From a virus: a stretch of 42,148 nucleotides of DNA. The translations under genes and the position numbers were made by a program. Shown here piece by piece: positions 1 to 42,148 of the stretch. The notes beneath the pieces are model-generated. The model worked only from the letters and a program-made list of their open reading frames with translations. It was not told where the DNA came from and searched no databases. The stretch's first letter is position 1, and each line of letters begins with the position of its first letter. The stretch lies in IMG/VR virus record IMGVR_UViG_3300024054_000029, positions 1-42,148 of that record; one strand, 5' to 3'.

Positions 1-176
1 AGTGAAACCATTTCTTTATGAATGTTGTTTAAGCTCTTGATATCTTCTAAAAGCTCATTAAATTCATCTTCACTAATCTGTTTTTCATCAAATTGCTTTT
101 TTAAAGCGGCGGCGCGCTGACCCAATTCTTTAACTTCTGGAATTGGCGAAAGTAGAATGTCGTTAATTGTTAACAT
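1..176 (-). CDS. Unknown small protein, 3' part cut by window edge
   Basis: The frame is open from ATG at 176-174 to the left edge, so only the first 58 residues are visible. A strong Shine-Dalgarno (AAAGGAGA) lies 6-8 nt upstream and fixes the start. The visible part is hydrophilic and helical (begins MLTINDILLSPIPEVKEL, then many Glu, Lys and Leu), probably a coiled coil. No signal peptide or membrane segment. I do not recognise the family. It is the next gene downstream of the lipoprotein gene 191-574 and probably shares its transcript. Confidence 0.6.
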   Translation of the reverse strand, partial: MLTINDILLSPIPEVKELGQRAAALKKQFDEKQISEDEFNELLEDIKSLNNIHKEMVS

Positions 177-190
177 TTGTTTTGTCTCCT

Positions 191-574
191 TTATTGAAGT
201 TTGCCAATAGCAAACACAATGTCAGTTGCACCATCGCGAATATCAGCGAATTTTTGCTTACAGTAAGCTTCAGACGGCGGTGTAGGTTTATCAAAACGAA
301 CATTAAGCTCATCAACAAGCTTATCAAGTTCTGCTGTGGCAGACTTAATATTAGGTCGGCCACCACGATTTTCAGCATAAATACTTTGGTGAACCATCAT
401 TTCCTTTAATTGTTTAGCGAATAAACTTGCTTCATTTTTCCCGCAAAAAAGCTCACCTCGTTGCGCAAGTTGTTTTACTGTGATAAATCTATCATATTCA
501 AGATTATCAAAATTTAAATTCATACAGCTTGAGAGTGTTCCTGTCAAGGCTAAAATTAACAATATTTTTTTCAT
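191..574 (-). CDS. Predicted lipoprotein of unknown function
   Basis: 127 residues. The N terminus is a short lipoprotein signal: MKK, a hydrophobic stretch, then the lipobox LSSC with the acylated Cys near residue 17, so the mature protein should be anchored in the envelope. The remainder is soluble and mostly helical with four further cysteines. No domain is recognised. Phage lipoproteins of this size can be outer-membrane spanins, superinfection-exclusion proteins or receptor blockers; nothing here decides between these. A weak late-promoter-like box (GATAAATA, 608-615) lies upstream. Confidence 0.7.
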   Translation of the reverse strand: MKKILLILALTGTLSSCMNLNFDNLEYDRFITVKQLAQRGELFCGKNEASLFAKQLKEMMVHQSIYAENRGGRPNIKSATAELDKLVDELNVRFDKPTPPSEAYCKQKFADIRDGATDIVFAIGKLQ

Positions 575-613
575 AGCGAATTTGTCCTATTTTTATAAAA
601 TCTTTCCTATTTA

Positions 614-919
614 TCAATGAATATAATGACGAGATAAATTTTTTGCTCGCCCATATGCCGAAACAGCCAACATCAAATGATATGCAGCTAATGAATTTTC
701 TTCTAATTCTAAATTAGCTTTAAACTCATTTAGCTCATCAAATGCTTGTCTGTAAACTTTTAGAATATTAAAATCTGTTTGTTTTCCAATTTCTATTTGT
801 TCTAACGCATAAAATACTTTTCTAAAAATGCGTATTTTATGCCTTTCAGAAATAGCTTCATGCAATAGTAAACTTAATTTTTGATGTTCACGTAGCTCAG
901 AAAGTTCTTCTTCTATCAT
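614..919 (-). CDS. Unknown helical protein
   Basis: 101 residues, almost entirely charged helix (begins MIEEELSELREHQKLSLLLH). No membrane segment, cysteine motif or known domain. ATG at 919 follows the stop of the upstream gene (921) by one base and has a GAGG about 10 nt upstream. It is part of a tightly packed minus-strand operon running from about 2908 down to 614. Function unknown. Confidence 0.6.
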   Translation of the reverse strand: MIEEELSELREHQKLSLLLHEAISERHKIRIFRKVFYALEQIEIGKQTDFNILKVYRQAFDELNEFKANLELEENSLAAYHLMLAVSAYGRAKNLSRHYIH

Positions 920-920
920 G

Positions 921-1217
921 TTAGGAAAGCCTCACAGTCAATTTGCTTAAATTTTTATTTATGACTTCAATGTCATCAGCTGTCGCTTCTCTAACAATTT
1001 CAAGACAAGTTGCTGCTGTTGATCCACTTATAACTCTAGCGCCTGTCTTACCATTAATTACAGAGACTCTACAGGCATCTTGGTTAATCACGAGCGTTGG
1101 CTTAATATAGACATAAAGCTCATTAGTTTCAGGGTCTGGGATAGGATAAAACGCATCGTTGAAAAGCGTTAACCCAGCCGGTTTAATTTTAGCTACGTAC
1201 CATTCTGTTGATTTCAT
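921..1217 (-). CDS. Unknown protein
   Basis: 98 residues, begins MKSTEWYVAKIKPAGLTLF. Predicted beta-rich middle with a conserved-looking Tyr/Pro segment and a helical C terminus. No motif I recognise. Its ATG lies inside the 3' end of the HAD gene (overlap 29 nt), suggesting translational coupling. Confidence 0.55.
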   Translation of the reverse strand: MKSTEWYVAKIKPAGLTLFNDAFYPIPDPETNELYVYIKPTLVINQDACRVSVINGKTGARVISGSTAATCLEIVREATADDIEVINKNLSKLTVRLS

Positions 1218-1743
1218 GAACTTTACTTAAAAGTGTTTTTCTTTTTTCAACTAAAAGTTGATTAGTTTCTTGTTTTGAATGCCCTAAAAATTTCATAATT
1301 TCAAAGAAATTTTCTAGAGAAAGTCCGGCGTTATAATCAACTTTGACATAACCTACGTATTCTTCTACGATATCAGGTTCAACAAACGCGTCGTCTACGT
1401 AACAAAAATATGAATATTGGCCGCAATTTAACTTAAGCCATTTTTTAATTTCTTCGCCACGCGTTTCAGCAACTGGCGTTTTCCACTGATCACCTTCCAA
1501 TATCGTTGGATTTAAACCGTTGATTTTAAAAATATCGATAAATTGATTACGTGAAAAAGTATGGCGCCATGAAGACGCAATTACAAGCTTAGCGTAAGTA
1601 AATTCAAGCGCGTGATTTAACAGAGCGACCGCAACAGGGTCAAAACACTTGAAGGTTCCTGAACCTCCAAGATTGTAGTCAAGCAGAGCAGCTCTACCTG
1701 AAATTAGAACACCGTCAATATCAAGTATAATTATTCTGTTCAT
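1189..1743 (-). CDS. HAD-superfamily phosphatase, RNA-repair (Swiss Army Knife) type
   Basis: 184 residues. HAD motif I is DIDGV at residues 8-12 (nucleophile Asp and acid/base Asp), motif II is IASSWR near 56-61, and the acidic motif IV is VDDAF near 116-120. The DIDGV...FDP...ASSWR layout resembles the HAD domain described in Swiss Army Knife RNA-repair proteins, which are thought to remove phosphates from damaged RNA ends; that family assignment is from memory. The ATG overlaps the sspB-like stop by 4 nt (ATGA), so the two are probably co-translated. The substrate is not known. Confidence 0.72.
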   Translation of the reverse strand: MNRIIILDIDGVLISGRAALLDYNLGGSGTFKCFDPVAVALLNHALEFTYAKLVIASSWRHTFSRNQFIDIFKINGLNPTILEGDQWKTPVAETRGEEIKKWLKLNCGQYSYFCYVDDAFVEPDIVEEYVGYVKVDYNAGLSLENFFEIMKFLGHSKQETNQLLVEKRKTLLSKVHEINRMVRS

Positions 1744-2156
1744 TTGACGACTGTTAGGTGACCGCGCTTTTTGCCTTTTGGTGGTTCAGGTTCCGGTGGT
1801 TCAGGTTCCACGCTAATTTCTTCATCAGGAACTTTTTCAACGCCAAATGTTATTCCTTCTCTTGGTCCAAGCTCGTGCGGAAAAATCGCAATTACAGACT
1901 CTAATGGAATTAGCATATCAAAGTGAACGCCTTGAAAACGTGTCGAAAAATGAACACAGTTTGACGTAATGTCAACATTTTTACAAGCCGCCAATCCTAA
2001 GTTAAAAATTGCTTCTTCAGCGTTTTTTAATTTAGGTGGAATTAAAATTGGATTAATTTGTAAATCAACTACAATATATGGAGTTAACTCACTACCGAGA
2101 CACCATTCATATATTGCCTTAATCAAATGATATTTACGGCTTTTGAATTTGTTCAT
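1740..2156 (-). CDS. sspB: SspB-like ClpXP protease adaptor
   Basis: 138 residues. SspB delivers ssrA-tagged proteins from stalled ribosomes to the ClpXP protease. The substrate-binding fold opens with a recognisable SspB core: AIYEWCLGSELTPYIVVD at 14-31 (E. coli SspB has AFYEWLLDNQLTPHLVVD), then an N(L/I)...A segment, F(S/N).RF.G near 71-76 and (V/A)IAI near 88-91. Next comes an acidic, proline-rich linker (about 107-128). It ends in RGHLTVVK, closely matching the ClpX-docking tail of E. coli SspB (RPALRVVK). All three functional parts are therefore present. SspB is typical of beta- and gammaproteobacteria, and I would not expect it in a phage. The tmRNA 0.8 kb upstream encodes a matching tag. 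Confidence 0.88.
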   Translation of the reverse strand: MNKFKSRKYHLIKAIYEWCLGSELTPYIVVDLQINPILIPPKLKNAEEAIFNLGLAACKNVDITSNCVHFSTRFQGVHFDMLIPLESVIAIFPHELGPREGITFGVEKVPDEEISVEPEPPEPEPPKGKKRGHLTVVK

Positions 2157-2157
2157 T

Positions 2158-2328
2158 TTATTTACAAGTTGCTCGAACGACTGATGTTAAAATTGCTGTT
2201 GCGACCCACGTTTGAGGGGTAAATGGAATTGTTAAACTGAAAAGAGTGTTCAGTGACCAAATGATTAAAATTGGACCAACAACAATTGCTAAAATTACTA
2301 GTGTAAATATCAAAGCTGCACGTGACAT
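2158..2328 (-). CDS. Small membrane protein
   Basis: 56 residues, begins MSRAALIFTLVILAIVVGP. Two hydrophobic stretches (about 5-27 and 32-50) suggest one or two membrane segments. The stop is one base before the SspB-like ATG (2156) and the start one base after the upstream gene's stop (2330), so the spacing fits a real operon gene. Function unknown; a holin- or sensor-like role cannot be judged. Confidence 0.6.
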   Translation of the reverse strand: MSRAALIFTLVILAIVVGPILIIWSLNTLFSLTIPFTPQTWVATAILTSVVRATCK

Positions 2329-2329
2329 T

Positions 2330-2908
2330 TTATTTTTCCATAAGTATTCTCCAAAATTCCTTAACAGCTAGCGTAATTCGTCTTCGTAGGGGTTTTTTTG
2401 GATTGTATTTTTTAAGTTGTTCCCTATATCCTGCGTTAGCAGTCACTGTAAGTGCGTGACCTAAATGTTTGTTCCACCAAGCAGTGTAGGGCAGTTTGTA
2501 CATTGTTTCAGCGTAGCAGCGAGAACACGTTGCTGGAACTGCTGTACAGTCTCCACAGTGTTCTTCTGTTAGCGCGCCTTTAATGTATTCATTGAAATGC
2601 TCAAGATTGATGAATTCATTCCACCATTCATCAGCATCTTTTTCATCCCACGCATCATCAACTTCCTTGAGAGCGTTAAGAGCATATTCAGTTATTTTTT
2701 CATCAGACTGATTAACCCAATAAGAATCTTCTTTTAATCCTTCTTTGCGACGAACGTAAAGAGTAAAATTATGAAGAATTTCCCAGATTGTTTCATAAGC
2801 GTAACGAGCTTGCGCGAGCTTATGATCTTTTTCGTCGAGCGAAGGACAGACCGGTTTTAAGAAACGCTTGGCTTCCTGCTCACTGATTTCAAGTTTAAAT
2901 TTATCCAT
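2330..2908 (-). CDS. Unknown protein with a CxxC-CxxC cluster
   Basis: 192 residues, acidic and Trp-rich in the middle (DEWWNEF), with a cysteine cluster HCGDCTAVPATCSRC near 117-131 that could bind zinc, then a basic C terminus. Not a family I recognise. It is the first gene of the operon carrying the SspB-like gene. The start ATG lies only 6 nt after the TATAAT of a good early promoter, so the mRNA may be leaderless. Confidence 0.65.
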   Translation of the reverse strand: MDKFKLEISEQEAKRFLKPVCPSLDEKDHKLAQARYAYETIWEILHNFTLYVRRKEGLKEDSYWVNQSDEKITEYALNALKEVDDAWDEKDADEWWNEFINLEHFNEYIKGALTEEHCGDCTAVPATCSRCYAETMYKLPYTAWWNKHLGHALTVTANAGYREQLKKYNPKKPLRRRITLAVKEFWRILMEK

Positions 2909-2914
2909 ATGAGC

Positions 2915-2943
2915 ATTATACTAAGAAAAATTGGAGATGTACA
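2915..2943 (-). promoter_or_regulatory. Early-type promoter of the SspB operon
   Basis: Minus-strand TATAAT at 2915-2920 and TGTACA at 2938-2943, spacer 17 nt. It belongs to the recurring TTGTAC-like/TATAAT class of this window. Transcription would begin about 2908, at the ATG of the first gene. Confidence 0.7.
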
Positions 2944-2946
2944 CAC

Positions 2947-2976
2947 AAAAATGGGGAAGATTAAATCTTCCCCATT
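2947..2976 (-). terminator. Rho-independent terminator of the tmRNA
   Basis: Perfect 13-bp inverted repeat AATGGGGAAGATT / AATCTTCCCCATT around one central base (2950-2976), followed on the minus strand by a run of five T (2951-2947). It ends the tmRNA transcript just before the promoter of the next operon. Confidence 0.85.
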
Positions 2977-3014
2977 CGGTTCATTCTGTTGCTAGGCTGA
3001 ACAGCCCCGGTGGA

Positions 3015-3059
3015 TTATGCTGCGAGAGCATAATCTCCATAAAATGCGTCATTGCTTGC
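3015..3059 (-). other. tmRNA tag-peptide reading frame
   Basis: Resume codon GCA (3059-3057) to TAA (3017-3015) encodes ASNDAFYGDYALAA. An A lies 4 nt before the resume codon (TAAAT-GCA), as in E. coli (TAGTC-GCA). With the non-templated Ala the tag is 15 residues. The pattern A-x-N-D-x-x-Y matches the SspB-binding part of AANDENYALAA, and ALAA matches the ClpX-binding end. Residues GDY are inserted between them. Confidence 0.88.
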
Positions 3060-3146
3060 ATTTATAAGTTTTTCGCTGCTTAGGGCAGTCGACTATCCCG
3101 TTGTAAACATTCCTACTAATGACCACGTCGAAACTTTGTCCAGCCC

Positions 3147-3165
3147 AAATTTATTTTAAGCTATG
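3147..3165 (-). other. tmRNA intervening segment between the two pieces
   Basis: About 19 A/T-rich bases between the discriminator base of the acceptor piece (3166) and the first base of the coding piece (3146). In permuted tmRNA this loop is excised by RNase P and 3'-end nucleases. It is short compared with what I recall for bacterial examples. Confidence 0.65.
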
Positions 3166-3280
3166 TGGACTGGGCGGGTTCTGCCCCCGCGTCCGCGACC
3201 CCTTTCAGTCAGTCTTTCAAAACTTCCTGTTTACACAACGATAAAATCAGTAATGTCTTCTAAAGAAAACATTGTCAATT

Positions 3281-3286
3281 ATTATA
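3281..3286 (-). promoter_or_regulatory. Candidate -10 box of the tmRNA promoter
   Basis: TATAAT on the minus strand about 40 nt upstream of the first recognisable tmRNA helix. No TTGTAC-like -35 at the right distance, so the element may be activator-dependent or only part of the promoter. Confidence 0.4.
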
Positions 3287-3382
3287 CAAATTACTCGCCA
3301 GAACCATCGTTGATATTTTGGAATATGATATTGCGTGTAATATTCGTTCCAATGTCTGACTAATATTTTCATATAATGAAAT

Positions 3383-3434
3383 AAAAATCAGGTTTCCTAA
3401 CTTACAACCACGTCGTTTAATAACCGAAACCTGA
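3383..3434 (-). terminator. Terminator after the lipoprotein gene
   Basis: Inverted repeat TCAGGTTTC (3388-3396) / GAAACCTGA (3426-3434) followed on the minus strand by five T (3387-3383). The 29-nt loop is long for a terminator. It separates gene 3469-3777 from the tmRNA. Confidence 0.6.
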
Positions 3435-3468
3435 AACAGTTATTAACACATCGGCGCTGTTGAAGTAA

Positions 3469-3777
3469 TTAATTCTGCTTTAGTTTTTCAACACCATCTT
3501 CAAGATTATTTATCTGTTGCTGAATACGCGATAATTCGTGCTGTAATTCCATTCTAGCAGCAGGAGTCGCTTCATTTACTTTTTCTACCTTTTTATTTAC
3601 TTTAGCTGGTTTACAAGTAATGCTTGCTGTAGAGTTTTTAATCGAACCCTCAATTGCTCGCTCAAGTAATGGCGGATCCTGTGCTAATTTTGATGTACCT
3701 GTTTGTTCACGATATAAAGCGCAACTAGTTAACGCTATCACTAATAAAACAGTTATTATTTTCAATAACTTATTCAT
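3469..3777 (-). CDS. Predicted lipoprotein with C-terminal coiled coil
   Basis: 102 residues. Lipoprotein signal MNKLLKIITVLLVIALTSC with lipobox LTSC (Cys 19). The C-terminal third (about 68-100) is a clear heptad-like coiled coil with Gln and Leu. A small outer-membrane lipoprotein with a rod would suit an o-spanin or a receptor-masking protein, but no partner i-spanin is evident next to it. A late promoter variant (3806-3813) and a terminator (3383-3434) frame it as a single-gene late unit. Confidence 0.68.
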   Translation of the reverse strand: MNKLLKIITVLLVIALTSCALYREQTGTSKLAQDPPLLERAIEGSIKNSTASITCKPAKVNKKVEKVNEATPAARMELQHELSRIQQQINNLEDGVEKLKQN

Positions 3778-3805
3778 TTGACAGACCTTAAATCTATTGT
3801 TTTTT

Positions 3806-3813
3806 TATTTATT
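3806..3813 (-). promoter_or_regulatory. Late-type promoter box (AATAAATA)
   Basis: AATAAATA, one base off the T4 late consensus TATAAATA, 29 nt before the lipoprotein ATG. It is bracketed by a 7-bp inverted repeat GACAGAC (3780-3786) / GTCTGTC (3814-3820), an unusual arrangement that could be an operator. Confidence 0.5.
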
Positions 3814-3857
3814 GTCTGTCGATAAAAATCTACTTTAAAACATAATACTATAAATTC

Positions 3858-4070
3858 TTATCCAAGTAAAATATTTCTATTTCTGCGAGGAAGACTCTCA
3901 GAAGGTATAGTTTCATTAATCGACGTTGTTCGATCTGCAGGTAATTTTGCAATTATAGCACGTAAACGATGCATATAATCTAGTAATTCATTTTCATGAT
4001 GTACATTTAAAAGGCGATCATGAATAAAAGTTAAAAATTCTCTATCAGTTGTCATTCTGATTATACTCAT
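3858..4070 (-). CDS. Unknown small protein
   Basis: 70 residues, begins MSIIRMTTDREFLTFIHDRL, helical and basic at the end (PRRNRNILLG). The start overlaps the 3' end of the membrane ORF 4045-4173 by 26 nt. No recognised domain. Confidence 0.5.
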   Translation of the reverse strand: MSIIRMTTDREFLTFIHDRLLNVHHENELLDYMHRLRAIIAKLPADRTTSINETIPSESLPRRNRNILLG

Positions 4071-4173
4071 TCTTTATTAAAGCGACAATAACAATTATGA
4101 CCAAAATGGAAATGACTCCATTAGCCACTAAAAAATTTTCTAAGGTGTGAACGACTGCTTTTAATCGTTCCAT
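4045..4173 (-). CDS. Small single-span membrane protein
   Basis: 42 residues with one hydrophobic helix (about 16-35, VANGVISILVIIVIVALIK) and a charged tail (NEYNQNDN). The ATG lies inside the 3' end of ORF 4161-4247 (overlap 13 nt) and its stop lies inside the next gene. The nested layout suggests coupled translation. Size and topology would suit a holin/antiholin or an i-spanin fragment, but that is only a guess. Confidence 0.5.
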   Translation of the reverse strand: MERLKAVVHTLENFLVANGVISILVIIVIVALIKNEYNQNDN

Positions 4174-4247
4174 TCATCACATAAAAGAAGATAGATGGCG
4201 TAACCTAAAAGAATTAGACCAAGAAGCGTTGTTGCTGGGTCAAACAT
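4161..4247 (-). CDS. Very small membrane peptide
   Basis: 28 residues, begins MFDPATTLLGLILLGYAIYL, one hydrophobic helix followed by an acidic tail. It overlaps the next membrane ORF. Such short ORFs are easily accidental; the tight packing and the continuous hydrophobic stretch are the only support. Confidence 0.4.
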   Translation of the reverse strand: MFDPATTLLGLILLGYAIYLLLCDEWND

Positions 4248-4261
4248 CGTTACCACCGTTT

Positions 4262-4582
4262 TTAATGAAGTTTAGTTTGTTTAAAATCTTTGATAATTGC
4301 AGGAATTAGCCCTTTAAAATCATCAAAGGACATGTCAAGTACGCTACGTATCGGGCTATTATCGTGTGCAATATAAACCCACATATGATCAGTGCTACCA
4401 TGTTCATCATTGTTTTCATAAAGAGACGCTAAAACTATTTGGTCATATTTTAAATTAAAATATGAATCATCTGGACTTTCAGGTTCAAACATGTTTCCAG
4501 TTTCCGCGGGTACACCATTAATATCAACTGGCCAACTCATAAAACTTGTTTCATCAACTCTAAATATTATTGCATCAATCAT
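4262..4582 (-). CDS. Unknown acidic protein
   Basis: 106 residues, acidic, with many Asp, Ser and aromatic residues, begins MIDAIIFRVDETSFMSWPVD. No cysteine motif or membrane segment. The start overlaps the upstream stop by 4 nt, so the pair is coupled. Family not recognised. Confidence 0.55.
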   Translation of the reverse strand: MIDAIIFRVDETSFMSWPVDINGVPAETGNMFEPESPDDSYFNLKYDQIVLASLYENNDEHGSTDHMWVYIAHDNSPIRSVLDMSFDDFKGLIPAIIKDFKQTKLH

Positions 4583-4914
4583 TTATTATGCTCCATTTTT
4601 TCTAATCTGCTATAATAATTTGGTAATTCAACGAGATGATCTTTACACACGAGTTTTGCAACCAGTACAGAATTAGTATGTTCCATTTCAACTTTTATTC
4701 CTAGCTCAAGTTCTTTTGGATCAAAATCAGAATCTGGCTTAAAGTCATTTTTACCTAAATTTTTAAGAATAATTTCAATCTCTTTATCTGATAAATCATC
4801 GAGTTCATTAAGTCCTAGACCTAATTTTTTAGCAATTTTTCGCCTGTATGATTTTTGTTCTTCTAATATGCCTTGGCGCTCTACGTCGGTCTGCAATAAA
4901 TCTTGAAGTTTCAT
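4579..4914 (-). CDS. Unknown protein
   Basis: 111 residues, N-terminal charged helix (about 5-30), then a segment LGLNELDDLSDKEIEIILKN resembling a short helical DNA- or protein-binding unit. A GGGAG lies about 13 nt upstream of the ATG. The 5' end overlaps the upstream gene by 86 nt in another frame, which is long even for this phage. Confidence 0.55.
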   Translation of the reverse strand: MKLQDLLQTDVERQGILEEQKSYRRKIAKKLGLGLNELDDLSDKEIEIILKNLGKNDFKPDSDFDPKELELGIKVEMEHTNSVLVAKLVCKDHLVELPNYYSRLEKMEHNK

Positions 4915-5092
4915 TTTTTAAATCACACTCCCTTGAAACATAGGCAACCCAAATATCTTTTCCATTTTTCTTTGATCTTTGAAATTCATCTACTTCAGAA
5001 TTATAGATTATTGGGTTCCAAAATTTTAAAAAGTCATTAACTAACACAGCGAGGTCGGACAGTGATTCAGCTTCGATGATAGTATGGATCAC
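4829..5092 (-). CDS. Unknown protein, GTG start
   Basis: 87 residues starting at GTG 5092, chosen because a GGAG at 5102-5099 is correctly spaced. The first 60 residues look like a compact domain (IHTIIEAESLSDLAVLVN). The last 28, basic, lie over the next gene in a different frame. A frameshift joining this frame to 4579-4914 is possible but not shown. Confidence 0.5.
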   Translation of the reverse strand: MIHTIIEAESLSDLAVLVNDFLKFWNPIIYNSEVDEFQRSKKNGKDIWVAYVSRECDLKNETSRFIADRRRAPRHIRRTKIIQAKNC

Positions 5093-5124
5093 GATTAGCT
5101 CCACTTGTTGTTATACAAATATGT

Positions 5125-5154
5125 AGAGAACCTACTTTTTAGGGTAGGCTCTCT
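5125..5154 (-). terminator. Hairpin, probable terminator
   Basis: 11-bp stem (AGAGAGCCTAC / GTAGGTTCTCT with one G-U) and an A-rich loop between the stop of gene 5159-5419 and the start of the next gene. No strong T run follows, so termination may be partial. Confidence 0.5.
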
Positions 5155-5158
5155 AAGT

Positions 5159-5419
5159 TTATTTAGCAGCGTGGGAAGCTACTCTGCGACGCGGCCGAAA
5201 AGGTGCTGAAAGTTCAACATTATCCTTTGAAAGTTGAACTTTTAACTCAACAACTTTTTCATTCGGTCTAAGTAAAATGTCAAATTTGTTGCTGTATGGC
5301 TTTGCCACCAATGGATCATCCACGAAATTGGGTTTACCTTCAGCGGCGTTATAACCTGCAAAATATTTACCATTATCTTCGTTAAGCACAACATAAAAAG
5401 AGTGTACTACTGTTGTCAT
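5159..5419 (-). CDS. Unknown protein
   Basis: 86 residues. N-terminal beta-like segment (MTTVVHSFYVVLNEDNGKYF), then a basic C terminus (FRPRRRVASHAAK). Good Shine-Dalgarno (TATGGAG) 8 nt before the ATG. No known domain; the basic tail could contact nucleic acid. Confidence 0.55.
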   Translation of the reverse strand: MTTVVHSFYVVLNEDNGKYFAGYNAAEGKPNFVDDPLVAKPYSNKFDILLRPNEKVVELKVQLSKDNVELSAPFRPRRRVASHAAK

Positions 5420-5452
5420 TAAACATACTCCATACTTATTATTTTCAAGTCC

Positions 5453-5875
5453 TCACGCTACACTTTTTATAATTGCACTTAAATGCAAAAATAATAAAAT
5501 GTTAAAAGCGCGAGCGTAATTTTCCGAGGCAAATTCAGGCGTAGCAAAAGCTCCTTCATTTATCTCAAAACCAGCTATCCAACCAGCTCTATTTGAATTG
5601 GTTGTTTCTGGCCAGAAAATTACAATCTTCATACCCAATTGAGCTTCTATGCTCGATAAAAAATTTAGGTCTTCAATTGAATTTTCCACGTTTAATTTTA
5701 ACTTTGATTTTATCTCAGTTAAAAATAGCTCATTGAGCCTATCAACGGAAATTGCGCTTTGCCAAAGACATAGCACATCATCGACTGCGTCAGCATACAG
5801 CTTCTGCATTTGAGGAGACTTAAAACTTGCCCCTCGTAATCGTTGTTTAGCATCAGAAAAACTGATGACTGTCAT
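5453..5875 (-). CDS. Unknown protein
   Basis: 140 residues, mixed alpha/beta, ending in a hydrophobic helix (AFNILLFLHLSAIIKSV, about 123-139). The start overlaps the metallophosphoesterase stop by 4 nt, so the two are co-translated. No motif recognised. Confidence 0.55.
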   Translation of the reverse strand: MTVISFSDAKQRLRGASFKSPQMQKLYADAVDDVLCLWQSAISVDRLNELFLTEIKSKLKLNVENSIEDLNFLSSIEAQLGMKIVIFWPETTNSNRAGWIAGFEINEGAFATPEFASENYARAFNILLFLHLSAIIKSVA

Positions 5876-6642
5876 AATTCCAACAGCAAATTAGCATCAA
5901 ACAGGGCATTTGAATCGTTATACCCTCGTGGATTACAAACAACTTTTGTGTTGCTCATTTCATAATTACATGAATCATGTGTGTGGCCGTGAAGCCAGTA
6001 AGTTGGTTTATAGTGATCAATTAACTCATTAAGCTCAGATCGATATCCTCCATTCATATGAAAATCTGCTCGAAACTCTGGTGGAGTACTAAAACTAGAC
6101 GGCAAGTGATGTGTAACCACTACTACCGGCTGCTTAGAATCTTTATTTTCAAAAAGCTGTGATTTGATGAATTCAAGCTGTTTTTTATGCAGCTCTACCA
6201 TATCGTCAGGAGTGAATGTCCGTGTTATGTTTTTTATAAGGTAAAAATCATTCATTCTTTGACTTAATTGAAATTTTGTTACAGGATCATTTTTATTGGC
6301 ATCGGCCCAAAGTGTCGTACCAATTACTGTAACACCATCAAATTTTACAGTTTCACCATTAGTAGTGACAAAAACATTTGGTAAATCAGCAACTTTTTCT
6401 TTTATCTTGTCCACCAGACCTACTATTTGATTACGGTAAAATTCGTGATTTCCCAAAACATAAAAAACAGCACCAAACCGTGAGGCGTGCTCACGTACAA
6501 AGGCGACTCCTAGCGTACCGACATAAATGTCACCAGCTAAGATAAGAAGGGTTTCACTATCAGTATCTAACTGAGGAACAGTGAAATTTTTAAATTCAAG
6601 GTGTAGATCAGAAACTAATCTCAGATATTTAATTTTAATCAT
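5872..6642 (-). CDS. Calcineurin-like metallophosphoesterase
   Basis: 256 residues with the complete metallophosphoesterase signature: SDLHLEF (11-17), AGDIYVG (35-41), GNHEFY (64-69), VTHHLPS (about 175-181) and GHTHD (about 219-223). These hold the two-metal site. Such enzymes hydrolyse phosphodiesters or phosphomonoesters of nucleotides, RNA, DNA or proteins; the substrate cannot be read from the motifs. It lies in an operon of unknown genes, with overlapping stops and starts on both sides. Confidence 0.85.
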   Translation of the reverse strand: MIKIKYLRLVSDLHLEFKNFTVPQLDTDSETLLILAGDIYVGTLGVAFVREHASRFGAVFYVLGNHEFYRNQIVGLVDKIKEKVADLPNVFVTTNGETVKFDGVTVIGTTLWADANKNDPVTKFQLSQRMNDFYLIKNITRTFTPDDMVELHKKQLEFIKSQLFENKDSKQPVVVVTHHLPSSFSTPPEFRADFHMNGGYRSELNELIDHYKPTYWLHGHTHDSCNYEMSNTKVVCNPRGYNDSNALFDANLLLEL

Positions 6643-6809
6643 CTCGACATTCTTTTTTGTTGAAGTAACACTGACTGCTTAATTATCGATTTTAACTTTA
6701 AAACAGTAAAAAATGAATTTTCAATTACTGCCTGTGCTGCTTCTGCTTCTAATAATTTTAATTGCTTTTTGCTGTAGTAAATCCCAAATTGATAAATTAT
6801 AGCTGACAT
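6639..6809 (-). CDS. Unknown small protein
   Basis: 56 residues, begins MSAIIYQFGIYYSKKQLKLL, helical and basic. Its TGA overlaps the metallophosphoesterase ATG (ATGA), which argues for a real gene. However, no Shine-Dalgarno is seen and its ATG lies inside the TATAAT of a promoter-like sequence, so either the start or the promoter is wrong. Confidence 0.4.
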   Translation of the reverse strand: MSAIIYQFGIYYSKKQLKLLEAEAAQAVIENSFFTVLKLKSIIKQSVLLQQKRMSR

Positions 6810-6836
6810 TATAACACATTTAGTTTTATTTTTACA
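6808..6836 (-). promoter_or_regulatory. Early-type promoter candidate
   Basis: TATAAT at 6808-6813 and TGTAAA at 6831-6836, 17-nt spacer. It matches the recurrent early class but overlaps the start of ORF 6639-6809, so it may instead serve the metallophosphoesterase. Confidence 0.4.
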
Positions 6837-7031
6837 CTATTCTTTTAAGATTTCAACAGTTGGGCTTGAATTGAGCTGGACAAATACTGAAATCCGATGT
6901 TGTAAAATTTCATGAAGCTTTAAAAAATTTTTCTGTTTTTCTTCAAAAGATAAAGTTCCAAGCCATGTAAAATATTCTATGAGAGCAATATTTAATTTTT
7001 CAAGTTTTGTTTCTTCTATTGGGTTACACAT
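6837..7031 (-). CDS. Unknown small protein
   Basis: 64 residues, helical, begins MCNPIEETKLEKLNIALIEY. It lies directly downstream of the DNA ligase. No Shine-Dalgarno is visible; an AATAAATA box sits 7 nt before the ATG, too close for a normal leader. Confidence 0.45.
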   Translation of the reverse strand: MCNPIEETKLEKLNIALIEYFTWLGTLSFEEKQKNFLKLHEILQHRISVFVQLNSSPTVEILKE

Positions 7032-7056
7032 ATAATTTATTTATTGTTCTTCGACA

Positions 7057-8961
7057 TTACACGATTAACATTTCAATCAAGGAATCACGATCAATTACGA
7101 TTATTCCTTGTTCAGCAGCCTTCTTTGATTTTCCAGAAGATTTTGTCGTGTCCTTCATTACGAGGTGTGTGGTATCCTTTTTAATACCGTCTTGAACTAT
7201 TCCGCCGAGAGCTTCAATTTGAGCAGTTAATTCATCACTTCTAAAGCCGGTAAATACGAAACTTTTACCAACCAGCTTACCGGTCGTAATCACTTTTTTG
7301 ACGGCGGTTTTCAGCTTTATGAAATTGACGTGATTAAGCCAATCAAAAAATTCTTTGAATTCGTCAATACCATCAAGATAAGTTTGTGCGGTTATTTCAC
7401 TAAACCCCTTCAGCGTGAGGATATCAGCTTCTGTGGCTTCAAGCACTAAAGTCCCGAAAGCTTCGCAAAGAACTTTTGCTCTTCGTTCACCAAATCCTCT
7501 ACCAAATGATGGGTAAGCTCCCATCAATTCCCAAAGATAAACATCCTGAAGCTTAGCATGAAGGCTATCGTAAGCTTTTTCACCGTTGCGCCCAATCAAA
7601 TCATTCCATTCTTTGCGAGATAGACTTATGATCGCTTCAAGTGAATCGACTTTATTTTCTACTAGCGCGGAAAGAGTTGCATCTTGTACTTGATCAATTT
7701 CAAGCTTGTTAAAAAACCGCTTTAACTTCAATAATTTTGACGCATCACTTTCGATATCAGCAATTGCATCAATTCCAGTTTTTGACCAATGATATGCAAC
7801 TTCAGGCATCAAAGGCTCAACACCTTCTTCAACCTTGAGAATGTAAGGAATTACGTCTCCAGAGCGGGTAATGCGAACTTTAGCACCAACTCCAACTCCA
7901 TTATTTTTGATATAAGCAGCATTGAATCCAGCAGCTCGTTTGATGGTTGCTCCGCAAAGGTCGACTGGTTCAAGCAAGACTGTTGGTATTAGGTAACTAT
8001 ATTGAGACGCTTTCCATTCAATACCAATGACTGTGGTGACAGCCTCATTGCTTTCATCAGCAACCTTCCACTTAAAACCATACTGCGGTCGCTTGTTTTT
8101 CAAACCAAGCTTTTCACGACTTTTTGCATTACTGATCTGAACAACAATACCGTCTATTTCGTAATTTGAAGAATCACGCCAATCAACAAGCACACTAGTC
8201 AACTGTGTTTCGTTAATTGAATTTACCTGCATCCAGCGTGGAGTTTGAAATCCGTAGCTGTCAAGCATATTAAGGTGCGCAAAGTAATCATATTGTGGTA
8301 ATGAGAGCCCATATGCAACAAATTTCAAATATTGGAAAATTTCATCAGGAATTTCTTTTGCATTGATTAGCCCGTTTGCAATACCGCGCAAATTTTTATA
8401 CTCACGCCCATTGTGCTGCTTCAAAATTTCCTTAACTTTTTCTTCATCACATTTACGGATAATAAATTCGCCACGAACTTCGAATGAAGGTGATTCAATT
8501 CCACTACCTAGCGAAATAGGAATTGAACGCATTGAAAGTGCGTGGCGGGTGCAATCTGAACCATAAACGCCGTCACCCCGCGTTAATGCGACTTTTAGCT
8601 TGCCGTTAACGTAGGTAAGAGTTCCAGATGATCCATCAAGCTTTTCAGACAAGATGTATAAATCTGCGTCTTTTCCTGCTAGCCAGCGGTTAAGACCGTC
8701 ACGATTGATTTGATTTAAACCACCAACAGGGTTCGGGTGTTTTACTTTGACACCTCTAACCATACTGCCGGTTTCCATAAAGTACCCGTCATTTGGCCAC
8801 CTTGATTCAGCAAAAGCATGAAGCTCATCATATTCAGCGTCTGAGATTAATGGCTCATCACCGTTATAGTAAATTTCATCAAGCTGAATGAGTGCGCTAA
8901 GAATTTCATCCTTTTCAAAAGATTCAGGACTGTTAATAATTTGCTGAATTATAGCTGACAT
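7057..8961 (-). CDS. ligA: NAD-dependent DNA ligase (LigA type), zinc finger missing
   Basis: 634 residues from ATG 8961 (a GTG four codons upstream is possible). It seals DNA nicks using NAD+. Order: Ia domain with DAEYDEL (about 41-47), adenylation domain with EKLDG (Lys about 107), TRGDG, EVRGEF, EIDGIVVQI and KWKV; OB domain; helix-hairpin-helix repeats (about 420-530); C-terminal BRCT (LVGKSFVFTGF to the end). The Cys4 zinc finger that normally links OB and HhH is absent; no CxxC is seen there. T4 itself uses an ATP ligase, so this is a replacement. A promoter lies just upstream. Confidence 0.93.
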   Translation of the reverse strand: MSAIIQQIINSPESFEKDEILSALIQLDEIYYNGDEPLISDAEYDELHAFAESRWPNDGYFMETGSMVRGVKVKHPNPVGGLNQINRDGLNRWLAGKDADLYILSEKLDGSSGTLTYVNGKLKVALTRGDGVYGSDCTRHALSMRSIPISLGSGIESPSFEVRGEFIIRKCDEEKVKEILKQHNGREYKNLRGIANGLINAKEIPDEIFQYLKFVAYGLSLPQYDYFAHLNMLDSYGFQTPRWMQVNSINETQLTSVLVDWRDSSNYEIDGIVVQISNAKSREKLGLKNKRPQYGFKWKVADESNEAVTTVIGIEWKASQYSYLIPTVLLEPVDLCGATIKRAAGFNAAYIKNNGVGVGAKVRITRSGDVIPYILKVEEGVEPLMPEVAYHWSKTGIDAIADIESDASKLLKLKRFFNKLEIDQVQDATLSALVENKVDSLEAIISLSRKEWNDLIGRNGEKAYDSLHAKLQDVYLWELMGAYPSFGRGFGERRAKVLCEAFGTLVLEATEADILTLKGFSEITAQTYLDGIDEFKEFFDWLNHVNFIKLKTAVKKVITTGKLVGKSFVFTGFRSDELTAQIEALGGIVQDGIKKDTTHLVMKDTTKSSGKSKKAAEQGIIVIDRDSLIEMLIV

Positions 8962-8990
8962 AAAATGTTCCACTATTTAATTATAGTATT

Positions 8991-9019
8991 ATTATAAGCA
9001 AAAGATATCAAAAATACAC
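8991..9019 (-). promoter_or_regulatory. Early-type promoter of the ligase gene
   Basis: TATAAT at 8991-8996 and GTGTAT at 9014-9019, 17-nt spacer. Leaves a leader of about 25 nt before ATG 8961. A second TATAAT at 8980-8985 is also present. Confidence 0.6.
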
Positions 9020-9283
9020 TTATTTTACTATTCTATCTTTCATTACTTTTAGTCCAGTTTGCGCAATACTATGCAGCGTTTTAGCATTTTCTATAATTTC
9101 AATCGTGCGCCCAAGTGAATAAGCTACACATGCTATAATGAAACTTATTATTGGCGAAAGCCAAATAAAAAATAAAGAAAATTTACATTGGAACGCATCA
9201 AAGTTTCCGTTTCCAAACAACCAATACCCGCTAATAATTAGCCATGGAAATAAAATTAAAAATCCCAAAAAGACGCGCAGCAT
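9020..9283 (-). CDS. Two-span membrane protein
   Basis: 87 residues with hydrophobic helices at about 3-23 and 35-57, then a soluble helical tail. Good Shine-Dalgarno (CAGGAG) before the ATG. No family recognised. Topology would suit a holin, an inner-membrane exclusion protein or an anchor. Confidence 0.6.
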   Translation of the reverse strand: MLRVFLGFLILFPWLIISGYWLFGNGNFDAFQCKFSLFFIWLSPIISFIIACVAYSLGRTIEIIENAKTLHSIAQTGLKVMKDRIVK

Positions 9284-9295
9284 TTACTACTCCTG

Positions 9296-9430
9296 TTAAT
9301 CGTGTTCGATCGGTGCTATTAAATTTGATATATGAAAAAGAACAATAATCCGCACGTATTTTACCATTGCGGACCATACTGATTCGCTCAGTTCAAGCAT
9401 AATCAGATTTTCTCTGTTTTCTGTGTTCAT
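9296..9430 (-). CDS. Unknown small protein
   Basis: 44 residues, begins MNTENRENLIMLELSESVWS, with an amphipathic or hydrophobic C-terminal half. It fits exactly between its neighbours (start 2 nt after the upstream stop; stop 12 nt before the next ATG). Function unknown. Confidence 0.45.
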   Translation of the reverse strand: MNTENRENLIMLELSESVWSAMVKYVRIIVLFHISNLIAPIEHD

Positions 9431-9432
9431 TT

Positions 9433-9939
9433 TTAAATTCTCAATGTGATAATTTCTACGTCTGACTCGGTATCATAAATGTAGCTCGTGCGAACTACAT
9501 CATCTATTAATACACAAGTAGTCCACTTTTGAGAAAAAATACATGAATCAATAAATGATTTTTGCTTCCCATAGACTGAAATAAAATCACATTCATCCTG
9601 AAATCTTAGTTTTTGAAAATCTCCTATTTGTTTAATCATTTGTCTAACTGAAATAATATCCGAAACTGACACATTTAATATTGTTTCTAGTCGCGGCATT
9701 AATTCAACTTTAAATTTTTCAATATCAGCGTCATTATAAATTGCAAATGACCAAATACCAATATCATTTACACCAAACTCGTTCAAAAATTCAGCAATTA
9801 GTTCACAACTATGAAACAATAAGGCATAATTTCCCCATTCATCAATAACTGTTTCTTCAAGATCAAGCCATACTTTAACCGGGAAGTTTATTCTTCCACG
9901 TTCTTTAAGCGAATTAAAAGTTTGGATTAATCTATTCAT
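9433..9939 (-). CDS. HAD-like phosphatase candidate
   Basis: 168 residues from ATG 9939. KVWLDLEETVIDEWGNY near 22-38 looks like HAD motif I (DLEET in place of DxDGT), and VLIDDVV near 145-151 looks like the acidic motif IV. The lysine and Ser/Thr motifs are not clear, so the assignment is tentative. It sits directly downstream of the LSm-like protein and the RNA ligase, which would fit an end-healing phosphatase. Confidence 0.5.
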   Translation of the reverse strand: MNRLIQTFNSLKERGRINFPVKVWLDLEETVIDEWGNYALLFHSCELIAEFLNEFGVNDIGIWSFAIYNDADIEKFKVELMPRLETILNVSVSDIISVRQMIKQIGDFQKLRFQDECDFISVYGKQKSFIDSCIFSQKWTTCVLIDDVVRTSYIYDTESDVEIITLRI

Positions 9940-10174
9940 TGCCAAAAGCTGAAATTTCTTTAATTGACGCTATTGAAGTTTTGTTAAACCATCTTACATT
10001 TTGATTGACTCCACCAGACACTATAGGACCACCCGCCCAGTTATAAATTACCAAGTGGGTCAGGTGTATTTTATCATGTCTAATACCATTAAGAAACCCT
10101 TCATATTTGGCGTTGGTTTTCTTCATTATAATTTGAACTGTTTTGTTCAAAAAATCTTTGAATTGAATTTCCAT
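9932..10174 (-). CDS. Small protein with possible LSm/Hfq-like fold
   Basis: 80 residues from ATG 10174, taken because it follows the RNA-ligase stop directly (TAAAATG). Pattern: strand TVQIIMKKT, turn, strand YEGFLNGIRHDKIHLTHLVIY, a Gly-rich loop, then SIASIKEISAF. A five-strand barrel with a G-x-L-x-G-I-x-x-D-x-I-x-L core recalls Sm proteins, which bind RNA. This is a visual judgement only. Confidence 0.45.
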   Translation of the reverse strand: MEIQFKDFLNKTVQIIMKKTNAKYEGFLNGIRHDKIHLTHLVIYNWAGGPIVSGGVNQNVRWFNKTSIASIKEISAFGNE

Positions 10175-10175
10175 T

Positions 10176-10817
10176 TTAGAGCCCATTTGGCACGATTTCA
10201 GAATGCATCCAGTGCGTATCAGTTTGAACGTGACTAGCACGAACAAACTTAGCTACTGACTGAGCAAAATCCTTATAGTGAAACCCCTTTTTCATTCTGA
10301 CCACGTAACCTTCCTGTGTTGTTGTATCCAGTCGATATTGAATTTGACGAATTTGGTCTTCGTCAAATTCACCTTGCCAAAGAATATGTACAGACGGAAT
10401 TTCGAGAAGTGAAAACCATTCTTGTGTTTCACCCCAGCTTAAACAAAAATTTTTTTCATTCCAAATTGAAAACCCACGAAATGGTATTACCAAGTTCTCA
10501 TATCTAATCGAGTGTTGAGCAAATAAGTTTTCTCCACAAACTCTCCAACCTTCAGGAAGGTCATAACAACGTTCTTGCCACCAACGCTTTACCCAATCAC
10601 GAGAAGGGTGATTTGCACTGTCAAGTGACCTGGCATGTAGATTGCCATTAGTATAAAGTGAAGTGTTCTCACCATCCATTTTTTCTGTTATGATGACATG
10701 TTGACCTTCAAAATGTTCAACATTCTTGAGCACTTTGTCATCATCAGAACGACCTAGCGACCAGGGAAGATGATAGGTGCGGGGGTATTTGACTTTACTC
10801 ATTGAAGTAACACTCAT
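10176..10817 (-). CDS. RNA ligase (T4 Rnl2/DRB0094-like)
   Basis: 213 residues. It seals 3'-OH and 5'-phosphate RNA ends through a lysyl-AMP intermediate. Motif I is EKMDGEN with Lys 46, motif III WRVCGENL (about 92-99), motif IV EGYVVRM, and motif V AKFVR. It is a compact nucleotidyltransferase domain without a clear C-terminal extension. The alternative ATG at 10802 would trim five residues. It leads a transcript from its own promoter and is the centre of the RNA-repair cluster. Confidence 0.88.
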   Translation of the reverse strand: MSVTSMSKVKYPRTYHLPWSLGRSDDDKVLKNVEHFEGQHVIITEKMDGENTSLYTNGNLHARSLDSANHPSRDWVKRWWQERCYDLPEGWRVCGENLFAQHSIRYENLVIPFRGFSIWNEKNFCLSWGETQEWFSLLEIPSVHILWQGEFDEDQIRQIQYRLDTTTQEGYVVRMKKGFHYKDFAQSVAKFVRASHVQTDTHWMHSEIVPNGL

Positions 10818-10832
10818 TTGGTTTATGAAATA

Positions 10833-10861
10833 ATTATAATCAAAAAACCAAAAAATTACAT
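10833..10861 (-). promoter_or_regulatory. Early-type promoter of the RNA ligase operon
   Basis: TATAAT at 10833-10838 and ATGTAA at 10856-10861, 17-nt spacer. The surrounding sequence (TGAAATAATTATAATC on the plus strand) is repeated at 11154-11170. Confidence 0.65.
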
Positions 10862-10871
10862 TTTTAAAAAA

Positions 10872-11135
10872 TTAATTTTTTAGTGATTCTTTCCATAGCT
10901 CAAGCTTTTGCTCACTATTGCACCTGAATTCGGCCATGGTTCTTTCATACTTTATTTGATCAAGCGAGTCAGAAAGTTCAGTTGTAACTTGTTGAAGCAT
11001 GCTGAGCTGCTTTATCAGTCGTTCAATTTTGATGTTCGGTAAATTGTCTTTATTTGCATGTTGAACATCTTCAATAAGACGTTCAATAAAGGCGGCAGCG
11101 TCATCGATACATGATAAAGAATATGAATTAAACAT
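10872..11135 (-). CDS. Unknown helical protein
   Basis: 87 residues from ATG 11135, preferred over a GTG three codons upstream because AGGTG is well spaced. Long amphipathic helices with Gln and Leu (IKIERLIKQLSMLQQ), probably a coiled coil. No family recognised. Forms a one-gene unit between two early promoters. Confidence 0.55.
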   Translation of the reverse strand: MFNSYSLSCIDDAAAFIERLIEDVQHANKDNLPNIKIERLIKQLSMLQQVTTELSDSLDQIKYERTMAEFRCNSEQKLELWKESLKN

Positions 11136-11161
11136 CTTAGTCACCTCTGCGTTATGAAATA

Positions 11162-11189
11162 ATTATAATCAAAAACCAAAAAAGTACAA
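11162..11189 (-). promoter_or_regulatory. Early-type promoter
   Basis: TATAAT at 11162-11167 and TTGTAC at 11184-11189, 16-nt spacer. Near-duplicate of the promoter at 10833-10861. Confidence 0.65.
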
Positions 11190-11191
11190 TT

Positions 11192-11530
11192 TTAAGAAAT
11201 TAAATAACGTTCAATAACGCCGCGCATTCTGGTTGAACCAACAGGATTTGCTGAGTGAACTTTTATTATAGGCGGTATCCACAAACCAAATGTTTTTTGT
11301 TCTGCCAACCATAAACAAATGTCATAACCTGTCCACTCTCTACCATCAGGAGAGAATGACGCAAGGTCATGATCTAAAGAAAGAAAATCATATTTGTATT
11401 TCTGTAAAAACTCTACTGCAGTAAAGTAATCATATACAACCGTCCAGTTCCCACAAATCTTATAGTAATCTGTAGGAACATCTCTAGTATCATCAACAAA
11501 TAGCCCGTAAAGATTAACTATGGTCACTGT
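11192..11530 (-). CDS. Cyclic-phosphate-processing receiver-like (cREC) protein
   Basis: 112 residues if started at GTG 11530; no ATG is available except one deep in the upstream gene. LYGLFVDDTRDVP, then LSLDHDL, TGYDICLW, P-P and VHSANPVG form the pattern I associate with cREC receiver domains. Comparative genomics predicts that these process 2',3'-cyclic phosphates in RNA repair; this is remembered, not searched. VDD and LDHD are the likely metal or catalytic residues. Its location between RNA ligase and 2H phosphoesterase supports the role. Confidence 0.68.
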   Translation of the reverse strand, partial: TVTIVNLYGLFVDDTRDVPTDYYKICGNWTVVYDYFTAVEFLQKYKYDFLSLDHDLASFSPDGREWTGYDICLWLAEQKTFGLWIPPIIKVHSANPVGSTRMRGVIERYLIS

Positions 11531-11732
11531 TTGTGATTTTCTCTTCAAGCCTATATATTTCAATGGCTGATAGAACCGCATCAACACGAGTTTTTAGTCG
11601 ACGCAATTGATATTCATGACTATCAATTGATTGAAAATCATTCCATTCTCCATTTTCTATAGCATCGATATCATAACCATGTGCAACTTTGTTCGCAAGT
11701 TCTTGAATATCTTCTAAAAGTGTGTTGATCAT
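11514..11732 (-). CDS. Unknown small helical protein
   Basis: 72 residues, begins MINTLLEDIQELANKVAHGY, acidic and helical. Its ATG overlaps the stop of the 2H-phosphoesterase gene by one base, so the two are coupled. No domain recognised. Confidence 0.55.
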   Translation of the reverse strand: MINTLLEDIQELANKVAHGYDIDAIENGEWNDFQSIDSHEYQLRRLKTRVDAVLSAIEIYRLEEKITNSDHS

Positions 11733-12190
11733 TAATTTTCCTCTGTTTTAGCAATTGTAATGTGGAAAGTAAATTCTCGGCCTTTAGCATCTTCAGATTT
11801 TAAGCCAAGTTCCTTTCTGATTTCATTCAAGCGATGAGAGCGAACTCGTACCATAAAAAACTTGTCACGAAAACCAAGCTCACGAGTAGCTTCGATTTTG
11901 TGTTGATACTCTAAAATAATTCGCTCGCCATTATACTTGCCCCAAAGCTCTTTATTAAGAGGCTCCTCGCCGCGAATGACGCTGACGTGAGACCCCCAGG
12001 CTGGTTGTAAGTAACGTCTCTTGTACCCATTGGCTTCCCAATGCCACCAGAATTTTTCAAGCCACCAACGATAGTAGTTGGCAATTTCTGGACAGGTATT
12101 AACAACAGCCCACCAAACTGTACGGTTTTTCATCTTTCCACGATTTGGATCGTAAATTAACGTACCGGTTGTTTTGAACCAAGTAGACAT
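11732..12190 (-). CDS. 2H phosphoesterase-like protein
   Basis: 152 residues from ATG 12190 (AGGTGA 8 nt upstream). Two H-x-S/T-x motifs, HVSV (about 68-71) and HITI (about 144-147), are spaced as in 2H phosphoesterases, which open 2',3'-cyclic phosphates on RNA. The first half is Trp-rich (WWLEKFWWHW). It starts the operon that continues with the cREC protein; RNA ligase and RlaP-like genes are close, so an RNA end-healing role is likely. The catalytic activity itself is inferred. Confidence 0.65.
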   Translation of the reverse strand: MSTWFKTTGTLIYDPNRGKMKNRTVWWAVVNTCPEIANYYRWWLEKFWWHWEANGYKRRYLQPAWGSHVSVIRGEEPLNKELWGKYNGERIILEYQHKIEATRELGFRDKFFMVRVRSHRLNEIRKELGLKSEDAKGREFTFHITIAKTEEN

Positions 12191-12220
12191 CACTATTCAC
12201 CTAAAGTTAGCTGTTGTTAA

Positions 12221-12249
12221 ATTATACAACAAATAGTTAACACTGTAAA
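12221..12249 (-). promoter_or_regulatory. Early-type promoter of the 2H/cREC operon
   Basis: TATAAT at 12221-12226 and TTTACA at 12244-12249, 17-nt spacer. Confidence 0.6.
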
Positions 12250-12250
12250 C

Positions 12251-12664
12251 TTAGAATGTGTAATTTATACCAAAAATTCCAAAAAATTCATTTCCGCTTT
12301 GTTTTTCAGGAACACCAACTCCTCCGTAAAGTTGTACTTTTTTAAATGGCCTGTACAATAACTGTGTCATCGCACCTGAAACATTTGTGTGTCCTGAAAC
12401 ATATGACAAATTTAAATCTAGTTGTTTTGGAATAATTTCAATATTTATTCCTGTTAGAATTCCTACTTGGTTATAGCTAGTTGTAAGTGCTTTATTGGCA
12501 TAATATGGTCCTACAAATAATTCAATTTGGTTAATGGGTTTAAAGTTAAAGGTTAAGTAATCAAAATTATGAAACTTTTTAGTTTTAGAAAATAAAGATG
12601 TTCCATTTTGTGTTCCAATTATCAAAGAAAGAATTATAAATGCTTTTAAAAAATCAAAAAACAC
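12251..12664 (-). CDS. Secreted beta-barrel-like outer-membrane protein
   Basis: 137 residues. An N-terminal hydrophobic stretch (4-17, DFLKAFIILSLIIG) looks like a signal peptide or anchor. After it, alternating hydrophobic/polar strands of about 10 residues with aromatic ends run to a terminal Phe (FFGIFGINYTF), the usual C-terminal signal for outer-membrane barrel assembly. The size fits a small 6- to 8-strand barrel. If right, the phage places its own protein in the host outer membrane, perhaps for exclusion. No homologue recognised. Confidence 0.5.
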   Translation of the reverse strand: MFFDFLKAFIILSLIIGTQNGTSLFSKTKKFHNFDYLTFNFKPINQIELFVGPYYANKALTTSYNQVGILTGINIEIIPKQLDLNLSYVSGHTNVSGAMTQLLYRPFKKVQLYGGVGVPEKQSGNEFFGIFGINYTF

Positions 12665-12675
12665 TTCATTTCTCC

Positions 12676-12712
12676 AATAAATACGTCTTATTAAACAAAG
12701 TTATTTAATAAG
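12676..12712 (+). promoter_or_regulatory. Plus-strand late-type promoter with abutting inverted repeat
   Basis: AATAAATA at 12676-12683, one base off TATAAATA. Immediately downstream is CTTATTAAA (12687-12695) / TTTAATAAG (12704-12712). Drives the only plus-strand pair in the middle of the window. Confidence 0.5.
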
Positions 12713-12739
12713 AACGATAAATTTATAAGGAGAAATTAT

Positions 12740-12943
12740 ATGGCAGGTCCACCAAAGAAAAACACATCAGCTAGTGTAAATACTCAGCGTGTTAGAATGC
12801 ACGAAGGTAAGCAAGTTAAACCAAGTTTATACGTCGGGCCTCATGGAAAATACATGGCCGCTACAATAGACGGTAATATTGTTTATGATGACGCCGGCCG
12901 CCCCCGAGAATACAAAAAAACGGGCATATTGGTGAGTCAATAA
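12740..12943 (+). CDS. Unknown basic protein
   Basis: 67 residues, begins MAGPPKKNTSASVNTQRVRM, basic, probably beta-rich. Strong Shine-Dalgarno (AAGGAGA) before the ATG. The stop overlaps the start of the next gene (TAATGA). Shares the short string SVNTQR with the downstream protein. Orientation and the late-type promoter suggest a virion or late function. Confidence 0.65.
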   Translation: MAGPPKKNTSASVNTQRVRMHEGKQVKPSLYVGPHGKYMAATIDGNIVYDDAGRPREYKKTGILVSQ

Positions 12944-13413
12944 TGAAAAAGAAAATTCCACCACTTCAAATTGAATTTTTGCAGGATAGAACTAATCTTT
13001 TCGCTTTATCACTCATTGAGTACAAGCGAGAAAATTTTTTAGTTGTAATTGATAACATTACACCTTTTGAAATAGGCGCCTATGTTCTTGATTATGCTGC
13101 GCAGTCAAATGTTGACATTCAACAATTCATGCGCATTGTAAATATTTGGTTTTACAAAAGTAGTAATAATTATCCAATTAGTATTGAAGTCGCAAAGCTT
13201 GGATTAACAGGCTCGCTTTCAAATATGTATAGAAGCTTTGATGTTAATTTTGTTGCCAGAGTTTTAGGAAATCCATTTAAGTTTGATTTTAGCCAACCTA
13301 AAAAGGTTAAGCGCAGAAGAGTAATTCCTATTCAAGAAGGAATTCCAATTCGCTTAAAAAATCAATCTGTAAATACCCAGCGCCAAATTCCTGAAATTTT
13401 CTCGACTGTGTAA
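12943..13413 (+). CDS. Unknown late protein
   Basis: 156 residues, begins MKKKIPPLQIEFLQDRTNLF, alpha/beta N terminus, then a basic tail (KKVKRRRVIPIQ) that ends near SVNTQRQIPEIF. Not recognised. Paired with 12740-12943 as a plus-strand late unit inside a minus-strand region. Its end runs 52 nt into the opposing ORF 13362-13517. Confidence 0.62.
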   Translation: MKKKIPPLQIEFLQDRTNLFALSLIEYKRENFLVVIDNITPFEIGAYVLDYAAQSNVDIQQFMRIVNIWFYKSSNNYPISIEVAKLGLTGSLSNMYRSFDVNFVARVLGNPFKFDFSQPKKVKRRRVIPIQEGIPIRLKNQSVNTQRQIPEIFSTV

Positions 13414-13517
13414 ACGCCAGTTGAAAATAAAAGAAAAAGAATAAAGCAAATGGCGCTCAAAAATGCGAGCGCCATTGCAGCAAAATAGGTTAGAATTTTG
13501 TCAATAAGTGTCAACAT
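13362..13517 (-). CDS. Small membrane protein
   Basis: 51 residues, one long hydrophobic stretch (about 8-36: LTYFAAMALAFLSAICFI...), then a short soluble tail with two Trp. The ATG follows the previous stop directly (TAAAATG). It overlaps the opposing plus-strand gene by 52 nt and contains a strong hairpin, so the ORF might be accidental. Confidence 0.42.
   Translation of the reverse strand: MLTLIDKILTYFAAMALAFLSAICFILFLLFSTGVYTVEKISGIWRWVFTD
13449..13476. terminator. Strong hairpin, likely terminator of the plus-strand unit
   Basis: Perfect 10-bp GC-rich stem AATGGCGCTC / GAGCGCCATT with an 8-base loop, 36 nt after the stop of gene 12943-13413. No T run follows on either strand. Confidence 0.5.
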
Positions 13518-13518
13518 T

Positions 13519-13674
13519 TTAATTCTCTAGAAAAAATTCTGGAAACTCAATGAAAAAATCTTGAACAGTTAAGCTATAATAATGAGCTGAAGTATTTCCA
13601 GTAAAGAAAATTGAAAATGCAATCGTCATAAAACCTAAACAAATATAATTTATAACATCAAGTGGATTTAGCAT
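13519..13674 (-). CDS. Small membrane-associated protein
   Basis: 51 residues, begins MLNPLDVINYICLGFMTIAF, with one hydrophobic helix (about 7-25) and an acidic tail. Directly followed by the start of ORF 13362-13517; two consecutive tiny membrane ORFs recall the pair at 4045-4247. The 5' end overlaps the FmdB-like gene's end by 17 nt. Confidence 0.45.
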   Translation of the reverse strand: MLNPLDVINYICLGFMTIAFSIFFTGNTSAHYYSLTVQDFFIEFPEFFLEN

Positions 13675-13861
13675 TTTGAGTTTTTCCTGAAAAACCTGGT
13701 TTATAAAAGTCTGAGCCTTTAAGATTAATATTTACGGCGCTAATTACGCGCTTTAGCATCATACCACAAATATCACAATATTGTTCATTACGTGAAGAAA
13801 TTGATGAATTTAATTCCGTAAACCGACCACAGCCAGTGCATTTATAATCGTAAAGTGGCAT
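13658..13861 (-). CDS. FmdB-type zinc-ribbon protein
   Basis: 67 residues from ATG 13861. MPLYDYKCTGCGRF opens with the FmdB signature, the first zinc knuckle (CTGC) is at 8-11, and the second (CDIC) at about 29-32. FmdB proteins are small putative regulators; their biochemical role is unknown. The start abuts the RlaP-like stop (TAAAATG), so it is translated with it. Confidence 0.8.
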   Translation of the reverse strand: MPLYDYKCTGCGRFTELNSSISSRNEQYCDICGMMLKRVISAVNINLKGSDFYKPGFSGKTQNAKST

Positions 13862-13862
13862 T

Positions 13863-14882
13863 TTAATTGTGTTCAATATCGTAAAAGAGTCTAAGCCAGT
13901 CGACTAACCATTCGTAAAACTGACGTTTAAGATTATCGTCCTTAAATGGTAAGTTAGTAATTTGCTGCGCGTTCGTAACACGTTCATTTAGCTCCTCAAA
14001 TTCTGCCTTAACCCTGTCGAATGGAATTTTTCCATTTTTGATATCTAGAAGATGCTTGGCGCTTTCACGTGGGAAATTAATTTTACCTACCGTTAAAATT
14101 TCTAGCGCTTCTTCAGTGATGCGGATGGCGTGTGAAAGCGCCTTCCAGTCAACTTCATCACCCTGTGATTTACGAACTCGCTCTCCATATTTATCACGAA
14201 GCCCCTTCATTGCGTTTAAAAAATGCCCAACTTTTGTCGTAAGAGCATAAGTGCGATTATTAACAGACAGCGCTGGCATCTTATCGTAACCGGTTTTTGT
14301 GTCTTTTATTTCTGTCATGAAGATAAATTCTGACTGCAACTTTGTCAGCTTTGATTCAATTGACCCAAGCGTGTTAGAAACATCCAGTAATCCCTCTGTA
14401 AGTTCATGTTCAATGAGCTCAATAATTGCTTCAACCGAGTTTAACCTGCTGGCGCGAGCACCATAAAGCTCTGCTTGGCTCATAGCGTACTGAATCATCT
14501 TTGTGATATCATCCGTTAAGAAGTCATTAATTAACTCATGACAGAATTCAACAATTCGAGCATCATAACAATTAACAAACTGTTTGTTTTCGTTATTGCT
14601 AAACGCTATAACAAAAGCAGATTCAATTGCGTATGTTTGCCCTTCAAAGAAGTGTTCCGCAAAAGTTTTGAGCGGAACAAATTCATATTCCGACTCATCG
14701 GCGGGCATGATGTCATCGTCGCTCACACCTTCAGGCCGCTTCTTAATGATAGCTGAACGTCGTTCAAGAAGAACTTGATTGAGGTCAGGGATGTAAATTA
14801 CCTTAAAGTCACGGTCTGATGTTGGCGTGGAAGTACCAAACAGGTGGGAGCCACTAACAATTTCTGCAAGTAAATTTTTCAT
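13863..14882 (-). CDS. RlaP-like nucleotidyltransferase (pol-beta fold)
   Basis: 339 residues from ATG 14882; a TTG five codons upstream is less likely. SGSHLFGTSTPTSDRDFKVI near 10-29 is the GSx9-10DxD signature of polymerase-beta-type nucleotidyltransferases, with the two metal-binding Asp in SDRD. The remainder is helical. Large phages and bacteria carry this family beside RNA ligases, and it has been proposed to add nucleotides during RNA repair. Here it has its own early promoter. Confidence 0.8.
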   Translation of the reverse strand: MKNLLAEIVSGSHLFGTSTPTSDRDFKVIYIPDLNQVLLERRSAIIKKRPEGVSDDDIMPADESEYEFVPLKTFAEHFFEGQTYAIESAFVIAFSNNENKQFVNCYDARIVEFCHELINDFLTDDITKMIQYAMSQAELYGARASRLNSVEAIIELIEHELTEGLLDVSNTLGSIESKLTKLQSEFIFMTEIKDTKTGYDKMPALSVNNRTYALTTKVGHFLNAMKGLRDKYGERVRKSQGDEVDWKALSHAIRITEEALEILTVGKINFPRESAKHLLDIKNGKIPFDRVKAEFEELNERVTNAQQITNLPFKDDNLKRQFYEWLVDWLRLFYDIEHN

Positions 14883-14917
14883 TTGAATTCTATCCAAGTA
14901 ATAATTCTCTTGAACAA

Positions 14918-14946
14918 ATTATAACCTAATTTTTTTAGAAGTACAA
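14918..14946 (-). promoter_or_regulatory. Early-type promoter of the RlaP-like gene
   Basis: TATAAT at 14918-14923 and TTGTAC at 14941-14946, 17-nt spacer; one of the best matches to the class. Confidence 0.75.
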
Positions 14947-14952
14947 TTTATT

Positions 14953-15219
14953 TTAAGACAGTTTACACATTTCTACAAATTCATCAACAGAAATTTCAAT
15001 AAAAACCCATTTATTATACTTATGTTGACGTTTAGGAGTTACGACAGGAATGTTTTTATAAATTCCAGATTTATCAGCTCTTTTTATCTTACCATCTTCT
15101 TCATAGGTTGCGTCTTCATTAAACCATTTAACGTCAACACCATAAAATTTTAAAGTTTCACCGTTCAACAGTTGTCGTAAAACGTTGCACGCTTTTAATC
15201 TGCTATCGTTTAAAACCAT
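14953..15219 (-). CDS. Unknown protein
   Basis: 88 residues, beta-rich middle with many Lys and aromatic residues (VKWFNEDATYEEDGKIKR). Its ATG abuts the upstream stop. No family recognised. Last gene of the operon that begins with gp44. Confidence 0.55.
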   Translation of the reverse strand: MVLNDSRLKACNVLRQLLNGETLKFYGVDVKWFNEDATYEEDGKIKRADKSGIYKNIPVVTPKRQHKYNKWVFIEISVDEFVEMCKLS

Positions 15220-15470
15220 TATTTCTTAGCACCCTTTTTGGCTTCAACTTTAGAATTTTTACGACTGCCTTGAGGTCTGGTTGCAGGAACCAATCCTGAT
15301 AGCCCCCGCCAGTGGTCTTTACTGCGAGAAACATGATGAGAATCACTAGACTTATCAGAACCAAAGGCACCGCCATTTAGCTCGTCACGAGCTACTTTTG
15401 CGAGAATTTTATTCTCAAATTCACCAACTACCTTGGTACCATGTTTTACTACAAAAAGATTCAAGCTCAT
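15219..15470 (-). CDS. Unknown basic protein
   Basis: 83 residues. A short alpha/beta start (MSLNLFVVKHGTKVVGEFEN) is followed by a Ser/Lys/Arg-rich disordered tail ending in KKGAKK. Strong Shine-Dalgarno (AAGGAG). It may bind nucleic acid, which is only inferred from charge. It is in the replication operon. Confidence 0.58.
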   Translation of the reverse strand: MSLNLFVVKHGTKVVGEFENKILAKVARDELNGGAFGSDKSSDSHHVSRSKDHWRGLSGLVPATRPQGSRKNSKVEAKKGAKK

Positions 15471-15481
15471 TTTTTTTCTCC

Positions 15482-16060
15482 TTAGATAATTCCAGCTTCT
15501 ATCATGTGAAGCTGTAAAACAATAATTAGCGCGTACGCTATACCATGAGACTTTTTAAAAGAATATCCAGTCTTAGTTTTTGAATACAGGATTTTTCGAC
15601 ATTCTTGTTTATTTTCCAAATAAAAATCAAGAAGTTCTCTTTTACCTGGTCTAATTAATGCAAGCGCATCTGCAACATCATCAATTGATTTAGGTTTTAT
15701 TTTTTCTAAAACATCATAATGCTTTGCAAGATGAAATAGTTTTTCAACTTTGCTTGGAATCAAAAGAAGATTCCAATCAGGTTCTACATTTATAAGCTCT
15801 TCAATTTCAGCTCTACTAGTAAAATGATCATAAACGCCTAAATGAAGAAAGTCAATTTTTTGATAACCAATTTCTTCAGCAATTTCATAATCAATACACG
15901 CTAAATCTGTTAATATGTCTTTTACAATGTTTTGAAAATAAAAGCCACATTGGTGAGGTGTTAAGTTTCCTTTTTTTGATTGAGAAGCTCGTATCAACTC
16001 TGGAAAAATTTTAATAGGATTGAAATCTGACGGAAAATCAATATCAACGTCAGCGCTCAT
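15482..16060 (-). CDS. C-terminal half of a miniature DnaE-like DNA polymerase
   Basis: 192 residues. ADVDIDFPSDFNP at 3-15 matches the DnaE palm motif PDxDxDF, with both metal-binding Asp. QKIDFLHL near 67-74 matches KFDFLGL, which holds the third catalytic Asp. IKPKSIDDVADALALIRPG (about 121-139) matches the finger segment, and YSFKKSHGIAYALII (about 169-183) matches FNKSHSAAYAL. The order is colinear with E. coli DnaE from residue 400 on, but shortened to about half. PHP, thumb and OB domains are absent. The preceding part (through GRGS) lies 4 kb away at 19933-20424. The start overlaps the zinc-finger gene by 4 nt. Confidence 0.78.
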   Translation of the reverse strand: MSADVDIDFPSDFNPIKIFPELIRASQSKKGNLTPHQCGFYFQNIVKDILTDLACIDYEIAEEIGYQKIDFLHLGVYDHFTSRAEIEELINVEPDWNLLLIPSKVEKLFHLAKHYDVLEKIKPKSIDDVADALALIRPGKRELLDFYLENKQECRKILYSKTKTGYSFKKSHGIAYALIIVLQLHMIEAGII

Positions 16061-16800
16061 AAACCAAATTCTTCCTTTATGAAATGCTTCAATTCATCAA
16101 CAGTGGATTTCATTTCTTCAAACTTAGTAAACCAAAAACCTATATTAATTACTTTTTTTAATTCTTCCTTATCTTCAGTGTCCATTTTACTAACAAATTG
16201 ATTCACTGAGCTACTAATAAAAATAATCCATGGAGAAAGCTGACGGCGACGAAATAACTCAATGAATCTTTTACTTCCGATTTCATTAAGAACATTAGTT
16301 AAATCAACTTCATATTTTTCAGCATAGTTAATTAAAACACCGATACTTTCAGCTAACGCTTCCTGTGGATTATCAACTGATTTATCGACCTGTTGAATAT
16401 AAGCCCCATAAGCTTCATTTCTCATCCACATTGCAGGTGGATAGTCAATTTCAACCATAGTTCGCACGTAAACCGTTGGTTTGCTTATGCCGAGCTTTTT
16501 TATAAATTCGGCAAACTTTATAAAAACTGAAAAAAATCTAGATTCTGCAAACGTGTCAATTGGAGGAACTGCTCGCTTCTGAATAGTCATCCAGTCAGCA
16601 TAGATTGCAAATGCTCCTTGCCCAATTGGAGTTTTTAAAATTTCAGCACGCTCCATTTCACGACAACTATGCTTCATGAAATTGGTTTCATTTGCAAGAG
16701 TTCTTTTACAATGAGGGCAAGTCCAACTGCTTGGACTTGCATTTATCTCAACTTGTGCTTTTCTCTTCTTTGCAATTCGACGAATTGTTTCTTCATCCAT
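16057..16800 (-). CDS. Zinc-finger protein in the clamp-loader operon
   Basis: 247 residues. A basic N terminus (RRIAKKRKAQ) is followed by a single finger WTCPHCKRTLANETNFMKHSC (about 27-47; Cys, Cys, His and Cys as ligands), then a long helical domain with no known motif. It lies between gp62 and the polymerase fragment and overlaps both, so a role at the replication fork or in late transcription is plausible. It is not an obvious gp33, gp55 or RegA. Confidence 0.6.
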   Translation of the reverse strand: MDEETIRRIAKKRKAQVEINASPSSWTCPHCKRTLANETNFMKHSCREMERAEILKTPIGQGAFAIYADWMTIQKRAVPPIDTFAESRFFSVFIKFAEFIKKLGISKPTVYVRTMVEIDYPPAMWMRNEAYGAYIQQVDKSVDNPQEALAESIGVLINYAEKYEVDLTNVLNEIGSKRFIELFRRRQLSPWIIFISSSVNQFVSKMDTEDKEELKKVINIGFWFTKFEEMKSTVDELKHFIKEEFGL

Positions 16801-17266
16801 CTTTTAATTCTTTTTTCAATTTTGTCAATTGATCTTTTTCCCAAGCTAAATCTTCGGCCAACGTTATTATATCATCATCAGTATAACCTGGAAAAATTAT
16901 TTTTGCCTCTCGAAGCGAACAATTTCGAGCTGTAGCAATTACTTCAAGCGCAAGCTTTTTTTGTTTCTTTTTATTAAGTGGCTTCCAAAAATAGCGATTT
17001 GTTTTTTTATTTCCTGTTGTTGACATCAGTTTTAGCAACAAATTAGGGTATTTACCCAGCGCAAACACATATGGATTTACGTTATCATTTAGCTTCCTAA
17101 GTGCTTCTGTATCATGTGTTCCTGCCAACCAGCGTTGAACAACAATTGGAGAAAATCCTTTTTGTTGTTCAACCGTTAAACTTTCCCAAATATTGAAATT
17201 GCGTTTGTTAATTTCACTAAGCAACCAGAAAATATCAAGCTTGAAGCTTCGAACTTTTTCTCCCAT
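16793..17266 (-). CDS. 62: Clamp-loader small subunit (gp62-like)
   Basis: 157 residues. In T4, gp62 joins four gp44 subunits to load the sliding clamp. The sequence is divergent, but size, mostly helical character, a conserved-looking centre (SPIVVQRWLAGTHD...LNDNVNPYVF) and its position directly after gp44 (stop and start overlap by one base) support the call. The identity rests mainly on context. Confidence 0.68.
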   Translation of the reverse strand: MGEKVRSFKLDIFWLLSEINKRNFNIWESLTVEQQKGFSPIVVQRWLAGTHDTEALRKLNDNVNPYVFALGKYPNLLLKLMSTTGNKKTNRYFWKPLNKKKQKKLALEVIATARNCSLREAKIIFPGYTDDDIITLAEDLAWEKDQLTKLKKELKDG

Positions 17267-18195
17267 TAAAGAGCACCTAGCTTTATAAGTAATGCGGCAA
17301 AGTTAATTTCAGGGTCAACCACAATGCCATGCTTGTAAAGGTGCTCAGCTATTTCAATGATTGCCTTTTCTTGTTTATTGTCATCAACTTTAAACTTTGG
17401 AATGAGTTCAAGACTTGTATACAAAAATCTAAACAAATCTTCGTAATCTTCAGTGTTAACTGAATCTACTAAAAGTTTTCTGGCTTCCTTAAATTTATTT
17501 TGTTGTAAAAGCTCAAGAACATCATAACGATAATTTTTTGATTCACTTTCAAGAGGAGCTTTAAGAACTCCTGATCTTGATGATTCTTGACAAATTGTAA
17601 TTATTTGACGAATGTCTGGATATGATGAGTAGATTATTTTTTCAAGCACATCAACGTTTATGTCAACCCCTTCTTTATCAAGAATGTCAACAACTAATTC
17701 AATTACAGAATCAGTGTGCGGAGATTTAAATCTAATGTGGTTGAACCTTGACTTAATCTCAATAGTTAATCGATTTTCATGATTACATGTTGCGATAAAT
17801 CTTGTGGTTGACGTATTTTCAACAATTATGTGACGCAACATAGCTTGCGCGTTAGGAGAAAGATAATCAGCTTCCTCGAGCTGAATTACTTTAAAATCTC
17901 CAAACGGCATTACATTTGCAAATCGACTGATCTTTTCACGAATCGTATCAACGCCAGTTTCATCTGATGAGTTAATACGAAGCACATCAAGTTCATGAAC
18001 ACCTAGCTCAGAAATTAAAATATTTGATAAAGTAGATTTACCAGTTCCTTTAATTCCACTAATCAATAAGTGGGGAAGATCTTTATTTTTAACTATTGAT
18101 TCAAAATAAGCTCGTTGCGAATTATCTTGAAACACAATATCGGCTAAACAAGTTGGGGCGTATCTATCAACCCAAAGTGGACTTTTATTCTTCAT
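17266..18195 (-). CDS. 44: Clamp-loader ATPase large subunit (gp44-like)
   Basis: 309 residues from ATG 18195. The longer reading frame reaches back over the promoter and is rejected; GGAAG precedes 18195. AAA+ clamp loader: LWVDRYAPTCLADI start typical of RFC/gp44, Walker A GIKGTGKST (47-55), Walker B VIQLEEADYL (EEAD for DEAD), sensor 1 IATCNHENRL and the arginine finger in IKSRFNHI (SRC-like). It opens the clamps for the polymerase and for late transcription. Confidence 0.92.
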   Translation of the reverse strand: MKNKSPLWVDRYAPTCLADIVFQDNSQRAYFESIVKNKDLPHLLISGIKGTGKSTLSNILISELGVHELDVLRINSSDETGVDTIREKISRFANVMPFGDFKVIQLEEADYLSPNAQAMLRHIIVENTSTTRFIATCNHENRLTIEIKSRFNHIRFKSPHTDSVIELVVDILDKEGVDINVDVLEKIIYSSYPDIRQIITICQESSRSGVLKAPLESESKNYRYDVLELLQQNKFKEARKLLVDSVNTEDYEDLFRFLYTSLELIPKFKVDDNKQEKAIIEIAEHLYKHGIVVDPEINFAALLIKLGAL

Positions 18196-18222
18196 TTGTC
18201 TTCCATAATGATTCAAAGAATC

Positions 18223-18252
18223 ATTATACAACTTATATTTTTAAAAGTACAA
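18223..18252 (-). promoter_or_regulatory. Early-type promoter of the gp44-gp62 operon
   Basis: TATAAT at 18223-18228 and TTGTAC at 18247-18252, 18-nt spacer. An 8-bp inverted repeat AATGATTC / GAATCATT (18207-18225) overlaps the start site and could form a 5' hairpin just before the gp44 Shine-Dalgarno. Confidence 0.7.
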
Positions 18253-18253
18253 T

Positions 18254-19243
18254 TTATCTATAAACCTGATTAATTGGCGCGTTTTTTGAAACGTTACCAA
18301 AGTCAATTTGAATAGAGTCGGCATCAATATCTTCAAGTTTTGATCTCATGGGTGTACTTTCAATCTCAGTTAAAACAGTTGGCGTTTTATCTTTTACTTC
18401 TAGCTCAGGAATATATGGTAGCTCTTCTTTTACAATTGGTTCAATAATGTCGTGTTTTGGCTCTAATTCTAAAGGACCACTTGGAACATTAACAAATCCA
18501 GGAGATGCTAAATCAGGTGTAAAATCAACAATTACTTCTTCTGGAGTAATTATGACTTCTTTTTTCGGAACTTTCTTTAATAGCAAATAGTTTCCAGATA
18601 AAAGAAGCCAAATTGCTAATGGATCAAAAACAAAAATAATTAATGAAATCGCATAACTAACAGTTTCTTCTGGCGTTTTTCCAAAGATTGCTGCAAGGTA
18701 CATTATTGGCCCAACATGGGCATTTCTATCTATCTGAGTCATTTTGATCTCAGGTAGTTCCTTGTCAATTTCGGCAACTCGATTAGTTACTGCTTCTTGT
18801 TCTGCTTTGAAATTTGCCATTAACTTGGTTCTTCCTCTAACAACGTCTGTTGGCAAGTTCGCGATTTGAGTATCAATTTCTCTTTTACGCGTTTCAAGCT
18901 TTGATTTTTCAGCTTCGAGCAACTCAATTTTTGTTTCAATCCCTTTTATAGGAACTGATGATTTCTGAAATTCAGCAGCTAGAAATCCAGCAGCTCCAGC
19001 AGAAGTAATCAAAATTAATGTCGCAGCCGCAGGCACCCCGTAAAGTTTCTGTAAAAAGTTAATATTATTCCATTCCTTGTACAAGAAAGAGACACCAATA
19101 ACTTTCCCCAGGTCAAGAGAGGCAGCGACTGCAAGAACTAAAAAATTATTTGAGAAAAATGAACTCCAACCCAAAATTGAAATCCAACTTCCTAAAACTT
19201 CAATTGTAAGTGCTGATAAAAAAACTAATAAAGTAAAAAGCAT
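18254..19243 (-). CDS. Membrane protein with coiled coil
   Basis: 329 residues. Hydrophobic helices at about 1-20, 30-52 and 70-90, then a strong coiled coil (about 101-155, ETKIELLEAEKSKLETRKRE), another hydrophobic segment (about 195-222) and a long acidic, proline-containing tail. The layout suggests an inner-membrane protein with a cytoplasmic rod. No family recognised. Its ATG abuts the GroES stop, so it is co-translated with it. Confidence 0.62.
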   Translation of the reverse strand: MLFTLLVFLSALTIEVLGSWISILGWSSFFSNNFLVLAVAASLDLGKVIGVSFLYKEWNNINFLQKLYGVPAAATLILITSAGAAGFLAAEFQKSSVPIKGIETKIELLEAEKSKLETRKREIDTQIANLPTDVVRGRTKLMANFKAEQEAVTNRVAEIDKELPEIKMTQIDRNAHVGPIMYLAAIFGKTPEETVSYAISLIIFVFDPLAIWLLLSGNYLLLKKVPKKEVIITPEEVIVDFTPDLASPGFVNVPSGPLELEPKHDIIEPIVKEELPYIPELEVKDKTPTVLTEIESTPMRSKLEDIDADSIQIDFGNVSKNAPINQVYR

Positions 19244-19552
19244 TTAATACGAAAAGTGTGGCTCGTCGTCTACAAGCATGACTTGAGTATCATCAGTTTT
19301 CCAAATTTGAACATTTTCATGCTTGAAGCCAATCGTCCATTTTAATGGTTCGATCAAAATGTATAATCCAACTTTTATTTGCTCATCAACATCAGGGCCA
19401 ATTGCTAAAACCTTGGCCCATTTCGGTACATGAGCTTCATTAAGATTTTGATTTGTTAACAAAATTCCTGATTTTGTTTTTGGAATAAAATTTCCGCCAG
19501 CATGATCATCAACGAACGCAAATAAAATTGAATTGCCTAATGGTCTTAACAT
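19244..19552 (-). CDS. 31: GroES-like co-chaperonin (gp31 type)
   Basis: 102 residues. Forms the lid of GroEL and, in T4, adapts it to fold the major capsid protein. PLGNSILFAFVDD (strand 1), SGILLTNQNLNEAHVPKWAKVLAIGP (mobile loop with SGI, then the core G.V.AIGP) and IKVGLYILIEPLKW match GroES order. Length is close to GroES (97) and gp31 (111). It lies behind the 93-residue gene under a TATAAATA late promoter, so it may be made late together with virion proteins. Confidence 0.82.
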   Translation of the reverse strand: MLRPLGNSILFAFVDDHAGGNFIPKTKSGILLTNQNLNEAHVPKWAKVLAIGPDVDEQIKVGLYILIEPLKWTIGFKHENVQIWKTDDTQVMLVDDEPHFSY

Positions 19553-19577
19553 ATGCCTTATTTCCTTATGAATATTT

Positions 19578-19859
19578 TTATTTAGTTTTTGAGTTCTTTG
19601 ATACCGAGGCAGATTCTGCAGCGGCTTCAGCGCTGACTCTTAGCGCAAGTGGTAACTCATTAATTTGTTTTTCATCGCTGATTGCAGTTTCAACAGGTTC
19701 TGCAACAGGCGTTGCTTTTGAAAAGCCACCTTTTTCATCAATAAATTTTCTTCGTTGATTTACAGAAACTGGTATAGGGGCTGCCGCAAGAGCCTGCTGA
19801 ATTTCTAAAATATCAAAATCAACAATTTCGCCGCGCGCAGATCGTGTTATTCTTCCCAT
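19578..19859 (-). CDS. Unknown protein, conserved-looking N terminus
   Basis: 93 residues, begins MGRITRSARGEIVDFDILEI. Similar small proteins with RSARGE.VDFD occur, as far as I recall, in many large myophages with no assigned role. The C-terminal half is Ala-rich and disordered. Good Shine-Dalgarno (GGAG). First gene behind the TATAAATA box, followed by GroES, which suggests a late role. Confidence 0.6.
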   Translation of the reverse strand: MGRITRSARGEIVDFDILEIQQALAAAPIPVSVNQRRKFIDEKGGFSKATPVAEPVETAISDEKQINELPLALRVSAEAAAESASVSKNSKTK

Positions 19860-19888
19860 AATTTCTCCGACTATTTGGTATTAGTTAT

Positions 19889-19908
19889 AAAGTAGGCGAA
19901 CCTACTTT
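19889..19908 (-). terminator. UUCG-loop hairpin overlapping a late promoter
   Basis: AAAGTAGG-TTCG-CCTACTTT on the minus strand, 8-bp stem with a stable UUCG tetraloop. It would stop transcripts from the upstream polymerase fragment. Its 5' arm touches the late promoter box by one base. Confidence 0.65.
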
Positions 19909-19915
19909 ATTTATA
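19908..19915 (-). promoter_or_regulatory. Late promoter (TATAAATA)
   Basis: Exact T4-type late -10 box on the minus strand, 49 nt before ATG 19859. Serves the 19578-19859 and GroES genes. Confidence 0.75.
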
Positions 19916-19932
19916 GGTGTCAGGCAGAAATA

Positions 19933-20424
19933 TCAATCATGGAAAAATTCGGAGTATGAAATATTGTACTTTAATGGGTCAACTAAATGTAGACCAATTA
20001 AAAATAGAAGATATGAAGCGCAGCTACTTCCTCTACCTACTCCCCAAACCTGAGCCTTTTCTTTTAAAGTATCAACGATGTAAATAATAACTCTAAACAA
20101 GTCTACAAGATTTCTCCTGTAGACCTGTGTTAACTCGTTATCAATCCTAGTGTCAACTCGATCATCACCGGTTTTGAATTGATTGAAATATTCACGAACG
20201 TCAAGTGTTTTATACTTAGTTGGAATATTCCATTCTAAATTCCACGTATATTTATCGTCATCATTGCTTTTTAAAAGCAATGTTTCAGCAAATTGATTAA
20301 ACTCAATAATTTCTGGTGTTAACTGTGTTACAAGAATTTGCTGAACTGGAATATTTCGAAGAAGTAATTCTTCAACATTTTCAGGTTCAGCAATTATTTT
20401 TCCATCGGGTCTATAGGACACCAT
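19933..20424 (-). CDS. N-terminal half of a miniature DnaE-like DNA polymerase
   Basis: 163 residues. The last 80 match the DnaE core: DTRIDNELTQVYR, then VWGVGRGSSCASYLLFLIG (E. coli [20 protein letters not shown]) and LVDPLKYNISYSEFFHD (LDPLEFDLLFERFL). GRGSS is the nucleotide-binding palm loop. The ORF stops exactly where DnaE continues to PDFDVDF, and the frame resumes in gene 15482-16060. The first 80 residues are not obviously DnaE and no PHP domain is present. It overlaps the deaminase gene by 31 nt. Confidence 0.78.
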   Translation of the reverse strand: MVSYRPDGKIIAEPENVEELLLRNIPVQQILVTQLTPEIIEFNQFAETLLLKSNDDDKYTWNLEWNIPTKYKTLDVREYFNQFKTGDDRVDTRIDNELTQVYRRNLVDLFRVIIYIVDTLKEKAQVWGVGRGSSCASYLLFLIGLHLVDPLKYNISYSEFFHD

Positions 20425-20936
20425 TTATATTCAATCCCATTGTCAATTAGACGCTGAATAACTTCGTCATTGTTCGTAACTCGATTATAATATCGCGCAA
20501 AAACAATCCGCTTTACCTTAAGCGGAATTAAATTTTTTAGACATTGCGAACAAGGTTGAAGCGAACTATACACAGTTGCTCCTTCAAGACTAATTCCGCG
20601 GCGGGCTGCCCAAATTAATGCATTTAGCTCAGCGTGAATTTCATGAACGTCTGACCAAGCTCGATGAGCAGCTGGGTCAAACCCTTCTCTTGTAAATATT
20701 TCATCACAATTAATTTCACCAGCAACGGTACCGTTGATGCCTGTAGCAACAATTCGATTGTCAACTACAAAAAAACATGCTACCTGTTGTGACACACAAT
20801 GTGAAAGTTTAGTAAAATTACAAACTTGCTCAATGAAAATTTTATCAAGAGTTTCTTGCTTACGCTGCTGCAGCGCTGCCTGCTTCTTGGTTATACCGAG
20901 TTGATCTCGTAGAAAGTGAAATAAGCTTTTTATCAT
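20394..20936 (-). CDS. cd: Deoxycytidylate deaminase
   Basis: 180 residues. Converts dCMP to dUMP for thymidylate synthesis. Zinc site: HAELNAL (His-Ala-Glu, about 114-120) and PCSQC (about 142-146); a further acidic/Cys segment (EINCDEIFTREG) is typical of T4 Cd. The first 30 residues overlap the upstream gene by 77 nt, and no better start is visible, so the N terminus is uncertain. Works with NrdA/NrdB in nucleotide supply. Confidence 0.88.
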   Translation of the reverse strand: MIKSLFHFLRDQLGITKKQAALQQRKQETLDKIFIEQVCNFTKLSHCVSQQVACFFVVDNRIVATGINGTVAGEINCDEIFTREGFDPAAHRAWSDVHEIHAELNALIWAARRGISLEGATVYSSLQPCSQCLKNLIPLKVKRIVFARYYNRVTNNDEVIQRLIDNGIEYKWCPIDPMEK

Positions 20937-21726
20937 CTGATACCCATTTTACAGTTCCTGTAACTTTTATTTGAATTTTATTTTCTTTTGCAGGATTAAA
21001 AATTTCTAAAACATCATCATAATTTTTTGCTTTAAAAGTTACGAAGCGACCATCAGTAAGCTTTAAATTAACTTGGAAAAAACATCCAAAATCATTTGCT
21101 TTTTCTTTTACGCTTGAAACTACGCCTTGAAATTCGTAATTTTGTTTAATGTGTGTTTCAGGATATTCTGTCGGATTTTCAGCTTCGTTAATAACTGCTT
21201 CAGCGTTTTTTATGACTGCTGCTACTTGCTTTTCAGAAAGCGTTCCATACATGTGATATTTTAAACCAATATCACGTACAAATACACTAGCAGTTTCAGA
21301 ATCAATAGCTTGTAAAAAAAGTTCACGATGATAGCAACTCAAATTTGCAAGAGTAGCTTTTTGTTTTTGCTTCAAAGCCTCAAGAACCGCATTGCGCTTC
21401 TCTTGAACTTTCGCAGTCTTACGATCATTTGCTACTTGTAAAGATTTAATTTTTTTCAAAATCTTTTGTTCCTCATTTACCACAAAAACCTCTACTTCAT
21501 TCAATGAAGGAACAAAACCTATATGACCGTAACCGTTACACTTGAAGCAAACTGAACTATGATACCAGTTACTGTAAGAGTAATGACCACTGCCACCGCA
21601 TCGGGGACATACTTTAACTTTTAATAAGGAAGTCAATGCTTTAAAAAACAAAACAGCGTCAACATTGTGAATTGACGCTGTTTTGTTTGCGAGAGCTTGT
21701 AGTTGTTCAACAATTTTAGTAGCCAT
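20860..21726 (-). CDS. DnaJ-type zinc-finger protein with C-terminal OB-like domain
   Basis: 288 residues. CPRCGGSGHYSY...CFKCNGYGH (about 39-68) is one DnaJ-type repeat pair (CxxCxGxG twice) without a J domain. A basic coiled coil follows (about 85-130), and the last 90 residues (FQGVVSSVKEKANDFGCFFQ to the end) look like a beta-barrel. Such zinc ribbons bind unfolded protein or nucleic acid. It opens an operon with its own early promoter and leads into the deaminase and polymerase fragment. Confidence 0.6.
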   Translation of the reverse strand: MATKIVEQLQALANKTASIHNVDAVLFFKALTSLLKVKVCPRCGGSGHYSYSNWYHSSVCFKCNGYGHIGFVPSLNEVEVFVVNEEQKILKKIKSLQVANDRKTAKVQEKRNAVLEALKQKQKATLANLSCYHRELFLQAIDSETASVFVRDIGLKYHMYGTLSEKQVAAVIKNAEAVINEAENPTEYPETHIKQNYEFQGVVSSVKEKANDFGCFFQVNLKLTDGRFVTFKAKNYDDVLEIFNPAKENKIQIKVTGTVKWVSDDKKLISLSTRSTRYNQEAGSAAAA

Positions 21727-21753
21727 CGTTTTTGCTCTTTAGTTGATAATTAT

Positions 21754-21782
21754 ATTATAGCACAACATCTAAAAAAGTACAA
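21754..21782 (-). promoter_or_regulatory. Early-type promoter
   Basis: TATAAT at 21754-21759 and TTGTAC at 21777-21782, 17-nt spacer; drives the 21726-19933 operon. Confidence 0.78.
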
Positions 21783-21788
21783 TGAATT

Positions 21789-24700
21789 TTACTGCTGCCA
21801 GAATTTTATATTTCCACCTATACCAGATATTTTCATACTAAAGCTATACCAGTCATATGGTTGAACAACGAAAGTAATTGACATTAGCCCATCAGTAGGT
21901 GGAGCTCCAGTCCAATTTAATGGAACAGTTATTGAACCTGTTGTATCACCTGCATTTAAACCTGTGCTCATGTCAAGATTGACATTGTCAGTGGTAACAG
22001 CAGTTCCGTTTTGAGTTGCAATAGCAATTGTCTGTTGTAAAAATGATGTTCCATCATAAGGAGCATCTAAAATAAAGTCAAATTTAAGAGCTGATGGCTG
22101 AATGCTTTGTAATGAAGAGATATAGAAATTGTGCTGTGAAATAAGTTCAGCTCGTAAAGCGACTCCGCCTCCAGCCCCAGTAGGAACCGTCACAGTATCA
22201 TTTCCTGTTAATGCCCAACCACCAGTAGTAGTTGTTAACCACCAGTATGCAATTAATGGAATAAATTTCATATCTGCTCCTGCAACAAATGCTAACCATG
22301 TTGCGCCGCCGTCAGTTGTAATAATAGTAAGAACATCAATACCGCCAGGAGTCATACTAAAGGTAGGTAATGTTCCATTTGCCCATTTAAAAGTAGAAGG
22401 AAATGACGGTATATTGTTACCTGAAGCGTTTTGAATAAGAACAAGTGTAACCGATGATGTGAATGTCCCCGGAACAAAGTTTGAAATTGTAAACGCGGTG
22501 TTATCTGTCATTGTAACAACATGTGTGTTACCTTGTGAAAGGTCAATGTCATACGTTCCTTGAATACTAACATTAACAGTAGGTTCACTGTAGCTTTTTA
22601 AAATCGCCTTTTCGACGATATTATTATTAACATTGATATCGCCAGTCATTGTTCCACCGTTAAGGTTTAAGAACTTTTGGCCGGCCTCCCATTTTAATGT
22701 TGTTCCATTGAAAACTAACGCTTCATCGTTATTTAAAACAGTTAGCGTTCCAATATTAACATCAGTTAAATCAGCAATAGCGTGACTGTGCGAAACATTT
22801 GCTTTACCAGCAAGCAAGTTATTGATCTGCGTAATGTCATAAGAGTCACTGATGTTATAACCAGCAAGTGTGGTAGGAGCATTTAAAACTCCTGACCAAT
22901 TTACATTGGAAGCGGTACCTGCGTTTCCAGTAATATCAGTGATGCTAACCGCGCCAACTTGGCCATTTACTGAAAGCACTAAATCAGTTGGAGTTAAAAG
23001 CTCCTGCCAATCTGATAACAATGAAGGATCAGTTCCTTGCAAAATAAAACTTTTGTTTAGATCACTTCTAATTGCAACGTCACCTGTCTGTGCTGTAAGG
23101 GCAAGCATCTGAGTTTGATCTGTAACTACAAAAGTATCAACTATTGCGATTGCTGGAAGTTGAATTGATGGAACTTTTCCAGTTGCATCAAGAGATGCAA
23201 CTCCGTTTACAATACCTTTTTCAGTTGTCGCAATCGCGTCACTGATATTATAACCAGCAAGAGTGGTAGGAGTGCCAATAATATTTGACCAATTAACAGT
23301 AGTGGTAAGTGGGCTATTTACCCAAACAGTTCCATTAAATTTCAAAAACTCATCTACACTTGGTGTCGAAATTACAGTATCAGTTAACGAACTAAGAGCG
23401 TGTGTGTGTGCTGTCGCAGCTTTACCACTTAGTAGAGTATCAACCTGTGTTGCGGTATAAGCATCAATAATACCGTACCCGACAAGTGACGTTGGAGCGC
23501 CAGTAATATTAGACCAGGCCCAAGTTGTTGGAGCGCCAGTAATATTAGACCAGGCCCAAGTTGTTGGAAATGGAGTGTTAGCCCAAGTTGTTCCATTAAA
23601 GGCGAGATACTGTGTAGCTGATGGTGACGCTATAGTGACATCACTTGATGATGCAAGTGAATGAATATGTCCAACATTTGACTTGTTGCTAAGCAGTGAA
23701 TCAACTTGTGACATTGTGTACGCGTCAGTAATTGCGAAACCACTAATTGTCGACGGCTTCGCAGTTATACTTGTCCACGGTAATGAATTAACTTGAACTG
23801 GCAACTGTTGATTTACCCACTGAGAACCATCCCATTTCAAAACATCACCAGGAATTCTACCAGGAGTAGAATTTATTACATCAGAAAGTTGCGAAAGAGC
23901 GTGATTGTGCGCATTAAATGTTGTTAGTGAAACCGCGTCATTTATTCCGTAACCGGCAAGATTGCTTGGCGTGTTTACGACATTAGCCCAGTCCCAATTT
24001 GTTGGAAGCGCTGGAAGATTTGCATTTACCCAGTTTCCACTTAAATCATAAGTTAAAATTTGTCCATTAACTGGAGTGGTTATTTGAACACCACCTAAAT
24101 TTGAGTTAATTGCTACAGCGTGCGGTGAATTTTCCCACTTATTAGTAATTCCGTTGAATTTTAACAAGTCACCATTAGCTGGTAAAGTTAAAAACTGAAC
24201 ATCTGTTAGATTTAAAAGCCCGTGAGTATGATTTGCTAGTGCAGCGTCATTTATTCCATAACCAGCAAGTGTGGTAGGAGTGTTAACTATCTCTAACCAC
24301 GGGTGATTATGCACAAGCTCTGATGGTGATATTCCATAACCAGCAAGTGTGGTAGGAGTATTTATGATGTTAGCCCAGTCCCACACGCTTGGAAAATCAA
24401 CAATATTAGCAACATGATGTGTATGATTTATATCGGCAACATTTGTAATTCCATATGCCTGCCAAGTTGTTGGCGTATTTGAAATATGTATCCAGTCCCA
24501 TGATGTTGGAAAATCAACAATATCAGCGATATGATGTGTGTGACCAATTAATGAAACATCTGTTAACCAGCCGGCGGCAACAGTTGGAATATTAATTAAA
24601 TCAAACCAGTTATGAACATGTGAAATATTTGATTTATTGTTTAGTTCAGCAATTAATCCATTGATATCTGTCATGTCATGAAGATGGCCGATATCTGTCT

Positions 24701-25976
24701 TGTTATCAAGAACAGCTTGTAAACCGGTTATATCTAAAATATCATGAACATGATTTATATCAGCTTTTAATAAATCTGCGCTTATTCTATTTTGAATTTC
24801 AGCTGTTAATGAACTTAAAATAGATTGAACTTGATTATCGCGAGTTTGAATTTCAAGTGCTAAGTTAGCTGCTGTACTTTCTACTGTTTGAAAAACAGTC
24901 TCACTCATGTACCCGCCTTGGCTGGCGCTTGCTTCACCAATTGCTACTAGCACTGCACCTGAAGAAGTGCTTGCTGCGAGTGGAGCAACTGCACTTACTG
25001 AAGTGATGCCTGTTGATGAAGCTGTTACAGGTGCGGATGCTTCTCTATCTATTTGAAAAAGAATTGTTGTAGGATTTAAAATTGAACCAATATGCCAAAC
25101 GTCACGTTGTGGTCTTACTGTAGAAAACTGCCCATTTGCTGTAAGGTACAGTGTTTTCCCTGCATCAGAAATATCAAAATTCCAATTTGGGTTATGAACA
25201 ATACGACCACTAAGAATAATGGTGGTAGGTTCATTAACATAAACAGGTTCAATACAGAAACCAATAGGCGTAGCACCTAAAACAGGATCATTTTGCGCAA
25301 GCTTTATTTGATCAGGACCGCCAAACGCTACAACAGAGAATGCTGGAATTGGTTCAATTGCTGTTACCAAAAAGATCGTACTATCAATCTTAATGTTACT
25401 TTGCTGTTGACTACCTATAAGTTTGAGATCAACGTCAGAAGTTAAAAGCTCACCATTAGGGCGTCTAACTGGTTTACCATCACCATCTGCAATGATAAAG
25501 CCGCCCTCAAAATTACCATTAATTGAAACTTGACTTCCTACCGGATAAGACGTGATGTTATAACCAGCTTTTGAACCAACTAAAACTTTAAGTTTTGTTA
25601 TCCAACGATTACCATCCCACTCTTTAACTACGTTAGCGTCAAGATCAAAAACTGTTTGACCAACACCGGCTGTAGCTGGCACACCATGTTGAACTAAAAA
25701 TGGTAAAGTTGAAAATGTAAACGATGGCTGACCAGTTATTTGACTGATTTCAACATACAAATCCGCATTTGCTGGTAATGGACCCCAGGCCTTTTGAATT
25801 GTTTTATTAAATTCAATAATATAATTTGATGTACCATGAGCTATCGTAATATAGAGTGGCCCATTAGATGTGCTTAAATCTACACGAGTAGGATCAGAGC
25901 TCAAGCGCAGCGAACTAAAGTTGCCTAAATTGTCTTGTGGTGCATTAAGAACACCGTGACGAAACTGTAAAATCAT
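21789..25976 (-). CDS. Very long tail fibre protein
   Basis: 1395 residues. An N-terminal unique region (about 1-350) is followed by some fifteen modules built on TPTTLAGYGINDA, an H-x-H element (HTH, HVH or HSH) and LTD or a similar end, continuing to about 1100, then a unique C-terminal domain. His-x-His repeats in T4-type fibres bind metal ions along a trimeric shaft. The tip (last 250 residues) should carry receptor binding. It begins behind an AATAAATA late box. One 12-residue segment is an exact tandem duplication (see repeat). Confidence 0.85.
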   Translation of the reverse strand: MILQFRHGVLNAPQDNLGNFSSLRLSSDPTRVDLSTSNGPLYITIAHGTSNYIIEFNKTIQKAWGPLPANADLYVEISQITGQPSFTFSTLPFLVQHGVPATAGVGQTVFDLDANVVKEWDGNRWITKLKVLVGSKAGYNITSYPVGSQVSINGNFEGGFIIADGDGKPVRRPNGELLTSDVDLKLIGSQQQSNIKIDSTIFLVTAIEPIPAFSVVAFGGPDQIKLAQNDPVLGATPIGFCIEPVYVNEPTTIILSGRIVHNPNWNFDISDAGKTLYLTANGQFSTVRPQRDVWHIGSILNPTTILFQIDREASAPVTASSTGITSVSAVAPLAASTSSGAVLVAIGEASASQGGYMSETVFQTVESTAANLALEIQTRDNQVQSILSSLTAEIQNRISADLLKADINHVHDILDITGLQAVLDNKTDIGHLHDMTDINGLIAELNNKSNISHVHNWFDLINIPTVAAGWLTDVSLIGHTHHIADIVDFPTSWDWIHISNTPTTWQAYGITNVADINHTHHVANIVDFPSVWDWANIINTPTTLAGYGISPSELVHNHPWLEIVNTPTTLAGYGINDAALANHTHGLLNLTDVQFLTLPANGDLLKFNGITNKWENSPHAVAINSNLGGVQITTPVNGQILTYDLSGNWVNANLPALPTNWDWANVVNTPSNLAGYGINDAVSLTTFNAHNHALSQLSDVINSTPGRIPGDVLKWDGSQWVNQQLPVQVNSLPWTSITAKPSTISGFAITDAYTMSQVDSLLSNKSNVGHIHSLASSSDVTIASPSATQYLAFNGTTWANTPFPTTWAWSNITGAPTTWAWSNITGAPTSLVGYGIIDAYTATQVDTLLSGKAATAHTHALSSLTDTVISTPSVDEFLKFNGTVWVNSPLTTTVNWSNIIGTPTTLAGYNISDAIATTEKGIVNGVASLDATGKVPSIQLPAIAIVDTFVVTDQTQMLALTAQTGDVAIRSDLNKSFILQGTDPSLLSDWQELLTPTDLVLSVNGQVGAVSITDITGNAGTASNVNWSGVLNAPTTLAGYNISDSYDITQINNLLAGKANVSHSHAIADLTDVNIGTLTVLNNDEALVFNGTTLKWEAGQKFLNLNGGTMTGDINVNNNIVEKAILKSYSEPTVNVSIQGTYDIDLSQGNTHVVTMTDNTAFTISNFVPGTFTSSVTLVLIQNASGNNIPSFPSTFKWANGTLPTFSMTPGGIDVLTIITTDGGATWLAFVAGADMKFIPLIAYWWLTTTTGGWALTGNDTVTVPTGAGGGVALRAELISQHNFYISSLQSIQPSALKFDFILDAPYDGTSFLQQTIAIATQNGTAVTTDNVNLDMSTGLNAGDTTGSITVPLNWTGAPPTDGLMSITFVVQPYDWYSFSMKISGIGGNIKFWQQ
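23498..23570. repeat. Exact 36-bp tandem duplication inside the tail fibre gene
   Basis: A 36-bp unit beginning CAAGTTGTTGGAGCGCCAGT is present twice in succession and adds the 12 residues TTWAWSNITGAP a second time in frame. The copies are identical, so the duplication is probably recent. Confidence 0.85.
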
Positions 25977-26004
25977 TTCACGTCCTCAGTTAAGATGTTT
26001 TTCT

Positions 26005-26012
26005 TATTTATT
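26005..26012 (-). promoter_or_regulatory. Late-type promoter box of the tail fibre gene
   Basis: AATAAATA, 28 nt before the fibre ATG, with GAGGA as ribosome-binding site in between. Confidence 0.5.
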
Positions 26013-26040
26013 ATTTGAAATGATTTTATTAGACTAAAGC

Positions 26041-26469
26041 TCAAAAAACTCCAAAAATCTTCTTTGGTGAAGGTGGTTCATCATTTTCTTTTTCCTTATT
26101 TTCAATTTTTACCCCATATTTAGCAGCGATAAATTTACTAAAGCCTTCACTTGAGGCAACATAAGTAAGATATGTAGCGAACATATCCCATGTAAGTTTT
26201 TCAAAAATAGTCATTCGAATAATAACCCAGGTTCCAACGATACCTCCAATAAATTGGAGAAGTTTTGTAAGAGATACTCGATTGGTTCCTTTAGCTGTTA
26301 TTAAATCCGACCATTCAAGACTATCGGCGCGCTGAATGCCATAAATTAATAAAGTGAAGAAAAGAAGAATGAATAATGACGACCAAAAATGGCTTGATAA
26401 AATCTGATCCAAAAGACTGTTTATAAAGTCGTGCCACATATACTTATAACTCTCAAAAAATTTGAACAT
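26041..26469 (-). CDS. Membrane protein next to the tail fibre
   Basis: 142 residues with hydrophobic helices at about 26-47 and 70-88, and a charged C-terminal tail ending PPSPKKIFGVF. N-in/C-in two-span topology with a cytoplasmic tail recalls some phage holins, but there is no sequence proof. It lies behind the glutaredoxin terminator. Confidence 0.6.
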   Translation of the reverse strand: MFKFFESYKYMWHDFINSLLDQILSSHFWSSLFILLFFTLLIYGIQRADSLEWSDLITAKGTNRVSLTKLLQFIGGIVGTWVIIRMTIFEKLTWDMFATYLTYVASSEGFSKFIAAKYGVKIENKEKENDEPPSPKKIFGVF

Positions 26470-26486
26470 ATGGTGTTATAAGTATG

Positions 26487-26511
26487 AGAGACGGTGCTCA
26501 GCACCGTCTCT
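26487..26511 (-). terminator. Terminator after the glutaredoxin gene
   Basis: Perfect 12-bp inverted repeat AGAGACGGTGCT / AGCACCGTCTCT around one base. There is no T run, but the stem is very stable. Confidence 0.65.
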
Positions 26512-26520
26512 ATTATGTAA

Positions 26521-26772
26521 CTATTTATTTAGAAATTGCTCTAATTGCGTATAACCGCCAATGTGGTTATCGTTTATGAAAATTTGTGGAACAGAACGAG
26601 CATCTGGAGCAGCCTTTAAAAGTTCATTACGCGTATAATAAATAACTCCTGGATTCTTTAACTGTCCATAGTCAAGCAGGTATTGAATATATTCAATACC
26701 TTTTGTTTCTAAAAGGTATTTCGCTTTATCGCAATATGGACAATTTTCTTTTGAATAAATTATAGCGTGCAT
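26521..26772 (-). CDS. nrdC: Glutaredoxin
   Basis: 83 residues, single thioredoxin-fold domain. Active site CPYC (12-15), SVPQIFINDNHIGGY with the cis-Pro (near 60-75). Reduces ribonucleotide reductase; its genes sit next upstream. Overlaps the preceding gene by one base. Confidence 0.9.
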   Translation of the reverse strand: MHAIIYSKENCPYCDKAKYLLETKGIEYIQYLLDYGQLKNPGVIYYTRNELLKAAPDARSVPQIFINDNHIGGYTQLEQFLNK

Positions 26773-27059
26773 TAAATTCTCCTAAAAACTGGTAAATAAT
26801 TATTCGGTGGGTTTTTTAATTCAACAAATTCATGTCTGACTAAAAATGATGGTATATTCTCTTCAAATATCGTTACTAATTTTTCATACGTTCCTGGTCG
26901 AATAACTAGCGCGTGAACTATTCTAGTCTCATTAGGAATAATCGCATCAACATTTGTAAAGCCATCACCATTTTCAATAATTGTTGCCTTTATATTCTGA
27001 ACATCTTTTTCAGAAATCGGTTTTCTATTTTTCAATTGAATGTTGAAATCGTATTTCAT
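26772..27059 (-). CDS. Unknown protein
   Basis: 95 residues, mixed alpha/beta, begins MKYDFNIQLKNRKPISEKDV. Strong Shine-Dalgarno (GGAG). Co-translated with glutaredoxin (one-base overlap). No family recognised. Confidence 0.55.
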   Translation of the reverse strand: MKYDFNIQLKNRKPISEKDVQNIKATIIENGDGFTNVDAIIPNETRIVHALVIRPGTYEKLVTIFEENIPSFLVRHEFVELKNPPNNYLPVFRRI

Positions 27060-27071
27060 AAGTATTCTCCA

Positions 27072-27452
27072 TTATAAAATTATTTGCTTATAATCAATTG
27101 GCGTTATTATTCCATTTTTATATTCTACTGCTGAATAAATTTTTATATTATTAGTACATTCTGCAAATAATATTTTTGGTAGAAAATTTTTCGTAATATC
27201 AAATAATATATTAGCTTTTGAAACTACAGAATGAAAAATTGCGTATAGACGTTTATCTTCTACGTGAATTAAATTATATCCAATAACTTTATAAGCATTA
27301 TTTTCTAAAATATAATTTTCAACATTTTTATGACATTCATTTTCTGGAAATTTACCAGTTTTTAAATAATGAAAATATGATTTTTGTAAATTCAAAAATT
27401 CTACTATTTCATTAAAGCCAATATCATCTTTTTTTGCTGGACGACACTTCAT
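27072..27452 (-). CDS. Unknown protein
   Basis: 126 residues from ATG 27452 (MKCRPAKKDDIGF); the longer frame overlaps the endonuclease too far. Alpha/beta, with two cysteines, no known motif. Its 5' end overlaps the GIY-YIG gene by 29 nt. Confidence 0.5.
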   Translation of the reverse strand: MKCRPAKKDDIGFNEIVEFLNLQKSYFHYLKTGKFPENECHKNVENYILENNAYKVIGYNLIHVEDKRLYAIFHSVVSKANILFDITKNFLPKILFAECTNNIKIYSAVEYKNGIITPIDYKQIIL

Positions 27453-28197
27453 TAATATACCAACCTTTACAATTACCAAATCTAGCAGTCCTATTTTTAT
27501 CAATCATCCCTTTCATAGTTCCATAAAATAAATTATTATCATTACAAAAGTTTTTAAGGTTACCTGTTATAAAAAAATGTTCATTATTTGGAGTAATAAT
27601 TTCATATGTTTTTGCCATAGGATTGTTAGCACCAGCACTTTTTATTGACATCTTTTCTTTCATTATTTTTATAAAGTTTTCTGATTTTTCTCTTCCATAC
27701 ATTGGATTATTCGTGCCAGACATTTTTTCACTTATTTTTCTTTTAGTTTCTTCGCTATGTTTTTTAGGCCCATATCCACCACGAGCTAATTGCTTTTGAC
27801 GACGAGCTTCTACTTTTTCTTCCCACCCAGGTCCAATAATTTCAGCTAACGTTTTTCCTTTAAAAGAAGGAGGTTTTGCTCCTAAACAAAAATTTGTAAG
27901 AATACCATTCTCATCTATACCTTTTCTTCCATATTGAATTATTAGTTGAGTCTCATAATCATAAGCGTCTTGCTCATTAATAAAATATGCGTAATAAACA
28001 ATTGGAATTTCAAAACCTAATGATTGTAATTTTAAAATTTTATTTAATTTTCGAGAATTTCTTTTTTTATCACGCTTTATCGATTGTGGTGCAAAATGTT
28101 GAAATGGTCTATCGTGTTTTCCTTTGCCAATATAAAAGGGTAAATCGGTTCTTTTATCAATTAACCCATAAACAAAATATACAAATAAAGGTTCCAT
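27424..28197 (-). CDS. GIY-YIG homing endonuclease (SegA/I-TevI type)
   Basis: 257 residues from ATG 28197. VYFVYGL...PFYIGKG in the first 30 residues is the GIY-YIG catalytic motif. After it come a basic linker and two NUMOD3-type DNA-binding repeats (KHSEETKRKISEKMSGTNNP, then NNPMYGRE). Freestanding GIY-YIG enzymes spread by cutting sister phage genomes. It sits between glutaredoxin and NrdB, a frequent site for such genes in T4-like phages. It has its own TATAAATA late promoter and a more A/T-rich sequence than its neighbours. Confidence 0.88.
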   Translation of the reverse strand: MEPLFVYFVYGLIDKRTDLPFYIGKGKHDRPFQHFAPQSIKRDKKRNSRKLNKILKLQSLGFEIPIVYYAYFINEQDAYDYETQLIIQYGRKGIDENGILTNFCLGAKPPSFKGKTLAEIIGPGWEEKVEARRQKQLARGGYGPKKHSEETKRKISEKMSGTNNPMYGREKSENFIKIMKEKMSIKSAGANNPMAKTYEIITPNNEHFFITGNLKNFCNDNNLFYGTMKGMIDKNRTARFGNCKGWYINEVSSSKKR

Positions 28198-28228
28198 AAA
28201 ATAGAGCATGCAAAAATTAAACATACTG

Positions 28229-28236
28229 TATTTATA
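28229..28236 (-). promoter_or_regulatory. Late promoter of the GIY-YIG gene (TATAAATA)
   Basis: Exact consensus 31 nt upstream of ATG 28197. The start about 28222 makes the more upstream ATG at 28224 unlikely. Confidence 0.7.
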
Positions 28237-28253
28237 GTTTTCTAAATCAGTTT

Positions 28254-29354
28254 CTATAATGAAAAGTTTGAAAAATTATCATAATCAATATCAGCCTTGA
28301 TTGCTCCAATAAGATACGATTGTTTCTCCGTTTCCATCGGCGCTTCTTGAAGCCCTGATGAGCTTAACCAGTGATTTGTCCAAGGATAAGGATTCTGGGT
28401 TTGCTTTTCAATTGGCTCTAATCCAATAGCTTTTAAACGATGACCTGAAATGTAGTCAAGATAATCATTATGAAGCCGCTCATTACACCCAATAATTGAG
28501 CCTTCACTAAACATATAAGCATTCCACTCTTTTTCTTCCATCAAAATATCAGCATACATTTGCCGCATTTCTTCAGCAAAATTAGATTCATTTAAAATTT
28601 CTAAGATTTCTGAATCATCTCCTTTTTGCCAAAATTTGATAAGATGTTGAGTTAAGGCAAGATGCTGAATCTCATCTCTTGCAATCAATGAAATATTTTT
28701 AGCTGAACCTTCAACTAATTTTAGCTCGCCGAATGCGAACGTTACTGCAAATGAGCCATAAAAACGAAGGCCTTCTAGCGCATTAATGTTGTAAATTAAT
28801 TTTACTAGTGAACGCTTAGCCTTAAGTCTATTAAATTCATCTCTGTGTTCATCATAATTTTTTGAATCATGAAGAAACTCGTCATAGTATTTTGTTACTG
28901 ATTGCGCGCGCTTTTGAATATATTCATCCTTTAAAACATCATCAAATATAACCGCTGGATCAGGATATACATTTTTAATAATGTGAGTGTAAGCTCTTGA
29001 ATGAATTGCTTCAAAAAATCCCCAGGTAATAATACAACCTTCAAGTTCAGGATTTGAACAATAGGTTTGAAGAATAGTTTCTGGTCCACGTCCTTGTACA
29101 GAATCAAGCAAAATTTGGTAGCTTAAGTTCTTGGTGAAAATAAACTTTTGCTCTGGACGAAAAGCGTGATAATCAGATCGGTCCTTTTGAAGAGAAATCT
29201 CTACTGGGCGCCAGTAAAGACCTTGCATTTTTTCATTAAGCTTATCAAGTACAGGATACTTAAATACATCATATCGCTGAATATTTAAATCTTCACCAAA
29301 AAATAACGGTTGTTTTGTAAAATCTACGACTTCTTTATTATAAACAGTTCTCAT
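28254..29354 (-). CDS. nrdB: Ribonucleotide reductase small subunit, class Ia
   Basis: 366 residues. Holds the di-iron tyrosyl radical that starts nucleotide reduction. LLDSVQGRGPE, WGFFEAIHSRAYTHII (Glu and His iron ligands, radical Tyr), NALEGLRFYGSF and IARDEIQHLALTQH (second Glu/His pair) follow E. coli NrdB in order. The C terminus NFSNFSL resembles the NrdA-docking tail. Strong Shine-Dalgarno (AAGGAAT), 9 nt after NrdA. Confidence 0.95.
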   Translation of the reverse strand: MRTVYNKEVVDFTKQPLFFGEDLNIQRYDVFKYPVLDKLNEKMQGLYWRPVEISLQKDRSDYHAFRPEQKFIFTKNLSYQILLDSVQGRGPETILQTYCSNPELEGCIITWGFFEAIHSRAYTHIIKNVYPDPAVIFDDVLKDEYIQKRAQSVTKYYDEFLHDSKNYDEHRDEFNRLKAKRSLVKLIYNINALEGLRFYGSFAVTFAFGELKLVEGSAKNISLIARDEIQHLALTQHLIKFWQKGDDSEILEILNESNFAEEMRQMYADILMEEKEWNAYMFSEGSIIGCNERLHNDYLDYISGHRLKAIGLEPIEKQTQNPYPWTNHWLSSSGLQEAPMETEKQSYLIGAIKADIDYDNFSNFSL

Positions 29355-29363
29355 TTTTATTCC

Positions 29364-31682
29364 TTAAATTGTGCAAGATTCACAATGTTCTTCTTCAGCG
29401 GTTAAGTACTCTTGTTGATGCTCAGTATTTTGTTCCGCATTAGATTTTACATTTTTTAAATGTTGGTCTTCAATACTATCATCTGTTTTCATATCATACA
29501 TATTCAAATAGTAGTTTGTTTTTAACCCTGCCTTGTATGAATGAAACCAATCTGAAATAACTACTTGTAAAGGAAGCTCGTGATTTTCATAGTTCATTGG
29601 ATTGTATGACCAGTTTGCAGAAATTGCTTGATCAAAAAACTTCTGCATCGCACCAACAATGTTAATGTAACCAGAGTTTGATTTCATTTCCCAAAGTAAA
29701 GTATACTGATTTTTCAACTTTTCAAATTGTGGAACAATTTGCTTAATAACTCCTTTCTTTGATTTTTTAACTGAAAGTAGGGCGCGTGGCGGTTCAATAC
29801 CATTAGTTGAATTTGTAACAAGACTTGAACTTTCAACTGGCGCTTGCGCTGTTAAAGTCGAATTTCTTAATCCATATTTTTTAATATTATCGCGAAGTTC
29901 TTCCCAATTCAACTCAAGGTAACCATCACCAATTAAGGCATCGATATCTTTTTTATAAGTATCAACTGGTAAAATTCCACGAGAATATTTTGTACGATTA
30001 AAGTATGCGCAAGGACCAATTTCTTGAGCAAGCTTATTTGATGCTTTTAGTAAATAATACTGGGTCGCTTCAGCTAAACGGTGAACTAAAATTGCAGCTT
30101 CTTTTTCCTCGTAACCACGCTTACATTTTGCAAGATAATGAGCTAAACCTGTAAAACCAATTCCAAGAGAACGACGTAGTTTTGTGATTTCTGCAGCCTT
30201 AACAGGATAATCCTGATAATCAATTAGAGCGTCAAGCGCGCGAACTGCAAGTTCGCAAACATATTCAAGCTCATTAGACTTAATAAGTCCAACATTTAAA
30301 GATGAAAGAATACAAAGCGCAATTTCGCCTTCTTCATCATCCATGGATTTTATTGGTGCGGTAGGAAGACTAATTTCTGTGCAGAGATTAGTCATATAAA
30401 TTTTATCAAGAAATGAACTATGATCGTTAAAATGATCAATGTTCATTAAATAGATTCTACCGGTTTCAATTCGCTCCTTTAGAATATCAATAAAAAGCTG
30501 ACGAGCCTTTATTTTCTTTTTTACTTTACTTTTATCCTTTTCATATTTACAATAGAGCTCATCAAAAGCCGAAGTTCCAAAAGCTTCATAAAGTCCAGGA
30601 ACCTCATGAGGTGAGAACAGACTGATTTCACCGTCGGAAATAAATCGTTCGTAGAATAGCTTGCTAAGAGAAATGCAGTAGTCGAGCTTTCTAACACGAG
30701 AATCTTCAGTTCCCTTATTGTTCTTCAAAACGATAATGTCCTCAATTTCCTGATGCCAGATTGGGAAGTTGATTGTGCCGTTGCCGCCGCGAATTCCGTT
30801 TTGAGAACAAGAACGAACTGTAGATTCAAATACCTTTAAAAATGGAATTACACCAGTATGTAAAACTTCACCATCTCTAATCTTTGAGTTTATGCCTCTA
30901 ATGCGGCCAAAATTTATACCAAGACCAGCGCGCCTAGCAATATACTTTCCAACAGCAGTGTTGGAACTGAAAATGGAGTCGAGAGAATCTCCGACATCAA
31001 TAAGTACACAAGAAGCAAACTGACGTATGGGCGTACGAACCCCAGCCAAGACAGGAGTTGGTAAATTAATCTTGAAAGTTGAAAGTGCGTCATAATAGTC
31101 TTTTACGTATTTTAAACGAGTTTCGGCAGGGTATTCAGCAAATAAAGTAGCGGCAACGAGCAAGAACATAAATTGTGGAGTTTCAAAAATTTGTTTAGTT
31201 CCACGGTCTTGTACAAGGTACTTATCAACAAGTTGTTGCAATCCAGCATAGGTAAAATCAAGATCACGCTCATGCTTAATGAAGGTGTTTAATTTTTTTA
31301 ACTCAGTTGGAGTGTATTTTTTCAAAATCTCAGCATCATAAACTCCTACTGAAATATTTCGCTCTAGCAATTCTGTCAATGAAAAGTACTCAAAGCGACC
31401 AAATACTTGCTTACGAAGTGACCAAAGAAGAAGACGAGCGGCGGCGTACTGATAATTCGGCGTTTCTAATGAAATTAAATCTGACGCAGATTTTATTAAA
31501 ATATTTTGAATTTCATCAGTTGTCATCCCATTTTTAAACTGTAAGTTTGAAGTCATCTCAATTTGAGAAGCAGAAACTCCATTTAGACCTTCGCAGCTCT
31601 GCTCGACGACAAAGTGCATTTTTTCTAAATTGAGAGCTTCACGATTTCCATTTCTTTTTATTATAAAGATTTCATTTGTCAT
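29364..31682 (-). CDS. nrdA: Ribonucleotide reductase large subunit, class Ia
   Basis: 772 residues. Reduces ribonucleoside diphosphates. N-terminal ATP-cone (IFIIKRNGNREALNLEKMHF), catalytic 10-stranded barrel with LPTPVLAGVRTPIRQFASC, NLCTEI and the radical-transfer Tyr region, and a C-terminal CESC pair that shuttles electrons from glutaredoxin. Forms an operon with NrdB, and both are of normal length with no intron or split. Confidence 0.95.
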   Translation of the reverse strand: MTNEIFIIKRNGNREALNLEKMHFVVEQSCEGLNGVSASQIEMTSNLQFKNGMTTDEIQNILIKSASDLISLETPNYQYAAARLLLWSLRKQVFGRFEYFSLTELLERNISVGVYDAEILKKYTPTELKKLNTFIKHERDLDFTYAGLQQLVDKYLVQDRGTKQIFETPQFMFLLVAATLFAEYPAETRLKYVKDYYDALSTFKINLPTPVLAGVRTPIRQFASCVLIDVGDSLDSIFSSNTAVGKYIARRAGLGINFGRIRGINSKIRDGEVLHTGVIPFLKVFESTVRSCSQNGIRGGNGTINFPIWHQEIEDIIVLKNNKGTEDSRVRKLDYCISLSKLFYERFISDGEISLFSPHEVPGLYEAFGTSAFDELYCKYEKDKSKVKKKIKARQLFIDILKERIETGRIYLMNIDHFNDHSSFLDKIYMTNLCTEISLPTAPIKSMDDEEGEIALCILSSLNVGLIKSNELEYVCELAVRALDALIDYQDYPVKAAEITKLRRSLGIGFTGLAHYLAKCKRGYEEKEAAILVHRLAEATQYYLLKASNKLAQEIGPCAYFNRTKYSRGILPVDTYKKDIDALIGDGYLELNWEELRDNIKKYGLRNSTLTAQAPVESSSLVTNSTNGIEPPRALLSVKKSKKGVIKQIVPQFEKLKNQYTLLWEMKSNSGYINIVGAMQKFFDQAISANWSYNPMNYENHELPLQVVISDWFHSYKAGLKTNYYLNMYDMKTDDSIEDQHLKNVKSNAEQNTEHQQEYLTAEEEHCESCTI

Positions 31683-31722
31683 TATTATGTCCTTACTAAG
31701 TAAAGCCTAGGTTAACTACATT

Positions 31723-31750
31723 ATTATATCAAAGATATCAGAAATTGTAA
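31723..31750 (-). promoter_or_regulatory. Early-type promoter of nrdA
   Basis: TATAAT at 31723-31728, TTACAA at 31745-31750, 16-nt spacer. The 40-nt leader holds AAGGACA as ribosome-binding site. Confidence 0.55.
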
Positions 31751-31755
31751 TCAAC

Positions 31756-32337
31756 TCATGAAAGCAGCGAACGTATGCTTTCAACTCGAGATAACCAACC
31801 ATTCAAGAATCTATTTTGTGAAGGATTTCGTAAAGCTAAATTTTTAAAAAAACGAGAACGTATATCTAAGTAATTTTTTATGGCTTTATTTTCATCAATC
31901 GATTGAGCAGCCGCTAACGTACCTTTTCCAAAAAGACCGTCTGCTTTACAGCCTATTGCTTCTTGAAGCATCTTAATGCCTCGGCCGTTACCATGGTTGA
32001 CGCACGCGTCAAAATGAACAATACCTAAATTAGCAGGCAAATCATCAGCGTGACCAGCTTGCCAATATCCTCTTTCATAAACACCCATTGCCTGTTCCAA
32101 AGTTAACGTTTTTATATTAAGAGACGGGTGTGAGTTTTTTGCGATGCCAAACTTTGTTTCGCCGCCCCGGTCAGCCGCGTCATTAACATATCCGGTTTTT
32201 CGTTGTTGCTCTTTAGTTCCACAGGCACCTATAATTACATCTGGATCTGTTGGGTTAAAACGTGGCCCAACTTCATATTTCATTGAAAAATTAAAAGCTT
32301 TAACAAAGGCTGGAGAAAAGTCGTGTTCTGAAGGCAT
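31756..32337 (-). CDS. Endolysin, GH108-type muramidase with peptidoglycan-binding domain
   Basis: 193 residues. Degrades the peptidoglycan at lysis. KYEVG (Glu 22) and DRGGETKFGIA (56-66) form the catalytic motif of GH108 lysozymes, in which EGG and DRGG are typical. The C-terminal half (about 110-180) has the PG_binding_3 pattern ALQE...DGLFGKGT. No signal peptide, so export would need a holin; no adjacent gene is clearly one. TATAAATA late promoter directly upstream. Confidence 0.9.
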   Translation of the reverse strand: MPSEHDFSPAFVKAFNFSMKYEVGPRFNPTDPDVIIGACGTKEQQRKTGYVNDAADRGGETKFGIAKNSHPSLNIKTLTLEQAMGVYERGYWQAGHADDLPANLGIVHFDACVNHGNGRGIKMLQEAIGCKADGLFGKGTLAAAQSIDENKAIKNYLDIRSRFFKNLALRNPSQNRFLNGWLSRVESIRSLLS

Positions 32338-32344
32338 AAATGCT

Positions 32345-32388
32345 CCCTATCATGATGTATTATTTGAGGAATGATAGGGCTATTTATA
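32345..32388 (-). promoter_or_regulatory. Late promoter of the endolysin with abutting inverted repeat
   Basis: TATAAATA at 32381-32388, one base away from a 9-bp inverted repeat CCCTATCAT (32345-32353) / ATGATAGGG (32371-32379). Confidence 0.7.
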
Positions 32389-32414
32389 CAGCTTCAAAGC
32401 AGCATTTTTAAAGC

Positions 32415-32951
32415 TTAGTAGCTAAGAATATTACCTATTGTTAATCCATTCAAATACTTATGTAAATCATGTGGACCAATTGAAACGCCGACGTGAACTT
32501 CATTATTTACATTATCAAAGTGAGCATTTGCTAAACCTGCTGGGTGACAGAGCGCATGCTGTTTTTGAACCATTGGATGAACTAAGCTAATATTTTCATT
32601 TTCATGAAAATCTATAATGTTAATTTTTGCTGTTCTTTGCTTTTGATCATGCGGTGAAGGTGTCATTAATACAGCGTACGATGGTTGATGAGCACAACTT
32701 GCAATTGGAACAGTATCAACCATGCTAGTTTCAGGATCAATAATTAAAATATGCCAAGAACTAGGCATCATGAAATTAAAATTATTGATTTCAACAGAAA
32801 CTGCGTTGCCAATTGTATCTTCAAAGTATGTAAACGGTTTGAGAATAAAATCAGCTAAAGTTGCGCTAAATGCCCAAAAGTATTTTACAGCAATTGGTGA
32901 ATCTGTAGATTCAATAATATAAGGTTTATTTATTTCAGGAAAACATAACAT
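32415..32951 (-). CDS. Unknown protein
   Basis: 178 residues, beta-rich, with three cysteines and several His/Met; begins MLCFPEINKPYIIESTDSPI. It follows UvsW by one base, so it is co-transcribed with the recombination genes. No known motif. Confidence 0.58.
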   Translation of the reverse strand: MLCFPEINKPYIIESTDSPIAVKYFWAFSATLADFILKPFTYFEDTIGNAVSVEINNFNFMMPSSWHILIIDPETSMVDTVPIASCAHQPSYAVLMTPSPHDQKQRTAKINIIDFHENENISLVHPMVQKQHALCHPAGLANAHFDNVNNEVHVGVSIGPHDLHKYLNGLTIGNILSY

Positions 32952-32952
32952 G

Positions 32953-34356
32953 TCAGTTTCTTATTTTATAATTAACTAAAGGAAGAAGTGTGTATTGTGC
33001 TGCTTTAAAATATTTCTTACGTTCTCTAAAGTGCTTTTTTGACCACTTAAGAGAGCTATGTAAATCTACTACATGAACTTTTTTCTTGTCATGCGCAAGT
33101 CGTGTTCCACGACCAACTGATTGTATTGCTTTAATGAATGATTTTCCGCCATCAATCATAACTTCGCAAAACACCCTATTGATTGAAATGCCAGTTGACG
33201 CAATACCAAACGTGGCAATTACAATTAAGTTATTTTCAGTTTCAAAAAGATCATAATTTTCTTTTCGTTCTTCTTTTTCAGAAGCGCCGTAGAGGAAAAC
33301 ACTTCCGTCAATTAACTTTTGCAGTTTCTTGCCGAATTGAATTGAGCTAACTAACACAAGGGTGTTTCCATAAGTTTCAGCTTTTGCAATGATTAAATCC
33401 GCAATAAAATCTATTCTACTTGGAGACTTAGCTAAGTAAGCTCGCTCTGAAGCGTAATCAATGAACTCCTCATCCACGTTTTCTTTTAACTCAACAGGCT
33501 CAATTTCAACTTCAGCTAGATAACCATTTTCAATTAACCAACTAGCTGGTATTTCAGTTAAAATATCTCCAATTGAAGAATAAAGTGAAAGCTTATCAAC
33601 TTCAGGTTTTGGAAATGTTCCAGTTACTCCATATCTAAATGGAATATGAACTCCATTTTCATTCATTAACTTTTGAGCTACATTAGCGGCGGCGCCGTGT
33701 ACTTCGTCCCAAACAAAACATTGAAAAAAACTTAACAAATGAGGGTTGTTTTGAAGTGCTTGCCACGTGCCCACTACATGCTGGTGATCAATTTCTTTTT
33801 TATCACCACAATAAATGCCAACATCTAGCCCGCAGATTTCATACCAATCAGCTGTTTGTCGTACTAAATCAGCTGATGGAACTACTGTTATTGTTCTGTA
33901 CCCTGAGCGACCATAAGTGTCACAAAGCGCAGCGCAAATAAGTGATTTACCAGCTCCAGTTCCAGCAATAATAAATCCTGAGGTTGCATCAATGGCAAGA
34001 TTAACAGCTTCTACTTGATAAGGTCTAAGTTTTATCTTTTCATTTGCAAAGAAGTTTTCACAAACTAAAGCTGGAATATTTTCAATTGGTTTTCGTTCAT
34101 CTCTTAACTCAATATCATAGTCCCAAGCTGCCAACATTGGAACAATGGTAGTTAATAGTCGATAGTAAGTTTTACCAGTTTGTTTGTTAAAAAATCTGAT
34201 TCTACCATCCCAGCGTCCAAGCTTATATTGTGGGCTCCAAAAGTAACCATCTTTGTGAGGCCCCAACTTATCCCAGAGGACCTCAGCGTGTGACGGTTTT
34301 AACCCAGAGATAATACACCAAACTTCATCTTTAACTGTAATGTAACACTTTATCAC
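32953..34356 (-). CDS. uvsW: UvsW-like ATP-dependent DNA helicase
   Basis: 467 residues. SF2 helicase. N-terminal DNA-binding segment, Walker A GTGAGKS (about 132-138), motif II DEVH (in VWDEVHGAA), then the second RecA lobe with ATFGIASTGI (motif V) and SVGRGTRL (motif VI). In T4, UvsW remodels forks, unwinds R-loops and shifts replication to the recombination mode. It lies with UvsX and UvsY. Start overlaps the UvsY stop by 4 nt. Confidence 0.92.
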   Translation of the reverse strand: MIKCYITVKDEVWCIISGLKPSHAEVLWDKLGPHKDGYFWSPQYKLGRWDGRIRFFNKQTGKTYYRLLTTIVPMLAAWDYDIELRDERKPIENIPALVCENFFANEKIKLRPYQVEAVNLAIDATSGFIIAGTGAGKSLICAALCDTYGRSGYRTITVVPSADLVRQTADWYEICGLDVGIYCGDKKEIDHQHVVGTWQALQNNPHLLSFFQCFVWDEVHGAAANVAQKLMNENGVHIPFRYGVTGTFPKPEVDKLSLYSSIGDILTEIPASWLIENGYLAEVEIEPVELKENVDEEFIDYASERAYLAKSPSRIDFIADLIIAKAETYGNTLVLVSSIQFGKKLQKLIDGSVFLYGASEKEERKENYDLFETENNLIVIATFGIASTGISINRVFCEVMIDGGKSFIKAIQSVGRGTRLAHDKKKVHVVDLHSSLKWSKKHFRERKKYFKAAQYTLLPLVNYKIRN

Positions 34357-34805
34357 AGGATAACGTCTTGCAATTCTGCAATTCTTAATTTTGTTATGTC
34401 GCTAATTCGCCAACTCCAAGTTTCTAGAGCGGCAACAATTGATTCAGCTTTTCTTCTAAGAAGAGTAACCTCTAGTCCAAGTTCAGCCCAACTTATAACA
34501 TCCTTATCGCCAGGTACATAGGCCTTGATATCTGATGGTTGAAGGGCTCTGTTTGAACCTTCTTTAAACTTACGATACGCGTCAGACTCAGCTTTTTCCT
34601 TTTTAATAAGGAGAAATTGTTCTAGAGTTTTTAACTCATCAGCTATTTGACGATAACGAACTAAGTTACTAGGTAACTCACGGTGTAGCGTTTCAATTCG
34701 CTTACCCTCAATATCAAAGATAGGCGCCGCCTCATCAATTTTATCTGAATAATCAAGTATTTTATGAACTAGTAATTCATTATTTTTTATGATATCATGA
34801 AACAT
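34353..34805 (-). CDS. uvsY: UvsY-like recombination mediator
   Basis: 150 residues from ATG 34805. In T4, UvsY helps UvsX replace gp32 on single-stranded DNA. Long helices with Arg/Glu, then PGDKDVISWAELGLEVTLLR and a helical C terminus (ALETWSWRISDITKLRIAELQ), which line up with the T4 UvsY C-terminal part. Similarity is weak, so the call leans on size and on its place between UvsX and UvsW. Confidence 0.7.
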   Translation of the reverse strand: MFHDIIKNNELLVHKILDYSDKIDEAAPIFDIEGKRIETLHRELPSNLVRYRQIADELKTLEQFLLIKKEKAESDAYRKFKEGSNRALQPSDIKAYVPGDKDVISWAELGLEVTLLRRKAESIVAALETWSWRISDITKLRIAELQDVIL

Positions 34806-35061
34806 ATTGAGAATCAACAATAAAAGTATCTAACGTAGTATCGAATTTAACAACGCTTTCTACGAGAATGGTGTAGCTTATAAAATCAATATACACTAAA
34901 ATGTCTTGAATTTCTACAATAGCGTCAGCAATATCCGGCAATTCAACTTCATCAATTTGAACAATACTAAATTCATCGTTATTATTAATTTCTATTCGGA
35001 ATTTTTTAATTCCTGTTTCTTGTAACTTTTCGATTGCACTAGTATCAAAAAGCAAGCTCAT
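34795..35061 (-). CDS. Unknown acidic protein
   Basis: 88 residues from ATG 35061, chosen because GGAG is spaced 7 nt. Acidic and Ile/Val-rich (VQIDEVELPDIADAIVEIQD), probably alpha/beta. Overlaps UvsY by 11 nt. In T4 a few small genes also sit here, but no homology is claimed. Confidence 0.55.
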   Translation of the reverse strand: MSLLFDTSAIEKLQETGIKKFRIEINNNDEFSIVQIDEVELPDIADAIVEIQDILVYIDFISYTILVESVVKFDTTLDTFIVDSQYVS

Positions 35062-35080
35062 AAAAAGCTCCACGTAAAAT

Positions 35081-35099
35081 GAAGCTCTTTACGAGCTTC
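35081..35099 (-). terminator. Weak terminator-like hairpin
   Basis: GAAGCTC / GAGCTTC, 7-bp stem with 5-base loop, then ATTTTA on the minus strand. Confidence 0.45.
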
Positions 35100-35109
35100 C
35101 AAGTTAGAA

Positions 35110-35316
35110 TTATTTTTCAGTTAGATTATCGACTACTTCTTTTAACTTTTTATTTAATTTGGCGCGGGTGTGAAAAACTTCACGACGTTGTCCAACGCTA
35201 GATAATTCATCTGCATTTCCAGCATTTTCAAAAGTTGGGTAGTTTAAAATAAAACCGCCGTTTACAATTTCAATTACAACTTCAACATTGTAAAAATCAA
35301 GGTCCTTTCGTTTCAT
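35110..35316 (-). CDS. Unknown small protein
   Basis: 68 residues, begins MKRKDLDFYNVEVVIEIVNG. A beta-like N-terminal half and a charged helix at the end. Overlaps the UvsX stop by 4 nt. Unknown. Confidence 0.52.
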   Translation of the reverse strand: MKRKDLDFYNVEVVIEIVNGGFILNYPTFENAGNADELSSVGQRREVFHTRAKLNKKLKEVVDNLTEK

Positions 35317-36380
35317 TGGATTGCCTCCGTTTGTAGTTCTTGTTCAGGGTCTTCTGACATTGAGTCTATGAGTGTTGTTATGGCTATTTCTTCACCGGTT
35401 ATTTTTGGGTGACTCAACATTTTTGAGACCAACTCTTCATTTAGCTGTTTTGATTGAAACTTGATTTGTTCATCAGGCATAACTAATGTTTTCCAGGCAC
35501 CTGCAGAAGTTACAATCCCAGCTGCTTCCATAAGATCAAGAAATCCAGAATAAGGACTCATTCCCTTTGTGTACGGAACATCGACTTCAACTCGACTACC
35601 AAGTTTTGCAAAGCGTGATTTAAAACATTCTACTCTCATGCGAATACCAAGAACTTCGCCGGCCTCTCTTAATTTAAGCTTCGTGATAAGCAGGATTTGA
35701 GAAACAGAGTAACGAATTGCATTATTGATAATCCAATTACCTTCACCGTTTAGCAAATCAGAGTTTGCGTAAACTTGATGTGTAACAATCATTGCCATCG
35801 GCAATCGCTTTATTCGTGAAACAGCAGTTCTAAGCATGTGCTTTGACTGCTTGGCTCGCTGTCCTTGATCGCCTTTTTGAACGCCTGATTCAAAGTGAGA
35901 AACTTCAGAATCTGTCAAAAGCATATCAAGTGAATCAAGTGCTATTACAACTTTAGGCGAGTTAGGATTATCCTTGCCGTATTCCTTTTCATAACTCTGA
36001 ATAAAATCTGAAATTACAGAAACAACATCAGAGAATAGCGTTACGCCAACGTACATGAGCTTATCAGGTGATGTATCAATTCCGATAGCTGACATAAAGT
36101 TATCATCAAGAGCATTTTCGGAATCAAGAACTAAAACAAATGCTCCTTGCTTCTGAGCATCTCGTAAAATGTTACAAAGTAAAAATGATTTACCGGCACC
36201 AGATGGACCAGCTAAACATGTAATTCTACCTTGTGGAATGCCTTTGGTAAAAGAACCAGACATAATTTTATTAATCGCGTAATTTCCGGTATTATACCAA
36301 AAATCAGGCGGTCCGAATGACGTATAAACTGTTTCTAGTTTATCAATCGTCTTTTTAAATTTATTCAAAAATGGTAACAT
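35313..36380 (-). CDS. uvsX: UvsX recombinase (RecA family)
   Basis: 355 residues from ATG 36380 (GGAG 6 nt upstream; a TTG six codons earlier is rejected). Pairs single-stranded DNA with duplex DNA. Walker A GPSGAGKS (58-65), FVLVLDSENALDD, Walker B VVIALDSLDML, then QGQRAKQSKHML (DNA-binding loop L1 region) and IVTHQVY (L2). The layout follows T4 UvsX rather than bacterial RecA. Confidence 0.94.
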   Translation of the reverse strand: MLPFLNKFKKTIDKLETVYTSFGPPDFWYNTGNYAINKIMSGSFTKGIPQGRITCLAGPSGAGKSFLLCNILRDAQKQGAFVLVLDSENALDDNFMSAIGIDTSPDKLMYVGVTLFSDVVSVISDFIQSYEKEYGKDNPNSPKVVIALDSLDMLLTDSEVSHFESGVQKGDQGQRAKQSKHMLRTAVSRIKRLPMAMIVTHQVYANSDLLNGEGNWIINNAIRYSVSQILLITKLKLREAGEVLGIRMRVECFKSRFAKLGSRVEVDVPYTKGMSPYSGFLDLMEAAGIVTSAGAWKTLVMPDEQIKFQSKQLNEELVSKMLSHPKITGEEIAITTLIDSMSEDPEQELQTEAIQ

Positions 36381-36390
36381 AACAAGCTCC

Positions 36391-36419
36391 AAAGGCAAAG
36401 CATTAAATGCTTTGCCTTT
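36391..36419 (-). terminator. Strong hairpin between gp32 and uvsX
   Basis: Perfect 14-bp inverted repeat AAAGGCAAAGCATT / AATGCTTTGCCTTT. The Shine-Dalgarno of uvsX begins at its base, so opening of the stem could affect uvsX translation. Confidence 0.65.
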
Positions 36420-36433
36420 TAATTCCTAAGTTT

Positions 36434-37330
36434 TTACTCGGCTGTCTGACGTGCTGCCTTGCGGTTCTTTAATCTTTCAAGAACAGCTGAAGCTTTGCTT
36501 GTATTATTTTCAGCTGAATCAAATTTATCATCATTTGATTCAGAAGCATTAAATTGTGACGGAGCAGAAGATTCTGTAGTTTCAGTTTTTAAACTTGATG
36601 TCGTACTTGAATCATCAGGAATTTCATGACCAGAATCTGTATCGCCTTCATAACTTGCGCCAGTTTGATCAGCGAGAAGCATGTTTGCAACAGTATCATA
36701 ATCCATGTACGGTGTACGATATTCAGATAGATCATATCGAGTTAAACTCTCAATAAGAGAGTCGTCAAGAGGAGTTTGCTTTGGTGAAAATGTTGAAGTT
36801 CCGTAATCTGACCACTTACCAGACTTTGTCTTCTTGATGCGAAAATTGTAACCAGCTTTCATATCATCTGGACTTTCTTCAAGATCACCAGATTTAAATC
36901 CAGCTTGAATTGCTTTGAAAATCTTTGGGCCAAATTCAATAAGCTTTACTAGGTCAGAATCGTTAGTCTCAATTGGAGATTCAACTACGATGACTTGTCC
37001 GATATAGGACTTTTTCTTATAGTACTTGTAACCAAGATCTTCGTTTTTCTCATTGTAATACTTACGAGAGAGTTCACAAATAGGACATTTTTCGCCATAC
37101 ATTGACAAACAAGGAACGCGCTTTCTTTCACCGTTGATGGTGAGCTCATGTTGAAGATTTTCTACTAGAAAACCTAATGGATTGCTTTCGTTGCGATCAG
37201 GAAGAAAACGAACAACTGTAGTTGTGTCATCTTCCATTTTCCAGAATGGAAAAAACTTTTTGTATGGTGATTCGGAATTAGCAGATTTGTTGTAATTTCC
37301 AGTTAAACGGGTAAAACGTTCTGATGCCAT
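36434..37330 (-). CDS. 32: Single-stranded DNA-binding protein (gp32)
   Basis: 298 residues. Basic N terminus (cooperativity region), then the core with zinc ligands from HELTINGERKRVPC...EKCPICEL (His, Cys, Cys, Cys, as in T4 His64-Cys77-Cys87-Cys90) and the aromatic DNA-binding face (LGYKYYKKKSY). The last 70 residues are an acidic, Ser-rich tail that ends in a basic stretch, as in gp32. Coats single-stranded DNA and recruits UvsY. The 160-nt leader is discussed separately. Confidence 0.93.
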   Translation of the reverse strand: MASERFTRLTGNYNKSANSESPYKKFFPFWKMEDDTTTVVRFLPDRNESNPLGFLVENLQHELTINGERKRVPCLSMYGEKCPICELSRKYYNEKNEDLGYKYYKKKSYIGQVIVVESPIETNDSDLVKLIEFGPKIFKAIQAGFKSGDLEESPDDMKAGYNFRIKKTKSGKWSDYGTSTFSPKQTPLDDSLIESLTRYDLSEYRTPYMDYDTVANMLLADQTGASYEGDTDSGHEIPDDSSTTSSLKTETTESSAPSQFNASESNDDKFDSAENNTSKASAVLERLKNRKAARQTAE

Positions 37331-37375
37331 GATAATATTCTCCTAAACAAAATAAACAAATAAACGTACAAATGA

Positions 37376-37407
37376 CACCTGTTTGGCAGGTGACAATGTT
37401 ATTTATA
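37376..37407 (-). promoter_or_regulatory. Late promoter of gene 32 with 5' hairpin
   Basis: TATAAATA at 37400-37407. The predicted start lies at the base of a 6-bp hairpin CACCTG / CAGGTG (37376-37392), so the late mRNA would begin with a stem. Confidence 0.65.
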
Positions 37408-37496
37408 GACTGTCAACAGTTTTTGTAGGACAACGGCAACAAAAGCCCAAATAAATTGGGCATATCAACAAGGGGAAGTCTTAGACAAAAGAGGAA

Positions 37497-37517
37497 GGGA
37501 ACCTATAATAGGTTCCC
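37497..37517 (-). terminator. Terminator-like hairpin before gene 32
   Basis: Perfect 10-bp repeat GGGAACCTAT / ATAGGTTCCC around one base. On the minus strand it is followed by TTCCTCTTTTG. It can terminate the upstream gene or form the 5' stem of the early gp32 mRNA. Confidence 0.6.
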
Positions 37518-37536
37518 TTATCAGCGGGTAAGTGTT

Positions 37537-37565
37537 ATTATAACAAGAAATCAGCTGTTGTACAC
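37537..37565 (-). promoter_or_regulatory. Early-type promoter of gene 32
   Basis: TATAAT at 37537-37542 and GTGTAC at 37560-37565, 17-nt spacer. The -35 lies in the last codons of the upstream gene. Confidence 0.6.
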
Positions 37566-38732
37566 TACTTTGTAGTGCTTAGCAGCAGATTTTTGAAAGT
37601 TTCCATCAAATATTACGTACGCTTCATCAACCTCGCTTCCAACTCGCGGCTGACTAATAGCGTAGTATTGCTGCGTTACACTCTCAACTGGTACTTCCTT
37701 ATCATCACGCAACAATTGACGCTCAATTACCGTAGAAAGCGCAATCGGAAATTCCATTGAAACAATGAAATAATTGCGCTTGCGAAGCTCTGCAACATAG
37801 AACGCGCGAGACTTTCTGGTCGAGTTCACGTTGTCAATAACCAAATCGTGACCAGCGTTCATTAATCCAATAAAACGAGCTCTCCAAAACTGGTCAAATT
37901 CTTTTGACTTTTCCATTGTGCAATACTTCCAAGCGAGTGCGTAATCACGCTTAGAATTATTTGATGTCTTAAAACCTGACGTAAAGTAAAACTCCAAGCG
38001 AAGCTCATCGAGTGAAAAAATCTTGGCATTAGTAGCCAATTGACGGGCATACGTGGACTTACCAGCACCAGAAGGACCAATCAAAAATGTAGCAATCTTA
38101 TGATTTGCCGGCTGCGGTTGCTCAACTATTCTGTAAGACAAAGGTTCCAAAGTAACAAACTCGGCAATCCATTGCTCGACCTTTGAGAGCTTCGCTTCAT
38201 GATCATCAGAGATGCGGCCTCTTGCGTCAGAGCGCAAAACATCTAAGAACATTTGCAACGCTCCCAGACCGTGTGAATGACAATCAGTTATCAAAGCGCG
38301 ACACTTTTGGTTATCCTTAATGTCGTACGGAAGATGATTTTCAATCAACCACTTAATCAAACGCCACTCATTGCTGTCAAAGCGAAGTTCAGCCATAAGT
38401 TCGGGGTTTGTCATCATGAAATCTTCAAACACTCGAGCTGAAACAGGTTCATGACCACCAAAAGTTTGATAGTTGCCACGGCTGTCACTGTACTTTTCTT
38501 GACGTGACAGCGGCTTTCCAGCATCATGAAAAAGCAGAGCTGTCATCGTGATAAGCTCCATCCGTTGGGTGCGGTGCGGCCCAATGTTTACGCAGTATGA
38601 GTCAAGTGTCATCAACGTGTGCTTCCACACATTTTCCTCACGATGATACGGGCTGTTTTCACGAATAGAACGCATGTTATGCGCAATTGAGCTCGAGGTG
38701 AGAGCAATGTAGAGCTTGTTAAAAAGTTCCAT
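37551..38732 (-). CDS. HD-domain phosphohydrolase fused to polynucleotide kinase
   Basis: 393 residues from ATG 38732 (GAGGA upstream). N-terminal HD domain: His in VWKHTL (38), HD in LLFHDAGKPL (69-70), His in GGHEP and the distal Asp in RSDARGR (169). C-terminal P-loop kinase: GPSGAGKSTYAR (219-230) and LVIDNVNSTRKSR, as in the kinase half of T4 PseT/Pnkp. PseT joins kinase and HAD phosphatase; here the phosphatase slot is an HD domain at the other end. A 5'-kinase and a phosphatase in one protein suit end healing before RNA or DNA ligation. Confidence 0.82.
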   Translation of the reverse strand: MELFNKLYIALTSSSIAHNMRSIRENSPYHREENVWKHTLMTLDSYCVNIGPHRTQRMELITMTALLFHDAGKPLSRQEKYSDSRGNYQTFGGHEPVSARVFEDFMMTNPELMAELRFDSNEWRLIKWLIENHLPYDIKDNQKCRALITDCHSHGLGALQMFLDVLRSDARGRISDDHEAKLSKVEQWIAEFVTLEPLSYRIVEQPQPANHKIATFLIGPSGAGKSTYARQLATNAKIFSLDELRLEFYFTSGFKTSNNSKRDYALAWKYCTMEKSKEFDQFWRARFIGLMNAGHDLVIDNVNSTRKSRAFYVAELRKRNYFIVSMEFPIALSTVIERQLLRDDKEVPVESVTQQYYAISQPRVGSEVDEAYVIFDGNFQKSAAKHYKVVYNS

Positions 38733-39003
38733 TATGTTCCTCAATCAACATTTCAATTAACGAAAGCGCTTCATCTGTTGTAACGGTTTGGTAAAAAATG
38801 CCTTCAAATGAAATTAAAATTTCATAATTAGGCATAAGTTGTAAATAGAGTGTTACCGTTTGGTTATTTCTACAAACGTCTAAGTGAACTGAAGTAGGCG
38901 TAAAACGACTTTCATAAATGAAATCATGACGAAGTCTCAGAGTAAGTGAAATGTCGTCAATGATTTCAATTCTAGCGTCAGGCCCAGCCATATCAGTGTT
39001 CAT
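38719..39003 (-). CDS. Unknown protein, possible leaderless mRNA
   Basis: 94 residues from ATG 39003, begins MNTDMAGPDARIEIIDDISL, beta-rich. The ATG lies 6 nt after TATAAT, so the transcript would have almost no leader; the next in-frame ATG (39 or so bases on) also lacks a Shine-Dalgarno. Overlaps the HD-kinase gene by 14 nt. Confidence 0.55.
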   Translation of the reverse strand: MNTDMAGPDARIEIIDDISLTLRLRHDFIYESRFTPTSVHLDVCRNNQTVTLYLQLMPNYEILISFEGIFYQTVTTDEALSLIEMLIEEHNGTF

Positions 39004-39009
39004 GTGCTT

Positions 39010-39038
39010 ATTATAGCACAATTTTTAAAAAAGTACAA
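39010..39038 (-). promoter_or_regulatory. Early-type promoter inside a palindrome
   Basis: TATAAT at 39010-39015, TTGTAC at 39033-39038, 17-nt spacer. The -35 is half of the 16-bp perfect palindrome GTACAATTAATTGTAC (39033-39048). Confidence 0.75.
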
Positions 39039-39076
39039 TTAATTGTACCAAACATTATTGCACTTTGTGAATTTCA

Positions 39077-39631
39077 TTATTTTATGGTAACAACTTCATC
39101 GTTTTTTCTCAACTCTGACACAATTTGATTGGCTGTGGCGAAACCATCAATACGAGTCCAAGTACTTTCACCAGGTCGATGAATAATGGTTAACGGCTGG
39201 TGATTCATTTTATCACCAAAATAAGCGTGAAATGCTTTTTCAATTTGAATAATTTGATCAAAGGTTCCAGTGTAAAAATTCCAACCTGGTTGCGTCTTTA
39301 ATTTTTTCATATGTTCCTGTAAGACGCTAACAGTGTCATTTTCAGGGTCAATTGAAAATGAAATGAGATGAACTTTCGAAGCGTCCTCGCCTAATTGCTT
39401 CTGAACTGCTACAAACGTGCGGCTTAACGCAGGACAAATGCCAGCGCACGTGGTAAAAACAAAATTGATGGCAATGGGTTTGTACCCCATTGTTTCATCT
39501 TTGATATTTATCTTTACGCCATCGTCACGAAAAATCATTAACTCAGGGATATCATACGTAGCGGTTGAAACATTAGGACTACTGGCAAAAGCAAGATTTG
39601 AAAGAAATAACATCATCAAAAATTTAAGCAT
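39077..39631 (-). CDS. SCO1/SenC-type copper protein, secreted
   Basis: 184 residues from ATG 39631 (AGAGG 8 nt upstream). Signal peptide MLKFLMMLFLSNLAFA with cleavage after AFA. Thioredoxin-like fold with TTCAGICPALSRTF (CxxxC copper/redox site), then SIDPENDTVSVLQEHM and a His region (NHQPLTIIHRPGESTW) as in SCO proteins, which deliver copper to cytochrome oxidase. A SCO protein is not, to my knowledge, a usual phage gene; probably acquired from a host. Confidence 0.85.
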   Translation of the reverse strand: MLKFLMMLFLSNLAFASSPNVSTATYDIPELMIFRDDGVKINIKDETMGYKPIAINFVFTTCAGICPALSRTFVAVQKQLGEDASKVHLISFSIDPENDTVSVLQEHMKKLKTQPGWNFYTGTFDQIIQIEKAFHAYFGDKMNHQPLTIIHRPGESTWTRIDGFATANQIVSELRKNDEVVTIK

Positions 39632-39654
39632 CTTAATAACCTCTTTTTTATCAT

Positions 39655-40689
39655 TCATTTCATCAAAACTAAACCATCTTTAAATTGCTGAGTAGCTATT
39701 TCCCACGTAAAATTGTCAAGCACATACTGACGAGGAACTTCATTTTTATAATATTCACAATAATAATTAATTGCGGCTCCTATTTCATTATCGCTTTCTA
39801 CAAGAGTTCCTACGTTTGATAGATACCCCTTTAAGTATGCTGGCAATACATCACCAGGACCAGGCACGTTAAACGCAACCACTGGCGTTCCGCTTGCTAA
39901 AGCCTCAAGAGTTACCAAACCAAACGTATCAGTTTTTGATGGAAAAACTACTACCTTAGCAGAAGCATAAAAATTAGCTAAGTCTGTTGAATGCTTAGCT
40001 CCAACAAATATTATACTATCACATTTATATTGCTTTTTATACTGTTCAAGTTGCGGGCCATCACCGACAACTATTTTTAAAAATGCTGTTTTTGCATTTA
40101 AAAAAGCTTCAATATTTTTTTCACTTGAAACTCGACCTACATAAAGAGCAAACGGTGGTCCTTTTTTATAATCGCGTGAAGGATTAAAAAGATCAATATC
40201 GACACCACGAGACCAGCGCCAAAATTGGTTTTGAAAGCCTCGAGCTTTCAATTCATTTTCAAGTGATTCTGTTGCGACAAAGACGCGAGAAGCAGGTTTA
40301 TGAAACCATTTGAAGTATTTGTAAGTTAAGCTGGCAGGAACACTTAACTTATTTTCAATATATTCAGGAAACTTTGTATGATATGCGGTTGTAAATCTGA
40401 GATTATTTTTAACGCAGTAACAGCGGGCTAAAAGCCCTAAAGGACCTTCAGTTGCAATGTGAATAAAATCTGGTTTTGCGTGCTTTATTCGTGTTGCTAA
40501 TCGTTTCATTCCAGGCCAAGCTAACTTAATTTCAGGATAAGTTGGGCAAGGAAATGTTTTAAACATCTCTGGATGAATTACTGTAATATTAAAATGAGCA
40601 GAAAGCCCATCAATAGTTTTTTCAAGTGTACGAACTACGCCTGATACTTGAGGTCTAAACGCATCAGTTACAATTAGCAATTTTGTCAT
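39655..40689 (-). CDS. Glycosyltransferase family 4 (GT-B)
   Basis: 344 residues. Transfers a sugar from a nucleotide sugar. N-terminal lobe DAFRPQVSGVVRTLEKTIDGLS, then YVGRVSSEKNIEAF and the donor-binding motif GLVTLEALASGTPVVAF (E-x7-E type) in the C-terminal lobe. It resembles bacterial alpha-mannosyltransferases acting on lipids or polysaccharides. Its stop is next to the SCO gene; the two form an operon. Might modify host surface or phage particle; donor unknown. Confidence 0.85.
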   Translation of the reverse strand: MTKLLIVTDAFRPQVSGVVRTLEKTIDGLSAHFNITVIHPEMFKTFPCPTYPEIKLAWPGMKRLATRIKHAKPDFIHIATEGPLGLLARCYCVKNNLRFTTAYHTKFPEYIENKLSVPASLTYKYFKWFHKPASRVFVATESLENELKARGFQNQFWRWSRGVDIDLFNPSRDYKKGPPFALYVGRVSSEKNIEAFLNAKTAFLKIVVGDGPQLEQYKKQYKCDSIIFVGAKHSTDLANFYASAKVVVFPSKTDTFGLVTLEALASGTPVVAFNVPGPGDVLPAYLKGYLSNVGTLVESDNEIGAAINYYCEYYKNEVPRQYVLDNFTWEIATQQFKDGLVLMK

Positions 40690-40699
40690 TATTTTTTCC

Positions 40700-40723
40700 T
40701 ATAAATAGTTTATTATGCTAATA
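40700..40723 (+). promoter_or_regulatory. Plus-strand late promoter with short inverted repeat
   Basis: TATAAATA at 40700-40707, 31 nt before ATG 40738, then TATTA (40711-40715) / TAATA (40719-40723). GTGGAGA serves as ribosome-binding site. Confidence 0.7.
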
Positions 40724-40737
40724 GTGGAGATATTAAC

Positions 40738-41682
40738 ATGATTATTATACAAAGTAAAATTCTTGAATATTTATCAAATCCAAAAAGAAAACGAAGAAAT
40801 CTATTTTTTATTCAAAAAGAAAGTTGGTTTTTTGAAATCGAAAATGCTTTTAAAACGTTGAAAATTCCAAATGAATGGAATTTTCAACGTAAAATATATC
40901 ACTTGTTATTAGGTCACGTAAATGTTCCAATATGTCCAATTAGCGGACTTGAATGTATGTGGCGGCGTGGCCCGGCAACTCGACGGGAAATTGATTTTCC
41001 TGGATTACAATATGGATATGCATTATTTCATTCTAAAAGAGAAGCATCAAGCAATGAAGGAAAACAGCTTATAAAGCAAAATTTAGAAAAAAGTCTTTTA
41101 GAAAAATATGGAATTACTAATGTCTTTCAACGTAAAGATGTTAAACAAAAATGTAAATTTACCTTAATTAAAAGATATGGAGTGGATAATATTAGTAAAT
41201 TAGACAGCATAAAATTTAAAAAAGCTCAAACAATGATGCAAAAATATAAACGTCCACATAATTTTGATCAAAATTATTTACAACAAGTTTTAAATGAAAA
41301 ATATGATGTATTTTATCCAGCACATATTCCATCAGTAGCAGAAATTTGTTGTAATAACAGATTTAAAAAGAAACATGAATTTACTTTACCATCCGGTAAA
41401 GTAATTTTATTACAAGGATTTGAGCCAAAGGCATTTTCTTTGTTATTAGATGAAGGATTTAATGAAGAAGAAATTCTTTTTTCTAAAAAAGATATGCCCA
41501 AAATTATCTATGAATATGATAACAAAATTAAGCGATATTATCCTGACTTTTTTATTCCAAAAATTAATACTATTATTGAAGTAAAAAGTCAATATACGTT
41601 TAAAATTGATCAAAAAATATCATTTTTAAAAGAAACGGCCACTAAAAATCTTGGATTTTTATTTAGATGGATAATTTTTTAA
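40738..41682 (+). CDS. Vsr-like homing endonuclease (I-Bth0305I type)
   Basis: 314 residues. Repeated EKYGITN.FQ...K.K units (about 121-165) are typical of DNA-binding parts in phage mobile endonucleases. YYPDFFIPKINTIIEVKS near 265-282 is a PD-(D/E)xK-like nuclease core as in very-short-patch repair enzymes. Much more A/T-rich than its neighbours and on the opposite strand, with its own late promoter: signs of a late arrival. It overlaps the opposing phosphoesterase by 20 nt. Confidence 0.75.
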   Translation: MIIIQSKILEYLSNPKRKRRNLFFIQKESWFFEIENAFKTLKIPNEWNFQRKIYHLLLGHVNVPICPISGLECMWRRGPATRREIDFPGLQYGYALFHSKREASSNEGKQLIKQNLEKSLLEKYGITNVFQRKDVKQKCKFTLIKRYGVDNISKLDSIKFKKAQTMMQKYKRPHNFDQNYLQQVLNEKYDVFYPAHIPSVAEICCNNRFKKKHEFTLPSGKVILLQGFEPKAFSLLLDEGFNEEEILFSKKDMPKIIYEYDNKIKRYYPDFFIPKINTIIEVKSQYTFKIDQKISFLKETATKNLGFLFRWIIF

Positions 41683-42148
41683 TTTCAATAATGTCATTTT
41701 CAATTTTTTTAATTAAAATTAATTCATTTTCATAAGTTTCAATAATTGCTGTTAAGCTTTCTACCCAATCACCGCAGTTCAAGTAAATGAAATCATTATT
41801 TTTTATTAGCTCAGGATGATGAATATGCCCGCAAATTATTCCATCTAGTTCTTCATTCTTTAAAATTTCACAAATTTCATTCTCATAATCACTTATAAAT
41901 TTTACAATGTTCTTAACTTTGTACTTTATAAATGAAGACAGTGAAAAGTGAGATTCAATGTTAAAAAGCTTTTGAATTAATCGTGTAAAACGATTTAGCT
42001 GAAGCAAAATGTCATAGCCTATGGCGCCGAATTTTGAAAGCCAACCATAATGCTTTGATATTGTATCAAATTGGTCGCCATGAGTAACTAAAAACTTTTT
42101 ACCATTTTTTAGCTCATGAATATCTTCTAGCTTAACTTGTACATTTCC
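41663..42148 (-). CDS. LpxH-like metallophosphoesterase, 5' part cut by window edge
   Basis: The frame is open to the right edge, so the N terminus with the first motifs is missing. Visible: VTHGDQFD, then GHIHHPE and LNCGDWVES, the second half of the calcineurin-like signature. The order THGDQFD...GHIHHP...CGDW resembles LpxH/UDP-2,3-diacylglucosamine hydrolase and its relatives. At least 161 residues. With the glycosyltransferase it would form an envelope-related pair. Confidence 0.78.
   Translation of the reverse strand, partial: GNVQVKLEDIHELKNGKKFLVTHGDQFDTISKHYGWLSKFGAIGYDILLQLNRFTRLIQKLFNIESHFSLSSFIKYKVKNIVKFISDYENEICEILKNEELDGIICGHIHHPELIKNNDFIYLNCGDWVESLTAIIETYENELILIKKIENDIIEIKKLSI

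Follow-up and report, generated by a model that had tools for sequence, protein, structure and literature searches.

A large tailed phage carries a permuted tmRNA gene and a gene for an SspB-like ClpXP adaptor, probably as separate parts of a host pathway

Phage tmRNA and phage SspB have each been reported earlier with guesses about their purpose; published cases are SspB in pf16 and in the Erwinia phage RAY, and a permuted tmRNA in Melnitz. The marine methylophage Melnitz, which its authors call T4-like, and other aquatic phages carry an alpha-type two-piece tmRNA (PMC9004378), as does the phage studied here. A glutamine riboswitch was predicted in the 3' domain of the Melnitz ssrA gene, whereas an Rfam scan at the gathering threshold of the sequence analysed here returned two tmRNA models and nothing else; the term 'SspB' occurs 0 times in the main text of the Melnitz paper (PMC9004378). 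The pf16 authors report no tmRNA (PMC5587285). A literature search found no published report of tmRNA and SspB together in one phage.

In this study, we analysed a stretch of 42,148 nucleotides of a large tailed phage (IMG/VR record IMGVR_UViG_3300024054_000029), hereafter the window. Its minus strand holds both the tmRNA gene and sspB, with small genes around them. The features are as follows.

1189..1743, minus: HAD_SAK_2 domain protein of the Swiss-army-knife RNA-repair type (PF18143, E=2.4e-18)
1740..2156, minus: SspB-like ClpXP adaptor, 138 aa, with a predicted ClpX-docking-type tail KKRGHLTVVK (Pfam, PHROG, PDB sequence and fold, conserved columns)
2158..2328, minus: 56-aa ORF, hydrophobic, without a Pfam or PHROG match; lies between tmRNA and sspB
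2330..2908, minus: 192-aa ORF between tmRNA and sspB, no confident family
2915..2943, minus: weak match to a sigma-70-like promoter (TGTACA-17-TATAAT), preceding the next gene
2949..2977, minus: predicted intrinsic terminator directly after tmRNA, 13-bp stem and 3-nt loop (-18.4 kcal/mol, z -3.97)
2924..3255, minus: permuted two-piece tmRNA gene (ssrA), alpha-type (ARAGORN, Rfam RF04321 and RF01849)
3015..3059, minus: tag reading frame, ASNDAFYGDYALAA and stop, resume codon GCA (ARAGORN, translation)
3126..3146, minus: coding piece, 5' acceptor strand and conserved stretch, GGGCTGG...TTTCGACG (sequence match, Rfam alignment)
3166..3190, minus: acceptor piece, T stem-loop and 3' acceptor strand to discriminator A73 (sequence match)
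10176..10817, minus: RNA ligase, RNA repair context (PF09414, E=4.9e-28)
11192..11587, minus: cREC cyclic-phosphate-processing receiver domain, RNA repair context (PF20274, E=5.9e-21)
11732..12193, minus: 2H phosphoesterase of the Swiss-army-knife type, RNA repair context (PF22547, E=2.2e-6, 28.4 bits, cut-off 27)
13863..14897, minus: RlaP-like nucleotidyltransferase, RNA repair context (PF10127, E=1.3e-7, 32 bits with a cut-off of 23 that no single stretch passes by itself)
37551..38744, minus: HD and P-loop kinase domains, possibly RNA repair (PF13671, E=3.1e-10; PF01966, E=1.1e-4)

Both Rfam scores of the tmRNA gene are far beyond chance. The permuted tmRNA model RF04321 matched at 3224-3015 with 97.1 bits (cut-off 47, E=8.7e-18), and the alpha_tmRNA model RF01849 at 3275-2974 with 67.9 bits (cut-off 50, E=1.3e-16). 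The acceptor strand pairs with 3146-3140 at 7/7 positions, the third being G-U, and the tRNA-like domain contains the alanine identity pair G3-U70. An encoded CCA, which is usual though not strictly defining, is absent from the gene, where A73 is followed by CATAG. CCA can be added by host enzymes, and that of the phage tmRNA would have to come from one. A 197-kb record of this phage gave no SmpB match, and host SmpB would therefore be needed. The permuted nature of the gene is absent from an earlier note on this DNA.

The tag frame is closed by a stop and has a hydrophobic end of the LAA type, ALAA. N-D-x-x-Y stands in the same spacing as in E. coli (AANDENY there, ASNDAFY in the phage); the tag keeps the pattern read by SspB, as the earlier note had claimed. 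The phage tag has an extra GDY between the SspB-binding part and ALAA. In E. coli, delivery remained intact when four residues were inserted before ALAA, with a KM for AANDENYSENYALAA of 0.48 versus 0.47 uM with SspB (PMC8512704), and since that insertion was harmless, the extra GDY should by analogy not hinder delivery. These features are shared with other viral tags: among the 35 distinct ARAGORN tags of 48 other viral records, taken from the matches listed, ND..[YF] was present in 22, 11 of them with Y, and the ALAA end in 19.

Residues 8-138 of the 138-aa protein matched the SspB family PF04386 (52.8 bits, cut-off 27; E=6e-14), and the protein also matched PHROG 8945, 'SspB-like'. Every one of the 10 solved-structure sequences found at E<=10 was an SspB (best E=1.2e-17). 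SspB was also the first match of the predicted fold (model pLDDT 77), and ssrA-bound SspB structures were among the closest. The top 19 PDB fold matches comprised 17 titled SspB or SspB orthologue and two of Agrobacterium AGR_C_3712, and the SspB-RseA complex 1yfn was among the best. R73 and F74, invariant in 78/78 aligned bacterial rows, are kept, and the L-x-x-x-K ending of the tail recurs in 78/80 bacterial SspB rows (80 kept of at least 568). Two rows, L228 and L250, lack this motif as read and were left out of the tree and of the column count, so that 84 of the 86 rows made were used; in these two a frame problem is likelier than loss of the tail, since tblastn matched both to query residue 138. 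Together with the ARAGORN and Rfam results, the Pfam, fold and tail evidence supports the earlier reading to this extent: tmRNA and adaptor are genuine, seem to be intact and act in a single pathway.

Of 35 columns that are near-invariant in bacteria, this SspB keeps 25, compared with 31 in pf16, 12 in phiKZ, 16 in Ea35-70, 15 in LucasX and 16 in SNUABM_54, the phiKZ and LucasX rows being trimmed before their ends. All nine NCBIfam equivalog models matched remained below cut-off, the PRK11798 models reaching at best 94.5 against 135 bits. The protein is very divergent, its terminal branch in the tree of 84 rows being 4.36 long against a median of 0.29, and its site for binding the tag may therefore have changed. 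Its best bacterial matches come from beta- and gammaproteobacteria, with at most 40% identity among the 80 rows kept of at least 568, and set against the alpha-type tmRNA they hint weakly that the parts do not point to one donor. On the starred branches of the tree, the phage label must change at least twice. Host assignment from this tree was rejected: the window SspB lies on a very long branch joining other long phage branches, and since the program flags that join as possibly false, no host can be named.

The earlier note placed SspB next to tmRNA. They are indeed near each other on the same strand, but 767 bp, two ORFs and the predicted terminator lie in between. The terminator speaks against one tmRNA-sspB transcription unit, as far as such a prediction goes; read-through or a shared promoter could co-express the two genes. 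The promoter match is weak, since the first 7 kb contain 30 sigma-70-like sites versus 25.9 expected. Two further IMG/VR records have this arrangement too (0 and 2 mismatches across 8156 bp), and it is therefore no assembly accident of the window, the three records representing one species and not independent evidence. The pair is also present in the 197-kb record; by tail sheath and UvsX, the closest annotated relatives of this phage are jumbo phages. Among the records examined, tmRNA and SspB were found together in this one species only. Additionally, the end of sspB shares 4 nt with the HAD_SAK_2 gene, and ten tRNA genes lie 4.2-6.5 kb beyond tmRNA in the 197-kb record. In a survey of jumbo phages, HAD-SAK, cREC, RNA ligases and tRNAs are described as a response when translation is attacked (PMC7824862).

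Co-occurrence in other phages was not observed. No tmRNA passed the Rfam cut-off in 13 other phages that carry SspB or an SspB-like fold, and PF04386 was matched in 0/52 other tmRNA-bearing viral records (48 among the matches listed plus the IMG/VR record G003, the Erythrobacter phage L02, XacN1 and Phosso), which are partly fragments and partly near copies and do not represent 52 lineages. Within the 48, PF04386 was likewise absent from all 10 tmRNA records of at least 100 kb among the matches listed. An SspB could escape PF04386 in fragments or below the sensitivity of the model; the SspB-like proteins of phiKZ and SNUABM_54 fall below its Pfam cut-off, and identity between the window SspB and its 20 viral fold matches at E<=0.001 is only 12-24%. 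A tmRNA over cut-off was present in 2/13 jumbo relatives. The earlier note had named a lack of co-occurrence in relatives as its refutation, and these counts go against its reading. XacN1, Phosso and G003 have tmRNA and no PF04386 match. For the syntenic relative G003 this refers to its 97.8-kb fragment. The earlier argument that chance acquisition of both genes is unlikely did not survive a rough test, in which the chance of at least one tmRNA among 14 SspB phages was 27% at the published rate of 402/18,146 phages (PMC9004378) and 90% at the jumbo-relative rate of 2/13.

The 48 tmRNA records derive from a pattern with at least 120 matching stretches, of which 80 loci were listed and 48 with an ARAGORN tmRNA searched, 32 being dropped. 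The pattern favours canonical tmRNAs and would have missed that of the window; some of the 48 are maybe host ssrA beside prophages, and some ARAGORN calls (L088) look doubtful. A tmRNA was counted solely if over the Rfam cut-off because controls give sub-threshold matches for other reasons. Among 14 control genomes, RF04321 was over cut-off in 1 with sub-threshold matches in 5 to 9, and RF00023 was over cut-off in 9 with matches in all 14, archaea included. Sub-threshold RF00023 matches appeared twice in phiKZ (about 13 bits) and in 11/13 jumbo relatives; one such match, in phiA8-29, was rejected as a tmRNA, being a tRNA-Tyr. The scans of the jumbo relatives and of the extra SspB-like phages used stricter Infernal filters, with some weak matches lost. 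Those eight extra phages were taken by predicted fold, not by sequence (Psa21, E=2.8e-3), solely from recognised names among the hits, with which the record descriptions agree. Two Salmonella and two Acinetobacter phage-set records with SspB were rejected because they look like host sequence, and one of the Acinetobacter records has rpsI and sspA beside SspB. Four IMG/VR contigs with SspB at the contig end and an apparent integrase nearby (ORFs by eye) were rejected likewise. In two of these contigs, L024 and L025, an apparent SspA lies upstream (ORFs by eye). A proteasome-annotated gene near the Erythrobacter phage tmRNA had no Pfam match.

The earlier note took the two genes for a coupled phage-owned module. 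Under such a reading, the adaptor would be specialised for the phage's own tag, and selection would have kept the pair together. Three records of one species have both genes intact and 767 bp apart on one strand, A-x-N-D-x-x-Y and ALAA are preserved in the tag with a tyrosine that only 11/35 viral tags among the matches listed share, and the adaptor keeps more near-invariant columns than 4/5 other phage SspBs. However, the counts of 0/13 and 0/52 (the latter among the matches listed), the two ORFs and the terminator-like hairpin in between, and the tmRNA of syntenic G003 without an SspB match weigh against coupling, which is not supported and which we consider unlikely. Still less likely is a form of it in which the phage tmRNA would write a longer tag, with SNDAFY and ALAA set apart, a co-evolved SspB would favour it, and phage-tagged proteins would reach host ClpXP ahead of host-tagged ones. 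It is possible, if rather doubtful, that SspB is instead a host-takeover adaptor for untagged substrates, such as defence proteins or host regulators of the kind of RseA, unrelated to tmRNA. We know of no untagged substrate, and the phage has a compatible tag together with R73 and F74, but the 13 other phages have SspB or its fold without a tmRNA over cut-off, and a solved SspB-RseA complex is among the best fold matches. The pf16 authors, having found no tmRNA, modelled its SspB on RseA (PMC5587285), and for the cytoplasmic protein RAY gp039 a part in replication or in overcoming defence was suggested (PMC10299810).

Two readings deny one or both genes their usual work. One or both might be recent or decaying acquisitions without function, as the long SspB branch and the lack of SspB in any relative tested would allow; yet a 138-codon open frame with its very C-terminal tail kept despite divergence, and a tmRNA above both Rfam cut-offs, make such passengers very improbable. 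We give hardly any credence to a tmRNA acting as a decoy or inhibitor of host trans-translation and not as a working tmRNA, since the full tag frame, all acceptor pairs (the third G-U) and the conserved 3' part are present, and host enzymes can add the CCA. In favour of the decoy are the lack of an encoded CCA, which 6/6 other aligned phage permuted tmRNAs have, and the tag-less tmRNA of phage DS6A, which in the published account inhibited the endogenous one in E. coli (PMC11915505).

The phage thus probably brings two separate parts of the host pathway for ribosome rescue and tag disposal. Most likely, tmRNA and sspB were gained separately, are transcribed separately and serve the same physiology as no obligate pair; they would most likely be separate add-ons to a phage kit for RNA repair and translation rescue that uses host SmpB and ClpXP, because sspB overlaps the HAD gene and the window has RNA ligase, RlaP-like, cREC and 2H genes. 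During infection, host or phage RNases may cut mRNA and tRNA. The phage tmRNA, with host SmpB, alanyl-tRNA synthetase, CCA-adding enzyme and EF-Tu, would free stalled ribosomes and append its tag. The phage SspB could bind phage tags and host N-D-x-x-Y tags, the former being plausible from the compatible pattern, and possibly other proteins, and its tail would tether tagged proteins to host ClpX; ribosomes and amino acids would be kept in use.

Compared with bacterial SspB (PF04386; 1ou8, 1ox9, 8et3), the window SspB has in common the core fold, R73-F74, the proline/acidic linker and the L-x-x-x-K tail, but it differs in its identity of at most 40% (80 rows kept of at least 568), its short linker, its phage location and its scores below nine NCBIfam equivalog cut-offs. 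The SspBs of pf16 (Pseudomonas, gp18) and of Erwinia Agricanvirus (Ea35-70, RAY gp039) and the SspB-like proteins of phiKZ-like phages are phage-encoded, as here, and several are annotated SspB; those of pf16, phiKZ, Ea35-70 and SNUABM_54 share the docking-type tail, which LucasX is without. Unlike the window phage, none of these five had a tmRNA over cut-off. The jumbo phages XacN1 and Phosso and the IMG/VR record G003, related by tail sheath and/or UvsX, have a permuted tmRNA over cut-off like that of the window, confirmed by ARAGORN in G003 and XacN1 and in no part of the Phosso locus, but unlike the window phage they have no PF04386 match. In the phages compared, tmRNA and SspB are usually carried apart, which argues that phage SspB often serves something other than phage tmRNA, and a phage with both, amid RNA-repair genes, offers one system for swapping tag and adaptor.

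The sequence of this phage shows two intact-looking parts of one pathway in a single virus, a tmRNA and an SspB. The window, a virus record of 42,148 bases, is contained entire and reversed in the 197-kb IMG/VR record G001, together with the same tmRNA. Over the initial 8156 bases the window matches that 197,099-base record exactly and a third IMG/VR record at 99.98% identity, and its first 20 kb had no near DNA match among 50,697 phage records. We call the G001 phage T4-like because its tail sheath and UvsX are closest to those of jumbo phages, e.g., XacN1, Stenotrophomonas CM1/RAS14, PA5oct and Atu_ph07. The following features of the window are considered here.

2977-2949, minus strand: predicted terminator directly after the tmRNA, with a 13-bp stem (-18.4 kcal/mol, z -3.97)
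2156-1740, minus strand: SspB ORF
10176-14897 and 37551-38744, minus strand: RNA-repair-type set (RNA ligase, cREC, 2H, RlaP-like, HD-kinase)

ARAGORN and Rfam both identified a permuted, minus-strand tmRNA. Its acceptor halves pair at all seven positions, the third pair being G-U, and the translated tag frame reads ASNDAFYGDYALAA and then stops. The tag contains N-D-x-x-Y spaced as in E. coli, and ALAA is preceded by three additional residues; a four-residue tag insert was reported to be harmless in E. coli (PMC8512704). Permuted tmRNAs were also seen in other phages. Erythrobacter phage vB_EliS-L02 carries one at the end of its tRNA cluster (L032:1440-2764), approximately 0.5 kb ahead of a gene with the annotation proteasome subunit alpha/beta, for which no Pfam match was obtained. 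XacN1 showed a permuted tmRNA at two sites of equal score, 37231 and 356026 (loci L194 and L196), with the tag ANANTFDYALAA in L194, and this doubling probably reflects a long repeat.

The second part is a 138-aa ORF that scores above the Pfam SspB cut-off and matches PHROG 8945, 'SspB-like'. The top matches of its AlphaFold model (pLDDT 77, from a 7-row alignment, with low confidence in the linker and tail) were SspB structures, including ssrA-bound ones. Since it falls below the NCBIfam equivalog cut-offs, the protein belongs to the Pfam family as a divergent member. It ends in GHLTVVK and retains 25 of 35 columns that are near-invariant in 78 bacterial SspBs among the matches listed; all 78 of these, as aligned, end in L-x-x-x-K. 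This set came from 80 rows kept from genome contigs among the matches listed, two of which (L228 and L250), without the L-x-x-x-K ending as read, were dropped. A docking-tail-like ending, PKLTVIKGGKK, was also observed in the 302-aa phiKZ protein PHIKZ232 (L005:2971-3879), whose N-terminal domain is SspB-like. In addition, four IMG/VR contigs (L023-L026) carry an integrase-like ORF, recognized by eye, near a host-type sspB, preceded in L024 and L025 by an SspA-like ORF, which suggests a prophage integration site there.

Along the minus strand, the tmRNA is followed by the predicted terminator, a 192-aa ORF, a 56-aa ORF, sspB, a HAD_SAK_2 gene that overlaps sspB by 4 nt, and small ORFs. The RNA-repair-type set is additional to this HAD_SAK_2 gene adjoining sspB, and G001 also has ten tRNA genes 4.2-6.5 kb past the tmRNA. 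A survey of 224 jumbo phages linked such genes to the repair of host attacks on translation, and neither 'SspB' nor 'tmRNA' occurs as a word in its main text (PMC7824862). Elsewhere in the window, a gene for an SCO1/SenC-type protein adjoins one for a family-4 glycosyltransferase (39077-40689, minus strand), both being host-like genes in a phage.

The earlier note had proposed that the tmRNA and SspB constitute a coupled, phage-owned tagging and degradation module, and the search for co-occurrence did not bear out this coupling. No tmRNA exceeded the cut-off (Rfam RF00023 and RF04321) in any of 13 phages with an SspB (pf16, phiKZ, Ea35-70, LucasX, SNUABM_54) or a protein SspB-like by fold (phiA8-29, VAP7, 201phi2-1, PhiPA3, Noxifer, Phabio, PhiEaH1, Psa21). 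Conversely, an SspB match (PF04386) was found in none of 52 tmRNA-bearing viral records, comprising 48 among the matches listed together with the syntenic IMG/VR relative G003, Erythrobacter phage L02, XacN1 and Phosso. Among 13 jumbo relatives, two carried a permuted tmRNA and none matched PF04386. The profile recovered all five sequence-known phage SspBs at E<=0.01, and its only matches among 14 control genomes were in E. coli and Caulobacter; two of the five, those of phiKZ and SNUABM_54, score under Pfam's cut-off, and PF04386 can therefore miss fold-only relatives. On a rough estimate, at least one such pairing among 14 SspB phages would arise by coincidence with a probability of 27% at the general tmRNA rate and 90% at the rate of the relatives; with only one positive species, coincidence may account for the pairing.

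Each part has been reported separately in phages. SspB was described in pf16, explicitly without a tmRNA (PMC5587285), and in Erwinia phage RAY as gp039 (PMC10299810); a permuted tmRNA was described in Melnitz, and tmRNA of any form in 402 of 18,146 phages (PMC9004378). Among titles and opening parts of abstracts of open-licence PMC papers, we found no report of one phage with both.

Host SmpB, EF-Tu, CCA enzyme and ClpXP would complete the pathway. No SmpB match was detected in any of the 17 records searched, the phage record included. Heterologous SspB was reported to be able to interact with ClpX from adaptor-less bacteria (PMC12373786). An encoded CCA is present in all six other phage permuted tmRNAs aligned, whereas the acceptor piece of the window tmRNA does not encode it, A73 being followed by CATAG at 3166-3161 on the minus strand; host CCA addition would therefore be required if this tmRNA works.
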